From: Kangiella sp.
GTDB lineage: Bacteria > Pseudomonadota > Gammaproteobacteria > Enterobacterales > Kangiellaceae
Length of the DNA: 64,000 nt
Direction of reading: 5' to 3'
NCBI GenBank assembly: GCA_028284185.1
Contig: JANQSG010000020.1
Coordinates: 62,001 to 126,000, forward strand
Below, one piece after another: positions 1 through 64,000 of the stretch; within the stretch, counting starts at the first letter, position 1; each line of letters starts with the position of its first letter. Both the position numbers and the translations under genes were made by a program. Under the pieces are notes generated by a model. The model was not told where the DNA came from. It saw nothing but the letters and a program-made list of their open reading frames with translations, and made no database searches.

Positions 1-1219
1 CTTTATCAAATTCATCGGACTTGGCGTACCAATAAAGCTGTTGCGGTAACAGGGAAGCAGGGCAGACTTCCATGCAGGCACCGCAGCGAATACAGGCTAG
101 CTCTGTCTGATTATTGGCCAGTTCATTAGCCCCAGCCATAATGATACAGTTGGTGGCTTTGACAATACCTACGTTAAAGTTCTTCACCTCAAAGCCCATC
201 ATGGGACCACCCATAATGATTTTTGTCGCCTCTTGAGCCTGGCAAAAATCAAGCAAATGGCTGAAAGGCGTGCCAAAAGGAACCTTGAAATTACCTTTGT
301 TGGCACAAGCATTGCCCGTTAAGGTCACTACTCGCTCAACCAATGGCTTGCCATGAAGAATGGCCTCATAAATTGCAAAGCAGGTACCCACATTATGCAT
401 GATTAAACCCAAATCCGCCGGCAGTTTGCCTTTAGGCACTTCTTTACTTGTTAGTAATTGGATTAATTGTTTTTCACCACCGCTGGGGTATTTAGTTGGG
501 ATCACCCCAATTTTTAGCGATTCAAAAGCAAGCTCTTTTCTGGCTTTATCCAAAGCTTCAATCGCTAAGGGTTTGTTATCTTCAATACCAACGATGATAT
601 TTAAATCATGGTACAAGTGACTAATAATCTGTGCACCTTGCAAAACTTCTTTGGCATTTTCCTGTAACAGTCTATCGTCACAACTGATATAGGGCTCACA
701 CTCAGCAGCATTTATGATTAGGGTATTAACGCCTTCTTGCCGTTGCAGTTTGATATGTGAAGGAAAGGATGCTCCACCTAAACCGACAATGCCACTTTCA
801 AAAATTCGTGCCAGAATTTGTTCGCGACTCAAGTTATGGTAATCACTGACGGGATTCCGGTCACACCATTGATCGCGACCATCAGATTCGATAACAATGC
901 AAAGATCTTGTAAACCCGAAGCATGTGCAATGGGGCGTTTTTCAATGGCCTTTACAGTGCCAGACGTTGGGGCATGTTGGTAGCTACTAAAAACACCGTC
1001 ACTTTTGGCAATAATCTGGCCTTTTAAAACATAATCACCCGCTTCAACAATTGGCATAGATCGTTTGCCAGCCTGACCTTTTAAATTGATGATTAATTCT
1101 TTGGCAATAGGCAGCTCTGCAATTGGTGTCTGATTCGATAGGGTTTTATTTTCTTTCGGATGAATACCCCCCGGGATTTCAAAAACAGGAATTTCGGAAG
1201 TAAAACTAGAGCGTTCCAT
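1..1219 (-). CDS. rsxC: RsxC/RnfC, electron transport complex subunit C (3' end beyond window)
   Basis: Peripheral subunit of the Rnf/Rsx membrane complex, which couples electron transfer between NADH and ferredoxin-type carriers to ion movement and in enterics helps reduce SoxR. Reading the minus strand from the ATG at 1219 gives an uninterrupted frame to the window edge (about 406 codons). It contains the flavin/NADH-binding type segment GLGGASFPSHIKL, then INAAECEPY. Close to the edge lies a 4Fe-4S motif CIRCGACMEVCP followed by LLPQQLYWY, typical of RnfC. The second iron-sulfur motif and the variable C-terminal tail lie outside the window. The start overlaps the rsxB stop by one base (TAATG), so the two are translationally coupled. 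Identification is firm; the full length is unknown. Confidence 0.93.
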   Translation of the reverse strand, partial: MERSSFTSEIPVFEIPGGIHPKENKTLSNQTPIAELPIAKELIINLKGQAGKRSMPIVEAGDYVLKGQIIAKSDGVFSSYQHAPTSGTVKAIEKRPIAHASGLQDLCIVIESDGRDQWCDRNPVSDYHNLSREQILARIFESGIVGLGGASFPSHIKLQRQEGVNTLIINAAECEPYISCDDRLLQENAKEVLQGAQIISHLYHDLNIIVGIEDNKPLAIEALDKARKELAFESLKIGVIPTKYPSGGEKQLIQLLTSKEVPKGKLPADLGLIMHNVGTCFAIYEAILHGKPLVERVVTLTGNACANKGNFKVPFGTPFSHLLDFCQAQEATKIIMGGPMMGFEVKNFNVGIVKATNCIIMAGANELANNQTELACIRCGACMEVCPASLLPQQLYWYAKSDEFDK

Positions 1220-1779
1220 TAGCTCACCTCCTTAAAATCAATCTTCATATTGGGTTGTTGCCACTTCCAGCTGGAAATCGTTTGTGGGATTTCCAACATA
1301 TCGATGCAATCTACCGGGCAAGGTTCTACGCATAAATCACAGCCAGTGCATTCATCAATAATTACCGTATGCATCAACTTGGGAGCACCCAAAATGGCAT
1401 CCACCGGACAAGCCTGGATACACTTGGTGCAGCCAATACATTCATCCTCACGAATATAGGCAACTGTTGGTGGTTTTGTTTCGCCTCTTTCCTCGTCCAG
1501 CGGAACCACTTCGCGCCCCAGGAGATCGGCTAAAGCTTTAACGCCAGCCTCACCGCCAGGTGGGCACTTATTGATTTCATCACCATTAGCAATAGCCTCG
1601 GCATAGGGTTTACAGCCAGGATAGCCACACTGACCACACTGGGTTTGTGGCAGAACTTCATTGATTTGATCAACAATCGGATCGCCTTTAACTTTAAATT
1701 TAACCGCAGCAAAACCCAGAATGGCTCCAAAAATCATGCCTAAAGTGGCAAGGATAATAACCGCAGTGATCAAGTCCAT
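1219..1779 (-). CDS. rsxB: RsxB/RnfB, iron-sulfur subunit of the Rnf/Rsx complex
   Basis: Electron-carrying subunit of the Rnf/Rsx complex at the cytoplasmic membrane. The 186-residue protein starts with one hydrophobic segment (about residues 3-26), the membrane anchor. Next is a 4Fe-4S domain with Cys48, Cys51, Cys56 and Cys72 (GQCGYPGC and KCPPGG). Two ferredoxin-type clusters follow: [12 protein letters not shown] and [12 protein letters not shown]. Length and order match gammaproteobacterial RnfB. It lies between rsxA (13 bp gap) and rsxC (one-base overlap) in the conserved A-B-C order. No anomaly seen. Confidence 0.95.
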
Positions 1780-1792
1780 AGCAATAACTTAC

Positions 1793-2374
1793 CTAGAGTT
1801 TGACCAAGCCAGAAAAGCCCATAAAGGCGAGGGACATGAGGCCTGCGGTAATCATGGCAATGGCTGCACCTTTAAAAGGAAGCGGCACCTCTGCCGCAGC
1901 GAGGCGTTCGCGCATAGCTGCAAACAAAATCAATACTAATGAAAAACCTACCGCAGCGCCGAAACCATAAATAATAGACTCGATAAAGTTATGCTGCTCA
2001 TTGACGTTAAGCAAAGCAACACCAAGCACTGCGCAGTTAGTGGTAATTAAAGGTAAAAATATGCCAAGTAAACGGTAGAGAATAGGGCTGGTTTTGTGGA
2101 TCACCATTTCGGTTAGTTGCACCATAACGGCAATTACTAAAATAAAGGACAGGGTTTGCAGATACTCCATATTAAGTGGCACTAGAATATAGCTATTGAC
2201 GATATAACTCAGCGCTGAGGCTAGGGTTAACACAAAGGTGGTGGCGACAGACATACCAATGGCGGTTTCCAGTTTTCCAGACACGCCCATAAATGGACAG
2301 AGTCCCAAAAACTTCACCAACACAAAATTATTCACCAGAACAGTGCCAATAAAGAGTAACAGGTATTCGCTCAT
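1793..2374 (-). CDS. rsxA: RsxA/RnfA, integral membrane subunit of the Rnf/Rsx complex
   Basis: Polytopic membrane subunit of the Rnf/Rsx electron-transport complex, homologous to NqrE. The 193-residue sequence is almost entirely hydrophobic with about six membrane segments. It has the family signature [14 protein letters not shown] near residues 21-34, and the central [10 protein letters not shown] segment containing the conserved cysteine. It is the first gene of the rsxABC run on the minus strand, so the promoter should lie in the 200 bp between it and the divergent sulfate-activation gene. Length is standard for the family. Confidence 0.95.
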
Positions 2375-2576
2375 TTAGATGTAATCATTTGTTTTTAAAA
2401 GAGTTTTATTGCCTATGCTAATGACAAAGCACCCTTATATTTCTAATCTGTATTATGCTTGATAGGGCTTTGTGAAACAACCACTGAACCCTAATACTAA
2501 GTTTCAAATTTAGATTCCGTTGCTTTCTAAAATACTGTTAAGATAGAGGGCAATTGTAATTTCTCATGAATAAAGA

Positions 2577-4286
2577 ATGAATAGATTAAATCCACCATAT
2601 GGTGGTGTTTTAAAGGAATTAATCAGTTGGTCAGATAAAGACACTTTGTTAGAGCTGTCAAAAAAATTACCTGATTGGGATTTAACCCAAAGACAAGCTT
2701 TAGATATAGAACTGCTGTTAACAGGAGCTTTTTCTCCACTATATGGTTTTTTAAATCAAGATGATTATGAATCAGTAGTTGAAAATATGAGAATGCTTGA
2801 TGGTACTCTTTGGCCTTTACCGATCACTTTGGATGTAGAGAGTGAGTTCGCAAAACATATAAATATTGGAGATTCCATCGCATTAAGAGATCCTGAAGGA
2901 GTGTTGCTAGCAATTTTAGAAGTGCAAAGTAAATGGAAGCCGAATAAAAAGAATGAAGCCTTGAAAGTATTTGGGACTGATAATGAAAAGCACCCAGCTG
3001 TTAGTTATTTATTTAATAAAGCCGGAGATTATTATTTGGGTGGAGAGCTTCAAGGTATAAAATTGCCAACTCACTATGATTATAAAGTACTTCGCTATAC
3101 TCCTCAGCAATTAAGAGAAAAATTTGAGAAGATTGGCTGGCGAAAAATTGTAGCTTTTCAAACTCGAAATCCAATGCATCGTGCTCACCAAGAGTTAACT
3201 TTTAGAGCTGCTCGCGAGTTAGAGGCAAATCTACTTATACATCCTGTGGCTGGCATGACAAAATCTGGTGATCTGGATCATTATTCTCGAGTTAGATGTT
3301 ATGAACATGTCCTTAAGTATTATCCAGAACAAACTACGGATTTAAGCCTCTTGCCTTTGGCAATGCGTATGGCTGGCCCAAAAGAAGCATTGTTGCATGC
3401 CATTGTCAGAAAAAATTATGGTTGTTCACATATCATTATTGGTCGAGATCATGCGGGGCCAGGTAAAGATAGCTCTGGTAATGGTTTTTATGGCCCTTAT
3501 GATGCTCAAGAGCTTTTTAAAAAGTATGAAGAAGAATTAGGTATTAAAATGGTTCCTTTTCAAATGGTTTCTTACGTACAGGAAAAGGCTGAATATTTGC
3601 CTAATGATGAAATCAGTGAAGATATGACAGTGTTAAATATTTCTGGTACCGAGCTAAGACGACGCTTGCGAGAAGGGCTGGAAATTCCAGAATGGTTTTC
3701 CTATCCAGAGGTCATTCAGGAACTCAGAAAAACAAAGCCTGCAAGAAATAAGCAGGGTTTTACAGTGTTTTTTACAGGCCTTTCAGGTTCTGGAAAATCA
3801 ACCATAGCTAATGCTTTGTTGGTAAAGTTATTGGAAATAGGTGATCGACCAGTCACATTATTAGATGGCGATATCGTGAGAAAAAACTTATCAAGTGAGC
3901 TTGGTTTTTCAAAAGAACATCGGAATTTAAATATAGAGCGAATAGGTTTTGTTGCATCTGAAATTACAAAAAATGGTGGTATCGCCATTTGTGCCCCAAT
4001 TGCTCCTTATGATAGGACAAGAAAGAATGTGAGGAAGTTAATAAAAGAGCATGGAGGTTTTATAGAAGTTTTTGTTTCAACACCTTTATCAGAGTGTGAA
4101 CGACGTGATCGGAAAGGATTATATGCCAAAGCTAGAGCGGGTATAGTCAAAGAATTTACGGGAATTAGCGATCCTTATGAAGAGCCTAAAGAACCAGAGT
4201 TGATTATAAAAACTATGGAAACAACACCCGATAATGCGGCTCATAAAGTAATTTTAAAGCTTGAACAAATGGGGTATATAAAGTAA
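2577..4286 (+). CDS. Bifunctional sulfate adenylyltransferase / adenylylsulfate kinase
   Basis: Makes PAPS from sulfate in two steps: ATP sulfurylase (sulfate + ATP to APS) and APS kinase (APS + ATP to PAPS). Residues 1-390 are the homomeric Sat-type ATP sulfurylase, with QTRNPMHRAH at 195-204 and GRDHAGPGKD at 289-298. Residues about 395-569 are the kinase, with P-loop GLSGSGKST at 401-409, LDGDIVRKNL, and the lid region KGLYAKARAG. All key motifs are intact in both halves. The 569 residues match the known Sat-APSK fusions rather than heterodimeric CysDN. The coding sequence is visibly AT-richer than ggt or metG nearby, a hint of transfer. The stop overlaps the ggt start (TAATG). No sulfotransferase or sulfate-reduction gene is adjacent. 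Confidence 0.93.
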   Translation: MNRLNPPYGGVLKELISWSDKDTLLELSKKLPDWDLTQRQALDIELLLTGAFSPLYGFLNQDDYESVVENMRMLDGTLWPLPITLDVESEFAKHINIGDSIALRDPEGVLLAILEVQSKWKPNKKNEALKVFGTDNEKHPAVSYLFNKAGDYYLGGELQGIKLPTHYDYKVLRYTPQQLREKFEKIGWRKIVAFQTRNPMHRAHQELTFRAARELEANLLIHPVAGMTKSGDLDHYSRVRCYEHVLKYYPEQTTDLSLLPLAMRMAGPKEALLHAIVRKNYGCSHIIIGRDHAGPGKDSSGNGFYGPYDAQELFKKYEEELGIKMVPFQMVSYVQEKAEYLPNDEISEDMTVLNISGTELRRRLREGLEIPEWFSYPEVIQELRKTKPARNKQGFTVFFTGLSGSGKSTIANALLVKLLEIGDRPVTLLDGDIVRKNLSSELGFSKEHRNLNIERIGFVASEITKNGGIAICAPIAPYDRTRKNVRKLIKEHGGFIEVFVSTPLSECERRDRKGLYAKARAGIVKEFTGISDPYEEPKEPELIIKTMETTPDNAAHKVILKLEQMGYIK

Positions 4287-6004
4287 TGAGAAAGTATTTA
4301 TTTTTTGCCATTTTTCTTTTGATACCTCTAGCACTGTATGCTTCGAATAAAAAACTTCCGAGTATTATCAACTACAAAAGTGCCCATCATCCAGTAGTGG
4401 CGGAAAAGGGCATGGTGATAACACGTCAGTATTTGGCCAGTCGGGTAGGTCGCGAGATTCTGCAAAATGGGGGCAATGCAGTCGATGCTGCGATTGCTTC
4501 GGGCTTTGCTTTGGCAGTGGTATTACCGGTAGCCGGTAATATTGGTGGTGGCGGTTTTATGCTGGTGCACATTGCTGAAACGGGTGAGACTATTGCGATT
4601 GATTATCGTGAAATGGCGCCGGCCAAAGCTCATCGGGATTTGTTTTTAGATCGAGAGGGTAATGTTGATAATCAAAAAGCACGTTTTAGTTACTTGTCGG
4701 CAGGAGTACCGGGTACCGTTGCAGGGTTTGAGTTAGCGCATAAAAAATATGGAAAATTACCGTGGAAAGATTTAGTTGAACCGGCGATTAAGCTGGCTGA
4801 AGAGGGTTTTTACGTTAATTGGGATATTGCGCAAAAACTCGATAATCGACGTACCCATTTATCCCAATCTGCCGCTACCAAAAAAGCCTTTTATAAGACT
4901 GATGGTTCAAGCTATCAGTTAGGTGAAACTCTGGTCCAAAAAGACTTGGCCTGGTCATTGAAACAAATTCAAAAAGATGGCGCTAAAGCTTTTTATCATG
5001 GCGAAATTGCTGACAAAATAGTTGCTGATATGCAAAAACATAGCGGTATTATCAGCAGAGATGACTTGGCCAATTATAAGCCAAAGATTCGTCCGGCGAT
5101 TACAGGAACTTACCGCGGCCATGAAATTGTAACTATGCCATTGCCCAGCTCGGGCGGAGTACACATAGTGCAGATGCTAAATGTGTTAGAACAGTTTCCT
5201 GTAGCAGATTATGGCGTGAATACAGCCAAATCGATTCATGTGATGACTGAAACCATGAAGCGCGCTTATGCCGATCGAAGTAAGCATTTGGGCGATAGTG
5301 ATTTTTATAAGGTTCCGATCAAATGGTTGACCAGTAAAGAGTATGCAAAGTCTATTGCCAAAAAAATAGTAGCTGGCAAAGTCACGCCATCCAAAGATAT
5401 TGCGCCGAGCATTGAGCCTGCTAAAGAAAGTGATGAAACCACACAGATTTCAGTGGTCGATCAATGGGGTAATGCGGTTTCTAATACTTACACCTTAAAT
5501 TACTCCTTTGGCTCTGGTCTGATGGTTGAGGGTACGGGAATTCTGCTCAATAACGAGATGGATGATTTTTCTGCTAAACCTGGAACGCCCAATGGTTATG
5601 GTCTAATTGGTGGTGAAGCCAATGCTATTGAAGCTTTCAAGCGTCCGCTAAGCTCCATGACGCCGACTATGGTGTTTAAAGATGGCAAATTAAAATTGCT
5701 GACAGGTAGCCCTGGCGGTAGTCGAATTATCAACGCCGTATTACAAATCATTGTGAATGTGGTTGATCATAAAATGAATATTGCAGCGGCAACCCATACG
5801 CCAAGATTTCACCATCAATGGCTGCCTGATGTTTTATTTGTAGAGCCAGAACTAAATCAGGATACGGTAAATTTGCTTGAGAATACGGGTTATAAAGTGC
5901 GTCGCTCTGGAACTATTGGCGCAACTCAATCTATCCAGATTGAAGATTATATTTATGGCTCAGCAGATCCAAGAAGACCAAATGCGGAAGCGGCGGGTTA
6001 TTAG
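4286..6004 (+). CDS. ggt: Gamma-glutamyltransferase (glutathione hydrolase), exported
   Basis: Periplasmic N-terminal nucleophile hydrolase that cleaves or transfers the gamma-glutamyl group of glutathione and related peptides. A signal peptide is clear: MRKYLFFAIFLLIPLALYA followed by SNKK. The precursor would self-cleave before Thr385 in DETTQISVVD, which becomes the N-terminal nucleophile of the small subunit. Other family marks are GGNAVDAAIA near 62, NIGGGGFMLVH near 85, PLSSMTPT and GSPGGSRIIN in the small subunit. At 572 residues it is a normal length. It is coupled to the upstream PAPS-synthesis gene by a one-base overlap. Sulfur or glutathione salvage could link the two, but that is inference. 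Confidence 0.94.
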   Translation: MRKYLFFAIFLLIPLALYASNKKLPSIINYKSAHHPVVAEKGMVITRQYLASRVGREILQNGGNAVDAAIASGFALAVVLPVAGNIGGGGFMLVHIAETGETIAIDYREMAPAKAHRDLFLDREGNVDNQKARFSYLSAGVPGTVAGFELAHKKYGKLPWKDLVEPAIKLAEEGFYVNWDIAQKLDNRRTHLSQSAATKKAFYKTDGSSYQLGETLVQKDLAWSLKQIQKDGAKAFYHGEIADKIVADMQKHSGIISRDDLANYKPKIRPAITGTYRGHEIVTMPLPSSGGVHIVQMLNVLEQFPVADYGVNTAKSIHVMTETMKRAYADRSKHLGDSDFYKVPIKWLTSKEYAKSIAKKIVAGKVTPSKDIAPSIEPAKESDETTQISVVDQWGNAVSNTYTLNYSFGSGLMVEGTGILLNNEMDDFSAKPGTPNGYGLIGGEANAIEAFKRPLSSMTPTMVFKDGKLKLLTGSPGGSRIINAVLQIIVNVVDHKMNIAAATHTPRFHHQWLPDVLFVEPELNQDTVNLLENTGYKVRRSGTIGATQSIQIEDYIYGSADPRRPNAEAAGY

Positions 6005-6010
6005 ATATTA

Positions 6011-6475
6011 TTAATCTTCTATTTTAGGCTCCACCGGCGTTGCCATTACTGCTTTGGTGTCCATTTCTGGAGTGGTTGTTTTATTGGTTTTTAGTTTTTT
6101 AAAAATAAACCAGGCGATAATACCCAATACAAAAATGATCGCCCAAATAAGGGTGATAGTTTTTAAATCAGCCATAAAACTGGCTTTATTGCCATCAAAC
6201 AAATCAACCATTGCATTTAAAACCAGTGGCGAGAAAGTCGAAATTCCTTCGGCAGGGTGAGCAGGAGTTAAGGCGCCTGCAAAAATCACCGATGCGAAAA
6301 ACCACTTAATAATAAAGTGCCACTTTCGGACTCCGTACCAAATAATGCCAACCATTAAAAGAGTTAAAGCAATATAGGCAAACCAGATCAAACCGTAGCT
6401 TGGTATTTGGGTAACAAGTTGTTGCGTGGCTTCAGTAGCTTCCGTTGTTTCAACAGGCAAGTTTTGTGTGGTCAT
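6011..6475 (-). CDS. Small membrane protein of unknown function, downstream of metG
   Basis: Unrecognised 154-residue protein. Three hydrophobic segments are visible at about residues 28-47, 52-70 and 105-127, so it is an inner-membrane protein. The Thr/Glu-rich N terminus and the charged Lys/Thr/Pro-rich tail are probably not in the membrane. I chose the ATG at 6475 because the longer frame starting at 6532 would run back into the end of metG; a purine-rich AGAGAA stretch precedes 6475. It lies just 22 bp after the metG stop and probably shares its transcript. It ends 6 bp from the convergent ggt stop. Confidence 0.7.
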   Translation of the reverse strand: MTTQNLPVETTEATEATQQLVTQIPSYGLIWFAYIALTLLMVGIIWYGVRKWHFIIKWFFASVIFAGALTPAHPAEGISTFSPLVLNAMVDLFDGNKASFMADLKTITLIWAIIFVLGIIAWFIFKKLKTNKTTTPEMDTKAVMATPVEPKIED

Positions 6476-6497
6476 ACAATTCTCTATTGTTCTCTTA

Positions 6498-8543
6498 TTA
6501 TTTAACGCGCATTCCAGGTTTTGCACCATCATCTGGATTTAAAATCCATAAGTCACTACCACCGGGGCCTGCAGCTAATACCATACCCTCTGACAAACCA
6601 AACTTCATCTTACGTGGTGCTAAATTGGCAACCATAACGGTTAACTTGCCTTCTAAATCTTCAGGTCGGTAGGCGGCTTTGATACCAGCAAAGACTTGTT
6701 TAGTTACGCCTTCGCCTAAGTCTAATTGTAACCTTAATAGTTTATCCGCACCTTTAACCTGTTCGGCTTTGGCTATTTTAGCAATGCGTAGGTCAATTTT
6801 ATCAAAATCCCCGAATTGAATTTCATCTTTAATGGGATCAGAGAGCTCTACTTGGGCTGTTTTATCCGCTTCAGCTGCCAAATCTTCTTTTGAGTCTTCA
6901 ATCATTTTTTCAATCGACTTCATTTCAATGCGCTGCATCATGGGTTTGAATTTATTGATTTCGTAATCAACTAATGGGTCCTGAGCACTGTCCCAAGCTA
7001 TATTGTCCAGCTTTAAGAAGTCCTGGACTTTATCTGTAAGCACTGGTAGTACAGGAGCTAGATAAGTAACTAACACTTTGAACATATTAATGCCTAGGCT
7101 GCAAACCTGATGTGCCAACTCTTTGGTTTCATCATTCTTAACCAGTTTCCAGGGTTCTTTTTCGGCAATATAGGCGTTGGCTTTATCCGCCAGTGTCATA
7201 ATTTGCTTAATTGCTTTAGCAAATTCGCGCTGTTCATAATGTTGTGCGATTTGTTCAGAAGCACTGGTAAATTCGGCTAAAAGCTCTGGCTCGATGATGC
7301 TTGCGCTTAGTTTGCTGCCAAATTGCTTGGTAATAAAGCCTGAACAGCGGCTGGCAATATTGACCAGTTTACCGATCAGATCCGAATTCACTCTTTGCGC
7401 AAAATCTTCCAGATTCAAATCGAAATCATCAATACGTCTGGATAGCTTCGCTGCATAGTAATAGCGCAAATATTCAGGATTTAGATGCTCTAAATAAGTT
7501 TTGGCCTTAATAAAAGTGCCTTTGGATTTTGACATTTTTTGACCATTAACCGTCACAAAACCGTGCGCCCATACTGCGGTTGGAGTGCGATAACCTGAAC
7601 CTTGCAAAACTGATGGCCAGAAGAGGGTATGAAAATAAATAATATCTTTACCAATAAAATGATAAACTTCAGCCCCGGAATTTTTATTCCAGTAGTCATC
7701 AAAGTTTAAACCTTCAGTTCGATCACAAAGGTTTTTAAAGCTGGCCATATAGCCGATAGGGGCGTCCAACCAAACGTAGAAGTATTTACCTTGTTCATCT
7801 GGGATTTCCCAGCCGAAATAAGGGGCATCACGAGAAATATCCCATTGGCGTAAATCATCCAGCCATTCGTTCATTTTATTTTGAACTTCCGATTGCACAT
7901 GATTATCGCGGGACAGCCAGTCGCGTAAGAATGATTCAAAGCCTTTTAAATCAAAGAAAAAGTGCTCAGATTCTTTCAAAACAGGAGTAGCACCTGAAAC
8001 CACAGATTTAGGATTTTTTAGATCGGTAGGGTTGTAAGTTGCACCACAATTGTCACAATTGTCACCATATTGATCATCTGAATCACACTTAGGACAGGTT
8101 CCTTTCACAAAACGATCCGGCAGGAACATTTGCTTTTCAGGATCGAATAATTGGTTAATGGTCTTGGAGCTAATATGACCATTTTCTTTGAGTTTTAAAT
8201 AAATACTCTGAGTTAGTTCTTTAGATTCAACGCTGTGTGTCGAATGAAAATTATCAAAACCAATCAGGGCACCAGCAAAATCTCGCTCATGGTTGTTTTT
8301 CTGTTCGGCAATGAAACCTTCAGGTGTTTTACCTTCTTTTTGCGCGCGTAACATCACTGGTGTACCGTGGGTATCGTCGGCGCACACATAGTAGCAATCA
8401 TGACCGCGTAATTTTTGAAAACGCACCCAGATATCGGTTTGTACGTATTCAAGCAAATGACCAATATGAATATCGCCATTGGCATAAGGCAAAGCGCTGG
8501 TCACTAGAATTTTTCGTTTATCTTGTTTATTTAAAGTGGTCAT
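6498..8543 (-). CDS. metG: Methionyl-tRNA synthetase
   Basis: Charges initiator and elongator tRNA-Met. This class I synthetase has the HIGH signature at residues 26-29 and KMSKS at 336-340. The zinc-binding knuckle carries Cys150, Cys153, Cys163 and Cys166. A C-terminal EMAP-II/Trbp111-like tRNA-binding domain covers roughly the last 100 residues (from [12 protein letters not shown] onward), as in E. coli-type dimeric MetG. At 681 residues it has the expected length. It is divergent from mrp, an arrangement conserved in many gammaproteobacteria. The 178 bp between them should hold both promoters. Confidence 0.97.
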
Positions 8544-8721
8544 ACTTTAAGCTTTTGGTGCTACTGAAATTTTTCTTGAGGATTAGGCGCAAATATACTG
8601 GTTTTCCACATTTTTTTCATTAATTAATTGCCGAAAAGATTGGATCTGGCTTGGTTTTCCGAGGTAAAAGACTTAGACTTTGTGCCACTGAAATCAATAA
8701 AGTGGATAAATTCGCTAAAGC

Positions 8722-9810
8722 ATGACGAACTCGGAACTGATAAAACAGAAATTGCTGGGATTTGAATATCCGGCTTTTAGCTTTAAACCGATTAATGACA
8801 AGGTTATTCAGTCAATAGAAGAAGTTACTGATAAAATCAAAATCAAACTTAAATTTGGTTTTCCCTTAGGTTCGTATCAAGCACAATTTGAACAAGATTT
8901 ACTGGTTTGGCTCAACTCGGAGTTAGCAGATCAAAGCTGTGTGCTGGAAATTAGCCATAAAATAACGGCCCATTCGCATCCGGCTAAAGTTAAGGCTATG
9001 CCACAAGTGAAGAATATTATTGCCGTTGCATCGGGTAAAGGTGGTGTTGGTAAATCCACGACCAGTGTTAATTTGGCGTTAGCATTGCAAAGTCTGGGTG
9101 CCAAAGTTGGAGTTTTGGATGCGGATATTTATGGTCCCAGTATGCCGATTATGCTGGGTGCTGAGGATAAACATCCAGAATCAAGCGACAAGAAGAGTAT
9201 TTTTCCAGTAACAGCGCATGGCATTCAATCCATGTCGATTGGTTATTTGGTTAAACCCGAGCAGGCAATGGTTTGGCGTGGTCCAATGGCCTCTGGTGCT
9301 TTGCAACAATTGATCAATGATACCCAATGGGATGATCTGGATTACTTGATTATTGATTTGCCACCAGGTACTGGTGATATTCAATTGACCATGGCCCAGA
9401 AAATTCCCGTGACCGCTGCACTAGTGGTGACCACGCCGCAGGATATCGCTTTGGCTGATGCACGAAAAGCAGTGACCATGTTTAATAAGGTTTCAGTGCC
9501 TGTACTGGGTGTCGTAGAAAATATGGCTATGCACACTTGCTCAAGCTGTGGTCATGAAGAACATATTTTTGGCGCTGGCGGTGGTGAAAAACTGGCGGAA
9601 GAAATTGGTGTTGAACTGTTGGGAAGCCTACCATTAATGCTTTCCATTCGGGAAGATGTGGATAGTGGTAAGCCGAGTTTGGTTAATGATTCAGAAAGTA
9701 AAATATCCAGTAAATACAAAAGGATAGCGTTAAAACTTGCAGCAAAACTTTCACTGCAAGAGGAAGAGTTTAGGGCAGATTTTCCGACGATAACTATTGA
9801 AAATTCTTAA
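8722..9810 (+). CDS. apbC: Mrp/ApbC iron-sulfur cluster carrier ATPase
   Basis: P-loop ATPase of the Mrp/Nbp35 family that binds and delivers Fe-S clusters in the cytosol. The first 95 residues are a poorly conserved MIP18/DUF59-like domain. Then comes the deviant Walker A SGKGGVGKST at 104-113, LDADIYGPS, and the paired cysteines Cys273 and Cys276 in TCSSCGHEEHIFG, which bridge a cluster across the dimer. The length of 362 is normal. It is divergent from metG and followed by dcd, a familiar gammaproteobacterial neighbourhood. A long imperfect inverted repeat begins right at its stop codon. Confidence 0.95.
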   Translation: MTNSELIKQKLLGFEYPAFSFKPINDKVIQSIEEVTDKIKIKLKFGFPLGSYQAQFEQDLLVWLNSELADQSCVLEISHKITAHSHPAKVKAMPQVKNIIAVASGKGGVGKSTTSVNLALALQSLGAKVGVLDADIYGPSMPIMLGAEDKHPESSDKKSIFPVTAHGIQSMSIGYLVKPEQAMVWRGPMASGALQQLINDTQWDDLDYLIIDLPPGTGDIQLTMAQKIPVTAALVVTTPQDIALADARKAVTMFNKVSVPVLGVVENMAMHTCSSCGHEEHIFGAGGGEKLAEEIGVELLGSLPLMLSIREDVDSGKPSLVNDSESKISSKYKRIALKLAAKLSLQEEEFRADFPTITIENS

Positions 9811-9926
9811 AATAGCCTTTTTACTCAATAGCATTGTCAGCTTACCTGCTCAAGCAGTCGAGTATTGTTATACACTCCTGCTTTGCGCGGGCAGCTTTCG
9901 CGCTCTTGAGTAAAAATTCGCATTTT
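9809..9926. repeat. Long imperfect inverted repeat (about 118 bp) directly after mrp
   Basis: The outer arms are TTTTTACTCAATAGC at 9818-9832 and GCTCTTGAGTAAAAA at 9902-9916, complementary at 14 of 15 positions. A further AAAAT/ATTTT pair lies outside them at 9809-9813 and 9922-9926. The interior is also partly self-complementary, with CAAGCAG against CTGCTTTG and GAGT against ACTC around the centre. The whole unit can fold into one long branched hairpin. It may act as the mrp terminator, or be a nonautonomous palindromic element. Confidence 0.65.
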
Positions 9927-10025
9927 AAGTGTTGGTAATATTAAAAAGATTTAGAATAAATTTAATCATTGTTTTAACAATGGCGTGGCAATCTGGCTTT
10001 AAAAGTTCGGAAATAAATTAAATAG

Positions 10026-10048
10026 ATTCTCGCCTGCGCGGGAATGAC
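10026..10048. repeat. Short palindromic repeat with GGAATGAC end
   Basis: A 23 bp hairpin unit: arms ATTCTCGC and GCGGGAAT (one G-U pair) around CTGC, then GAC. It has the same right end as the other dispersed palindromes in this window (23566-23584, 33772-33877). It lies 35 bp upstream of dcd, so it is within the dcd leader or promoter zone. Confidence 0.55.
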
Positions 10049-10082
10049 ATTGACACATTGGTAAAAAAACGAGAAAAGAACT

Positions 10083-10649
10083 ATGAGCATTAAATCCGAT
10101 AAGTGGATCCGTCGAATGGCGGAAAGTGAAGGGATGATTGAGCCATTCGAACCAAGGCAAATTCGTCATAAAAATGAGCAAAGAATCGTATCCTACGGTA
10201 CTTCGAGCTATGGTTATGATGTACGTTGCTCCAATGAGTTTAAGATTTTTACTAATGTTCATTCCAGCGTAGTCGATCCAAAGAACTTTGATGAGCAGAG
10301 TTTTGTGGATGTACAATCTGACGTTTGTATTATCCCACCGAATTCTTTTGCCTTAGCCAGAACTGTTGAATATTTCCGGATACCGCGCTCGGTGTTGACT
10401 GTGTGTTTGGGTAAATCCACTTATGCTCGTTGCGGTATTATTGTTAATGTAACGCCATTAGAGCCGGAATGGGAAGGGCATGTAACCCTCGAATTTTCCA
10501 ACACCACACCATTACCTGCAAAGATTTATGCCAATGAAGGTGTAGCGCAAATGCTGTTCTTTGAGTCCGATGAAATTTGTGAAACCTCCTACGGTGACCG
10601 AGGCGGTAAATACCAAGGGCAAACTGGGGTAACTTTACCTAAAACTTAA
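10083..10649 (+). CDS. dcd: dCTP deaminase
   Basis: Converts dCTP to dUTP, feeding dTTP synthesis. The trimeric dUTPase-like fold is recognisable from the segments [20 protein letters not shown] and [20 protein letters not shown], which hold the active-site glutamate and the nucleotide-binding residues, and from [10 protein letters not shown]. The 188-residue length matches single-function bacterial Dcd. The gene stands alone, 272 bp after mrp, with a palindromic repeat just upstream. Confidence 0.95.
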
Positions 10650-10668
10650 CTACACTTTAGAAAGATAA

Positions 10669-11220
10669 TTACTCTTGTGTATTTTCTTTTTCTCCAACTT
10701 GTAAAGTTAGGATAGAGTTTTTTCCAGTCAACCGAACACCTAATGTGAAACTTTGAGTATCTCTAACAAATATAGCTCGGAAAGGGTTATCCCAATGAAC
10801 GTCCATATGAGTTGAAAAGTTATCTCCAAATAAGTTTCCGTTGATCTTAATTGTGCCAGAGTAATTAGTTCTGGTAGGGAATCTTAATTGAGACTCTGAG
10901 TCGGAATTTAATTGAAGGGTAATGTAGTCAATATTTGTACTGTGTGTTTTATGGGATGCGGTTAAGCCAAAGTCATCCCAAATGTAGTAATTATCACTGT
11001 AATCTCCAGTTTCTTTTCGACTGTATTGGCCAAATTGATCGATTAATTTATCTAGGCTAAAAGGAAATTTATAGCTAATCTTGTTGATAATTATCGCATC
11101 CTTAACGTCGCTTATTTCTATGGTAAGGTCAGACGGTTCTATAACTTTCTCTTGCTGTGCTGTGCAGGAAGTAAGCGGAAGAGCTAGTATTAACAGTAGA
11201 ACTTTTACAGATTTAAACAT
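10669..11220 (-). CDS. Predicted lipoprotein of unknown function
   Basis: An unrecognised 183-residue protein. The start at 11220 is preferred over the longer frame (11262) because it gives a clean lipoprotein signal, MFKSVKVLLLILALPLTSC, with lipobox LTSC, and a GGAA ribosome site lies just upstream. The mature part is rich in beta-type polar sequence with no motif I know. The residue after the lipid-modified Cys is Thr, so outer-membrane sorting is expected. It follows the DUF3108 gene on the same strand and may be cotranscribed with it. Confidence 0.65.
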   Translation of the reverse strand: MFKSVKVLLLILALPLTSCTAQQEKVIEPSDLTIEISDVKDAIIINKISYKFPFSLDKLIDQFGQYSRKETGDYSDNYYIWDDFGLTASHKTHSTNIDYITLQLNSDSESQLRFPTRTNYSGTIKINGNLFGDNFSTHMDVHWDNPFRAIFVRDTQSFTLGVRLTGKNSILTLQVGEKENTQE

Positions 11221-11255
11221 ATACGTATTCCATAAATAACTTTGTGAAAGAGTTG

Positions 11256-11996
11256 CTACCACTTAGTAGCAACCAATCTCGCTTCTTCTTTACCTTTTTT
11301 AATACGCTGGATCTGAACAGGTAGCATATTATTATCAATCGCTAGCCAGAAGTTAGTTTGGCGTTTGCGCGCTTTTTCATCCAGTTGGATTTTGGCTGTT
11401 TTAATCTTGCCCATTGGTGTTTCTAACACTTCTTCGCCAACCACTTTAAAGTCATGGATACGAATACCACCGCGATAACTGATTTGTACAGGTACTAATG
11501 GTTTTTGCATCAATAACTGACCGCGCACCGCTAATAATTGAGTCAATTGATCAAGTGCACCATTTGGTAGCTCAATATTCCAGTTTTGCTTTTTAAAAGA
11601 TCCCGTTTCATGGCCCGTTGACCAATCAAACTGCTGAATCAAATTACTATCTTTAAAGGAGCTGTCAGCCAAGCGTTGGTATTGGATCGGGTAGATTTGA
11701 TGATCAATCACTTCAAAACGGCTGGTTTCCTGACGTTTATCTTTAAAAAAGAAATATTTGATTTTCGATTGCATGGCCAGTTGCCACTGCCCATTTGAAA
11801 GCAATTCCAGGCTGCGGCTGGCTGAACCAACTTTATCATCACCTTTGGCAATTACGTCATACTCGATTTTATAGGGTTGCAAAACAGTTTTTATGGCTCT
11901 GTCTTTGGTGGTTTCTGCCATAATTTTTGGTATCCCGAACATTAAAACCAGCAGGCCAATCTGGATAATGAGTAAACGTTTATAAAATTTTGCCAT
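11256..11996 (-). CDS. DUF3108 domain-containing exported protein
   Basis: Envelope protein of the DUF3108 family; no biochemical function is assigned. I place the start at the ATG at 11996, giving MAKFYKRLLIIQIGLLVLMF followed by GIPKIMAE, a signal peptide or N-terminal anchor. The longer frame (from 12143) would lie deep inside purN. The mature part shows the usual features: PYKIEYDVIAKGDDKVGSAS, then YQRLADSSFKDS, and near the end IRIHDFKVVGEE and KIQLDEKARKRQTNFWLA. The gene overlaps the end of purN by 17 bp, suggesting translational coupling. Location after purM-purN is common in gammaproteobacteria. Confidence 0.82.
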   Translation of the reverse strand: MAKFYKRLLIIQIGLLVLMFGIPKIMAETTKDRAIKTVLQPYKIEYDVIAKGDDKVGSASRSLELLSNGQWQLAMQSKIKYFFFKDKRQETSRFEVIDHQIYPIQYQRLADSSFKDSNLIQQFDWSTGHETGSFKKQNWNIELPNGALDQLTQLLAVRGQLLMQKPLVPVQISYRGGIRIHDFKVVGEEVLETPMGKIKTAKIQLDEKARKRQTNFWLAIDNNMLPVQIQRIKKGKEEARLVATKW

Positions 11997-12636
11997 CGAA
12001 TATTGCTCTAGCTGTTCCTGAGTTTGTTTGCTGAAATTTGAGTCGCTCGGCACAGAACCAGCCAACCACTTGTGGGTAGAGTTGGTGTTCTTGTTGCTGG
12101 ATTTTTTCCACCAGCCTTTGTTCTGTGTCGTTAGCTTCAACATTTATTCGCCTTTGTGCGATGATGGGCCCGCCGTCCAGTTCTGCTGTGACAAAGTGAA
12201 CCGTGCTGCCATGTTCTTTATCGCCATTCTCCAGCACTTGCCTATGGGTATTCAAGCCCTTGTATTTTGGCAATAGAGAAGGGTGTATGTTGATTATTCT
12301 GCCTAAGTAATGCTGAACAAAGTCTGAACTTAAAATCCTCATAAAACCAGCTAAAATTATTAAGTTGGGCTGGTAAATATCAATAATATCAATAAGTTTT
12401 GTTTCAAAGCTCGATTTACTATTAAAATCCCGGTGATCCACACAAACGGTATCAATATTGGCATTTTCTGCTCTTTGCAAGCCATAAGCTTCGGGTTTGT
12501 TAGAAATCACCGCCTTGATTTCGCCATGAAAAAGCTCTTGCGATTGAGCATCGATAAGGGCCTGTAGATTGGTTCCATTGCCGGAAATTAAAACGACAAT
12601 GGACTTTTTGTTGCCTGCGTCCGTAGGGTTTTGCAT
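11980..12636 (-). CDS. purN: Phosphoribosylglycinamide formyltransferase
   Basis: Third step of de novo purine synthesis: transfers formyl from 10-formyl-THF to GAR. Folate-dependent catalytic residues are present: Asn and His in IINIHPSLLPKYKG, and Asp in ELDGGPIIAQ. The phosphate-binding start is LISGNGTNLQALID. Its 218 residues match the family. It lies 17 bp after purM on the same strand, the classic purM-purN operon, and overlaps the following DUF3108 gene. Confidence 0.95.
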   Translation of the reverse strand: MQNPTDAGNKKSIVVLISGNGTNLQALIDAQSQELFHGEIKAVISNKPEAYGLQRAENANIDTVCVDHRDFNSKSSFETKLIDIIDIYQPNLIILAGFMRILSSDFVQHYLGRIINIHPSLLPKYKGLNTHRQVLENGDKEHGSTVHFVTAELDGGPIIAQRRINVEANDTEQRLVEKIQQQEHQLYPQVVGWFCAERLKFQQTNSGTARAIFDGKIL

Positions 12637-12653
12637 AAGACTACGTTTAAAGC

Positions 12654-13691
12654 CTATAGTGCGACTTGCTCTTCATCGCCTTCGCGATTGGTAATATGGC
12701 CGACTCGATACACCGTTTCACCAAGCGTTTCCAACATCTGCTGGGCATCGTCAGCATCTTGCTCAGCTACTACTAGGATCATGCCAATACCGCAATTGAA
12801 AGTGCGATACATCTCCAGCCGATCCACGTTGCCTTCAGCTTGTAACCACTGGAATACCTTAGGCATTTCCCAGGCGTTAGTATCCACCACTGCTTTGCAG
12901 TGTTTTGGCATTACGCGCGGTAAGTTTTCTTGCAAGCCGCCGCCGGTGATATGCGAAACAGCTTTAATTTCCACTTCTTTGAACAGACGCAATAATGGCT
13001 TCACGTAGATTTTAGTTGGTTCAAGTAAGGTTTCACCTAAAGTTTTGTTATTCTCGAACTCAGCATTGACGTCAGCACCAGATACTTCCAATATTTTACG
13101 GATTAATGAATAGCCATTGGAGTGGGGGCCGCTGGAGGCTAAGCCAAGCAATAAATCCCCTGATTTAACTTTGCTACCGTCAATGATTTTCTTTTTATCC
13201 ACGATGCCTACGCAAAAGCCCGCTAAATCATAGTCATCGCCTTCGTACATTCCTGGCATTTCAGCAGTTTCACCACCAATTAAAGCGCAACCTGATTGTA
13301 AACAGCCTTCGCCAATGCCTGTTACCACGTCGGCAGCTACGTCCACGTCCAGCTTGCCTGTTGCGTAATAATCCAAAAAGAATAGTGGTTCTGCACCTTG
13401 CACAATCAAGTCATTAACGCACATGGCTACCAAATCGATGCCCACTGTGTCATGTTTATTCATGTTCAGGGCCAGGCGTAATTTGGTGCCAACGCCATCG
13501 GTTCCAGCAACTAAAGCGGGTTCGTCATAACCAGTGGGTAGGTCGAAAAGGGCTCCAAATCCTCCAATGTTACCCATCACTTCGGGACGATAAGTTTTTT
13601 TGGTAATGTTTTTAATTCGGTCAACTAAAGCATTTCCTGCGTCAATATCAACGCCTGCATCTTTATAGCTTAACGATTGTTTATCGCTCAT
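12654..13691 (-). CDS. purM: Phosphoribosylformylglycinamidine cyclo-ligase (AIR synthase)
   Basis: Closes the imidazole ring to form AIR in purine synthesis. Family segments are clear: [12 protein letters not shown] at the N terminus, the ATP-grasping [23 protein letters not shown], and [14 protein letters not shown]. The length of 345 is standard. The first gene of a purM-purN-DUF3108 run on the minus strand. The following 166 bp hold the terminator of the next gene rather than an obvious PurR box. Confidence 0.96.
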
Positions 13692-13788
13692 TGGAGTTCC
13701 ATCAATTGGTTAATGTGAAATACCGCGCAATTTTACTAGATGTGGCGCTATAGGTCGATAGTAATACAAAAGGTATGTGCAAATAGAT

Positions 13789-13813
13789 AAAAAAAGAGCG
13801 CACAAGGCGCTCT
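13789..13813 (-). terminator. Rho-independent terminator of the OmpA-family lipoprotein gene
   Basis: Perfect 6 bp stem AGAGCG (13795-13800) / CGCTCT (13808-13813) with a 7-base loop and, in the minus direction, a T-run from the A-tract at 13789-13795. It sits 46 bp past the stop of the OmpA-like gene. Confidence 0.75.
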
Positions 13814-13858
13814 ATAGTTACATTATCATAGGGAAAATGATAAGTGTGTGATATAAAA

Positions 13859-14533
13859 TTAACCTGCTGGTTGAATTGGGATAATGGTCAATTCAACACG
13901 GCGGTTTCTGGCACGGCCAGATGCAGTATCATTAGGCGCTACTGGATGTGCTTCACCAAAACCAACACTTTTTAAACGCTCTCCAGCTACGTTTTTACTG
14001 CGTAAATAATTTGCTACGCTGGCAGCACGTTTTTGCGAAAGTTCCTGATTATAAGCATCAGAGCCGGTTGAGTCGGTAAAGCCAGCCACTTCCAGATTAG
14101 TGTCTTCGTATTTGTATAAAACTTTTGATACTGAAGTTAATACTGGATAGAAGTCGCCATTAATATCATAACGGTCAGTTGCAAAGGTAATATCACCAGG
14201 CATAATTAAGTTAATTTGATCGCCATCGCGCTGTACACCAACGCCAGTACCAGCCAGCTCTTCACGTAACTCTTTTTCCTGGTGATCCATATAAGCACCA
14301 ATGCCAGCACCTATGGCGCCACAACCAAGAGCAGCATTACGTGCAGATTTACTGTTGCGAGTCGAACCAATAATGCCACAGACTACCGCGCCAATAGCGC
14401 CATACTTTACTGCTTTACTGGTTTTTTCTTCGCCGGTATAAGGGTCTAAAACTGTACAACCACTGGTTAAAGATACGCCAATAGCCAAACTTAATGCCAA
14501 AGCTAAAGGTTTTTTTGCTTTCAATGTTCTCAT
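13859..14533 (-). CDS. OmpA-family lipoprotein (YiaD-like)
   Basis: Outer-membrane lipoprotein whose C-terminal OmpA domain is expected to bind peptidoglycan. The start at 14533 is preferred because AAGAG lies 8 bases upstream; two other in-frame starts (14542, 14539) are too close to that site. Signal and lipobox: LALSLAIGVSLTSGC. A short glycine-rich region (residues about 45-75: YGAIGAVVCGIIG, ALGCGAIGAGIGAYMD) resembles the glycine-zipper of YiaD-type proteins. The OmpA domain follows, with FATDRYDINGDF, VAGFTDSTGSDAYNQELSQK, and the peptidoglycan-contact segment NDTASGRARNRRVEL. The monocistronic gene has its own terminator. Confidence 0.85.
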   Translation of the reverse strand: MRTLKAKKPLALALSLAIGVSLTSGCTVLDPYTGEEKTSKAVKYGAIGAVVCGIIGSTRNSKSARNAALGCGAIGAGIGAYMDHQEKELREELAGTGVGVQRDGDQINLIMPGDITFATDRYDINGDFYPVLTSVSKVLYKYEDTNLEVAGFTDSTGSDAYNQELSQKRAASVANYLRSKNVAGERLKSVGFGEAHPVAPNDTASGRARNRRVELTIIPIQPAG

Positions 14534-14767
14534 AATCATCACTCTTAATATTCAGTTTGAGATTGATTGAAATTATAGATAAGCCTGGATGAATATAATC
14601 TGAACTGTATCACTAACTGACTGCCAACCTAACCTTATAAATAGGCTTTTTTGAATCAATTTACGGTTTTTTACATTTTAAACTATTCTAGCGTCTTATC
14701 TAAAAGCTGATAGAATAGGCCATTAGCATTATATAAATTGGAAAGAATTCCAGCATAGGATTGTGAC

Positions 14768-15883
14768 ATGATCAGTCATTCTAAGTCATTCGGCTTTTTA
14801 GTTGTCATTATAGGGTTTTTATTGGCGACTAGTGCTTTGCCGGGCCAATCAGAAGAGATGCGTAAGCTCTATACTGCGAGTTGGCCAGTATCGGATCAGT
14901 CGGTAACGGTACGCAATAAAGCTTTAAGCAATGCTTTTGCACAAGTATTGGTGCGCGCTAGTGGTCATAGGAAAGTGCTCAAGTCTTCTACCATTAGGGC
15001 CAGTTTATCCGATGCAGCTTCATATATGCGTTTATATTCTTATAAGAAATTAAATTTACAGGAACAAAAAGTTTACGGAAAACCTTTATTGTTAAAGGTT
15101 GATTTTGATCCTGGTGCGGTGGCTCGTTTGCTGCAAGATGCGGGACAGCCTGTGTGGAATAATAATCGTCCCTCAGGTACTTTCTGGATTGCCATTGATA
15201 ATCGTGGTCAGCGTAAAATTGCTGCGGATGGGCAGGATGAAGTAGCGATTACAGTCAGAAGACAAGCCAACAGTCGCGGCTTACCGGTAACTTTGCCTTT
15301 AATGGATTTGGATGACAAGTCTGCGGTTTCGATTGCAGATGTTTGGGGCAAATTTGCCGAGCCTGTGAATCGGGCTTCAAGACGCTATAACTCCGATTAT
15401 GTAGTAATGGGTAGCTTGTCTCGAACGGGCAATGGTTGGCAGGCTAGCTGGCTGGTAGATCTGGGCAACGATGATATGCGTTTTACCACTAATGGAGCCT
15501 CTAGCCAGCAGGCGGTTGCCAGAATGGTTCATCGTGTTGCTGATCGCCTGGCAACCAAATTAGCGGTAGTGTTAAGCAACCAAATTGAAACCAATTATGT
15601 GTTGATACGAGGGCTTAGCTCGCTTGAATCCTATGCTAAGGCACAAAATTTGCTGGCGGGTTTAAGCATGGTGAAATCAGCTAATGCCATTCAAGTCAGA
15701 GAAGATGAAATTTTATTTAAGTTGGAGTTGCAAAGTGCTAGCCGCTATTTGATTGATGCCCTTGAGATGAATAATCATTTGTATCGCTCAGCGGGTTTTG
15801 GTAATGAGCTTGCTCCTGATATGGGTGATGGCTTTAATAATCAGCTCAACCAAGATACTTTGGTGTATAGCTGGAGAGGCTGA
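14768..15883 (+). CDS. DUF2066 domain-containing exported protein
   Basis: A 371-residue protein of the DUF2066 family, function unknown. An N-terminal signal peptide is visible (hydrophobic GFLVVIIGFLLATSALPGQS). Conserved family segments include RNKALSNAFAQVLVRASGH near residue 50, YVVMGSLSRTGNGWQASW near 215, and the C-terminal repeat-type part from NQIETNYVLIRGLSS on. It is found just upstream of the CDP-alcohol phosphatidyltransferase gene and hda, a neighbourhood repeated in many gammaproteobacteria near purM. The 38 bp gap to the next gene suggests an operon. Confidence 0.85.
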   Translation: MISHSKSFGFLVVIIGFLLATSALPGQSEEMRKLYTASWPVSDQSVTVRNKALSNAFAQVLVRASGHRKVLKSSTIRASLSDAASYMRLYSYKKLNLQEQKVYGKPLLLKVDFDPGAVARLLQDAGQPVWNNNRPSGTFWIAIDNRGQRKIAADGQDEVAITVRRQANSRGLPVTLPLMDLDDKSAVSIADVWGKFAEPVNRASRRYNSDYVVMGSLSRTGNGWQASWLVDLGNDDMRFTTNGASSQQAVARMVHRVADRLATKLAVVLSNQIETNYVLIRGLSSLESYAKAQNLLAGLSMVKSANAIQVREDEILFKLELQSASRYLIDALEMNNHLYRSAGFGNELAPDMGDGFNNQLNQDTLVYSWRG

Positions 15884-15921
15884 TTTTAATTGGATAGAAA
15901 TAATAAATTAATAGTATTTTC

Positions 15922-16491
15922 ATGAGTTTAAGTGTAATTCCTAATGTTATAACTATTTTACGTGTCTTGCTGATAGTGCCGTTTATCTGGTATTTGCAGC
16001 AGGCAAACTATGAAAATGCCTTGGTTATCTTTTTAGTGGCAGGCTTGTCGGATGGTTTGGATGGTTTGCTGGCGAAACGTTTCAAATGGCAAAGTCGTTT
16101 TGGTTCAATAACCGATCCTCTGGCCGATAAGTTACTATTATTTGTAGCTCTATTATTATTAGCTATGAAGGGACATATTTCTTGGAGCTTGTTTTGGATT
16201 GCTACCCTGCGCGATATAGTGATTATCGGTGGTGCTACCTGGTATCATTTTAAAGTTGGGCCTTATGAAATGCGTCCATCCCTGATTTCCAAATGGAATA
16301 CGGTCTTACTGATATTATTGGTGTTGCTTGTTTTGATTAGCCTTGCCTGGTATCCGTTTAATTTCTGGCTGTTACAGGGATTGGAATGGATTATTATTCT
16401 GACCTGTGTGATCAGTGGTGTTCATTATGTTTGGTTAGGGCGCCAGGCCTATTTAGCACAAAAAACCGGAGAGCTTTCCAAGCAATCTTAG
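15922..16491 (+). CDS. CDP-alcohol phosphatidyltransferase family membrane protein
   Basis: Integral membrane enzyme of the PgsA type that swaps CMP of CDP-diacylglycerol for an alcohol phosphate. The CDP-alcohol motif is present at about residues 44-68: DGLLAKR, then FGSITDPLADK, with the three metal-binding aspartates. The usual AR pair is AK here, a tolerated change in this family. About five membrane segments are visible in 189 residues. Because the genome probably has a separate pgsA beside uvrC, the substrate is uncertain. Between the DUF2066 gene and hda, 14 bp from hda. Confidence 0.86.
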   Translation: MSLSVIPNVITILRVLLIVPFIWYLQQANYENALVIFLVAGLSDGLDGLLAKRFKWQSRFGSITDPLADKLLLFVALLLLAMKGHISWSLFWIATLRDIVIIGGATWYHFKVGPYEMRPSLISKWNTVLLILLVLLVLISLAWYPFNFWLLQGLEWIIILTCVISGVHYVWLGRQAYLAQKTGELSKQS

Positions 16492-16505
16492 TTGACTGAT
16501 TTTCC

Positions 16506-17198
16506 ATGCAACAAATTCCACTAGATATTGAATTAAAAGTAGATGCTACCTTTGATAATTTTATTGAAGGCGATAATCAACTTTTAGTTGAAGTTTTAAA
16601 AAACTGTTTGGATAAACCTGAGTTTGTCTATTTTTATGGTGAACAAAGTGCAGGTAAAACCCATTTACTGCAGGCTTTAGCGCATCATGCAATATCATTG
16701 GAACATTATAATATTGCTTATATTCCATTGGATGCGGATTTTTTGACTTCAGAGATGCTGACTGGGTTGGAAACTTTTGATGGTGTTTGTCTGGATAATC
16801 TTGATGCCATACTGACTATGCCGGATACTGATCTTTGGCAATTGGAGCTGTTTAATTTATACAATCAATTAAAAGAAAAAAATAAAAGTTTTATTATCAG
16901 TGCTACTAGAGCACCTGCGCAAATGAATTTAAGTTTGGCGGATTTAAAATCACGCTTGAGTGCTATGTTAATCCATGCGATTAAACCGTTAAGTGATGAA
17001 GCCAAGTTATCGTTTTTGGGTTCAAAAGCAGCGGCAAAAGGATTGGAACTTAATGAAGATGCCGCTAGATTCTTATTGACAAGAGGTCAACGGGATTTAG
17101 CCAGTTTAAATGGGATCCTGGAACAATTGGATGAAGCTTCACTGCAAGCCCAACGCAAATTGACGATCCCATTTATTAAGGAAGTTTTAAAACTGTAG
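16506..17198 (+). CDS. hda: DnaA-related regulatory inactivator Hda
   Basis: Works with the DNA-loaded sliding clamp to promote hydrolysis of ATP bound to DnaA, limiting replication initiation. It is a 230-residue DnaA-like AAA+ protein lacking the DNA-binding domain. The N terminus MQQIPLDIELK carries the expected clamp-binding type motif (QIPLDI). Walker A is GEQSAGKTHLLQAL at about 46-59, Walker B is VCLDNLDAI, and the sensor region SRLSAMLIHAIKPL follows. Last gene of the DUF2066 run; its stop is 4 bp from a convergent gene. Confidence 0.92.
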   Translation: MQQIPLDIELKVDATFDNFIEGDNQLLVEVLKNCLDKPEFVYFYGEQSAGKTHLLQALAHHAISLEHYNIAYIPLDADFLTSEMLTGLETFDGVCLDNLDAILTMPDTDLWQLELFNLYNQLKEKNKSFIISATRAPAQMNLSLADLKSRLSAMLIHAIKPLSDEAKLSFLGSKAAAKGLELNEDAARFLLTRGQRDLASLNGILEQLDEASLQAQRKLTIPFIKEVLKL

Positions 17199-17202
17199 AG
17201 TT

Positions 17203-17565
17203 CTAGTTTTGTTGTAAGCGCTCTTGTTCTGCAAATAAAAACTCCAAGCTATTTTTAGCATGTCGCAGGTGAGGAATGACGATAGAACCGCCTACCAGCA
17301 TGGCAACGCCCATGGCCTCATCAATTTCATCACGATTCCAGCCCAATTTAACCGCTTGTTCCAGATGGTAATCGATGCAATCATTACAACGTAACACCAT
17401 TGAAGTGACTAGTCCTAATAACTCTTTGGTTTTTTTATCGAGAGCACCATCACCATAGGCAGTTTTATCCAGCCCGAAAAAACGTTTGACTAGCAAGCTA
17501 TTGGTTTGCAGGGCGGCTTCATTTCCCGCTAATCGTTTTTCACGAAACTCTTCAAAGGGGTGCAT
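17203..17565 (-). CDS. Carboxymuconolactone decarboxylase / AhpD-family protein
   Basis: A small all-helical protein of the CMD/AhpD superfamily. The CxxC motif and following His are visible in RCNDCIDYHLEQAVKLG, which suggests a thiol-disulfide or peroxidase-type role rather than true decarboxylase activity. The start at 17565 (MHPFEEF) is chosen because a strong AGGAGT lies 7-8 bases upstream; the longer frame from 17583 includes that site. 120 residues. It sits 27 bp past the DAHP synthase stop on the same strand, so it may be on the pheA-aroG transcript. Confidence 0.82.
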   Translation of the reverse strand: MHPFEEFREKRLAGNEAALQTNSLLVKRFFGLDKTAYGDGALDKKTKELLGLVTSMVLRCNDCIDYHLEQAVKLGWNRDEIDEAMGVAMLVGGSIVIPHLRHAKNSLEFLFAEQERLQQN

Positions 17566-17592
17566 GAATTTTACTCCTGTCATCTAATTACT

Positions 17593-18636
17593 CTAAGAAA
17601 GGCTTAAGTAAGCTTGCTCAAGCAGCTCTTCAGTCGTTTGCCAGCTGATGCAGGCATCGGTAATTGAAACGCCATATTCCAATTGTTCTTTGGCAGTGTT
17701 CATAGACTGATTACCTGCCTTTAAATGGCTTTCTAACATAACACCAATAATTGATTGATTGCCAGCAACTTTTTGCTGCAAAATATTTTCAAGTACTTTA
17801 GGTTGATTACGATAGTCTTTATTAGAATTACCGTGACTGCAATCTACAATAAATTTAGGATTGATTGATACTTTTTCAAGCTTTTGCTCTAAATTTTTAA
17901 TACTGGCTTCTTCGTAATTTGGTGTTTTGCCGCCACGCAAAATAATATGCGCATCAGGGTTACCTTTGGTTCTTAATAAAGCCACTTTTCCATGACTGTC
18001 AATACCCATAAAGCTGTGCGCTGACTTTGCTGCAATCAGAGCATTAATAGCGATATCCAAAGAGCCATCGGTGCCGTTTTTAAAGCCTACCGGCATGGAT
18101 AAACCCGATGCCATTTCGCGATGGGTTTGCGATTCTGTGGTCCTTGCTCCAATCGCAGACCAGCTGATCAGATCGGATAAGTATTGTGGTGATATGGGAT
18201 CTAGTGCTTCGGTAGCTGATGCTAATCCTAATTCAGCTAGCCAGTTTAACAATGCGCGCGCACGTCTTAAGCCGGAATCAACATTAAAACTGCCATTGAG
18301 CTCAGGATCATTAATAAAGCCTTTCCAGCCAATATGGGTTCTGGGTTTTTCAAAATAGACCCGCATCAGAATTAACAATTTATCTTCATACTTATCAGCG
18401 AGAGCTTTAAGTTTTAAAGCGTACTCCTTTGCTGCTTCTATATCATGAATTGAACAGGGGCCACAGATAACAATAAGTCGCTTATCTTTACCACTCAATA
18501 TATCTGCAATAGCACTACGGGTTTTGGTTACTAATTGCGCAGCATTATCGCTTAAAGGAAGGTCCTGTTTGAGAGCTGCAGGTGAGGTTAATATATCTAT
18601 TTTTTCAATGTTTAAGTTGTTGGTTTTTATGGTCAT
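17593..18636 (-). CDS. 3-deoxy-7-phosphoheptulonate synthase (DAHP synthase, class I)
   Basis: First committed step of the shikimate pathway: condenses PEP and erythrose 4-phosphate. It is the AroF/G/H type: 347 residues with VICGPCSIHD, MRVYFEKPRTHIGWKGFIND, the long RRARALLNWLAELGLASATE segment, GFKNGTDG and VDCSHGNSNKDY. I cannot tell from sequence alone which of Phe, Tyr or Trp inhibits it. It is 17 bp downstream of pheA on the same strand, so both should respond to the leader region upstream of pheA. Confidence 0.94.
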   Translation of the reverse strand: MTIKTNNLNIEKIDILTSPAALKQDLPLSDNAAQLVTKTRSAIADILSGKDKRLIVICGPCSIHDIEAAKEYALKLKALADKYEDKLLILMRVYFEKPRTHIGWKGFINDPELNGSFNVDSGLRRARALLNWLAELGLASATEALDPISPQYLSDLISWSAIGARTTESQTHREMASGLSMPVGFKNGTDGSLDIAINALIAAKSAHSFMGIDSHGKVALLRTKGNPDAHIILRGGKTPNYEEASIKNLEQKLEKVSINPKFIVDCSHGNSNKDYRNQPKVLENILQQKVAGNQSIIGVMLESHLKAGNQSMNTAKEQLEYGVSITDACISWQTTEELLEQAYLSLS

Positions 18637-18653
18637 GGCGGAATCTAATCTCG

Positions 18654-19847
18654 TTAAGTATTATCAATAGTGCTTAAAGCTTTGGCATCAAGGTGAGTGG
18701 CTAGAATATCGTGTTGTGGATAGCAGCCAAGCACCTTGATTTTTCTAGCGCTTTGTTCGATTTCATAGAGCATTTTTTCGATCTCTAAATCTTGTGTATT
18801 ACCTTCAAAATCAATATAAAACATTTCCTGCCAGGGTTTGCCTGGGATCGGACGGGACTCGATTTTGGTCATATTGACTTGATGGTTTTTTAAGATAACC
18901 AGGCAGTCAGCCAACGAACCTGCTTTTTGTTTGGTAGTTAATACAATACTGGTTTTTGCCGGTATTTTTTCAGGAACTTTAATGGTGTCTTTGCTCAACA
19001 AAAGAAAGCGGGTATAGTTTTCCTGATAATTATTAATGCCGGCTTTTATAATTTTTAAACCCGAATCTATTGCCGCTTCTTCGCTGGCTATGGCTGCAAT
19101 ACTGGGGTTTTGATACTCCTCAACCAGTTTAATAGCCGAGCTGGTACTGGAGCGGAAGTGACTCACAATATTAGTATGGTTGTCCAAAAAGTCTTTGCAC
19201 TGGCTAATTGCTTGTGGATGCGAATAGACGTCTTTAATTTGTTCTAAACTTGAGTTTTGAGTGGAAATTAAACAGTGTTTTACCTTGAGTTTTTCTTCTC
19301 CAACGATCTTGGCATCATATTCTAACAACAAATCATGAATATCTGTGATATTGCCCGAATTGGTATTTTCAATCGGCACTAGGGCAAAGTTGCATTGGTC
19401 ATTTTTCAGTGATTCGAAAATTTGTTTAAAGCTTTTAAGATAATGCGGCTTATACTTTATGCTTTTGGTAGCAAAGTGGTTTTTTGCGGCGATAGCGCTG
19501 TAAGAGGTTTCACTGCCAAGTAATGCCAACTCTATAATTCCATCTTGCGTTTCTTCCTGTGACAGGAAGTAGTCATATTGAGTACGAATAGAATCTTCAA
19601 TAATGTTATGGAACAGGCTCAAGGTTGTTGATGAGTCCAAACCTAGCTTTTCAGCATCAGACAATAGCTTGGAAAGCAGTTTTCTTTCCTGCTGTTGGTC
19701 TCGTATATTGAGCTGATTTTTATGTTTGGCTGCAGCAACTTTTGCACTTAATAGCCGTCTTTTGGCAAAGATCTCAAGCAACTCTTTATCTAAATTGTTG
19801 ATATCGTTTCGTAAATGTTTCAGTGGATCATCGGTCATAGTATTCAC
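18654..19847 (-). CDS. pheA: Bifunctional chorismate mutase / prephenate dehydratase
   Basis: Converts chorismate to phenylpyruvate in phenylalanine synthesis. Residues about 8-95 are an AroQ-type chorismate mutase (LRNDINNLDKELLEIFAKRR, VAAAKHKN). Residues about 105-285 are the prephenate dehydratase (GSETSYSAIAAKNHF, FALVPIENTNSGNI, NYTRFLLLSKD). The last about 90 residues form an ACT domain, with ESRPIPGKPWQEMFYIDFEG, the Phe-binding regulatory part. The 397 residues equal a normal P-protein. A leader peptide and terminator precede it on the same strand. The ATG at 19847 or the one at 19838 could be the true start. Confidence 0.95.
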   Translation of the reverse strand: MNTMTDDPLKHLRNDINNLDKELLEIFAKRRLLSAKVAAAKHKNQLNIRDQQQERKLLSKLLSDAEKLGLDSSTTLSLFHNIIEDSIRTQYDYFLSQEETQDGIIELALLGSETSYSAIAAKNHFATKSIKYKPHYLKSFKQIFESLKNDQCNFALVPIENTNSGNITDIHDLLLEYDAKIVGEEKLKVKHCLISTQNSSLEQIKDVYSHPQAISQCKDFLDNHTNIVSHFRSSTSSAIKLVEEYQNPSIAAIASEEAAIDSGLKIIKAGINNYQENYTRFLLLSKDTIKVPEKIPAKTSIVLTTKQKAGSLADCLVILKNHQVNMTKIESRPIPGKPWQEMFYIDFEGNTQDLEIEKMLYEIEQSARKIKVLGCYPQHDILATHLDAKALSTIDNT

Positions 19848-19864
19848 TTGTTTTTGTTGCGAGC

Positions 19865-19890
19865 AAAAAAAACCTCCAGTTAAGGAGGTT
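19865..19890 (-). terminator. Attenuator terminator upstream of pheA
   Basis: Minus-strand RNA would form a 7 bp stem AACCUCC (19890-19884) / GGAGGUU (19877-19871) with loop UUAACU, followed by a run of eight U. It lies only 18 bp before the pheA start, where a full terminator makes sense only as an attenuator. A competing partner AGGAGG is at 19917-19912, 20 bases 5' of the stem. Confidence 0.8.
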
Positions 19891-19919
19891 TCATTTGTTC
19901 AATCCAAAAGGCCTCCTAC

Positions 19920-19970
19920 TCAGGTGTGAGCATAAAAGTAACCGTAGTGGAAAGAAGCTAATCTAGTCAT
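19920..19970 (-). CDS. Aromatic-rich leader peptide of the pheA-DAHP synthase operon
   Basis: A 16-codon reading frame, MTRLASFHYGYFYAHT, ending in TGA at 19920. Its core FHYGYFY holds two Phe and three Tyr within seven codons, the composition expected of a leader whose ribosome senses charged tRNA-Phe and tRNA-Tyr. The stop codon is 3 bases before AGGAGG (19917-19912), which can pair with CCUCCU of the terminator stem. A ribosome reaching the stop would cover it and allow termination; one stalled in the aromatic codons would leave it free to block the terminator. There is no good Shine-Dalgarno site; see the promoter entry. Confidence 0.78.
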   Translation of the reverse strand: MTRLASFHYGYFYAHT

Positions 19971-19977
19971 AGGGCTG

Positions 19978-20006
19978 ATTGTTTATCGTTCTTTTTAATT
20001 TGTCAA
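19978..20006 (-). promoter_or_regulatory. Promoter for the pheA leader transcript
   Basis: On the minus strand a consensus -35 box TTGACA (20006-20001) is separated by 17 bp from AACAAT (19983-19978), a 4 of 6 match to the -10 box. The predicted start of transcription would fall at or within a base or two of the leader-peptide ATG (19970). That would make the leader peptide mRNA almost leaderless. Confidence 0.55.
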
Positions 20007-20075
20007 TAGACTTGATTAATTATTTTTTAAATTTAGCCAATATGGTATAAATAGGCTATTAAGACAGGGGGTTCA

Positions 20076-21869
20076 ATGAACTATTCATACGAAGATGACA
20101 ATATAAAAAAGAATGACCTGGAGTCAGGGCAGGAGCAGCCATTACTGGATCGAGAGGATTTAGTGGAACTCTTGTCTTCTGGTTCGGTTAATTGGAACGA
20201 ATGGCGCTATCAAAACCCTAAAGCTAAAATCGTCTTGGACGGCGAAGATCTTCGCGGCTTGGACTTGTCAGATTGTGATTTGTCAGAAGTCAGTCTAATC
20301 GGAACAAATTTATCTTATTCCGATTTAAAAAATGCTATTTTAATTGCAGCAGATCTTAGTCAGGCCAATCTATGCTATTGCAATTTAACCAATGCCAAAT
20401 TAATTGCAGCAAATTTATATCAAGCTAATTTAGCACATGCTAATGTTTTGCACGCTAATTTCCTGACTGCTATGTGCAAACAGGCGGATTTTTCCAATGT
20501 GGATTTCAAGGATCAGGATTTGCGTGGACAAAATCTAAAAGAAGCGAATTTATCTGGAGCCGATCTACGACGACAAAATCTGGAAGGGATTGATTTGCGC
20601 GGTGCCAGATTAATCGGTGCTAACCTGGATGAAGTGAATCTGATTGCAGCCAATCTAGAAAGTGCAAATCTTTCTGATGTCGATTTATCAAGCTGTGAAC
20701 TCAATGGGGCTGTTTTAAACAATTGTGTATTGAATAATTGCAACCTGTCTCGTCAGGATCTCAGTGGTTTTAGCTTTACTAATAGCCATATGAAAGGGGT
20801 GGACTTAAGAGAGGCCAATCTTTCCAAAGCGAATCTGGATGGTGTTGATTTGAGCTCTGCCAAGTTATGGCAGGTACAAACCAAAGGTTGGTCAATTCGT
20901 GGCTTGATTTGTACCCATGCCAGTTGGGATCAAAGAGGGCGCGAATATACGCACTATACCCGTAACCAGTTTGAAAAACTGTTTGCGGATAAAATCAGCT
21001 TTCAACTTTATTATCAACGTATGTTGTCTTATCAGGATTTAGCGACCTTACCATTTTTGATTGAGCATATGGAAGCGAGCTTTTGGGGCTGCAAGTTACG
21101 GGTCCGTGAAATTCGTAATGAACCTGGCGATACAGTAGTTGTATTGGTGGTAGAGGATACCGGCGGTCTAAACCCTTCGGTGCTGGAAAGTAGCCTGCAA
21201 CAGGAAGCGGACAAATTACAATCGATCCAGATCAGCTTACAGTCTGAGCGTAAATTGCAGTCTGAGATTCGTGAATCCATGCAAGCGATTAAAGATCGCT
21301 ATTGGCCGAAATTATTAGAACTTTCAGAGCAGGATAGTGATTCTAAAATGCGCCGAATGGCCGTTTTATTTACCGACTTGAAAGGATTTTCCAATTGGGA
21401 AAAGGAGGAAAGAACAGAAAAGCTGGCGCTGTTTAGAGGCTTGTTAAAGCCGGTTATGAAACAATGGCAAGCTAGTTATCCAAACATGGAAGGGGATTCA
21501 TTAAGAGCAACCTTTACTACTGTTAGTCAGGCACTGGGTTGTGCAGCCATGATGCAAAAGGTCTTACATGGCGCAGGTTTTGTGGTACGTATTGGTCTGG
21601 ATATTGGCGATGTCAAAATAACCCATAATGAAATTACTGAGCAACTGGATATTGAAGGTGATGCGCTTAATTTTGCCGCTCGTTTGGAAAGCATGGCAGA
21701 ACCAGGAGCAGTTCTGGTTTCGGAAAATGTTCGCCATTATGCAATCCAAAGTGATGCTCCATTCATATTCAAAGAGCAGCGTTTGGCGCTTAAAAAATCT
21801 GTAGGTGATAGACAGGCTGGTGATATAGTGGTGTGCTTTATGGCGCAGCCTATGAGTGATTTAAAATAA
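20076..21869 (+). CDS. Pentapeptide-repeat protein with class III adenylate/guanylate cyclase domain
   Basis: A 597-residue fusion. Residues about 53-265 are roughly 40 pentapeptide repeats of the A(D/N)LxX type (for example ANLYQANLAHANVLHANFL), forming a right-handed quadrilateral beta helix. Residues 270-410 are a linker with no clear family, ending in a likely coiled coil (about 370-405). Residues 425-597 are a class III nucleotide cyclase. Both metal-binding aspartates are present (Asp434 in LFTDLKGFS and Asp474 in EGDSLRATF), and so are the transition-state Asn532 and Arg536 in GDALNFAARLE, so it should be active. There is no signal peptide or membrane segment. GGGGG precedes the ATG. 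Product, cAMP or cGMP, cannot be decided by eye. Confidence 0.88.
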   Translation: MNYSYEDDNIKKNDLESGQEQPLLDREDLVELLSSGSVNWNEWRYQNPKAKIVLDGEDLRGLDLSDCDLSEVSLIGTNLSYSDLKNAILIAADLSQANLCYCNLTNAKLIAANLYQANLAHANVLHANFLTAMCKQADFSNVDFKDQDLRGQNLKEANLSGADLRRQNLEGIDLRGARLIGANLDEVNLIAANLESANLSDVDLSSCELNGAVLNNCVLNNCNLSRQDLSGFSFTNSHMKGVDLREANLSKANLDGVDLSSAKLWQVQTKGWSIRGLICTHASWDQRGREYTHYTRNQFEKLFADKISFQLYYQRMLSYQDLATLPFLIEHMEASFWGCKLRVREIRNEPGDTVVVLVVEDTGGLNPSVLESSLQQEADKLQSIQISLQSERKLQSEIRESMQAIKDRYWPKLLELSEQDSDSKMRRMAVLFTDLKGFSNWEKEERTEKLALFRGLLKPVMKQWQASYPNMEGDSLRATFTTVSQALGCAAMMQKVLHGAGFVVRIGLDIGDVKITHNEITEQLDIEGDALNFAARLESMAEPGAVLVSENVRHYAIQSDAPFIFKEQRLALKKSVGDRQAGDIVVCFMAQPMSDLK

Positions 21870-21881
21870 ATTATCAAAATA

Positions 21882-22757
21882 ATGAAAATATTTAAATTTA
21901 TATTGGCATTAGTGCTTCTATTTAATGTTTTTTCAGCTCTTGCTTTACCAACAACTGATATTACTATTTTTGATCTGAAAGCGCTTGTTTCTAAGGCCAA
22001 GAGTAAAATTTTTCATCTAACTTATCGCGATGGCTATGACAACCAGCCTAAATTTGCCGAAGATGGTAAAACTATTTATTTTACTCGTGGTATCACTGAT
22101 AAAGATGGAAAGTCACAAACCGATATCATGGCTTATAACTTTGAGTCAAAACAGCTAACAAATATTAGTAACTCAATTGATTCTAGCGAATACTCTCCGA
22201 CACCATACCAAGAGAGTGCTTTAAGCATTATTGGAGTAGCTGATGTAAATGGTAAACAATATTTAAACCAACTGACCATTAACTCTAGCGAGCAAAGGAC
22301 CTTTAGCACAGCCGTTGAGCCTGTGGGTTATCATGCTTGGTTAAATGATAAAGAAGCGGCAGTTTTTGTGCTTGGTGACGTGATGACTTTGCAGGTTTTG
22401 CATACTGATGGTAATCGAAAGCCAAAGATCTTAGCGAAAAATATTGGTCGTTGTTTGCAAAGAATAGCTGAAAATAAAGTCAGTTATACAGTAGGAATTG
22501 ATGGTCAGCACCATATCTATTGGCTTGATAAAAATCACCAAAGCCATGATACAGAAATTGTTTTACCGGAAGGCGTACAAGATTATGTTTGGTTCAATGA
22601 AAAAGAAGTAATTTTTGGCAAAGACTCAAAACTTTATCGTATGAGCGCTGATTCCAAAACTGAAATTGTTGATTTAGCAAATCTGGGTATTAATGATATT
22701 AGCCGCTTAGCTTTTAATAAAAGCAATAATCGTTTAGCAGTAGTTTATAGTCGCTAA
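21882..22757 (+). CDS. Exported TolB-like beta-propeller protein
   Basis: A 291-residue protein with a signal peptide (MKIFKFILALVLLFNVFSAL followed by ALP). The mature part shows WD40-like/PD40 blades: QPKFAEDGKTIYFTRG followed by DIMAYNFESKQLTNIS, and later SRLAFNKSNNRLAVVYS, as in TolB and periplasmic peptidase propellers. It is only long enough for a partial or small propeller, with no peptidase domain. It starts 12 bp after the cyclase gene and is probably cotranscribed, but no functional link is evident. Confidence 0.72.
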   Translation: MKIFKFILALVLLFNVFSALALPTTDITIFDLKALVSKAKSKIFHLTYRDGYDNQPKFAEDGKTIYFTRGITDKDGKSQTDIMAYNFESKQLTNISNSIDSSEYSPTPYQESALSIIGVADVNGKQYLNQLTINSSEQRTFSTAVEPVGYHAWLNDKEAAVFVLGDVMTLQVLHTDGNRKPKILAKNIGRCLQRIAENKVSYTVGIDGQHHIYWLDKNHQSHDTEIVLPEGVQDYVWFNEKEVIFGKDSKLYRMSADSKTEIVDLANLGINDISRLAFNKSNNRLAVVYSR

Positions 22758-22773
22758 TAGCTTAACTGTATAA

Positions 22774-22791
22774 GGTGCGTCGAGACACACC
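22774..22791. repeat. Short inverted repeat after the TolB-like gene
   Basis: GGTGCGTC (22774-22781) and GACACACC (22784-22791) are complementary at 7 of 8 positions. It may act as a terminator stem, though no T-run follows, or belong to a dispersed repeat of the GTAGGGTGYGTC type; a similar GTAGGGTGCGAC string occurs at about 39380. Confidence 0.35.
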
Positions 22792-22818
22792 CTACGCTTA
22801 CTGATATAGATAATATTT

Positions 22819-23064
22819 TTAGTCTCGAGGCAATAAACCTTGCTCATTCCGTTGTGGAACATCTATTCCTTTCTCTTTTAAGTGTGTAAGAATTTTTTCT
22901 TCACAATGTTGAGCCCAGCCATCCCAATTATTTTGATAACATGTTTTACACACGCCGAGTTTATATCTTGGAATATATTTCCCATCATATTTATGGGGGC
23001 CCATTTGATACTTTTGGCCACATAATTCACATGTGAGTATGATTTTCTGAGATTCGGTTTTCAT
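22819..23064 (-). CDS. Small zinc-ribbon-like protein of unknown function
   Basis: An 81-residue cytoplasmic protein with two CxxC pairs, CELCGQKYQMG near residue 11 and CKTCYQNNWDGW near 39, likely holding one zinc ion. The tail is charged and helical. I do not recognise a named family. The gene stands alone with a perfect 17 bp palindrome 37 bp before its start, which could be an operator. Confidence 0.65.
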   Translation of the reverse strand: MKTESQKIILTCELCGQKYQMGPHKYDGKYIPRYKLGVCKTCYQNNWDGWAQHCEEKILTHLKEKGIDVPQRNEQGLLPRD

Positions 23065-23101
23065 ATAATGTTTTCAGTGTTTAATACAAAACTTATTAGG
23101 G

Positions 23102-23118
23102 TTAAGTGTAACACTTAA
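23102..23118. promoter_or_regulatory. Perfect 17 bp palindrome upstream of the zinc-ribbon gene
   Basis: TTAAGTGT (23102-23109), one central base, ACACTTAA (23111-23118). It lies in AT-rich DNA just upstream of the gene at 22819-23064. No T-run follows, so an operator for a dimeric regulator is more likely than a terminator. Confidence 0.5.
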
Positions 23119-23159
23119 GTTTATAAAGAAAAAACTTAGAAGTGTTGGGAATAATTATA

Positions 23160-23512
23160 TTCTTTGCCGTTAGCATTTTTTACTACCCTTATATTTAGAT
23201 GAGGAAAATAGAACTTATAGCAATTCAAATCATGGATGATTTGAATAATGAAAATCAGTACAGGGAAGTGCTGTTTTTCATGGTGCGTTAAGTAAGGGAT
23301 ATTTTTTGAAGGGAGTCGCGAAGAGACCTAAATATCGGGTGTCTTTTCTTTTATGAAATACATCCTTGTATTTCACCTTTAGGGCTGGCTTTGCCATTCA
23401 AAATTGCTCCTGGCAATTTTGTGGTTCGTTTTCTTTAGACAAGTAAACGATCGGAGGAAGTCTCTTTAGAGAGAAAATGAACAATAAAAGCAGATAGAAA
23501 ATATTGATACAT
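23160..23512. other. Noncoding, palindrome-rich gap
   Basis: No convincing gene on either strand. It holds two perfect hairpins: GAAATAC/GTATTTC (23355-23374, 6-base loop) and AAAATTGC/GCAATTTT (23400-23420, 5-base loop), plus TCTCT/AGAGA at about 23461-23473. Base composition between them is more GC-rich than flanking spacers. The arrangement looks like a degenerate nonautonomous element. Confidence 0.45.
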
Positions 23513-23544
23513 AAAAAAGCCTGAGATTAACTCAGGCTTTTTTT
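23513..23544 (-). terminator. Terminator of pckA (bidirectional)
   Basis: AAAAAAGCCTGAG (23513-23525), loop ATTAA, CTCAGGCTTTTTTT (23531-23544): a perfect stem with flanking A and T tracts, 48 bp past the pckA stop. Confidence 0.9.
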
Positions 23545-23565
23545 AATAGCTATCCAATCAGATGG

Positions 23566-23584
23566 ATTCCCGCCTGGGAATGAC
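23566..23584. repeat. Short palindromic repeat with GGGAATGAC end
   Basis: ATTCCC (23566-23571), GCCT, GGGAAT (23576-23581), GAC. Same design as the copy at 10026-10048. It lies between the pckA stop and its terminator. Confidence 0.55.
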
Positions 23585-23592
23585 GGCATCAT

Positions 23593-25188
23593 TTAAACTT
23601 TAGGTCCTGCTGCAATTAATGCCTGAGCAGCATCGTTGTCGGCAAAGCGGTTAAAGTTATCAACAAACATGCCTGCCAGTTTTTTAGCTTTTGCATCCCA
23701 CTCAGCTTTATCTGCATAAGTATCTTGTGGATCTAAGATATTAGTATCCACACCTGTTAATTCGGTAGGAATTGCCAGGTTAAAGTAGGGTAATTGAGTA
23801 AAGCTTGAGTTCTCAATCGAACCATCCATAATGGCATCGATAATACCGCGGGTATCTTGAATGGAAATACGTTTGCCGGTGCCATTCCAACCGGTGTTTA
23901 CCAGATAAACTTCGGCGCCCGCAGCTTGAACACGTTTTTCTAAAACTTCGGCATATTGAGTTGGGTGTAAGCTCAAGAAAGCTTCACCAAAACAGGATGA
24001 GAAAGTAGGAGTTGGTTCAGTCACACCGCGCTCAGTACCGGCTAGTTTAGCGGTAAAACCTGATAAGAAATAGTATTGAGTTTGTTCAGGCGTTAATTTT
24101 GCTACTGGCGGTAAAACACCAAAAGCATCAGCGGTTAAGAAAACGACTTTCTTGGCGTGACCAGCTTTTGAAACCGGCTTAACAATGTTATCAATATGGT
24201 AAATCGGGTAAGACACACGGGTGTTTTCGGTTTTGCTGTTATCGTCGTAATCAATTTTGCCATCTGCATCAACGGTTACGTTTTCCAATAAAGCATCGCG
24301 ACGGATTGCGTTATAAATATCTGGTTCAGCTTCTTTGCTTAACTTAATGGTTTTTGCGTAGCAGCCGCCTTCAAAGTTGAATACGCCGTTATCATCCCAA
24401 CCGTGTTCATCATCACCAATTAAAGCACGCTTTGGATCAGTAGAAAGGGTAGTTTTACCCGTGCCCGATAAACCGAAGAAGATGGCGGTGTCACCATCTT
24501 TACCCACGTTAGCAGAGCAGTGCATAGAGGCAATGCCGCGTAATGGTAATAGGTAGTTCATCATTGAGAACATCCCTTTTTTCATTTCGCCGCCGTACCA
24601 GGTGCCGCCGATTAATTGGATTTTTTCAGTTAAGTTGAAAGCCACAAAGTTTTCAGAGTTTAAACCATGTTTTTCATAGTCAGGATTAGTGGTTTTAGAA
24701 CCGTTCATTACCACGAAGTCTGGCTCGAAACCTACTAGCTCTTCGTTAGAAGGGCGGATAAACATGTTTTTAACGAAGTGTGCTTGCCATGCTACTTGCG
24801 TGATAAAACGCACTTTTAAGCGGGTATCTTCGTTAGCACCACAAAAAGCATCAACTACAAACAAACGACTATCTGAAAGCTGTTTAGTGACCAGTGCCTT
24901 TAAGTCAGTCCATACTTCAGGAGAAATAGCTTTATTATCATTAACACCATTTTTTGACCACCAAACCGTATCGCGGGTTACATCGTCCATTACGATATAT
25001 TTATCTTTTGGTGAACGACCAGTGAAAATACCAGTATCGACTGATACTGCGCCAGATTCAGTTATAACGCCACGCTCATAACCTTGATTATCGGCACGAG
25101 TTTCTTCTTCAAATAGTAAGTCGTATGATGGGTTATAGACGATTTCGGCTACGTTTGAAATACCGTATTGGTTTAGATCAAGTGACAT
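23593..25188 (-). CDS. pckA: Phosphoenolpyruvate carboxykinase (ATP)
   Basis: Gluconeogenic enzyme turning oxaloacetate and ATP into PEP. The 531-residue sequence has the substrate-binding [10 protein letters not shown], the Mn-binding [14 protein letters not shown], the P-loop [11 protein letters not shown], and [26 protein letters not shown] precedes the ATG. The gene stands alone with its own terminator. CAACATTGTTG lies about 22 bp upstream of the start, resembling the core of a palindrome upstream of leucine dehydrogenase. Confidence 0.96.
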
Positions 25189-25333
25189 TCTCCACTCCTG
25201 AATGTGTTGTCAACATTGTTGTATTAACTGGTCTATTGATAGCTGTAAAATTGCGCGACATTATCGCAGAAAATTTAGGCAGGCGCGAGTCCAAATAAGA
25301 ATTATTTGCAATAGAAATGGCAATCTATTGATT

Positions 25334-25461
25334 GTCATCCCAAACTTGATTTGGGATCTCATGAAAGCACTTACCAAACTGAAATTTGGAAGTGTCGGCA
25401 GGGGATTCTCCCTAAAGGGATTCCAACTTCGTTGGAATGGGTGTTCTATGGTTGGGATAAC
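25334..25461. repeat. Dispersed palindromic element, copy 1 (about 128 bp)
   Basis: Starts GTCATCCCAAACTTG and ends GTTGGGATAAC, near-complementary ends. Inner hairpins are ATCCCAAA/TTTGGGAT at the left end and ATTCCAAC/GTTGGAAT near 25421-25439. The left 27 bases match copies 2 and 3 (27688, 33772). It abuts the ispB stop codon. Confidence 0.65.
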
Positions 25462-25464
25462 CGC

Positions 25465-26478
25465 TTAAGAAGCCCTTTTTAAAGACAAATGGGCTAAATC
25501 AATTAAGGCTTGCTTATATGTAGAATTAGTAAGCGCATCTAAAGCCTGAATAGCTTTATCTACGGCCTTTTGCGCAGCTTGGTAAGTGTATTCAATGGCT
25601 CCCGTGGTTTCGATAATGGTAAGGATTTCATTCATTTGCTCAAGACCGCCGTTTTCAATGGCGTTGCGAATCAAATTTTGACCGTTCGCATCAGTATTTT
25701 CCAGGGCATGAATCAGCGGTAAAGTAGGTTTGCCTTCAGCTAAGTCATCACCAACATTTTTACCCAGTTCTGCAGTATTGGCTGCATAGTCCAAGGCATC
25801 GTCAACCAACTGAAAAGCGATGCCAAGTTGCATACCATATTCTTTAAAAGCCGTTTCGGTGGTTGCATCAGAGTTGCATAAAATTGCTGCTAACTGAGTC
25901 GCTGCGGCGAATAAAATAGCCGTTTTACGTTCAATCACCTGGTAATAACTGGCCTCAGTTACATCCGGATCATTAACATTCATCAACTGCAAAACTTCGC
26001 CCGCAGCAATTTGGTTAGTGGTATCCGACAAAACGTCCATTACTCGCATTTCGCCCACTTCCACCATCATTTGAAAAGCACGGCTGTATAGATAGTCGCC
26101 CACCAAAACAGAGGCTTGATTACCAAACATGGAATTAGCAGTTTCACGCCCACGGCGCAAATCAGATTCATCCACCACATCATCATGCAACAGAGTAGCA
26201 GTGTGAATCAGCTCGATTACCGCAGCTAGAATGGATTGAGACTTTTTAGAATCTTCCTGATAATTCAATGCCTTAGCGGCTAATAACAACAACATTGGAC
26301 GCAAGCGTTTGCCGCCCGCAGCCACAATATATTGACCCACTTGATTGACTAAAACCACATCTGATTGGAGGCGATCCAGAATAATCTGGTTGGTATTTTC
26401 AAACTCTTGATCCACCAACGTGCGGATCTGATCGAGGCTCATCATAGGCTTTTGATAGATTTTGCTTGTCATTATCAT
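25465..26478 (-). CDS. ispB: Polyprenyl (octaprenyl) diphosphate synthase
   Basis: Makes the long isoprenoid side chain of ubiquinone from FPP and IPP. Both aspartate-rich motifs are present: LLHDDVVDESDLRRG and LVDDALDYAAN. KRLRPMLLLLAAKAL matches the first IPP-binding region. The start at 26478 is chosen because GGGG lies 8 bases upstream; the longer frame begins with TTG at 26493. It is 337 residues, in the usual divergent position to rplU-rpmA-obgE. Exact chain length cannot be read from sequence. Confidence 0.93.
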   Translation of the reverse strand: MIMTSKIYQKPMMSLDQIRTLVDQEFENTNQIILDRLQSDVVLVNQVGQYIVAAGGKRLRPMLLLLAAKALNYQEDSKKSQSILAAVIELIHTATLLHDDVVDESDLRRGRETANSMFGNQASVLVGDYLYSRAFQMMVEVGEMRVMDVLSDTTNQIAAGEVLQLMNVNDPDVTEASYYQVIERKTAILFAAATQLAAILCNSDATTETAFKEYGMQLGIAFQLVDDALDYAANTAELGKNVGDDLAEGKPTLPLIHALENTDANGQNLIRNAIENGGLEQMNEILTIIETTGAIEYTYQAAQKAVDKAIQALDALTNSTYKQALIDLAHLSLKRAS

Positions 26479-26594
26479 TAAAATGCCCCGCAATCCTAGT
26501 GAGCTAGTGGTTTCTGGTCAAGTCTTTGTAGGCAATTTTGTACTAAATTATACCTGATCAGACCAATTCCAGAGTTCTGGGTTGTAAATTAGGT

Positions 26595-26620
26595 AAAAAA
26601 GCCTATTTTATTGGCTTTTT
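26595..26620. terminator. Terminator-like hairpin between divergent ispB and rplU
   Basis: AAAAAGCC (26596-26603), 9-base loop, GGCTTTTT (26613-26620). It lies upstream of both genes. If the rplU promoter is upstream of it, this would be an attenuator; otherwise it insulates the two divergent units. Confidence 0.5.
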
Positions 26621-26722
26621 GCTTGCTTGTGGCTGCGGATTAGCTTAAAATTCGCGCCCTCAAACGGTCTATCTCTTTGATTGAAGATATTCCAACTAGC
26701 ACAAAACAGCGCATATTAACCC

Positions 26723-26742
26723 CTCTATTGAGATATATAGAG
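26723..26742 (+). promoter_or_regulatory. Stem-loop in the rplU 5' leader
   Basis: CTCTAT (26723-26728) pairs with ATAGAG (26737-26742), about 22 bp before the rplU start and just ahead of the CGGAG ribosome site. Possibly a leader for ribosomal-protein control; no known family match is claimed. Confidence 0.35.
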
Positions 26743-26764
26743 AGGTCATAACCGGAGAATAAAT

Positions 26765-27349
26765 ATGTACGCAGTAATCAAAAGTGGTGGTAAGCAACAC
26801 CGCGTTAAAGCAGGCCAACGAGTACGCTTGGAGAAGATCGAAGCGGAAATGGGCTCTAATATCGATTTTGAAGAAGTATTGATGGTTGCTGATGGCGATA
26901 AGGTGACTTTAGGTCAGCCATTGGTAGCTGGTGCATCTGTTTCAGCTGAAGTTGTAGCTCACGGTCGTGACAAGAAAATTAAAATCTTGAAGTTCAAGCG
27001 TCGTAAGCACCACATGAAACAAATGGGTCACCGTCAATGGTTCACTGAAGTTAAGATTAACGACATTGTTGTTGGCGGTAAAAAAGCGGCAGCGAAAAAA
27101 GCTGCTCCTAAGAAGAAAGCGGCACCTAAAAAAGCCACAGCAAAAACCGAAGGTGATGATTTAACCAAGCTTTCTGGCGTAGGTCCTGTATTGGCTAAAA
27201 AGCTACAGGATGCAGGCGTTACTTCATTTGCTCAAATCGCAGCCTGGACTGATGCTGATGTTGTTGAGATGGATGAGAAATTAAGTTTTAAAGGCCGTAT
27301 CGAGCGCGAAGGCTGGATCGAGCAAGCAAAAGAATTAGCTAAAGGCTAA
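26765..27349 (+). CDS. rplU: Ribosomal protein L21 with C-terminal helix-hairpin-helix extension
   Basis: Residues 1-103 are a normal bL21 ([34 protein letters not shown]). It then continues through a Lys/Ala-rich linker (about 108-128) into a folded-looking domain of about 65 residues: [20 protein letters not shown] followed by [13 protein letters not shown] and a charged tail. That segment fits the helix-hairpin-helix fold used for nucleic acid binding. At 194 residues it is almost twice the usual length. Fusions of this type are known in some proteobacteria. GGAG precedes the ATG and rpmA follows 14 bp later. Confidence 0.95.
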
Positions 27350-27363
27350 GAGGAGACTAAACG

Positions 27364-27618
27364 ATGGCTCATAAGAAAGCTGGTGGTAGTACCAAAAACG
27401 GTCGCGATTCCGAAAGTAAACGATTAGGTGTTAAGCGCTACGGCGGCGAAGCGGTTTCTGCAGGCTCTATTATTGTTCGTCAACGTGGCACTCGTTTCCA
27501 CGCTGGAAATGGTGTTGGTATTGGTCGTGACCATACTTTATTTGCTAAAGTTGACGGTAAAGTTAAATTCGAAGTGAAAGGTAAAAACAACCGTAAATTT
27601 GTTTCTATCGAAGCTTAA
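27364..27618 (+). CDS. rpmA: Ribosomal protein L27
   Basis: An 84-residue bL27 whose N terminus reaches the peptidyl-transferase centre. The sequence [20 protein letters not shown] is diagnostic. There is no N-terminal cleavable extension as in Firmicutes. Second gene of the rplU-rpmA operon, with its own terminator 23 bp after the stop and GGAG ahead of the ATG. Confidence 0.97.
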
Positions 27619-27640
27619 TTCGAGTTTACTGTTTTAATTA

Positions 27641-27670
27641 AAAAGCCTCGGCATTTGTCGGGGCTTTTTT
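27641..27670 (+). terminator. Terminator of rplU-rpmA
   Basis: AAAAGCCTCG (27641-27650), 8-base loop, CGGGGCTTTT (27659-27668) with one G-U pair, followed by more T. Confidence 0.85.
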
Positions 27671-27687
27671 ATGAAAACGACATTTAT

Positions 27688-27762
27688 GTCGTCCTGAACT
27701 TGTTTCAGGATCTCGTACGGGCGAATACGTTGGTAGAATATTCCAACTTTCATCGCAATGAC
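27688..27762. repeat. Dispersed palindromic element, copy 2 (about 75 bp)
   Basis: Begins GTCGTCCTGAACTTG, with the internal hairpin TCCTGAA/TTCAGGA, and ends GCAATGAC at 27755-27762. It fills most of the space between the rpmA terminator and obgE, so the obgE promoter must lie within or right next to it. Confidence 0.6.
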
Positions 27763-27774
27763 TGATTATTTTAA

Positions 27775-28998
<1,224 letters not shown>

Positions 28999-29003
28999 TC
29001 TGA

Positions 29004-29366
29004 CTAAAGCCTTTTATCCTGCATTAAGTGTAGAATATTGCCTTCCGAGTCTTTAAAGGCACACAACCAGCTTTCCGAGTCTTCGGTTTTATGGATCATC
29101 ATAGGTTCTTTGATAATAAAAACCTGTTTGGCTTTTAAATTCTGAAAGTCCGCTTCCAAATTATCTGTGCGGTAATAAACGAAAGCCTTCGAATCATATT
29201 CAGGATTCTTACCTAAATAAAGGCGGGTACCACCACAGTCAAAAAAGGCCATATTCTGATCAGGAAACGACATAACCAGCTTGAGCCCAAGTGTATTTTC
29301 ATAAAAGTTGATGGCTCTTTCGATATTTTCCACCTGGATATGAATTTGTTGAATAGCTGTAATCAT
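29004..29366 (-). CDS. VOC (glyoxalase/bleomycin resistance) family protein
   Basis: A 120-residue single VOC domain with two beta-alpha-beta-beta-beta halves: IHIQVENIERAINFYENTLGLKL at the start and FKDSEGNILHLMQ at the end. The conserved metal-binding glutamate expected near the end of the family motif is not evident (HLMQ instead of an E-containing strand), so metal catalysis is uncertain. The start at 29366 is preferred over 29423, whose extra 19 residues are non-VOC and would run across the divergent promoter. It faces the MarR-family regulator across 67 bp, a layout typical of regulator/target pairs. Confidence 0.8.
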   Translation of the reverse strand: MITAIQQIHIQVENIERAINFYENTLGLKLVMSFPDQNMAFFDCGGTRLYLGKNPEYDSKAFVYYRTDNLEADFQNLKAKQVFIIKEPMMIHKTEDSESWLCAFKDSEGNILHLMQDKRL

Positions 29367-29397
29367 GGCTTTAAACCTGTAGAGAATTACGATATAG

Positions 29398-29411
29398 TTA
29401 ACAGTGGTTAA
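29398..29411. promoter_or_regulatory. Candidate MarR operator between VOC gene and marR-like gene
   Basis: TTAAC (29398-29402), AGTG, GTTAA (29407-29411): a 5 bp inverted repeat located in the 67 bp divergent space, close to both start codons. Confidence 0.35.
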
Positions 29412-29433
29412 ATAATTACCCAAAACTTAACTT

Positions 29434-29877
29434 ATGTCAAATTTACCTTTACCTCAAGGGATGAATAGCAGTCAAACCAACCAATTGGCTAACCAATTGC
29501 ATTCACTGGCGATTCATTTGCTACGAGATGCCAGAAAAACCGACCTGGCTACGGGCTTAACTCCTGAGCGCTTATCTATTTTATCAGTTCTGGTTTATGT
29601 AGGCTCTAAAACCGTTAACCAACTGGCGGATATGGAGCAGGTTAGTGCTCCAGCTATCACGCGTAGCGTGAAAAGTCTGGAAAAAGATGGTTATGTGATT
29701 AAAGCTAAATCCAAGACCGATCAAAGAGTGGTTTTCGTTTCTGCCACCAGAAAAAGCAAACAATTGATGGAGCAAGCCAGAAAACGAAGGGTTGAAAAAA
29801 TTTCTAAACTAATCAATGTGTTATCTCAACAGCAAATTGAAGAATTACAGGTTTTATTAGCTAAACTTGAATTTTAG
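29434..29877 (+). CDS. MarR-family transcriptional regulator
   Basis: A 147-residue winged-helix repressor type protein. The recognition-helix region VNQLADMEQVSAPAITRSVKSL followed by the wing GYVIKAKSKTDQRVVFVSAT is typical of MarR. N- and C-terminal helices for dimerisation are present. The ligand is unknown. The divergent partner is a VOC-domain protein, the likeliest target; katG is 148 bp downstream and could also be affected. No strong Shine-Dalgarno site precedes the ATG. Confidence 0.88.
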   Translation: MSNLPLPQGMNSSQTNQLANQLHSLAIHLLRDARKTDLATGLTPERLSILSVLVYVGSKTVNQLADMEQVSAPAITRSVKSLEKDGYVIKAKSKTDQRVVFVSATRKSKQLMEQARKRRVEKISKLINVLSQQQIEELQVLLAKLEF

Positions 29878-30000
29878 TTACCTATATCACTAGCCATAAA
29901 ATAGTTTGTCAATTAAAGAATCCTATCAATCAAATTGAAAAGCTTGATTTCATAAATCGCTTCCATAAGCAGATACTAAAAGTTGTCCCGATGATATTGA

Positions 30001-32232
<2,232 letters not shown>

Positions 32233-32236
32233 TTCA

Positions 32237-32278
32237 TAAAAAAACAGCTCAGCGTCAGTTTGTTTTGAACTGGCGCTG
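32237..32278 (-). terminator. Terminator between convergent katG and SGNH gene
   Basis: CAGCGTCAGTT / AACTGGCGCTG stem (32250-32260 and 32268-32278, one mismatch). In the minus direction it is followed by AGCTG and seven T from the A-run at 32238-32244. On the plus strand the T-run is weak, so it best serves the SGNH gene. Confidence 0.6.
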
Positions 32279-32293
32279 ATGCCGTTTCAAAAG

Positions 32294-33142
32294 CTAATTG
32301 ATACAGGGAACGAAACACTTAGCGAGTTGTTTAAAACCTCGATTGGTTGGGTGTAGTTCATTAGCCCATTCAGAATCTTTTAAAGTCCCCTGAGTTTGCA
32401 CTATGGTTATAGCCGTGTTTTGTTTAGCAATACGTTTGAGTAATTTGGCAAACTCTTTTAAAAAGAGGGTAACCACTTCTCGTCTTAATCGAACTGGAAT
32501 TTTACGCATTTCAAGATCGGGTTTTAGCCAGGGGCCGAGTCCGCAAACACCACGACCATCAGGGATGGCAAAATCATAATTATGAAAAATCAATTGGGTC
32601 TTGGGGCTGTATTGATCGCGTATGTCGATCAATTCTTGATAATCCTGTTGTAGTAAACTAAAAGCAGCCTTTAAATTTTTATGGTTAATTAACGCTTTGG
32701 GTGACATACCCTTTTGATAGTCATTTAACCATTTATGAAATCGATCCACACCAACCAGATCGTTACCACCAGCGGAAAATAAAAAGTAGTCAAACTTTTG
32801 TCGACTTTTCGGGCCTGCTTTCAGCTCTTTTATAATGCGTTTTTTCTGCTTGGCAGAGAGTATCTCTCTGGCTTCATCACCTGGAAAGGCTAAATTTAAA
32901 ATATCGGTTTCCAGCTCATTTTCAAGATAGTAAATAATGCCCTTACCAATAATATAGCGGAACCATGAATCGCCTTCGGCTAAAATGCTAATGGGCTTAT
33001 GACCAGATTTAGTTTCAGCTTGATACCAGTCTCGATAGCACTGGCAAAAATAATCGATCTCTTTATCAATTTGAGATTCTAACTTTAAATTACTTCTAAT
33101 CTGTTGGTTAACTTTTTCTTGTAACTTCTTTGAATATTCCAT
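32294..33142 (-). CDS. SGNH/GDSL-hydrolase-like protein
   Basis: A 282-residue cytoplasmic-looking protein. The first block AEGDSWFRY carries the GDS(L) nucleophile serine near residue 55, and FSAGGNDLVG gives the Gly/Asn oxyanion residues. The final histidine is in ELHPTNRGF; the usual Asp three residues before the His appears as Asn (ANELHP), so the catalytic acid may be different or absent. A charged helical N terminus replaces a signal peptide. Substrate unknown; related uncharacterised proteins are common in bacteria. A short gap follows to rpsT. Confidence 0.68.
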   Translation of the reverse strand: MEYSKKLQEKVNQQIRSNLKLESQIDKEIDYFCQCYRDWYQAETKSGHKPISILAEGDSWFRYIIGKGIIYYLENELETDILNLAFPGDEAREILSAKQKKRIIKELKAGPKSRQKFDYFLFSAGGNDLVGVDRFHKWLNDYQKGMSPKALINHKNLKAAFSLLQQDYQELIDIRDQYSPKTQLIFHNYDFAIPDGRGVCGLGPWLKPDLEMRKIPVRLRREVVTLFLKEFAKLLKRIAKQNTAITIVQTQGTLKDSEWANELHPTNRGFKQLAKCFVPCIN

Positions 33143-33225
33143 GTTATCTCCACTAGATAATAATCTTTATTTTTATTGTCCTTAAATTTATAACATTAGA
33201 TAGAATAGATTTCACAAAATTGAAA

Positions 33226-33262
33226 TGCAAAAAGGCCGCGCTCTTAAACAAGAGGCGGCCTT
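33226..33262 (-). terminator. Terminator of rpsT
   Basis: AAGGCCGC-G-CTCTT (33232-33245), loop AAAC, AAGAG-GCGGCCTT (33250-33262), a 13 bp stem with one bulged G, and T-rich sequence next in the minus direction. 35 bp past the rpsT stop. Confidence 0.88.
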
Positions 33263-33296
33263 AAAATTCTTACTAAGCTACTAAATCTTTAAAAGA

Positions 33297-33557
33297 TTAA
33301 AGTGCTTGAATACGAGCGTTCAAACGGCTCTTATGACGTGCAGCTTTATTCTTGTGGATCAAGCCTTTGTTGGCAGCAACGTCAATCACTGGAACTGCGC
33401 GCTCAAAAGCTGCTTGTGCAGTTTTTTTATCGCCAGCTTCGATAGCATAGACAACTTTTTTGATGTAGCTACGCAACATGGAACGACGGCTTGCATTGTG
33501 TTGACGACGGCCTTCAGCCTGACGCGCACGTTTTTTGGCAGATTTGATGTTAGCCAA
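33297..33557 (-). CDS. rpsT: Ribosomal protein S20
   Basis: An 86-residue basic, helical bS20 ([20 protein letters not shown] at the start; [16 protein letters not shown] at the end). AGGAG lies before the ATG. It is divergent from murJ as in most gammaproteobacteria. The long 5' space (to 33771) would carry its promoter and any autoregulatory leader. Confidence 0.97.
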
Positions 33558-33771
33558 GGTGTTTCTCCTAAAAAGGTTTCACTAAAAATAGATAAAATTA
33601 AGGTCGCGAAATATACCTGCAATTGGCTATTTATTCAAGTAAATTAGCTAATAAATGGCTACTTTTTGCCTGAAATATGGCAATTTGCTGGCAAATACTG
33701 AGTTTCACTGGTTCAGGCTGCAATTATCCCTTAAACTGACACAAATAATCAATAAGTTATAAGAAGATCGT

Positions 33772-33877
33772 GTCATCCTGAGCTTGACTCAGGATCTCAT
33801 AAAATCACTTCGGTGGTATTGATAGGAGATCCCTGCTTAGCTAAAGGTACTTCCTTTGGTCGTTCGCAGGAATGACA
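33772..33877. repeat. Dispersed palindromic element, copy 3 (about 106 bp)
   Basis: Begins GTCATCCTGAGCTTG and ends GCAGGAATGAC, complementary ends. Internal stems are TCCTGAG/CTCAGGA on the left, AAAGG/CCTTT and CCTGC/GCAGG on the right. It lies in the rpsT/murJ divergent space and its right end covers an upstream in-frame ATG of murJ. Confidence 0.65.
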
Positions 33878-33886
33878 GAGAATAAA

Positions 33887-35434
33887 ATGGCAAATTTACT
33901 TAAATCCAGCACTATTGTCAGTTTTTGGACCATGCTTTCTCGTGTCATGGGGTTAGTGCGAGATATTGTTATAGCAAACCTTATAGGCGCTGAAGGAAAA
34001 TCTGATATTTTCTTATTAGCTCAAAAAATCCCCAATTTTTTACGTCGTTTATTTGCCGAAGGTGCGTTTGCCACAGCCTTTGTCCCGGTTTTTTCTGAGT
34101 ACCATGAAAAGCGCACAAAAGAAGAAACATTAGTACTGCTCAGTAAGGTTTCAGGAACTTTGGGTGGAGTATTATTGGGAATTACTTTTATAGGTGTTTT
34201 AGTTCCGCATGGGTTAATGGCTATTTTCGGCTCTGGTTTTTATTTTAATGCTGAAAGCCCAGATAAATTTATACAGGCTTCTGAACTTTTACGAATCACT
34301 TTCCCTTATATCTTTTTTATTTCGCTAGTGGCTATGTATAGTGCGGTGATGAATACCTTAGGCAAGTTTGCAGTTCCTGCATTTGCGCCAGTGTTATTAA
34401 ATGCTTCCATTATAGGAATGGCAATTTTTGCAGCCCCACATTTTCAACATGCTAATGTTGCTTTAGCTTGGGGTATTTTTATTGCAGGTGTTTTACAGTT
34501 GTTTTTACTAATTCCATTCTTAAGAAAGTTAGGATATTTACCTAAACCACAATGGGCTTGGAAAGACAGTGCGGTAAGGCGCATTATGCAATTGATGTTG
34601 CCAGTAATTCTTGGAGCATCAGTTACTCAAATAAACTTAGTCATAGACTCACAAATTGCTTCTTTCTTAGAAGAAGGTAGCATTTCCTGGCTTTACTATT
34701 CTGATCGAATGTTAGAGTTCCCATTGGGTATTTTTGGTATTGCTATTGCTACAGTCTTGCTGCCAACCTTGTCTAAATACTTTGCTAAAGAAGATATGCA
34801 GCATTTTAAAGGCACTTTGGATTGGGGCTTACGTATGGTACTGATGATTGGTATTCCTGCGGCTATTGGGCTTTTATGGTTGGCTGAGCCGATTATGATT
34901 ACCGTATTCCAGCATGGCGCTTTTGATGCCCACGATTCTTTTAAAGCAGGCCAAAGCTTGCAGGCTTATTCTTTGGGTTTAATTGCCTTTATGATGGTAA
35001 AGGTATTTTTAACCGGTTTTTATTCACGCCAGGATCCCAAAACGCCAGTCAAGATTGGCGTAGTTTCAGTGGTTTCTAATATCGTCTTGAATCTTGCTTT
35101 ATTTAAGCCTTTTGGGCATGTAGGTTTAGCCGTAGCGACCAGTATTTCAGCCTTTATTAATGCTATCTTGTTGTACCGCTATTTACATAAGCAGGATCAT
35201 TTGAAAATTTCTAAATCAACTGCAATTTGGATCTTAAAATTGATCCTTGCCAGCGGTTTGTTGCTCGCTGGTTTATGGTATTTCGACTTTGCCATTGAAC
35301 AATGGCAGGCGTGGTCTCGAGTCGAAGCCATTGGCATGATTGTGGTTATTATAATGGCTACGGTTGCCGTCTATAGTTTACTGTTAGTGTTAATGGGGAT
35401 CCGCCCCAGACACTTTAAATTAAGTAATATTTAG
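33887..35434 (+). CDS. murJ: Lipid II flippase MurJ
   Basis: Moves lipid II across the inner membrane for peptidoglycan assembly. A 515-residue MATE-like protein with about 14 membrane segments. Signature regions: STIVSFWTMLSRVMGLVRDI at the start, FLRRLFAEGAFATAFVPVFSEY, and YYSDRMLEFPLGIFGIAIAT. The start at 33887 (MANLLKSS) fits the family; the earlier ATG at 33872 lies inside repeat copy 3 and adds five residues that do not belong. Normally ribF and ileS follow; here an EamA transporter does, and ribF-ileS is 16 kb away. Confidence 0.94.
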   Translation: MANLLKSSTIVSFWTMLSRVMGLVRDIVIANLIGAEGKSDIFLLAQKIPNFLRRLFAEGAFATAFVPVFSEYHEKRTKEETLVLLSKVSGTLGGVLLGITFIGVLVPHGLMAIFGSGFYFNAESPDKFIQASELLRITFPYIFFISLVAMYSAVMNTLGKFAVPAFAPVLLNASIIGMAIFAAPHFQHANVALAWGIFIAGVLQLFLLIPFLRKLGYLPKPQWAWKDSAVRRIMQLMLPVILGASVTQINLVIDSQIASFLEEGSISWLYYSDRMLEFPLGIFGIAIATVLLPTLSKYFAKEDMQHFKGTLDWGLRMVLMIGIPAAIGLLWLAEPIMITVFQHGAFDAHDSFKAGQSLQAYSLGLIAFMMVKVFLTGFYSRQDPKTPVKIGVVSVVSNIVLNLALFKPFGHVGLAVATSISAFINAILLYRYLHKQDHLKISKSTAIWILKLILASGLLLAGLWYFDFAIEQWQAWSRVEAIGMIVVIIMATVAVYSLLLVLMGIRPRHFKLSNI

Positions 35435-35449
35435 GCGCTAAGAAAAACT

Positions 35450-36325
35450 ATGCAAACTTCTTTTTGGCGTTTAATTCTATTGGCTGTTATTGCGGTGTTT
35501 TTAATGGCTTTGGTTCCTATCACTATCAAACTGATCCAGGTAAATCCTTGGGTGGTAGGTTTTGTCCGCTTGACGATTGGTGTGGTTGGCCTTTATCTGA
35601 TTGCAAAAAGCATGAAACAATCAGTTTGGTCAAAGCGGGAGAATTGGCTGGCTATCTGCTTGATTGGTTTTACTTTTGCTATCCATTGGCTGACTTACTT
35701 TTATAGCATTCAATTTTCAACGGCTTCGATTGCTGCAATTGGCATTTCAACCTATGGTGCTCATCTATTACTGCTTGGCTGGTGGTTTCATGGACAAAAA
35801 CCCAGCTTGTTTGAATTTCTCTGTGTACTAGTGGCTTTTACCGGAGTTTTCTTTATTGTGCCTGAGTTTTCATTAAAAAATGAAATGACGCTTGGGCTAT
35901 TACTTGGAGTTTTTTCAGGTATGCTTTATGCGGCCTTACCGATTCTACATCAAAAATATCAATACATTAATAACCAAAGAAGGGCTTTTGGGCAGTTTTT
36001 TATTGCTATGTGGGTTTTTGCGTTGGCTTTGCCTTGGCTTCCAAAATCTGAGCTGGATTTAAGTCAAGAAGCCATCATTGGTCTGGTTATTTTAGGTGTT
36101 TTTAGTACCTTAATTGCACATAGTTTGTGGGTCAAAATTTCTACTGAACTCAACCACGTAGTCACTTCGGTGATTTATTATTTGTATGTTCCAATTGCAA
36201 TGCTTTTAAGTTTTTTCTTTTTAAATGAAGAGCTTAGCTACAATAAGTTAATCGGTGCTGCCTTAGTTATTATGGCCAATATTGCAGGAGTTTATTATCG
36301 TTATCGACTTTTACCAACAACCTAA
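35450..36325 (+). CDS. EamA-family (DMT) transporter
   Basis: A 291-residue protein of the drug/metabolite transporter superfamily with ten hydrophobic segments arranged as two EamA halves. Substrate cannot be told. LKNEMTLGLLLGVFSGMLYAA starts the second half. It is 15 bp after murJ and may be cotranscribed. A remnant C-terminal coding fragment overlaps the space immediately after its stop. Confidence 0.86.
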   Translation: MQTSFWRLILLAVIAVFLMALVPITIKLIQVNPWVVGFVRLTIGVVGLYLIAKSMKQSVWSKRENWLAICLIGFTFAIHWLTYFYSIQFSTASIAAIGISTYGAHLLLLGWWFHGQKPSLFEFLCVLVAFTGVFFIVPEFSLKNEMTLGLLLGVFSGMLYAALPILHQKYQYINNQRRAFGQFFIAMWVFALALPWLPKSELDLSQEAIIGLVILGVFSTLIAHSLWVKISTELNHVVTSVIYYLYVPIAMLLSFFFLNEELSYNKLIGAALVIMANIAGVYYRYRLLPTT

Positions 36326-36327
36326 CT

Positions 36328-36420
36328 TGGATTAACGATCTCAATGGCGATAGTAGTTGGAACTTAATAGGACTCTTGCTATTAACGGTTTTTGCTATTA
36401 GAAGAAAATATAAACGTTAA
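36328..36420 (+). pseudogene. Remnant of a secreted protein with a C-terminal membrane-sorting signal
   Basis: An open stretch without a start codon, ending in TAA at 36418, reads WINDLNGDSSWNLIGLLLL followed by TVFAIRRKYKR. A short hydrophobic segment followed by a basic RRKYKR end is what GlyGly-CTERM/PEP-CTERM-like sorting tails look like. No in-frame body exists upstream (the EamA gene occupies it). A good terminator follows 5 bp later. I read it as the 3' end of a lost gene. Confidence 0.5.
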
Positions 36421-36425
36421 GGCAT

Positions 36426-36452
36426 AAAAAACGGGCTTTAAGCCCGTTTTTT
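36426..36452. terminator. Bidirectional terminator between EamA region and leucine dehydrogenase
   Basis: AAAAAACGGGCT, TTA, AGCCCGTTTTTT: a perfect 12 bp stem, serving both the plus-strand murJ-EamA unit and the minus-strand dehydrogenase. Confidence 0.92.
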
Positions 36453-36472
36453 ATCAGTAATAATCTAATGGA

Positions 36473-37504
36473 TTATTTTGCAGCTGCTACACGACGACGA
36501 GCAATTTCATCGGCAATCACGTTAGTCGGGCGGCTTTCGGCATCAGAAGCTTCGAATACTTCAGTTAATGTGCCATAAATTTCGTCTACTTTTTCTAATG
36601 CTGCGGCCTGGTCATAGTTTTCTTCAAACGAAACATTGATGATACCACCAGCATTGATAACATAATCTGGAGCGTACAAAATACCACGTTGCATCAGAAT
36701 ATCGCCATGGCGATCTTCTGCCAGTTGGTTATTAGCTGCACCAGCAATGATCTTGGTATTTAAACGTTTTAAAGTATTGTCATTAACGGTGGCGCCTAAT
36801 GCACAAGGAGCGTAAATATCCACTTCCTGCTCATAGATTTCGTTAATGCCAACTGCAGTTGCACCAAGATTGCCAACCACCCGATCTAAGTTATCTTGAT
36901 TGATATCCGTTACGATTAATTGCGCGCCTTCTTTTTTAAGGTGCTCGCATAGGTAATAACCTACATGCCCTAAACCTTGAACCGAGATCTTTAAACCTTC
37001 CAAGTCATCACGCCCCAACTTGTGTTTAGCTGCAGCTTTAATGCCTTTATAAACACCATAAGCAGTTACCGGTGAAGGGTCGCCTGACTTGCCTTCAAGA
37101 CCTAAAACATAGTTGGTTTCTTTATTAACGATGGCCATATCTTTAGGATTAATGCCTACGTCCTCAGCAGTAATGTATTTACCACTTAATTTATCAACGA
37201 AACGGCCAAAGGCACGGAATAATTCTTCAGATTTCATGGTTTTAGAATTACCAATAATTACTGATTTACCGCCACCCATTTTTAGACCTGCCATAGCATT
37301 TTTATAGGTCATGCCACGTGATAAACGCAGTGCGTCGATCAAAGCACCTTCGTCAGAGTTATAGTCCCACATGCGACAACCCCCCACTGCAGGGCCCAGG
37401 TTTGTGTTGTGGATACAGATAATTGCTCTTAAACCAGAATCAACATCACGACAAAAAACCACTTGCTCGTGAGAGTCGTATGCTCTTAGGTTAAAAACTG
37501 CCAT
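36473..37504 (-). CDS. Leucine dehydrogenase-type amino acid dehydrogenase
   Basis: NAD-dependent oxidative deamination of branched-chain amino acids. The 343-residue Glu/Leu/Phe/Val dehydrogenase has the substrate region GPAVGGCRMWDY, the catalytic lysines in NAMAGLKMGGGKSVIIG, TAEDVGI, and the NAD-binding QGLGHVGYYLCEHL. Length and the GGCRMW segment fit leucine dehydrogenase better than glutamate dehydrogenase; phenylalanine or valine preference cannot be excluded. AAGGAG precedes the ATG. A sharp palindrome at 37567-37591 is a plausible operator. Confidence 0.9.
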   Translation of the reverse strand: MAVFNLRAYDSHEQVVFCRDVDSGLRAIICIHNTNLGPAVGGCRMWDYNSDEGALIDALRLSRGMTYKNAMAGLKMGGGKSVIIGNSKTMKSEELFRAFGRFVDKLSGKYITAEDVGINPKDMAIVNKETNYVLGLEGKSGDPSPVTAYGVYKGIKAAAKHKLGRDDLEGLKISVQGLGHVGYYLCEHLKKEGAQLIVTDINQDNLDRVVGNLGATAVGINEIYEQEVDIYAPCALGATVNDNTLKRLNTKIIAGAANNQLAEDRHGDILMQRGILYAPDYVINAGGIINVSFEENYDQAAALEKVDEIYGTLTEVFEASDAESRPTNVIADEIARRRVAAAK

Positions 37505-37566
37505 ATTATTCTCCTTATCTAGAGATCAGTTTTTCTCGTCACTCTATAAAAAAGTTAGAACCAAAG

Positions 37567-37591
37567 TTTGTTACAACATTGTTGTAACAAA
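37567..37591. promoter_or_regulatory. Perfect 11 bp-arm palindrome upstream of leucine dehydrogenase
   Basis: TTTGTTACAAC (37567-37577), ATT, GTTGTAACAAA (37581-37591). It lies 62 bp upstream of the start codon, without a T-run, and right after the terminator of the previous gene, so an operator role is likely. The core CAACATTGTTGTA recurs 22 bp upstream of pckA. Confidence 0.6.
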
Positions 37592-37596
37592 AATAA

Positions 37597-37617
37597 AGGC
37601 CACTAAAACAGTGGCCT
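37597..37617 (-). terminator. Terminator of the ALDH7-like gene
   Basis: AGGCCACT (37597-37604), loop AAAAC, AGTGGCCT (37610-37617); followed in the minus direction by TTATTTTTG. 13 bp past the stop. Confidence 0.82.
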
Positions 37618-37630
37618 GAAATCAAAAAGT

Positions 37631-39151
37631 TTAGCCTAGATCGAAAGTAATACCTTGGGCCAGAGTAGGGGTGTCGCCCCAGAAGATAGTGTTGGTTTGA
37701 CGACGCATATAAGCTTTCCAAGCGTCAGAACCAGCTTCACGCCCGCCACCAGTTTCCTTCTCACCACCGAATGCACCGCCGATTTCGGCACCTGAAGTAC
37801 CGATGTTTACGTTAGCGATACCACAGTCAGAGCCTACTGAAGATAAGAATAATTCAGCGTTAGGAACGTGGTTAGTGAAGATAGCTGAAGAAAGGCCCGC
37901 TTTAGAATGGTTTTGCATTGCAATTGCTTCTTCAATCGTGTCGAAAGGCATTACGTATAAAATCGCTGCGAATGTTTCCGATTGAACAACATCCCAATGA
38001 TTTTCAGCTTTGATAATTGTCGGCTCGATGAAGTGACCAGGACCATTAATACGCTTACCTCCGAATAAAACTTCACCGCCAGCTTGTTTGGCTTTAGCTA
38101 CCGAATTTTCGAAGTTTTGAACTGCTTGCTCATCAATTAATGGACCCATTAAAGTATCTTCGTTTAATGGGTCACCGATTTTAACTTGGCCATAACCTTT
38201 AACTATAGCGTTTACCACTTCGTCCATACGGCTACGGTGAACAATTAAACGACGAGTTGTGGTACAGCGTTGGCCGCCGGTTCCTACTGAGCCGAATACG
38301 ATTGAAGGAACCGCTAAGTTTAAGTCAGCAGTCTCGTCCACGATTAATGCGTTGTTACCTGAAAGCTCAAGTAAGCATTTGCCCATACGCTCGGCAACTT
38401 TAACGCCAACCATACGGCCAACAACGCTAGAACCGGTGAAAGACATTTTCTTAACTCGAGAGTCTTCGATGAATTTGTTAGCTAATTTATTTTCATCAGT
38501 GTCGATAAATAAACCGAAGATGCCTTTTAAGCCAGCTTCTTCTAAAACTTTATTGCAAATGTTCTGTACTGCAATTGCACATAGGGGCGTTTTTGGAGAA
38601 GGTTTCCAAACTGTAGTGTTACCACAAATTGCTGCGATAAAAGCATTCCAGGACCAAACCGCTACCGGGAAGTTAAAGGCTGACATAACACCAGTAATGC
38701 CTAGCGGGTGCCATTGTTCATACATACGGTGATCTGGTCGCTCAGAATGCATGGTTTTACCATAAAGCATACGGCCTTGACCTACAGCGAAATCCGCCAT
38801 ATCGATCATTTCTTGAACTTCACCGTCGCCTTCAGCCTTAATCTTACCCATTTCTGCAGAAACCAGGCTACCTAAAGCATCTTTATGTTTTCTTAGAGCC
38901 TCGCCTATCTTACGAACCAATTCACCGCGTAGCGGGGCTGGAACTCTGCGCCACTCTGCAAAAGCAGTTTCAGCCTCAGCCATGACTTTTTCATAATCAT
39001 TAGTTGAACTTGCATAAACTTTAGCTATCAACTCGCCAGTAGCAGGGTTATAAGATTCGATCACACCTGCATCCTGAGTATTGGTATAACCTTCGCCCCA
39101 ACTTGCAGATTGATTGATGTCTTCGATACCAAGTTCTTTTAAGAAATCCAT
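37631..39151 (-). CDS. Aldehyde dehydrogenase, ALDH7 / aminoadipate-semialdehyde type
   Basis: A 506-residue NAD-dependent aldehyde dehydrogenase. The catalytic Cys lies in [13 protein letters not shown] and the general-base Glu in [13 protein letters not shown]; the NAD-binding region is [13 protein letters not shown]. The sequence ELSGNNA plus GQRCTTTRR is typical of the ALDH7 (antiquitin, AmaB) branch, which oxidises 2-aminoadipate 6-semialdehyde in lysine breakdown. A gene for a lysine 6-dehydrogenase-like enzyme lies 0.7 kb upstream and supports that role. AGAGG precedes the ATG. Confidence 0.88.
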
Positions 39152-39551
39152 AGAAAACCTCTAAAATTGATTAAAGTCGGGCAAAAGGTTGATAACTGGC
39201 CGAATAGTGGCAACTTGCCCTGAAATAATACGCGGCGCTACCATACCACCAGAGACGCTTTTTCGCCAGTGAATTTTAGTTTTTCCAAGTAAGATTTAGC
39301 TAGATTGGCTTCAGATCAAACAAAGCTTGAAAAGAAGCTATTGGGATTAGTTCCAAGCATTAGAAAAAGTTATAGGAAGTAGGGTGCGACTTGCTGCATC
39401 AGTTGTGATGTTTTTCTGGATATCCTGAAGCGACCACAGGAAGTGCCTTTGGTACCAGGGTATGGCGAGAGTATAGCCGGGTACCTTATTCCGTTATTGG
39501 TAATGGGATTCAGTTAGTAGGTTGGTGGTGAGTTTGCGAATCCCGGCAAAA
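39152..39551. other. 400 bp noncoding spacer with inverted repeats
   Basis: No supportable gene. It presumably carries the ALDH promoter at its left end. It contains GGTACC twice (39451-39456, 39480-39485) and GGGATTC/GAATCCC (39505-39511, 39538-39544), the last at the end of the EF-hand gene, possibly a terminator stem without a T-run. A GTAGGGTGCGAC string at about 39380 echoes the repeat at 22774. Confidence 0.4.
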
Positions 39552-39791
39552 TTAAAACTCCCACCAGCAAGTTTCCCACCATTCAAGAAATTCCTTAAAG
39601 TCGATATGTCCATCATCATTTTCATCAATAATGGCAAAGCCACGCTTGGCTTGTTCTTCAGTCGCATCAGGACTTAAAATTTTTAATAGTTCTTCAAATT
39701 CTTCAACATCAATTTCGCCATTGCTATCGCGATCAAAAAAATCAAAGTTGGTTTTTACGTTAGCGATATGCTCTTCAGTTAATGGTTTCAT
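39552..39791 (-). CDS. Small EF-hand calcium-binding protein
   Basis: A 79-residue protein that is essentially two EF hands: loop 1 DRDSNGEIDVEE and loop 2 DENDDGHIDFKE, both with canonical Asp/Asn at positions 1, 3, 5 and Glu at 12. No signal peptide, so a cytoplasmic calmodulin-like protein. The start at 39791 has AAGAG well placed; an ATG two codons earlier is too close. It lies 30 bp past the lysine-6-dehydrogenase-like gene on the same strand and is probably cotranscribed. Confidence 0.85.
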   Translation of the reverse strand: MKPLTEEHIANVKTNFDFFDRDSNGEIDVEEFEELLKILSPDATEEQAKRGFAIIDENDDGHIDFKEFLEWWETCWWEF

Positions 39792-39821
39792 GGGCATCTC
39801 TTTTGGAAATTATTAGTTGGT

Positions 39822-40958
39822 CTATAAAGTATTTTCATCTAAGCGGTAACGTACATGACGTTCCTCTAAATAGTCAATCACTGTTTTGCAACAATCTGCA
39901 TGGCCACCAATATGTTCAGGGGCAAAAACGCCAGTTTTGTCGAATTTACCTTTGAGCAATAATTGAGCAATACCAGTGGCGGTAAAGCCGGTGGTTCTGG
40001 CCATTGAGGTTTCCTGCTTAACCTTGTCATACTCATCATAAAGCTCATAAATATATTCTTTGAGCTTACCACCTTCCTGGCCGCGAATGGTTACCCGCAT
40101 AATGGTAAACTCTTGTTCTTTTGGCTTTAGTTTCCACTCATTAATGAGCACTTTTGAAGTAAACTCCAGTGGTGAAATTTCCATGCCATTAATCTGAATC
40201 GGTTCCTGACTAAAGAAACCACTGGCACGCAGGGTGCGGATCGATTCCACATGTCCAGGATAACGCAGGGTTTTTTCCTTCATATTGGGAATATCTTGCA
40301 TGGTGTGCATCAAACTGCGCAAACCATCGGTATTGAAAGCTTCAAGCGTACCGATTTTATCGAAATTGACCAGTTCGCGATCACTCAGGGCTTCACGGGT
40401 GACTACCCGACCATGTACCACAAAGCGGGCAGGGCGGGTATATTCTTCAATTACATCAATTGGTGAAAAAGGTGCTTTATACTCAAAAGGTTGGCGTCGC
40501 TCTTTAGGCAAACCACCGACTAAACATTCAAAAAACTCAATATCCATGCGAGTCTTATGAAAGCCTAATAGCAGATTGTCCATGCCTGGCGCTACCCCAC
40601 AGTCGATTACTGCAGTAACATTGTTTTTCCTGGCGAGATAATCGAGTTCCAGGCAGTTTTCCGGCGCAAAAGAAATATCGACAACGTTTTTACCTGCTTC
40701 AATAATGTTCTTTAGCGTTTCAAAGCCAAGATGTCCCGGTACAGCACACACCACCAGATCAAACGGTTCTATAGCTGTTTTGAGAGTTGTAAAATCAGTA
40801 CCATCGAGCTCAATAGTGTTAATTTGTGATAAGCGTTTTTTCAGTATTTTCAAGGTGACTTTATCAATATCAGCAACGCTAACGTCATGATTTTCTGACA
40901 AATCGCGAGCCATCACACTGCCCACCATGCCTGCACCTAAAACAATAATATTACTCAT
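39822..40958 (-). CDS. Saccharopine dehydrogenase-family protein, probable L-lysine 6-dehydrogenase
   Basis: A 378-residue NAD(P)-binding oxidoreductase. It has the Rossmann start IIVLGAGMVGSVMARDL, then DCGVAPGMDNLLLG, and the substrate domain with ECLVGGLPKERRQPFEYKAP and DGLRSLMHTM. This pattern (VAPGM plus GGLP) is shared with lysine 6-dehydrogenases, which deaminate lysine to 2-aminoadipate 6-semialdehyde. Saccharopine or carboxynorspermidine dehydrogenases are alternatives within the family. The nearby ALDH7-like gene would take the next step. The csiV gene is 20 bp downstream. Confidence 0.75.
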   Translation of the reverse strand: MSNIIVLGAGMVGSVMARDLSENHDVSVADIDKVTLKILKKRLSQINTIELDGTDFTTLKTAIEPFDLVVCAVPGHLGFETLKNIIEAGKNVVDISFAPENCLELDYLARKNNVTAVIDCGVAPGMDNLLLGFHKTRMDIEFFECLVGGLPKERRQPFEYKAPFSPIDVIEEYTRPARFVVHGRVVTREALSDRELVNFDKIGTLEAFNTDGLRSLMHTMQDIPNMKEKTLRYPGHVESIRTLRASGFFSQEPIQINGMEISPLEFTSKVLINEWKLKPKEQEFTIMRVTIRGQEGGKLKEYIYELYDEYDKVKQETSMARTTGFTATGIAQLLLKGKFDKTGVFAPEHIGGHADCCKTVIDYLEERHVRYRLDENTL

Positions 40959-40978
40959 TTTTATCCTTTAATTTGCCG

Positions 40979-41635
40979 TTATTGAGCTTCTAGTGCTTCT
41001 TGCTCTTCCAAAGTGGCTTGATAAGGTGTGACCTTGATCAAAATCCCCATGGTTGGATGATCAAAATAGTTGAGTTTATTGATTTTAATTTTGCGGTTTT
41101 CCTTTAACTCAAAATAACCTGCTAATGGCTCTGGCGTTTGCTCGTCCGTTTCCTCAATCACAAAATTAGGATCAGCAGCCTTAAAGCCAGAAATAATATT
41201 CTCCACTAACAATCCCTGATTACGGCTAAAGCGAATATTACCAATAAAATTTTGCAGTCCTTTTTTTTCGGGCAAATCGGAAACTTCGAACGACAACCAG
41301 GGTGTTTGCTCTTTATCATTTAACGGTTGGCGCCAACCAATATGCAGCAGGGGGCGCATATTGGCACTGGCTCTTAAGCGGCGATAAACCCCTTCAAGTT
41401 TTTGCTCATTACGCTTTAATGGTACAAAGTCTTCAGGTAAGCGGGTTGGATTTTTCAGCGAGTAACCTTGGCGGGATGCACTGTGAGCTTCTTTGGCTAA
41501 ATAATTAAACTGGCCAGTTGCATCCAGCCGCTTAAAAAACACTAATTCCACATCAAAAATGGTCTGCGCCTTGAGTCCGATACTGAAAATTGAAAGGCAT
41601 AGTAGCCCTAATAATGGTTTTATTTTAGTTCGCAT
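40979..41635 (-). CDS. csiV: CsiV-family exported protein
   Basis: Exported protein of the CsiV family, linked in Vibrio to cell-shape control and peptidoglycan synthesis with D-amino-acid stress. The family N terminus FDVELVFFKRL follows the signal peptide; the central LLHIGWRQPL and the terminal FDHPTMGILIKVTPY are typical. The start at 41635 (MRTKIKPLLGLLCLSIFSIG) gives a normal signal peptide; a longer frame starts at 41674. Location near mfd is conserved in related bacteria; here a patatin-like gene lies between. Confidence 0.78.
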   Translation of the reverse strand: MRTKIKPLLGLLCLSIFSIGLKAQTIFDVELVFFKRLDATGQFNYLAKEAHSASRQGYSLKNPTRLPEDFVPLKRNEQKLEGVYRRLRASANMRPLLHIGWRQPLNDKEQTPWLSFEVSDLPEKKGLQNFIGNIRFSRNQGLLVENIISGFKAADPNFVIEETDEQTPEPLAGYFELKENRKIKINKLNYFDHPTMGILIKVTPYQATLEEQEALEAQ

Positions 41636-41706
41636 AATTGTTTTAGTACCCATTTGGAGCAGAAAGTTTAGCATGATAATTGCTATTCAATAAGCTTATC
41701 TTGTTT

Positions 41707-43455
41707 TTATGATTTTATAATAGAGCATTTTGTATTGTTTTTGGGCTCAGGAATCTTTATTTTGAAAAAAGCTAACACCTCAAAATAACTTTGGCAAACT
41801 GACCAGCTGGAAATATTGGATTCAATATTAACATGCTTGGCTCTTCTATCAATAATTTGCCCGAACTCTTCCCCAAATGTTCTGCTATGGGGGATATGAT
41901 CATAAGGAGGTTTTTTTAGGAAAATCTTTTGTTTTTCTTCATGTTCCAGGCTGGATTCTTTAGCTAGAACCTGCTTCAACCAGTTTTCCGCGAGATCATT
42001 GTAATACCAGCAAATATTGGCTTTATAAGGCTCAACAGCAAAGTGGCTATTGGATTTTACCTGGTATCTATCACAATATACTAAGGGTTCACCAGATATT
42101 TTTTTACGTTCAAATCCGCGATATAGCTCTTTTAATTTATGTTCCTCAAAGACTTGGTTTTTAGCTCTTTTTGGATCAAACCTGAAATAGTCTTGTAAGT
42201 CTGAGTATAGCGCGTATTTGGGGATCTGGTTTGAATTGGAATAGCCGTAATTGAAGTCTTCCTGGGTATTAATAAAAACGATTAGATTGGATACTTTTCT
42301 AGCCAGCAATGGCATTATGCCAATATTATCAATATTGCCACCATCGCCATGTTCCAATTCATCTTCCAGTTGATGATAGTCCATATATTCGGGCAGGGAA
42401 GAGGATATCGGCCAATGGTGGAATTCTGGCAGTCCTATATCATTAAGTTGCAATAATTTACCCAAGGCTCCGCTGATTAATGCTTGTGGAGCGGCACCAC
42501 TGATAGCTATTACGTCTGATAGGGTAAAAATATTGCTGCTATCCTCTAAAGTTAATTGATTGGTTCTTTGTTGGCTGAATTCAAATGGCTTGTTTGGTGC
42601 CAGTGAGTCATACAAAAAAGGCTCAATAAAGCCACCACCAATTTTATTTTTTTGTCTGGCTAATGCTTCTGTTTTTGTGGGTATGCCTATATACAGTGGT
42701 GTTATATCTAGAGGGTAAATGTCTTCAGACTTGCTTACTAACTTGGTCCCTTTATGTTTGGCTTGAACGGTTCCTCCAACAATTAGGAAAGGCTTATCAT
42801 GATTTGCATAATATAGATCCTGTTTGGAGTTTAAGTAGTTGGAGTTATTATCATCAGTGATACTTTTTGCGGTGGCTTCATTAAGAGTGAAAAACTTTTT
42901 TTGATTAAGGTCGAAAGGCTCTAAAAAGATATCATTAAGAATAGAGGCGAAAATTTTATCGCCTTTTAGCGTAAAAACGCTTTTCCAAAAACTAAAGAAT
43001 ACCCTGGCTTCAGTAATGGCTTTGCCTAATTCACTATTATGTGCTTTTAAATATTCTAAAGTGAGTTCATTGGGGGGCAGGTATTTCCCTAAAAATTTTT
43101 CAGATTCACTATTGGGGTGATAAATAAAGGGTAGTGAGGCCCAGGAGCCTCCGGAAACTGCTGAAATATATTGTACTTCATCCAGGATGTTTAGTTCGTG
43201 TAATGCTCGTAGCTGGCCCAGGGTTAAGGTAGCGGAACGGGTTCCTCCACCAGAAAACACTAACCCCAGGGTTTCCTTATTATTCTGTATTGCTGATTGT
43301 ATCCTGGTTGGCATTAAGCCCGGTTCTAACTCAGGATAATCAAGATGGTTTTGCGGAAGTTTCCATGCCCGCCCTTTAACATCAATGGTTGCACAGCCTG
43401 AAATGATCACAATAAAAAGCAAATTGGCGGTCAAAAATAATGATCTTTTAGGCAT
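41707..43455 (-). CDS. Patatin-like phospholipase lipoprotein
   Basis: A 582-residue lipoprotein with signal and lipobox ending IISGC near residue 21. The oxyanion loop is GLVFSGGGTRSATLTLGQLR, the nucleophile Ser is in SAVSGGSWASLPF, and the catalytic Asp in HGDGGNIDNIGIMPLL, giving the Ser-Asp dyad of patatin/cPLA2 enzymes. The SGGSW form is like fungal lysophospholipases. It probably acts on membrane phospholipids at the envelope. The start at 43455 has AAGGA 6 bases upstream. It sits between mfd and csiV, separated from mfd by 44 bp, with visibly more AT-rich codons than mfd. Confidence 0.85.
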   Translation of the reverse strand: MPKRSLFLTANLLFIVIISGCATIDVKGRAWKLPQNHLDYPELEPGLMPTRIQSAIQNNKETLGLVFSGGGTRSATLTLGQLRALHELNILDEVQYISAVSGGSWASLPFIYHPNSESEKFLGKYLPPNELTLEYLKAHNSELGKAITEARVFFSFWKSVFTLKGDKIFASILNDIFLEPFDLNQKKFFTLNEATAKSITDDNNSNYLNSKQDLYYANHDKPFLIVGGTVQAKHKGTKLVSKSEDIYPLDITPLYIGIPTKTEALARQKNKIGGGFIEPFLYDSLAPNKPFEFSQQRTNQLTLEDSSNIFTLSDVIAISGAAPQALISGALGKLLQLNDIGLPEFHHWPISSSLPEYMDYHQLEDELEHGDGGNIDNIGIMPLLARKVSNLIVFINTQEDFNYGYSNSNQIPKYALYSDLQDYFRFDPKRAKNQVFEEHKLKELYRGFERKKISGEPLVYCDRYQVKSNSHFAVEPYKANICWYYNDLAENWLKQVLAKESSLEHEEKQKIFLKKPPYDHIPHSRTFGEEFGQIIDRRAKHVNIESNISSWSVCQSYFEVLAFFKIKIPEPKNNTKCSIIKS

Positions 43456-43499
43456 AACCATTCCTTGTGCTACTTACTTAGAGTTTTCAAAACTATACC

Positions 43500-46400
43500 C
43501 TAATCTATGGAGATTTTCATAACGACTAAACGTATCATCTTTAATAACTCAGTTAACTCTTCTTCCTCGGTTAAAATCTTTAGGATTACATTATTTTCAA
43601 AGCGATACAGTGCTGGATTCATTTGAATCAAGTGGATCAGTCTGGTTGGATCGACAGTGGTATCTTGGGCAAAGGCAATACGTACACCGGATTTTACCAA
43701 ATCAATTTTAGAAATACCTAAATCAGCAACTTCTAAAGCTAACTGACTGATTTGAAAAAGATTTTTCAAAGGATCGGGCAATAAACCAAAACGATCAATA
43801 AATTCTACTTGTAAAGCATCCAAGCCCTCTTTGCTATTAGCATTGGCAATACGTTTATACAAAGACAAGCGCGTTGCCACATCGCCCACATAATCATCCG
43901 GGATCAAAGCCGCCACTCCTAAATCAATTTCAGTTTTATGTTTTAGGGTTTGTTGTAGGCTGGGCTCGCGTCCTTCTTTAAGTGCTTTAACGGCAGATTC
44001 CAACATATCCATATAGAGATTAAAGCCAACCGCCTGCATCTGACCGGATTGCTCATCCCCCAATAACTCTCCAGCGCCGCGGATTTCCAAATCATGGGTT
44101 GCCAGGGTAAAGCCAGCGCCTAAATCTTCCAACTGTGAAATGGCATCTAAACGTTTTTCCGCATCACGAGTAATTTTTCGTTCGGCAGGAGTTAATAGAT
44201 AGGCATAAGCTTGGTGGTGCGAACGACCGACACGGCCACGTAATTGATGTAATTGGGCCAGACCAAACTTATCGGCACGTTCAATAATCATGGTGTTGGC
44301 ATTGGGATTATCAATACCGGTTTCAATAATGGTGGTGCAGACCAGAACATTAAAACGTTGATGGTAAAAGTCACGCATTACCTGTTCCAATTGGCTTTCG
44401 CGCATCTGACCATGAGCAAATTGAATACGCGCTTCTGGTAATAATTCCTGCAGTTCATTGGCTGTACGCTCAATAGATTCCACCGAGTTATGTAGAAAAT
44501 AAACCTGACCGCCGCGCAGGGTTTCACGCAAAATGGCCTCTCGGATCAGAGGCTTATGGTATTCACGTATAAAAGTTTTAACAGATAATCTTTTAGCTGG
44601 TGGTGTGGCAATAATGGATAAGTCACGCATCCCTGACATGGACATATTCAAGGTGCGTGGGATTGGCGTCGCAGTCAGAGTCAAAATATCCACTTCCGAA
44701 CGGTATTTTTTTAACTGTTCTTTTTGGCGCACGCCAAAGCGGTGTTCTTCATCAATGATCAGTAAACCCAGACGCTTAAATTCAATATTGCCCTGGATCA
44801 GTTTATGGGTACCAATCACAATATCCACAGTGCCAGCTTTTAAACCCACAAGAGTCTGCTTTGTTTCTTTGTTACTGGCAAAGCGTGATAATTGTGCAAC
44901 TTTTACTGGCCAGTCAGCGAAGCGATCAGCAAAGGTTTCGAAGTGTTGTTGTGCCAGCAGGGTGGTTGGCACTAAAACCGCTACCTGTTTGCCTGCTTGT
45001 GCGGCGATATAGGCGGCTCTTAATGCTACTTCGGTTTTACCAAAACCCACATCGCCGCAAACCAGACGATCCATCGGTTGGCTTGAAATCATATCGCGAA
45101 TAACCGAATGGATACTGGTGCTTTGATCGGGCGTTTCTTCAAATCTGAATTCGGCTGCAAAGCGGTGGTAATCGGTTTCATCCAAAACGTAGGAAATTCC
45201 TTCTTTAGCCGCACGACGGGCATAAATATCCAATAATTCGGCAGCGACATCACGAGCTTTTTCCGCCGCCTTTTTCTTAGCCTTGTCCCAGGCGTCGGTG
45301 CCCAGTTTATGCCAGGGTGCCAGCTCTGGATTTGAACCGGAATAGCGACTAATCAGATGTAGCGACTGAACTGGCAAGTAAAATTTATCGCCACCTGCGT
45401 ATTCCAGCATCAGATATTCGGCTTCGATATCACCGGAATTTAACTTCACCATACCCCGATAGCGACCAATGCCTTGTTCATAATGCACTACAGGATCGCC
45501 GGTTTTAAGTTCGGCAAGATTGCGAATAACATCTTCGGCTTGCGGACTGGCTTTGGCTTCACGCCGTCTTTGCTGCAAGACCTGTTCGCCAAACAGCTCA
45601 TTTTCAGTAATTAAAGCAATTTGCTTATAGGCAAAACCTTGATTCAGTGGTGCTATACCAATAGCTATGGCGTTTGTAGTTAATTGAGCTGTACCATAAA
45701 AATGTTCGCAATTTTCAACCTTAATCCCACGTCGCAACAATAAGTCTTTTAAAGCTTCGCGACGACCAGCTGATTCGCTGGCAATAAAGGTTTTTCCTGC
45801 CCAATGTTTGAGAAAATTTCTCAGTTTGTTTAAAGGATCATCAGCTTTATGTTCAATGGTTAAAGGCGGAATCGGGGAGGCGATAAAATTGCTATCCACT
45901 TGTACAGGCTCAAGGTGTAAACGAACTTGTTGTTTAAGCTTTTGGTTAAGCTCCTCGATACTTAAATAAAGGCGATTCGGCGTTAAAATAGGGCGCTCTA
46001 CGTCATGTCGTCTTTGTTCGTAGCGTTCCTCAATTTCATGCCAGTAATTGGTTAAGCCTGCACCAAAATTGCTTACGGTAAGGCAAACCGTGTTCTCAGG
46101 TAAATAATCAAAAAGTGTATTTAACTTATTGAAAAATAAAGGAAGGTAATACTCAATTCCCGCAGGAGTTGCTCCATTGGAAACTTCTTGATAGATCCAG
46201 ACATTTTGCAGATTAACTTCAAATTCGGAGCGGAAGCTTTGTCTGAATTGGGCAATAGCCTGCTCATCGGTAGGGAATTCTTTGGCTGGTAATAATTCAA
46301 AGCGTGTAAGCTTTTCATCGGATAATTGCGATTCCGGATCAAAGTAACGAATGGAGTCAATTTCATCGTCAAAGAAATCTATACGCAGTGGTTTTTCTGA

Positions 46401-46949
46401 GCCCATTGGAAAAAGATCCAGAATAGAGCCGCGAACGGCAAATTCGCCATGACTAAAGACCTGATTTACCGCCTGATAGCCATTTTGCTCAAATAAGCAG
46501 CGAACCTCGTGCATATCCAGCGCTTGACCAGTATGGATTAACAGGCTGTTTTGTTCGATATAGTCTTTGGGCGGCAGCCTTAATAGCAGGCTATTGACTG
46601 AAATTAAAACGATGCCTTGTTTTAGCCGTGGTAGTTGATACAGGCTCAATAGCCGTTGCGAAATAATATCCTGGTGGGGGGAAAAATTATCATAGGGCAA
46701 GGTTTCCCAATCAGGAAACACCAATAGCGGCAGTGGTTGCGATTGGTATTGTAAAAAATACTGAATCTCCTTTTCCAGTAGCCATAAATCATGCGCATCT
46801 TCCACCACGACTAATAGTGGCGCAGTTTGTGTTAATGCCTGTTGTGCAATGGCCATAGCGCGACTGGAGCCAGATAGCCCGTGCCAGTAATTGACAAAAC
46901 TGGCTTTGAATTTTAACTCGGGAGCGGGCAGTTGTAGAGCCTTGACCAT
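43500..46949 (-). CDS. mfd: Transcription-repair coupling factor
   Basis: Removes RNA polymerase stalled at lesions and recruits UvrA. 1149 residues in the usual order: UvrB-homology region (residues about 1-350, DYIEQNSLLIHTG and SHGEFAVRGSILDLFP), RNA polymerase-interaction domain with GDPVVHYEQGIGRYRGM near 480, RecG-like translocase with Walker A CGDVGFGKTEVALRAAYIA and Walker B DEEHRFGVRQKE, then RGRVGRSHHQAYAYLL, and the C-terminal autoinhibitory domain. No disruption seen. First gene of a minus-strand run. Confidence 0.96.
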   Translation of the reverse strand: MVKALQLPAPELKFKASFVNYWHGLSGSSRAMAIAQQALTQTAPLLVVVEDAHDLWLLEKEIQYFLQYQSQPLPLLVFPDWETLPYDNFSPHQDIISQRLLSLYQLPRLKQGIVLISVNSLLLRLPPKDYIEQNSLLIHTGQALDMHEVRCLFEQNGYQAVNQVFSHGEFAVRGSILDLFPMGSEKPLRIDFFDDEIDSIRYFDPESQLSDEKLTRFELLPAKEFPTDEQAIAQFRQSFRSEFEVNLQNVWIYQEVSNGATPAGIEYYLPLFFNKLNTLFDYLPENTVCLTVSNFGAGLTNYWHEIEERYEQRRHDVERPILTPNRLYLSIEELNQKLKQQVRLHLEPVQVDSNFIASPIPPLTIEHKADDPLNKLRNFLKHWAGKTFIASESAGRREALKDLLLRRGIKVENCEHFYGTAQLTTNAIAIGIAPLNQGFAYKQIALITENELFGEQVLQQRRREAKASPQAEDVIRNLAELKTGDPVVHYEQGIGRYRGMVKLNSGDIEAEYLMLEYAGGDKFYLPVQSLHLISRYSGSNPELAPWHKLGTDAWDKAKKKAAEKARDVAAELLDIYARRAAKEGISYVLDETDYHRFAAEFRFEETPDQSTSIHSVIRDMISSQPMDRLVCGDVGFGKTEVALRAAYIAAQAGKQVAVLVPTTLLAQQHFETFADRFADWPVKVAQLSRFASNKETKQTLVGLKAGTVDIVIGTHKLIQGNIEFKRLGLLIIDEEHRFGVRQKEQLKKYRSEVDILTLTATPIPRTLNMSMSGMRDLSIIATPPAKRLSVKTFIREYHKPLIREAILRETLRGGQVYFLHNSVESIERTANELQELLPEARIQFAHGQMRESQLEQVMRDFYHQRFNVLVCTTIIETGIDNPNANTMIIERADKFGLAQLHQLRGRVGRSHHQAYAYLLTPAERKITRDAEKRLDAISQLEDLGAGFTLATHDLEIRGAGELLGDEQSGQMQAVGFNLYMDMLESAVKALKEGREPSLQQTLKHKTEIDLGVAALIPDDYVGDVATRLSLYKRIANANSKEGLDALQVEFIDRFGLLPDPLKNLFQISQLALEVADLGISKIDLVKSGVRIAFAQDTTVDPTRLIHLIQMNPALYRFENNVILKILTEEEELTELLKMIRLVVMKISID

Positions 46950-47108
46950 AACAAGAAACTGGTTGCTTAAGTGCTTGATTGGCTGGGGATTATACCTTAG
47001 CTTAAGCTGACAATATAGCGTCTTTATGATTGCACTAATGGATGTTTCTCGCTATGGTAAAGGCAAAGACTAATTAAGGAATTATGCTCTTTCTATGAGT
47101 TCACACAT

Positions 47109-48473
47109 ATGAGTCCACATAGCCCTAATCCTGCTAACCATTCGTTGATGTTTTTTTCTAATGCCGATAACTTTTCGATCAATAAAGCATTGTTTATTGC
47201 TGGCTGGAAAGTTTGGTTTAAACGTTTTGCCAATGATTTTTATACTGGCTCTTCGCAAGACTGGAAGCTTGGCAAGATGCCAATTGGTGCCAATAGCGCT
47301 AGTTTAAGTGATTTAATTCGTGAGCAAAAACGCTTTAGTCTTGAAGTTTTGTGCCGCATGATGGTGCCCTGGTCCTATCGTAATGAACAACAGGTGGACG
47401 ATAGATTTTTACAAGACTATCCGGTGTTATTTGAGTTCAATAATTTGATTGCTGCCGATGGGCAAGAAGTCATGAGTGTTAGCTTATCTTCAAAAGCATT
47501 GCAAATATGGGACTGTATGAGTTTTGCTGAGCAGGATGATTATATGGCCTATGCCGAAGCCAGAATACAAGCTGATATTGAGGTTCGTTCAAAAGATCCA
47601 GTGGTATTGGATGATCAGGGCATTGAGTTGATCGGCGAAGATACTTATCCGCCTTATATTCCTGAGAAAACTGCTTCAGATATTGATTTTGTGCGTGCTA
47701 TGGTGGATTGGATCCAGGATGCACCATTTCAAGCCTATTATCTAAAACAACCTGCTGGCGATACTGTTGCTGGCTGGGACAATCGTTTATTGGCCTTTTT
47801 CTGGCCTAAGCCACGCATTGGTTATGCGTTACATAATGCGACACTAAATCCTTTATATTATCGTGCTAATGAACTAGCTAAAACTCTGGACAAAGACGAA
47901 AGTTGGGATCAGGAATGGCGCGATATGGCGGTGAAAACTGCACATGAATTATTTCAAGTCAGTGGCACGCCACAAAAAGATGTAACTATTGAGAATGTTC
48001 AGGCGGTGATAGAAGCTGCGGTGCATGGCGACGGAGAATCCAAAGCTAAAATGAATTCTGGTTGGTCTTATTTAGCCGCAGTTTGTACCGATCATTTAAA
48101 TGGCCAAGTGGGGCGTTTGCCAATGGCCACCTGGAATAGTCGAATCGCTGCCAGTGTGATTTCGCGGCTGGATTTTCTATTAACAGAAGCGGGAATTACG
48201 GAGTTAGAAGATCGGTTTGAAGGAATTGGCACTATTCCAGGTTGGGGTGGCACCAGACCACGTCAATATAGTCTTAATTGGCCTAATGGTTATCGTTCCT
48301 GGAAGACTCAGGTTAGAGCCAGTCGTTTGGTTAATCAGATTGCCTATATTTTAAATAATGATGAAAATGAGGATGGAACTTCCAAATATCCGAAAATGCC
48401 ATTGGCTGGAGGTGGTCAAGGTAATTGGACTGTGCGTGGGGTGCAAGGCGTATTATTCGGCGATGGTTATTGA
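47109..48473 (+). CDS. Unrecognised 454-residue protein
   Basis: I cannot assign a family. It is soluble-looking (no signal peptide, no membrane segment), rich in Trp and Tyr, with segments such as GWKVWFKRFANDFY, NRLLAFFWPKPRIGYAL and GWSYLAAVCTDHLNGQVGRL. The C-terminal part has a Gly-rich end, GGGQGNWTVRGVQGVLFGDG. The start is unusual: two tiny open frames (47084-47098 and 47095-47112) precede it, each overlapping the next by ATGA, and the only good ribosome site, AAGGA, lies before the first. A 14 bp tandem near-repeat covers the last two starts. Monocistronic between mfd (divergent) and an HD-GYP gene (convergent). Confidence 0.72.
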   Translation: MSPHSPNPANHSLMFFSNADNFSINKALFIAGWKVWFKRFANDFYTGSSQDWKLGKMPIGANSASLSDLIREQKRFSLEVLCRMMVPWSYRNEQQVDDRFLQDYPVLFEFNNLIAADGQEVMSVSLSSKALQIWDCMSFAEQDDYMAYAEARIQADIEVRSKDPVVLDDQGIELIGEDTYPPYIPEKTASDIDFVRAMVDWIQDAPFQAYYLKQPAGDTVAGWDNRLLAFFWPKPRIGYALHNATLNPLYYRANELAKTLDKDESWDQEWRDMAVKTAHELFQVSGTPQKDVTIENVQAVIEAAVHGDGESKAKMNSGWSYLAAVCTDHLNGQVGRLPMATWNSRIAASVISRLDFLLTEAGITELEDRFEGIGTIPGWGGTRPRQYSLNWPNGYRSWKTQVRASRLVNQIAYILNNDENEDGTSKYPKMPLAGGGQGNWTVRGVQGVLFGDGY

Positions 48474-48507
48474 TTGGTAGTATTAATTAAAATCTTCTGT
48501 TTGCAGC

Positions 48508-49812
48508 CTAAAAAACAGGGATATTAAGTCTCCCAGCGATATAATGCTTCATGTCCATGCCCACACTATCATCTGCCAATGAACCTGCAATTTGGTAGGG
48601 TGAGCCCTGTCTATCTAAAGGCTTTCTTTTTAAATCAAGTGACAGGGGCATGCGTATATTGCCATTAGTATCATAAATTAATTCAACTATTGGTGTTAAC
48701 TTATGTTTGGCATCGGAGGAAACCACGATGGCTACTTCACCATTGGTCATTTTTACCAGACTTCCGGCCGGATAAATTCCTACCATTCTAATAAAAGCTT
48801 TGGCCACATCTGCATCAAATTGGCTGCCTGCATTTTGATAAATCTCTTTAAGTGTCAGTCGTGGTGATAGGGGCTTGCGGTAACTATTGTCGCGAGTCAT
48901 TTTGTCGTAAGCGTCAACAACGGAAACAATTTTGGTATATACCGACAAATTGGAATTGCGTTCTTGCTTGGGATAACCCCTGCCATCAGGTCTTTGATGG
49001 TGGCATAAGGCGATTTCCTTGATAATAGGCTCAAGCTCAGTATCAGCATTAAGCAGCTCATAACCAATAATTGCATGGCGCTCCAAAACTCGCTTTTCAG
49101 CTAGGCTTAACTCGGTCTGTTTTTGCAATATTTCTTTAGGCAGACGGGTTTTTCCAATATCGTGCAGTAGGGCGCCGACCCCCAGCTGCTCCAATTGATG
49201 GGTCCGCATACCAAGGTAGTGGCCCAATGCGATGGATAAAATAGCCACGCTCATGCTATGTTCAGCTTCTTTTGTGGAACTATCCTGGATGCGATTTAAC
49301 CAGAACAAAGCATTGGCATTAGATAAAATACTGCTAATACATTGCTTAACTACCGAGCAGGTGTTGTGAACATCAATCTTTTGATTTTGTTCTGCAGCAC
49401 TAAAAATTTGTTCAATATGATCTTTAACTTCAATATAAACGTGGCGTGCCCTGGCTAATTCGTGTTCTAAGCTGGTCTGCGGCTTTAAGCTTCTAACCGC
49501 TTTCTGCTGTATGGATTGGTTTTTGCGAATAGTGGCAGGAGCTTCACTGGCTGCTTTCGAGGGTTTTTGTACCAGCCTTTCGGTATTTGCCAGATCCAGA
49601 GATTCACTGTAATCATGTTCAATAAACACGTGTTTACAGTATTTCTGCAAAATACGTATTTCGAATTGGTCTTTAATTTTAAGGCCTTGCAAAAGAAAAG
49701 GTAGATCAATCCATGGCCGATCGAGCTCGACCACTGTCATCCCAATTTCCAGGGAAGATACTGATATTTTGGTTTTGACTAACAAAAAGGACCTATCTTT
49801 GATAAATAGCAC
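48508..49812 (-). CDS. HD-GYP domain protein, probable cyclic-di-GMP phosphodiesterase
   Basis: Residues about 15-140 are a DUF3391-like region (ISVSSLEIGMTVVELDRPW). The HD-GYP domain follows: HSMSVAILSIALGHY, HDIGKTRLPKEIL, HAIIGYELL, HHQRPDGRGYP. All metal-binding His/Asp and the GYP signature are present, so c-di-GMP hydrolysis is expected. The true start is uncertain: the frame opens with GTG at 49812 without a ribosome site, while a TTG at 49785 has AGG 6 bases upstream. It could tune the type IV pili encoded in this window, but that is inference. Confidence 0.85.
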   Translation of the reverse strand: MLFIKDRSFLLVKTKISVSSLEIGMTVVELDRPWIDLPFLLQGLKIKDQFEIRILQKYCKHVFIEHDYSESLDLANTERLVQKPSKAASEAPATIRKNQSIQQKAVRSLKPQTSLEHELARARHVYIEVKDHIEQIFSAAEQNQKIDVHNTCSVVKQCISSILSNANALFWLNRIQDSSTKEAEHSMSVAILSIALGHYLGMRTHQLEQLGVGALLHDIGKTRLPKEILQKQTELSLAEKRVLERHAIIGYELLNADTELEPIIKEIALCHHQRPDGRGYPKQERNSNLSVYTKIVSVVDAYDKMTRDNSYRKPLSPRLTLKEIYQNAGSQFDADVAKAFIRMVGIYPAGSLVKMTNGEVAIVVSSDAKHKLTPIVELIYDTNGNIRMPLSLDLKRKPLDRQGSPYQIAGSLADDSVGMDMKHYIAGRLNIPVF

Positions 49813-49984
49813 AAAAGCATTGTGATAACTGTATCACAAAAACACATAAAAATGATACTGTATTTTTTGATTATAAAAGCATAAAAGCCCTTGATTTCGC
49901 TAAGTTTTTGTTTTTAAAGACGAAAATAGTGTTGGTTTTTTTTACAGTTTTTCCGTTAGCATTTTATTCAATAGCTTAATTTAA

Positions 49985-50554
49985 TCATTGACTTTGTAAA
50001 ATCGCCTTATATCTGGGCTTTTGATGACGCTCCAAATAGTAGATAAGCTCTTGAGTTTGTGGCTTATATTGCAACATCCAGACGTTACTTTGGGCGGCAG
50101 GAATCAGTTTGGCAGTGTATTCGTCTGCATGGAAGAATTGCTGATATTGGGTGCCATCTTGATTTTTATAATCTGCAGCATAACCACCGTACATGGTAAT
50201 CTTATCCGGGGTTCCATCGTGATGACGATGATCGTGTTTAAGCAATAAGCCTTGTGACGTTTTACTGATAATCCAGGTTCGTGAATGGTCTTCACCCACC
50301 ACAAAAGCAATTCGAACTTCTGTGTCACTACAGGATTTAAAGGTTGCAACTAACTTTTTACCTGCAAAATCATGTCTGGGATCATCTGGATAGGCGCTTT
50401 TGCCAATAAACTGTTTGCCACATAAGAGTTTTAAATTAGCAAAGAAGGCATTTTGAAGAGTGTTTTGAGAAGCATCCTGTGAATTGTTCACACAAGACAA
50501 AAGAGTCATAGGAAGAAGGCTCATAAAGAGTGGAGTAATCAATAGTTTTTTCAT
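49985..50554 (-). CDS. Predicted lipoprotein of unknown function
   Basis: A 189-residue exported protein with a lipoprotein signal ending LLSC near residue 21. The mature part has FANLKLLCGKQFIGKSAYP, then FAGKKLVATFKSC, VGEDHSRTWIISKT, and LKHDHRHHDGTPDKITMYGG. Sequences with this set are found as uncharacterised secreted proteins in several phyla; the conserved Cys pair and His-rich stretch could bind a ligand or metal. It lies 15 bp after the crotonase gene on the same strand and may share its transcript. Confidence 0.72.
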   Translation of the reverse strand: MKKLLITPLFMSLLPMTLLSCVNNSQDASQNTLQNAFFANLKLLCGKQFIGKSAYPDDPRHDFAGKKLVATFKSCSDTEVRIAFVVGEDHSRTWIISKTSQGLLLKHDHRHHDGTPDKITMYGGYAADYKNQDGTQYQQFFHADEYTAKLIPAAQSNVWMLQYKPQTQELIYYLERHQKPRYKAILQSQ

Positions 50555-50569
50555 CGTATAAATTCTTTT

Positions 50570-51370
50570 TCAATGTTTATAAGGAATGTCTTTACCCATT
50601 TGACGTTTAACCGCGATGGATTGATTTTTTCCCAGCAATATTTTCCATTGTGAGAGGGTTTCGCCGGCTAGCAGATAGCGATCAAAGTCTTGCCAACGCT
50701 TATGATAAAGTTTTTTGATGGCTTTAATTGCATCGGGTGAGCGTTGTTTGATTTGTTTCGCTAAACCATTTGCTGTTTCATGAGGGTTATCGGATATCTG
50801 GCTGATAAGTTTGTGATTTAAAGCCTCTGCGGCCGTTAATTCTTCCGCCGTCATGGCTAGTTTCATGGCTTGATCTTTGCTCATACAATCGCGCAATGCC
50901 AAATTGCCAGCCATATCCGGAATCAGTCCCCACTTGGATTCCATGATGGAGATTGAGCTGTTAGGTTTAGCAATCCGGTAATCAGCACCTAAGGCGATTT
51001 GCAGACCGCCACCCCAACAACGGCCATGAATGGCGGCTATCACGGGAACATTCAGTTTGCGCCAGCCGACACTGACTTTTTGTGCCAAATTGGTATTACC
51101 TGGTAACCATTTCCATAACAATCGAATTGCTGCAATTTTATTGCTCATAACAGACTTGATATCCAACCCTGAGCAAAAATCTTCACCGTGACCAGAAAGA
51201 ATTACCACTCGAATTTTTTTGTTCTTTTTAATGATTTTCTGGGTTTTTACCAACTGCTGAAACACCTGTATATCCAGTGCATTGAGTTTGTCTGGACGGT
51301 TAAGGCTGACAAAAGCAATTTGCTGCTTGATTTGCAACTCTACAGGAGAGTTAGGATTGATCTGAGTCAT
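50570..51370 (-). CDS. Enoyl-CoA hydratase/isomerase (crotonase) family protein
   Basis: A 266-residue crotonase-fold protein. Oxyanion-hole strands are seen in GHGEDFCSGLDIKSV and IHGRCWGGGLQIALGADYR. The region ISIMESKWGLIPDMAG holds one acidic residue (Glu) at about the first of the two catalytic positions and an Asp at PDMAG. Substrate unknown; the family also includes isomerases and dehalogenases. Divergent from ribF across about 180 bp. Confidence 0.88.
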   Translation of the reverse strand: MTQINPNSPVELQIKQQIAFVSLNRPDKLNALDIQVFQQLVKTQKIIKKNKKIRVVILSGHGEDFCSGLDIKSVMSNKIAAIRLLWKWLPGNTNLAQKVSVGWRKLNVPVIAAIHGRCWGGGLQIALGADYRIAKPNSSISIMESKWGLIPDMAGNLALRDCMSKDQAMKLAMTAEELTAAEALNHKLISQISDNPHETANGLAKQIKQRSPDAIKAIKKLYHKRWQDFDRYLLAGETLSQWKILLGKNQSIAVKRQMGKDIPYKH

Positions 51371-51548
51371 AAGCTAATTAGTTAATTCTATTAATGTTTT
51401 TACCTCGTTTGGCATTTAATAGTGGCATATCTGGAAGTCAAGAACAAATAGTTGTGGATTCCTCGGAATAAAGGTTAATTATTGACCCAATTACCGCTAT
51501 AATTGCCCGCTTTGATTTATCCGACATCAGCGAGACGATTTACCCTAA

Positions 51549-52493
51549 ATGCGCTTAATTCGCGGTTTATACAACTGTCCGCCAGAACTGTTTGTGCAGG
51601 GCTGTGTGGCGACCATTGGCAATTTTGATGGAGTTCATTTAGGCCATCAAGCGATTATTCAGCGACTGACGGTTAAGGCTAGTGAATTGGGATTGCCCAG
51701 TGTGGTAGTGCTTTTTGAGCCGCATGCACAGGAATTTTTCCAACCGAAATATGCACCAGCGCGTTTATTTAAGCTCACTGATAAGATCAAAGCTCTTGAG
51801 GTTCTTGGCGTCGATTACGTACTCTGCCTGCGTTTTAACCAGGAATTGGTAGAGTTGAGTGCACAGAATTTTGTCAATCAGGTATTGATTGAACGATTAC
51901 GCCTTGTCTATCTGTTTATTGGTGATGATTTTCGTTTTGGTCATCAAAGACGCGGTGATTTTGAGCTGCTAAAAAGTTGCAATTTTGCGGTGGAGGCCAA
52001 CCATTCGGTTACTTATCAAATTGGTGGGCAATCCATCCGGATTAGTAGCAGTCAGGTGCGCCAGGCTATTGCCAATAATGATTTTGAGCTGGCTCAACAG
52101 CTGTTAGGTAAAGCTTATCGCGTTTGTGGCAAAGTGGTACATGGCGATAAACAAGGGCGGCAAATTGGGGTACCAACGGCTAATATTGCTTTGAAAAGAC
52201 GTAAAAGCCCGTTAAAAGGGGTTTACGCAGTGCGTGTCTATGGTATAAGTGCTGATTCAAAGCCGCTGAATGCCGTGGCGAATGTTGGTATTAAGCCGAC
52301 TTTAAACAGTCGAACAGAACGTTTGGAAGTACATCTGCTGGATTTTGCTGGTGATATTTATGGCCAGCGAATTTGTATTGAGCCGGCGGCCAAAATTCGA
52401 GAAGAACAAAAGTTTGCTTCTGTGGATGAATTGAAGCAGCAAATTGCTCAGGATATTGAGCAGGCAAAAACACTATTTGCAACTAGTATTTAA
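51549..52493 (+). CDS. ribF: Bifunctional riboflavin kinase / FAD synthetase
   Basis: Makes FMN, then FAD. The N-terminal nucleotidyltransferase shows IGNFDGVHLGHQAII and FIGDDFRFGHQRRGDF; RISSSQVRQAI marks its end. The C-terminal kinase (from about residue 190) shows HGDKQGRQIGVPTANI and GVYAVRVYG, and NVGIKPTLN. 314 residues, normal. First gene of ribF-ileS-lspA-fkpB-ispH, which in most relatives follows murJ directly. Confidence 0.95.
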   Translation: MRLIRGLYNCPPELFVQGCVATIGNFDGVHLGHQAIIQRLTVKASELGLPSVVVLFEPHAQEFFQPKYAPARLFKLTDKIKALEVLGVDYVLCLRFNQELVELSAQNFVNQVLIERLRLVYLFIGDDFRFGHQRRGDFELLKSCNFAVEANHSVTYQIGGQSIRISSSQVRQAIANNDFELAQQLLGKAYRVCGKVVHGDKQGRQIGVPTANIALKRRKSPLKGVYAVRVYGISADSKPLNAVANVGIKPTLNSRTERLEVHLLDFAGDIYGQRICIEPAAKIREEQKFASVDELKQQIAQDIEQAKTLFATSI

Positions 52494-52563
52494 AAACATT
52501 ATTAAAGAGTGACAAAACTCTGGAATTAACCTTATTTTAGTTAAAACCAGATTGGTTAAAAAT

Positions 52564-55353
52564 ATGAGTGAATATAAAGACAGCTTAAACTTACCAAAAA
52601 CCAGGTTTGAAATGCGCGGAAACTTACCGCAGCGCGAGCCAAAAATGTTGGCGCAATGGGCAAAAAATGATCTTTATGGTCAGATTCGTAAAGCACGCGA
52701 AGGTCGTGAGCAATTTATTCTGCACGATGGCCCGCCATACGCCAATGGTAATATTCATATTGGTCACTCAGTGAATAAAATTCTCAAAGATATGGTGGTA
52801 AAAAGCAAAACCTTAAGTGGTTTTGATTCGCCTTATGTACCAGGTTGGGATTGTCACGGTTTACCCATTGAAAATAATGTTGAGAAAAAGGTGGGTAAGG
52901 CAGGAGTTAAAGTTTCACACGCAGAATTTCGTGAAAAGTGCCGTATTTATGCTGAAAAACAAGTGGCTGCACAGAAATCGGATTTTACTCGTTTAGGCGT
53001 ATTAGGTGAGTGGGATAATCCTTATCGTACTATGGATTTTGCTTTTGAGGCTAATATCGTACGCGCGCTTTCCAAGTTGGTAGCCAATGGTCATTTGAAA
53101 AAAGATGCCAAGCCCGTGTATTGGAGTGTGGTGGGTGGATCTTCTCTAGCGGAAGCAGAGGTTGAATATCAGGATAAAACTTCTTTTTCGATCTATGTGC
53201 GTTATCCGTTAGCCGATCCTGAAAAGTTTATGGCAGCCTTTGGCAACCCAATCGTTACAGGTGAAACCTCAGTGGTGATCTGGACCACTACTCCCTGGAC
53301 CTTACCATCCAGCCAAGCAGTAACAGTACATCAAGATCTGAACTATGTTTTAGTCAATGCACAAACTTCTGCTGGTTCGGAAAACTTTATATTAGCTGAA
53401 GCCTTAATTGAAAGCGTGATGCAAGAGGCTGAAATTGAGAACTATTCAATTGTTGCAGACTGCAAAGGTTCAGCGCTGGAAAATTTAACCGTTCAGCATC
53501 CGTTTTATAATAAAAATCTACCAGTAATTTGCGGTGAACACGTAACTACCGAAACGGGTACGGGTTTAGTACATACTGCGCCTGATCATGGTCCGGACGA
53601 TTTCGTGGTAGGTAAAAAATACGGTTTGGGCATTTTAAATTATGTTATGGCGAATGGTGTTTTTAATGATGAAACGCCTATTTTTGCAGGTCAGCACGTT
53701 TATAAGGTGGATCAGCCAGTGGTGGATTTGCTGGTGGAAAAAGGCCGCTTATTACATCAGGATAAATTACGCCATAGTTACCCGCATTGCTGGCGCACTA
53801 AAACCCCACTAATTTTCCGCGCCACGCCGCAGTGGTTTATTTCCATGCAGCAAAATGGTTTGCAGCCAACTGCGATGGCAGAAATCAAAAAAGTAAAGTG
53901 GGTACCAGAGTGGGGTGAGGCACGTATTGAAAGCATGATGGAGTCACGTCCTGACTGGTGTATTTCTCGGCAGAGAACCTGGGGTGTACCTTTGTGCTTA
54001 TTTATCGATAAACAAACCGGTCAGCCACATCCAGAGGCTGCGGAATTGATGCAAAAAGTCGCCAAGAAAATCGAACAGGCTGGCATTCAGGCCTGGTACG
54101 ATTTGGATACTGCTGAGTTTGTTGATACTGAAAAGTATGAAAAAATTGATGATACCTTAGACGTTTGGTTTGATTCGGGCGTGACTCATTACTGTGTACT
54201 CGAAGCGCGTAACTATTTACGTCAGCCCGCAGACTTATATTTAGAAGGTTCGGATCAGCATCGTGGCTGGTTCCAGTCGTCACTATTAACCTCTGTGGGT
54301 ATCTATGGGCATGCGCCTTACAAACACTGCTTAACCCATGGTTTTGTGGTGGACTCAGACGGCAAGAAGATGTCCAAATCACAAGGTAATGTGATCGCGC
54401 CAAATGATGTAATCAATAAACTTGGTGCAGATGTTTTACGTTTATGGGTTGCTTCTGCAGACTATCGCGGTGAAATGGCGGTGTCCGAAGAAATTTTAAA
54501 GCGCACAGGCGATACCTATCGTCGTTTGCGTAATACGTCGCGCTTCTTATTAGCGAATTTATCGGGTTTTGATCCCGAAACTGATTTACTGGCGAGAGAA
54601 GATCTATTACCACTGGATCGTTGGGCAATTGATTGTGCTTACCAGGTACAACAAGACATCATTGAAGCTTATGAAAGTTACAGCTTCTGGGTTGTGGCGC
54701 AAAAAATTCATCATTTCTGCTCGATGGATATGGGCTCTTTCTATCTGGATATCATTAAAGATCGTCAATATACGGCAAAAAAAGGCTCGAATGCTCAGCG
54801 TTCTTGTCAAACAGCTCTTTATCATATTGTCGAAGCTCTTGTACGTTGGATGGCTCCTATATTGAGTTTTACCGCTAATGAAATTTGGCAGGAAATTCCT
54901 GGTGAAAAAGAGCCTAATGTTTTTGTGGCTGAATGGTATCAGGGCTTATTTGCATCGGATGATTCAAATATTTCGCAGCAGGACTGGGCCAATATCGCTG
55001 AAGTAAAAACCGGTGTGAATAAAGCTTTGGAAGAACAACGTAAAGAAGGCGTAATTGGTGGCTCTTTAGAGGCTGAAGTTTCACTGATTGTGAGTAAAGA
55101 TTTGTTTGCTTCGTTAAATAAATTAGCAGACGAGTTGCGCTTTGTATTGATTACTTCGCAAGCAAAATTAATTCTGGATGAGTCATTAGTAGAGCCCAGT
55201 TTTTCAGTGCAAATAGAAAAATCTGCTGCAAAAAAATGCGAGCGTTGTTGGCATTATCGTGTAGATGTGGGCTCTCACCAAGAGCATCCGACGATTTGTA
55301 GTCGCTGTGTTGAAAACGTGGTTGGTGATGGCGAAGTACGCCATTATGCTTGA
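52564..55353 (+). CDS. ileS: Isoleucyl-tRNA synthetase
   Basis: Class I synthetase of 929 residues. HIGH motif in [14 protein letters not shown] near residue 65, the editing domain with [13 protein letters not shown] and the conserved [15 protein letters not shown] motif in [11 protein letters not shown], and the C-terminal zinc finger [13 protein letters not shown] with CSRC. The ATG at 52564 ([19 protein letters not shown]) matches the family start; the longer frame would need TTG at 52552. It follows ribF by 70 bp. Confidence 0.96.
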
Positions 55354-55374
55354 TTTACAGAGTTTAAATGAATT

Positions 55375-55890
55375 ATGAGTGAACTAAGCATTAAACAATC
55401 AGGCTGGGTATGGCTTTGGATAACGCTAATATTTTTAGCCATTGATCAAGCCACCAAGCTATGGGCTGATGCCAATTTGGCACCTGTATTTGGTGGACCC
55501 ATTATTGAAGTAATGCCACACTTTGATTTAAATCTTGCCTATAATTATGGCGCTGCCTTTAGTTTTTTAGGTAATCAAGATGGTTGGCAACGCTGGTTTT
55601 TTACGGCCATTGCGGCTGCTATTAGTATTTTATTGATTGTCTGGATGCGCAAAACGCCTGTACATAAAAAGCTGCAAAATATCGGTATGGCGTTAGTGCT
55701 AAGTGGCGCCTTAGGTAATCTGTATGATCGAGTGGCCTATGGCTATGTAATTGATTTTATCGATTGGTATTTGTCAAAAGATGGTTATCACTGGCCGACT
55801 TTTAATATTGCTGACAGTGTGATTTTGATTGGCGTAGGTTTGTTGTTAATTGACTCCTTTAAGAATCCTGAAAAAAACAAAAACTCATGA
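55375..55890 (+). CDS. lspA: Lipoprotein signal peptidase II
   Basis: Cleaves the signal of prolipoproteins after lipid attachment. 171 residues with four membrane segments. The catalytic aspartates are in GALGNLYDRVAYG and NIADSVILIG; the conserved NLAYNYGAAFSF region is present. ATGA overlap with fkpB. The window itself contains several lipoproteins that would be substrates. Confidence 0.95.
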   Translation: MSELSIKQSGWVWLWITLIFLAIDQATKLWADANLAPVFGGPIIEVMPHFDLNLAYNYGAAFSFLGNQDGWQRWFFTAIAAAISILLIVWMRKTPVHKKLQNIGMALVLSGALGNLYDRVAYGYVIDFIDWYLSKDGYHWPTFNIADSVILIGVGLLLIDSFKNPEKNKNS

Positions 55891-56315
55891 TCAGCAAAGA
55901 TTCCAAAGCCCTGGTACACTTTAATGTGTTATTAAAAGATGGTTCCGCCGCCGATTCGACCCGAGTCGATGACAAGCCGGTATGGTTTGTATTAGGCGAT
56001 GGTAGCTTGACTGACTCGTTGGAATCAGAATTGATTGGTATGCATCAGGGTGAAAGCAAAAAGTTTGAAATTGCTGGCAGCGACCTGTTTGGCCCCAGTA
56101 ATCCTGATAATATCCATTTTATGGATATTGATCAGTTTCCGGCGGATGTTAAGTTAGAAGAGGGTGTTATTATTGCCTTTGAGCAGATGGGTGGCGGCTC
56201 CATTCCAGGTTTGCTCAGGGAAGTTAAAGGCCATTCGGTTAAAGTTGATTTTAATCATCCACTTGCCGATCAGGATATTATTCTGGAAGTAGAAATTATT
56301 GAAGTGAGAACTTAG
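55887..56315 (+). CDS. fkpB: FKBP-type peptidyl-prolyl isomerase (SlpA type)
   Basis: A 142-residue SlyD-like two-part FKBP. The FKBP strands flank an inserted flap region: LKDGSAADSTRVDDKPVWFVLGDGSL, LESELIGMHQGESKKFEI, and FNHPLADQDIILEVEIIEV. Position between lspA and ispH is conserved across gammaproteobacteria. Starts inside the lspA stop (ATGA), so it is translationally coupled. Confidence 0.92.
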   Translation: MISKDSKALVHFNVLLKDGSAADSTRVDDKPVWFVLGDGSLTDSLESELIGMHQGESKKFEIAGSDLFGPSNPDNIHFMDIDQFPADVKLEEGVIIAFEQMGGGSIPGLLREVKGHSVKVDFNHPLADQDIILEVEIIEVRT

Positions 56316-56330
56316 AGTATAGAGAAGTCT

Positions 56331-57263
56331 ATGGATATTGTGTTAGCCAATCCACGCGGTTTTTGTGCCGGGGTTGATCGCGCCATTGAGATTGTTAATC
56401 GTGCGATTGAGCTTTTTGGTGCGCCAATTTATGTCAAACATGAAGTGGTACACAATAAATTTGTAGTGGATGGCTTGCGCCATAAAGGCGCGGTTTTTAT
56501 CGAAGATTTAAATGATGTACCGCGCGATTCTACTTTAATTTTTAGTGCACATGGCGTTTCGCAGCAAGTACGCAAAGATGCAAAAACACGCAATTTAAAG
56601 GTGTTTGATGCTACCTGCCCATTAGTCACTAAGGTGCATATGGAAGTGGCACGGCATAGTCGTCGTGATGAAGAGTGCATCCTGATTGGGCATAAAGGGC
56701 ATCCTGAAGTAGAAGGCACTATGGGACAATATGACAACGATAACGCGGGTATTTACCTGATTGAAGATATTGCCGATGTAGAAAAGCTAGAGGTTAAAAA
56801 TGCTGACAAGTTGTTTTACGTTTCACAGACCACTTTGTCCGTGGATGATACTCAGAAAGTTGTAGTAGCTTTGAAAGAAAAATTCCCCAATATTCAAGGC
56901 CCCAAAAAGGATGATATTTGTTACGCTACCCAAAACCGTCAGGATGCTGTGAAGCAGTTGACGGAATCCTGTGATCTAATTTTAGTGGTTGGTGCACAAA
57001 ATTCCTCAAATTCCTCGAGATTACAGGAACTTGCCGAAACTGAAGGTCGCAAATCCTACCTCATTAACAATGCCTCAGAGATTCAAGCCAAGTGGCTACA
57101 AGGGGTAAATTCAGTGGGCATTACCGCCGGCGCTTCAGCTCCGGAAGTGCTGGTTAAAGATGTTATTTCATACCTTGAAAGTCAGGGTGGAAAAACCGTA
57201 ACTGAGTCTGATGGAGTCGAAGAAAATATCGTTTTTGTCTTACCTTCCGAGCTACGCTCATAA
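56331..57263 (+). CDS. ispH: 4-hydroxy-3-methylbut-2-enyl diphosphate reductase
   Basis: Last step of the MEP pathway to IPP and DMAPP; a 4Fe-4S enzyme. The three cluster cysteines are in [13 protein letters not shown] (Cys12), [12 protein letters not shown] (about Cys97) and [11 protein letters not shown] (about Cys198). The proton-donor Glu region is [13 protein letters not shown]. 310 residues. Last gene of the ribF-ispH operon. The next 165 bp separate it from the pilin operon and should contain the latter's promoter. Confidence 0.96.
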
Positions 57264-57428
57264 CCAAATAAGCTTGTCTTAAGTCTTTGAATTTTAAATA
57301 AATAGCCGCTTTATAAACCACTTATCGGCTTTCTGCTACCGATTATCAAAAACCTTATGCAATTGACTCTGCGATTAGTTATAAAGTATGGGTCGACAAA
57401 TATTGATTAACACTACTTGGGGCTAATA

Positions 57429-57911
57429 ATGCGGATACAAAAAAATAAAGGGCTCACCTTGATTGAATTGATGGTGACTTTAGTTATTCTTGGCATCGTT
57501 GCTGCTGTTGCTGTACCAGGTTATCAAAGTTTGATTAATCATAACAGGCTAACATCAGCATCGAATCAGCTTTTGTCTTCAGTGGCGACAGCTAGAAGTG
57601 AGGCATTGAAGTTAAAAGAAGCTGTAACTATTACTCCAAAAAGTAATGATTGGACAAAAGGATGGGTTGTTACAGTTGGCACTGGTTCGAGTCAAAAAAC
57701 GATATTTAGCCAGGATAAATTAGACGATAGTTTGAATTTATCATCAACATCTTCAACTAACGCTGTAGTTTTTGGAGCAAATGGTTATACGAGTTCTTTA
57801 AATCCATGGTCGGGTTCAGGTGTTGTTTTTTGTAATAAAGACAAAAGTGGTAGAAAAATTAGCTTGCAAAGATCTGGCAGCACCAAAATTTTAAAGGTGA
57901 CTTGTTCATGA
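57429..57911 (+). CDS. FimT/GspH-type minor pilin
   Basis: A type IV minor pseudopilin of 160 residues. The prepilin site is KNKG followed by LTLIELMVTLVILGIVA, with Leu rather than the usual Phe at +1 and the conserved Glu at +5. The rest matches GspH/FimU-like proteins (RLTSASNQLLSSVATARSEA). The ATG at 57429 has GGGG 6-7 bases upstream. First gene of the minor pilin operon after ispH, in the position of fimU in Pseudomonas. Ends overlapping pilV (ATGA). Confidence 0.9.
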   Translation: MRIQKNKGLTLIELMVTLVILGIVAAVAVPGYQSLINHNRLTSASNQLLSSVATARSEALKLKEAVTITPKSNDWTKGWVVTVGTGSSQKTIFSQDKLDDSLNLSSTSSTNAVVFGANGYTSSLNPWSGSGVVFCNKDKSGRKISLQRSGSTKILKVTCS

Positions 57912-58570
57912 TAAATAAATCTTTAATTAGAAAAAGAGATATTAGCGGTGTATCACTGTTAGAAGTGTTGATAACAATTTTAATCATTGCTATAGGCATG
58001 TTAGGGATGGCTGCGCTTCAGGTAAAAACACTCAATACTACTCAGGAAAGTTATTCCAGATCCCAAGCCTTGTCTTGGATTGATGATGCTGCTTCCAGAA
58101 TTAGAGCTAATTCTGCTTTTATAGTTACCGATCCCAGTACTACATTTGATAATAATGGTGCGGTTGTTGGAGATCCTAACACTAATGCTTATACCAATAA
58201 TAAAGCATCAGGTACCTTTCATGAATGGTGCAAAAGAGGAAATACTCCTTATGTGGCTAATAATTTATGCACCGGTTCTTGTAATGCCCGACAACTGGCT
58301 TTATCCGATATTGACAATGTGTGCTTAAGTTTGGATCGTTCAGGTGTAACTAACGCGAGTATAGGTGTTGCCTGTTTTGATCGTGATGCTGCTTCACCTG
58401 CCGATGCCGATAACTGTAGTGCGGGTTCAAAGATGGTGGTTTATGCAGCTTGGTCCCAACAAAAAAGAACAGATTCTGGTGATCAAGTAATACAAAATAC
58501 ACGATGCCAAAAAGCACCTTTATCCCTCGACAATGGCTACTCTTGTGTGGTGATTGAGTTGGTACCCTAA
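57908..58570 (+). CDS. pilV: Type IV pilus minor pilin PilV
   Basis: A 220-residue minor pilin with the PilV signature SG followed by VSLLEVLITILIIAIGMLG and AALQVKTLN. The N-terminal helix is followed by a variable Cys-containing domain (WCKRGNTP, LCTGSCNARQLAL). It is believed to prime pilus assembly with PilW, PilX and PilY1. Starts within the fimT stop codon. Confidence 0.92.
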   Translation: MINKSLIRKRDISGVSLLEVLITILIIAIGMLGMAALQVKTLNTTQESYSRSQALSWIDDAASRIRANSAFIVTDPSTTFDNNGAVVGDPNTNAYTNNKASGTFHEWCKRGNTPYVANNLCTGSCNARQLALSDIDNVCLSLDRSGVTNASIGVACFDRDAASPADADNCSAGSKMVVYAAWSQQKRTDSGDQVIQNTRCQKAPLSLDNGYSCVVIELVP

Positions 58571-58587
58571 ATCAAATAGGCTTAAGT

Positions 58588-59337
58588 ATGAAGAAAATTC
58601 AAGTATCTAGATTACAAGGTTTTACCTTAATAGAATTAATGGTAGGTATGGTTTTAAGCCTGATTTTAATCGCGGCCACGATTACTGTTTATTTTTCAAG
58701 TCAGCGTACCAACACTGTTAATGAAGGTTTAGTTTCTACACAAAATGATGCTCAATTGGCTTTAAGTTTTTTAAAAGAAGATATTGCCAAAGCTGGCTGG
58801 GCAAATAATACCTCTGTTGCCTATACATTACCGAGTCCGCTTACATCTGATTTTGCAAACAATGATGGAGGAACTGGTTCTGACACTTTAAAGATTCGTT
58901 ATGAATCTTGTGATAATTCAGATGCTATTAATGGCTGTATTAATGTTCAAGTTGACTCTGTTGACTGTATAGGACAAGCGGTAGCTGGAGGCAACATTAT
59001 CACCAATACCTATACCGTAGATGCGAATAATCAACTTACTTGTAATGGGCAACCTTTGATCAGTAATGTGGAGAGTTTTCAAGTCCTGTATGGACAGATA
59101 TCGAATACTGGCCTTAATTATGTTACAGCTAATAACATTAGCGATCACTCTAGAATTCAAAGTATTCGATTTGGTATTTTGGTTCGCTCTGAGAATGACA
59201 CTGCGGAAAAAGCTCAAAGTCGAACTATTAATTTATTGGATAAAACTATCAATGTTAATGACAAGAAGTTAAGACTTAAATATGAAACTACTGTCGTATT
59301 GTTAAATAAACCTATTCCATTTGATAGCGGTATTTAG
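58588..59337 (+). CDS. pilW: Type IV pilus minor pilin PilW
   Basis: A 249-residue minor pilin. The prepilin cleavage site is LQG followed by FTLIELMVGMVLSLILIAAT. Next come YFSSQRTNTVNEG and ALSFLKEDIAKAGWAN, characteristic of PilW. Cys residues (YESCDNSDAINGCIN, DSVDCIG, LTCNGQ) suggest disulfides. It follows pilV by 17 bp. Confidence 0.9.
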   Translation: MKKIQVSRLQGFTLIELMVGMVLSLILIAATITVYFSSQRTNTVNEGLVSTQNDAQLALSFLKEDIAKAGWANNTSVAYTLPSPLTSDFANNDGGTGSDTLKIRYESCDNSDAINGCINVQVDSVDCIGQAVAGGNIITNTYTVDANNQLTCNGQPLISNVESFQVLYGQISNTGLNYVTANNISDHSRIQSIRFGILVRSENDTAEKAQSRTINLLDKTINVNDKKLRLKYETTVVLLNKPIPFDSGI

Positions 59338-59360
59338 CACTTAGTTAGAGAATTTTTATT

Positions 59361-59936
59361 ATGATGAAAAATAATCAATCAGGCTTTTCTTTACTCGTAA
59401 CAGTCATGTTATTTGTGGCTTTAACCATCGTCGGTTTGGCTGTAATGCGTTCAGGGATTTTATCCGAGAAACAATCGGTTAATATTCAGGAAAAAAGTGT
59501 TTCTTTTTTCGGTGCTCAAAGTGCTAATAATAGTACCATAGAAAGTTATCATTATAATACGGCTATATTAGAAGCGGCAGTAACCGCTGCTGCTGGTGAA
59601 GTAGATTTATCAACACATAACAAATCAAGTAAGACTTGTGTTGATTCCAAGGGCATTATAACAACGAGCTGTTCATCTTTACCGGCTTTAGATGATGATG
59701 CCGGTATTTTGAAAGCATCGACAGATACCTTTTATCGTTCTTGTTTAACGGCGCTTAAATGTAGTGGTAACTCAGCAGGCCTATACTCTGAAAATAGCGT
59801 CGGTTGTAATGTTTTCCAACATAAAGGATCTGGAATTGTGGATATTGATAAAAATGGAGTTAAAAGTTCTGGTGAATCAAAAACTGATATAGAGCAGTGG
59901 TCTATTTTGGTTTCTGCTTGTGAAAAGAATATTTAA
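59361..59936 (+). CDS. pilX: Type IV pilus assembly protein PilX
   Basis: A 191-residue protein of the PilX type: N terminus NNQSGFSLLVTVMLFVALTI without the Glu5, as usual for PilX. The segment VMRSGILSEKQSVNIQEKSV follows. C-terminal Cys residues are likely paired. Two adjacent ATGs (59361, 59364) are possible starts. Overlaps no gene; pilY1 starts 13 bp later. Confidence 0.87.
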   Translation: MMKNNQSGFSLLVTVMLFVALTIVGLAVMRSGILSEKQSVNIQEKSVSFFGAQSANNSTIESYHYNTAILEAAVTAAAGEVDLSTHNKSSKTCVDSKGIITTSCSSLPALDDDAGILKASTDTFYRSCLTALKCSGNSAGLYSENSVGCNVFQHKGSGIVDIDKNGVKSSGESKTDIEQWSILVSACEKNI

Positions 59937-59949
59937 TGTGGAGATGATA

Positions 59950-62900
59950 ATGTTTAATTTGAAACGTAAATTTCAATATTTTGTAGCTTCTGCTTTTATT
60001 GGCATAATTTTGTCATCCCCAGTTTTAAGTGATGATACTGAAGTATTCTTTGGTCAAGCTAAAGATATTAATATGTTATTGGTGTTGGATGAATCGGGTT
60101 CCATGGATAGAGTGGATGATGGTAGCTCTCCTGTAGAACTTGTTGCTCCGTGGGTACAAACAGGAGATGCAAATATTGCCGATGCTATTGCAAGGTTGCC
60201 CAGTACAGAGGTTGAGCCAAGAGCTCGCTTTGCAATTTTACAAATGCGTCCTTATTCTTCTTATCCCGATTATTACGTTGACTATACCGAAAGGAATGTA
60301 CAGTTCGGTGACTTGTGGTGGGTTGATCTAAATAGGGTTTATAATGGTTACTCTTATAGATGGATTTATAAAAATAGCCGGATGACCCAGCTTAAAGAAG
60401 CACTTTATATTTTTTTGAATGACCCTAATACAGAAGACAGTCAACGTATTGGTATGATGACCTATACCTCAAGTAGAACACCATACTCTGAAATGCTGTT
60501 GGAAGTTAAAGCTCTTGGTGAAGTAACAGGTACAAAAACCCACCGCGAGAGACTGATTGATGCATTGGCTGGTCTTAGTCCCTTCAGTGGTACACCTACT
60601 GGGCATACCTATTATAATGCTACCCAATATTTTGCAAGTGGTTATGGGGGTTTTAATTCACCGATTACCAATACTGGTTGTGGCTATACTAATTCAATTG
60701 TATTGCTCACAGACGGTATCCCAAACACTTTTACCAGCACGGATAGAAACAACATAAAAGAATTCAAAGGTGAAAGTTGTTCGAGTAGTGATGATGGTAA
60801 AGAATGTACCATAGAATTATCTGCTTACAGTTTTGCGAATGATATAAAGCCTGGAGTTACGGGTTCTAAAATTCAAACAGCAACTATTGCATTTGCTTTA
60901 AAAGATGCTACAGCTAAGAAGTTTTTGCAAGATACGGCATCTACAGTGGATAATAAAAAATTGTTTTTTGAACCTACTAACGCAGCTGATTTGGCTAGAG
61001 CTTTTTCTGCAGCATTAGAAAGTGCTAAAGATAGTACTACCTTTGTTGCACCTAGTGTACCTTTAAGTCAGAGTAACCGTCTGCGCCATAGTAATAATCT
61101 TTACTTGGGAATGTTTAAGCCGGATTCACAGCAAAACTGGTTTGGTAATTTAAAAAAGTATGAGTTAGAAAACGGTAAAATTATTGACAAAAATGGAGTG
61201 ATTGCAGTTGATCCTAGTACTGGTAAGTTTATAACATCATCAACAAGTTTCTGGAATAATGTTGCCGATGGCAATAAAGTAACTTTGGGTGGTGCTTTAC
61301 CAAGAATTCAGCAAGAAACGGCAACAAGCTCTCCTGATATTTATACTAATCTAAATACCAATAGTCTGAATAAAATAGATGACTCGTTTATTACGGATTA
61401 TATATCGACATACAAATCAGAGGCAGACTTTTTAGATAAGCTATTTGGCAGTGATGAGAAAAGCAATATTAGAGATTTAAGTGATGCTCAGGTTACCGAG
61501 TATTTTGAATGGATTAAAGATCGTCTAACTACAGTGGATGGTAATAATCTTGATCGTTTCGGTGATGTTTTACACTCAAGACCGCAAATTTTAGAATATG
61601 ATGCAAATACTTCTACGGCTTTTGTAGCAACTAATCAAGGTTATATTCATGCAATTGATATAGCGACTGGTAATGAACGTTGGGCATTTTTCCCCAGACA
61701 ATTAATGAAAAATGTTCCTGGTTGGGTTGCTAATACCGGGTTAGGTCCCTCTGATAGTCGCTCTTATGGTATGGATGGCCCTTTAACGATTTATTCCTAT
61801 AAGGATGCTACTGGTAAAGATAGACACATACTTTATGCAGGAATGAGAAGAGGTGGCAATTATGTTTTTGCTCTTGATGTGACTTTACCTGAGTCCCCTA
61901 AAATGATATTTACGGTTGGAAACGAGTTTGATTTTACTCGAACTGAACTCGGTTATAATGGTACCAATGATGTAGAAAGACGTACGGTTATTCCAAATCT
62001 TGGGCAAACCTGGGGTAAACCAGTTGTAGCTAAATTACCTCGTAATAATAATGCCGGTTATGCCAGAAGATTAATTCTAGCCGGTGGTTATGACGAGTAT
62101 TATGATAATCGTGCTAATGCCATTAACCCGGCTAATAATACTATATTGGGAGATGGAATTTACGATATACCATTTAAAGGTTCTGTAAATAGCGATAATA
62201 ACTATTTACAGCTTGCTACAGAAAATAATATCAGTAACAGCATAGCGGCAGATGTAACTTTATTGGATCTCAATAATGATGGCATTGTGGATAATATCTA
62301 TGCTGCAGATGTTGCTGGTAAAGTTTACAGACTCGATTTTAAAGCTGGAGTTACTACAAATGCGGTAGAGGTTTTTGCTGATGTTAGTGGCGATGCTAGT
62401 GGTTCTTATCGTTTTTATAATAAACCTGATGTTGCTTTTGCAACTTATAAAGGTGAAAGTTTTGCGATTGTTGCTTTAGGATCTGGCCATAGACCAAACC
62501 CTAAAGCCAAGACAACAAGAGATAAATTTTACGCATTTTATGATTTTGAGATAACAGGAACCAAGAGTGTTTCTAGTGCTTTAACCATATCAGATCTTTA
62601 TAATGTCACTAATGTTGGTTCGACAACGCAAACCTTTGCTACAGTAGAGGAGATTCGGGATCCTCAAAATCCAAAAGATGGCTGGTATTTTGAATTAGAA
62701 GTTGGTGAAAAAGTTCTTTCAGGCGCTACGACAATTAATTTCGTTAGCTTTTTCACGACATTTAAGCCGCAATCTGGAACTGCTAGTTGTTTAGCTGCCG
62801 CAGGTAATAACCGACTGTATGGCGTTAATTTAGTGGATGGTTCTCCTGGCGTTAAAAAATTTAATCAGGGTACTGTGGACAGCACAGATGATCGCTATAA

Positions 62901-63060
62901 TACCGTTGAGTTTGTTGGTATTGCTCCAGGTGTTACTTTACTGTTCCCTGATGATACGAGCATTGCAACGCTGGTAGGTACGCAAACCATCTGTTCTGGA
63001 CAAGATTGTGACTTTTTGCCTAGTGGTGTAAAGACAGTTAAGTGGAAGCAGACAGAGTAA
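59950..63060 (+). CDS. pilY1: PilY1, type IV pilus tip/adhesin protein
   Basis: A 1036-residue exported protein. The signal peptide covers about 29 residues. The N-terminal von Willebrand A-like domain has the metal site LVLDESGSMDRV, the Thr in SGTPTGHTYY, and LLTDGIPN. The C-terminal half is a PilY1 beta propeller, with FGDVLHSRPQILEY, the EF-like calcium loop DLNNDGIVDNIY, and AADVAGKVYRLDF. These fit PilY1's role in pilus extension, adhesion and surface sensing. The ATG at 59950 has GGAG 6 bases upstream; an upstream GTG (59920) lies inside pilX. Confidence 0.92.
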   Translation: MFNLKRKFQYFVASAFIGIILSSPVLSDDTEVFFGQAKDINMLLVLDESGSMDRVDDGSSPVELVAPWVQTGDANIADAIARLPSTEVEPRARFAILQMRPYSSYPDYYVDYTERNVQFGDLWWVDLNRVYNGYSYRWIYKNSRMTQLKEALYIFLNDPNTEDSQRIGMMTYTSSRTPYSEMLLEVKALGEVTGTKTHRERLIDALAGLSPFSGTPTGHTYYNATQYFASGYGGFNSPITNTGCGYTNSIVLLTDGIPNTFTSTDRNNIKEFKGESCSSSDDGKECTIELSAYSFANDIKPGVTGSKIQTATIAFALKDATAKKFLQDTASTVDNKKLFFEPTNAADLARAFSAALESAKDSTTFVAPSVPLSQSNRLRHSNNLYLGMFKPDSQQNWFGNLKKYELENGKIIDKNGVIAVDPSTGKFITSSTSFWNNVADGNKVTLGGALPRIQQETATSSPDIYTNLNTNSLNKIDDSFITDYISTYKSEADFLDKLFGSDEKSNIRDLSDAQVTEYFEWIKDRLTTVDGNNLDRFGDVLHSRPQILEYDANTSTAFVATNQGYIHAIDIATGNERWAFFPRQLMKNVPGWVANTGLGPSDSRSYGMDGPLTIYSYKDATGKDRHILYAGMRRGGNYVFALDVTLPESPKMIFTVGNEFDFTRTELGYNGTNDVERRTVIPNLGQTWGKPVVAKLPRNNNAGYARRLILAGGYDEYYDNRANAINPANNTILGDGIYDIPFKGSVNSDNNYLQLATENNISNSIAADVTLLDLNNDGIVDNIYAADVAGKVYRLDFKAGVTTNAVEVFADVSGDASGSYRFYNKPDVAFATYKGESFAIVALGSGHRPNPKAKTTRDKFYAFYDFEITGTKSVSSALTISDLYNVTNVGSTTQTFATVEEIRDPQNPKDGWYFELEVGEKVLSGATTINFVSFFTTFKPQSGTASCLAAAGNNRLYGVNLVDGSPGVKKFNQGTVDSTDDRYNTVEFVGIAPGVTLLFPDDTSIATLVGTQTICSGQDCDFLPSGVKTVKWKQTE

Positions 63061-63065
63061 TTATT

Positions 63066-63500
63066 ATGAAACAGAAAAAAATCGAAGGATTTACAATTAT
63101 TGAGCTTTTAATAACGGTAGCTATTATTGGTGTTATTGTTGCTATAGCTTATCCTGCGTATAGAAATTATGTGATAACTTCAAAACGAGCTGATGCAATG
63201 GCGGCATTAATGACTGCAGTACAGGCTGTTGAGCGTTTTAAGGGTAATAATAACTTTAGTTATGTGGGTGTTGATACTGCTAATGTGATTCCAACCCAAG
63301 TTCCTGTAGATGGAGGTGCAGCCTATTATAGCATTGCTTTCGTGGGAACTCCTACCACAGCTGCTTATGAACTAAGGGCAACGCCAACAGGTTCACAGCC
63401 TACCACAGATGGCTCATTAAGCATCGACCATTCTGGAGCTAAAAAGTGGTCAAAAGGAAATAAATCATGTTGGCCCGAGAGTGGGGGCGATAATTGCTAA
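63066..63500 (+). CDS. pilE: PilE-type minor pilin
   Basis: A 144-residue pilin. Prepilin site EG followed by FTIIELLITVAIIGVIVAIA and YPAYRNYVITSKRADAMAAL, the PilE type. The C-terminal part is short with a final pair of cysteines (SCWPESGGDNC) that likely form the disulfide loop. The start at 63066 follows the pilY1 stop by 5 bp. No pilY2-like gene separates pilY1 and pilE. Strong terminator right after. Confidence 0.9.
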   Translation: MKQKKIEGFTIIELLITVAIIGVIVAIAYPAYRNYVITSKRADAMAALMTAVQAVERFKGNNNFSYVGVDTANVIPTQVPVDGGAAYYSIAFVGTPTTAAYELRATPTGSQPTTDGSLSIDHSGAKKWSKGNKSCWPESGGDNC

Positions 63501-63511
63501 CCTTAGCTTTT

Positions 63512-63536
63512 AAAAAACTCCCGATGGGAGTTTTTT
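63512..63536 (+). terminator. Terminator of the minor pilin operon
   Basis: AAAAAACTCCC, GAT, GGGAGTTTTTT: perfect stem with T-run, 11 bp past the pilE stop. Confidence 0.92.
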
Positions 63537-63622
63537 GCTTTTGACAATGAAGAAGCTTAGTTTCTTGCCAATTTTACTAGGATATGTAGAATTGAGTCAT
63601 ACCAAAAATTTGGGGATACTTT

Positions 63623-64000
63623 GTGCGCGCTAAAATTATCAGCTTTGTTCAAATGAAAGGAGGGGCAGGAAAAACCACTCTTTGTGCCAATATCGCTTCA
63701 ACTTTATCTGACCGAGCCAATGTGCTAATGGTGGATACAGATTTTCCGCAGAGTTCATTAGAAACCTGGTATCAGATTCGTAATGATAAATATGTTATTG
63801 AGAATTTAGATATCGCAGTGGCCAAGAATTTATCTCAGCTACAAAAGGTGGTTCGAAGTAACCTGGATAACTATGATTATATTTTGATCGATGGCCACCC
63901 TCGAATTACCAATATTACCCGTGCCGTGGTGATCTTGTCTGATTTGGCGCTGATCCCTCTAAGCCCTTCGCAAGTGGAAGTTTGGTCAACTAAACATTTA
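63623..64000 (+). CDS. ParA-family ATPase (5' part; runs off window)
   Basis: Reads from a GTG at 63623 with GGGG 7 bases upstream. The 126 visible codons give MRAKIISFVQMKGGAGKTTL then CANIASTLSD, the deviant Walker A of ParA/MinD ATPases, then VLMVDTDFPQSSLETWY (Walker A-prime region) and DYILIDGHPRITNITRAVV (Walker B). It is probably an orphan ParA-like protein that positions a cellular cargo, but partners lie outside the window. Not the chromosome-partition parA next to parB, as no parS or parB is near. Confidence 0.85.
   Translation, partial: MRAKIISFVQMKGGAGKTTLCANIASTLSDRANVLMVDTDFPQSSLETWYQIRNDKYVIENLDIAVAKNLSQLQKVVRSNLDNYDYILIDGHPRITNITRAVVILSDLALIPLSPSQVEVWSTKHL

Follow-up and report, generated by a model that had tools for sequence, protein, structure and literature searches.

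A predicted leaderless attenuator with phenylalanine and tyrosine codons upstream of pheA and a DAHP synthase gene in Kangiella

The pheA-DAHP synthase operon of a Kangiella sp. genome (NCBI GenBank assembly GCA_028284185.1) is probably controlled by a ribosome-mediated transcription attenuator with a leaderless start and a leader peptide that would sense both phenylalanine and tyrosine, as judged from sequence comparison and a folding model. The element lies in a window of 64,000 nucleotides, by which we mean the whole stretch of DNA that was analysed (contig JANQSG010000020.1, positions 62,001 to 126,000 of the forward strand; coordinates below are window positions). That it is an attenuator of some kind we regard as close to certain; the leaderless start and the sensing of tyrosine carry their own, lower confidence and are discussed with the evidence that bears on each.

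All parts of the element are on the minus strand. A TTGACA -35 box (20001..20006), picked up by a promoter scan, is separated by a 17-nt spacer from an AACAAT -10 box (19978..19983; 10 of 12 consensus matches), and 7 nt past the latter begins the ATG of a 16-codon leader ORF, MTRLASFHYGYFYAHT (19920..19970; ATG 19970-19968, TGA 19922-19920). This leader contains two Phe, three Tyr and two His codons and is aromatic-rich rather than Phe-rich. AGGAGG (19912..19917), the core of region 2 and putative 5' arm of an antiterminator, follows 2 nt past the leader stop. Next comes CCUCCU (19883..19888), the core of region 3, which according to sequence and folds would act both as 3' arm of the antiterminator and as 5' arm of an intrinsic terminator (19865..19892; stem 19892-19869, eight-T run 19872-19865). 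The gene downstream is pheA (18654..19838), which encodes a bifunctional chorismate mutase/prephenate dehydratase; ATG 19838 is the preferred start, and an upstream GTG (19847), given in the ORF list, is possible. An AroFGH-type 3-deoxy-7-phosphoheptulonate (DAHP) synthase gene (17593..18636) lies 17 nt 3' of pheA, and a gene for an AhpD-family small protein (17203..17583) lies 9 nt further 3'; from this spacing it is probably the third gene of the operon, the three genes probably forming a single unit. A preliminary description of this DNA had named the promoter, the 16-codon frame, AGGAGG, the CCUCCU terminator with its eight T, pheA and the DAHP synthase gene, and each was located where it had been placed. 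Elsewhere in the window, the divergent gene at 20076-21869 (plus strand) has an N-terminal half with pentapeptide repeats and, near its C-terminus, matches part of a lipase/adenylate cyclase model, and positions 23218-23294 (plus strand) match the Rfam TwoAYGGAY RNA (46.6 bits, cut-off 43).

Individually, the signals differ in strength. For the terminator (19860-19895) the folding energy is -13.1 kcal/mol (z -4.6), a value that none of 200 shuffles equalled, and the leader part without it (19890-19970) folds no better than shuffles (z -0.67). In a 600-nt scan, the promoter alone was not above chance (2 found vs 1.7 expected), and the case therefore rests on comparison. The AACAAT -10 box is weak. 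As a specific signature, the pattern TTGAC-N19-A-N2-AT-N6..8-ATG was rejected: it occurs at 3 places in the window's genome, the pheA site included, vs 7 in a reversed control, and therefore has no specificity by itself.

For the comparison, 110 pheA upstream regions were collected: the 30 best matches of a first genome search, 20 more of its matches and 60 from a wider search, hand-picked for genus spread before the upstream DNA was viewed. The wider search matched 257 of 295 genomes; its regions were drawn among the matches listed, and families with weak matches are absent from the sample. These loci are related by ancestry and are not independent. Families and genera are given as anonymous labels (f1, f6, g96 etc.). 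The closest named relatives of the window pheA are nine Kangiella / Kangiellaceae loci at 56-60% identity. The same genus is represented by the window genome and 19 others, with a pheA match in 18 of the 20; the remaining two (G009 and G019) have neither a pheA match nor a class I DAHP synthase, though listed as 100% complete, and have probably lost the Phe branch.

Within the genus, an aromatic leader plus terminator was found at 15 of 18 pheA loci. Conservation of the aromatic codons in close relatives had been proposed as a check on the preliminary description, and it holds, since at least two Tyr and at least two Phe codons are present in all 15 leaders, 12 of which contain YYFYFFT or FYFYFFT. 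The nearest relative of the window (L002) has the leader MKTLNLYPFSFFYAQT, and L003 has MKYSTNSSFYFYFYGLNG. At the same 15 loci, the -35 box reads TTGACA, TTGACT or TTGATT and the gap between the -10 box and the leader ATG is invariably 6 or 7 nt. Across all 76 leaders of the sample, the base immediately 5' of CCTCC and the one opposite it in the terminator form G-C in 34 cases, A-T in 30 and G-T in 4 (8 unscored), counts that support the hairpin. The terminator and leader are both absent upstream of pheA at the other three same-genus loci (L004, L007 and L018), which by eye keep a promoter-like TTGACA element 5' of the gene; pheA can therefore do without an attenuator. These loci lend something to the idea that a short ORF happens to lie 5' of an ordinary terminator, or that the operon is constitutive and relies on read-through, with no attenuation in either case. 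Such an account is highly improbable given that the codons, the spacing and the modelled switch described below are conserved across five families and that relatives score above the Rfam cut-off.

The aromatic short ORF, terminator and T run sit directly 5' of pheA, as they do in the Rfam family Phe_leader (RF01859), which among Rfam families also matched the site best (24 bits, with E 0.056 over a search of 281 bases; cut-off 55). At that cut-off Phe_leader has no match in the window, and the opposite strand scores 19 bits, so that the window match rests largely on the terminator. Scores were higher in the same-genus loci L010, L013 and L016 (51.0, 47.9 and 44.3 bits), and 7 of 12 hand-picked loci reached 55. 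The window element thus scores below the family cut-off; it would work like the pheL attenuator and is probably a diverged homologue. It shares with the family the pheA target, the leader peptide, the terminator with its CCUCC/GGAGG core and the T run, and differs from it in mixing Phe and Tyr codons, in having no predicted 5' untranslated stretch and in the presence of DAHP synthase in the operon. Attenuators of bacterial operons have reportedly been surveyed comparatively by Vitreschak and colleagues. In Shewanella, a leader RNA of pheA comprising a leader peptide and a terminator has been predicted computationally and was matched to the Rfam Trp_leader; the accessible portion of that paper makes no mention of a leaderless start (PMC2659441). 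Likewise, the portion available of a flavobacterial study describes a structured element 5' of pheA and leader-peptide attenuation, with no claim of a leaderless phe leader (PMC9723704). Among the matches listed in the open-licence literature, none joined a leaderless start to a phe leader in Kangiella relatives.

The preliminary description had also proposed that AGGAGG and the CCUCCU of the terminator form a mutually exclusive fold. We addressed this with a thermodynamic ribosome-masking model, in which region 4 is absent, an assumed ribosome footprint is masked codon by codon and the pairing of region 3 with any upstream base is scored. For the window, modelled region 3 pairing is 0.64 with the A site at codons 4-14, 0.52 at codon 15 and about 0.06-0.07 at codon 16 and afterwards, compared to 0.38 without a ribosome. 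When the sequence separating region 3 from the last aromatic codon was shuffled, a difference between stalled and later positions as large as that observed was obtained in 0 of 60 trials. In the model, stalls at early non-aromatic codons give the identical value of 0.64. The difference (stalled minus after) is positive in all 15 same-genus leaders, ranging from +0.33 to +0.76, and between 0 and 4 of the 60 shuffles per leader equal it, with stalled pairing of only 0.36-0.40 in L012 and L015-L017. Of the 61 leaders outside the genus, 58 show a positive difference, the exceptions being L019, L079 and L128. The proposed fold behaves as a switch in this model, the change coming once the last aromatic codons are passed, with ribosome position predicted to select between mutually exclusive antiterminator and terminator.

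The following sequence of events would account for these features. RNA polymerase would start at the leader ATG or no more than one or two bases from it, and a ribosome would load on the 5' end of the RNA without a Shine-Dalgarno site. When charged tRNA-Phe or tRNA-Tyr is scarce, the ribosome would stall at codons 7-13, leaving region 2 (AGGAGG) to pair with region 3 (CCUCCU); no terminator would form and pheA and the DAHP synthase gene would be transcribed. A ribosome that reaches the stop codon would instead cover region 2, region 3 would pair with region 4 and transcription would end in the U run. The mixture of Phe and Tyr codons would suit an operon whose DAHP synthase serves the supply of both.

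The proposal of a leaderless start comes from the distance between the promoter and the leader ATG. Our choice of leaders favours an ATG close to a promoter and so inflates leader-based spacing counts. A count blind to ORFs, which is free of leader choice, used the best promoter upstream of each terminator. Ninety-three of the 110 regions have a recognised terminator (17 do not), and 66 of these have a promoter scoring at least 8 (27 do not). An ATG was present 6-8 nt past the -10 box at 45 of the 66 promoters, when about 3 would be expected from the local ATG frequency (4.6%), and the spacing appeared at least once in 17 of 27 genera. By group, it was found in 13/13 same-genus regions, 3/6 from the rest of f1, 11/12 in f6, 10/13 in f7, 5/5 in f9 and 3/3 in f20, and in none from f10 (0/1), f15 (0/2), f18 (0/3), f21 (0/5) and f27 (0/3). 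The loci left out include L002, for which the wrong terminator was taken, and L014, whose promoter scores 7.5; both show the spacing once a leader is chosen. At one locus counted as a miss among the 66 (L087, f7 g96), promoter, spacing and terminator are retained and ACG replaces the expected leader ATG, which would make it either a decayed leader or one with a non-AUG start. With leaders chosen, a -10 box lies 5-9 nt before the ATG in 53 of 76, from 18 genera of f1, f6, f7, f9 and f20 (L019, one of the 53, is doubtful; the calls of L019, L090 and L128 are all doubtful and were retained in the counts). The corresponding distance between -10 box and start averages 6.3 nt in Streptomyces, according to the portion available of PMC8079986, and the RNA should therefore start at or beside the leader ATG. 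For the window, promoter spacing thus predicts an RNA starting at the ATG or 1-2 nt before it, and the conserved distance strengthens what had been offered as a guess, that the leader is possibly leaderless; we judge a leaderless start of the phe leader to be likely.

Other properties of the start region are less telling. The window leader starts with AUG and has no Shine-Dalgarno site, its anti-SD energy being 0 between -20 and -4. As a discriminator, absence of such a site is weak, values of -4 or lower being reached by 29% of window ORFs and 15% of random positions. The ATG is preceded by a pyrimidine in 49 of 53 leaderless-type leaders and in 19 of 23 others, so that this base is non-discriminating.

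It is also conceivable, though unlikely, that the attenuator is real and the leader is not leaderless: transcription would start further upstream or leave a short 5' UTR, with a weak or non-canonical ribosome site, and the constant spacing would reflect ancestry. AGGA- or GGGG-like stretches do occur upstream of some Kangiella leaders (L012 and L014-L017; anti-SD energy -4.0 to -5.4) and could serve as a weak Shine-Dalgarno site given a more upstream transcription start. Moreover, none of 17 phe leaders from f21 (0/5), f18 (0/3) and f25 (0/9) has a -10 box 5-9 nt before the ATG, and leaderlessness is therefore not required for the mechanism. Against this, the spacing is held in 18 genera and five families while the bases between -10 box and ATG differ and the spacer to the -35 box is either 17 or 18. 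In addition, the sole other promoter-like site found on the minus strand by the 600-nt scan (20127-20100; 9/12) lies about 130 nt upstream and has a lower score.

Further evidence against this alternative comes from other amino-acid leaders, compared in 18 genomes of f6, f7, f9 and f20, which were chosen because these families showed leaderless-type phe leaders. The 18 his, 17 trp and 18 leu loci yielded 18, 14 and 13 recognised leaders, respectively. Under one criterion, leaderless-type spacing was found in 31 of 34 phe leaders of these families (from 41 pheA regions, no leader being recognised in 7) and in 1/18 his, 0/14 trp and 0/13 leu leaders. The arrangement therefore goes with the phe leader in f6, f7, f9 and f20. 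The 18 genomes themselves show the phe spacing in 16 cases, and among the ORFs of the window it occurs in 1 of 48.

Comparable arrangements have been described in other bacteria. A small attenuator transcript of Sinorhizobium meliloti trpL reportedly has the ATG of the leader ORF as its first bases, in the text available of PMC7298713; the likeness to the window is an attenuator RNA that begins at the leader ATG (predicted here), and the difference is Trp there vs Phe/Tyr here. Leaderless leader peptides are also described for leuL, trpL and ilvL of Streptomyces lividans (PMC8079986) and for ilvBNC of Corynebacterium glutamicum (PMC11857589), in the portions of these papers at hand. As in the window, these actinobacterial peptides precede amino-acid genes, and there they are transcribed or translated leaderless. 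Leaderless transcripts are common in S. lividans (17%, from the same partial source), whereas outside f1 the arrangement seen here is found in the phe leader and hardly in his, trp or leu leaders. S. meliloti belongs to another class of bacteria than Kangiella. Among relatives of E. coli, leaderless translation is often seen as a minor or stress-linked route.

The second distinctive feature of the Kangiella leaders is their tyrosine codons. All 15 same-genus leaders have at least two (range 2-4), vs 3 of 61 leaders elsewhere, 51 of which have none; the three are L090 and L128, both doubtful ORF calls, and L023, a sound call. A DAHP synthase gene lies directly 3' of pheA on the same strand at all 15 attenuated same-genus loci vs none of the three others (Fisher 0.0012, uncorrected for ancestry). 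Twelve loci from other genera (L019-L030) have no same-strand DAHP synthase gene within 1.5 kb of pheA, and in four of them the opposite strand carries the end of such a gene. Of the 20 same-genus genomes, the 15 that have the class I enzyme carry one copy of it, and no copy was found in the remaining 5; a class II DAHP synthase is encoded elsewhere in 19 of the 20. These observations fit, and do not prove, a leader that reads both Phe and Tyr since its operon supplies both.

A Phe-only attenuator of pheL type, with incidental Tyr codons that do not sense tyrosine, is a minority possibility that has some points in its favour: the nearest Rfam family is Phe_leader, and Tyr (UAY) and Phe (UUY) codons are both pyrimidine-rich, a composition that the stretch pairing with region 2 may favour. 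It sits poorly with 2-4 Tyr codons in every same-genus leader vs zero in most others, and with the fact that Tyr codons accompany DAHP synthase in the operon, except in L023, which has the codons without the gene. We consider tyrosine sensing by the leader to be reasonably probable.

On a larger scale, the balance leans somewhat towards a leaderless start that the phe attenuator has maintained across five or more families of the Kangiella order (sampled in 18 genera) and that, in the four families where other amino-acid leaders were compared, hardly any of these shares; in this design the ribosome that does the sensing would load onto the very 5' bases of the RNA, and Kangiella would have retuned the attenuator to Phe plus Tyr when DAHP synthase joined the operon. 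If true, a conserved leaderless start that four families nearly restrict to a single leader would offer a natural test bed for why transcription-translation coupling might favour such a start, and also for how the amino acids sensed by an attenuator track operon content. Such leaders may be overlooked by gene finders that depend on Shine-Dalgarno sites.

Other biosynthetic leaders were also searched for within the genus. The ORFs listed for five same-genus genomes include no Trp-rich leader upstream of trpE and no ATG-started Leu-rich leader upstream of leuA, where the window's own genome has three TTG-started ORFs; whether all Kangiella leaders are leaderless can therefore be asked for his only. 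Upstream of hisG, a tandem pair of His-rich leader ORFs was seen in all five same-genus genomes (L149, L151, L154, L155 and L156), L154 coming from the genome of the window (G000, contig C11). The script found a terminator after the first ORF in 5/5 and after the second in 3/5, the other two being recognised by eye. The first ORF begins 6-7 nt past a TTTAAT -10 box in 4/5, a leaderless-type spacing, and the second is predicted to lie within the transcript, with a weak promoter-like element before it in L154. Among three other f1 genomes (L150, L152 and L153), L150 and L152 have their His leader ATG 6-7 nt past a -10-like box, and leaderless-type his leaders may thus be a trait of family f1.
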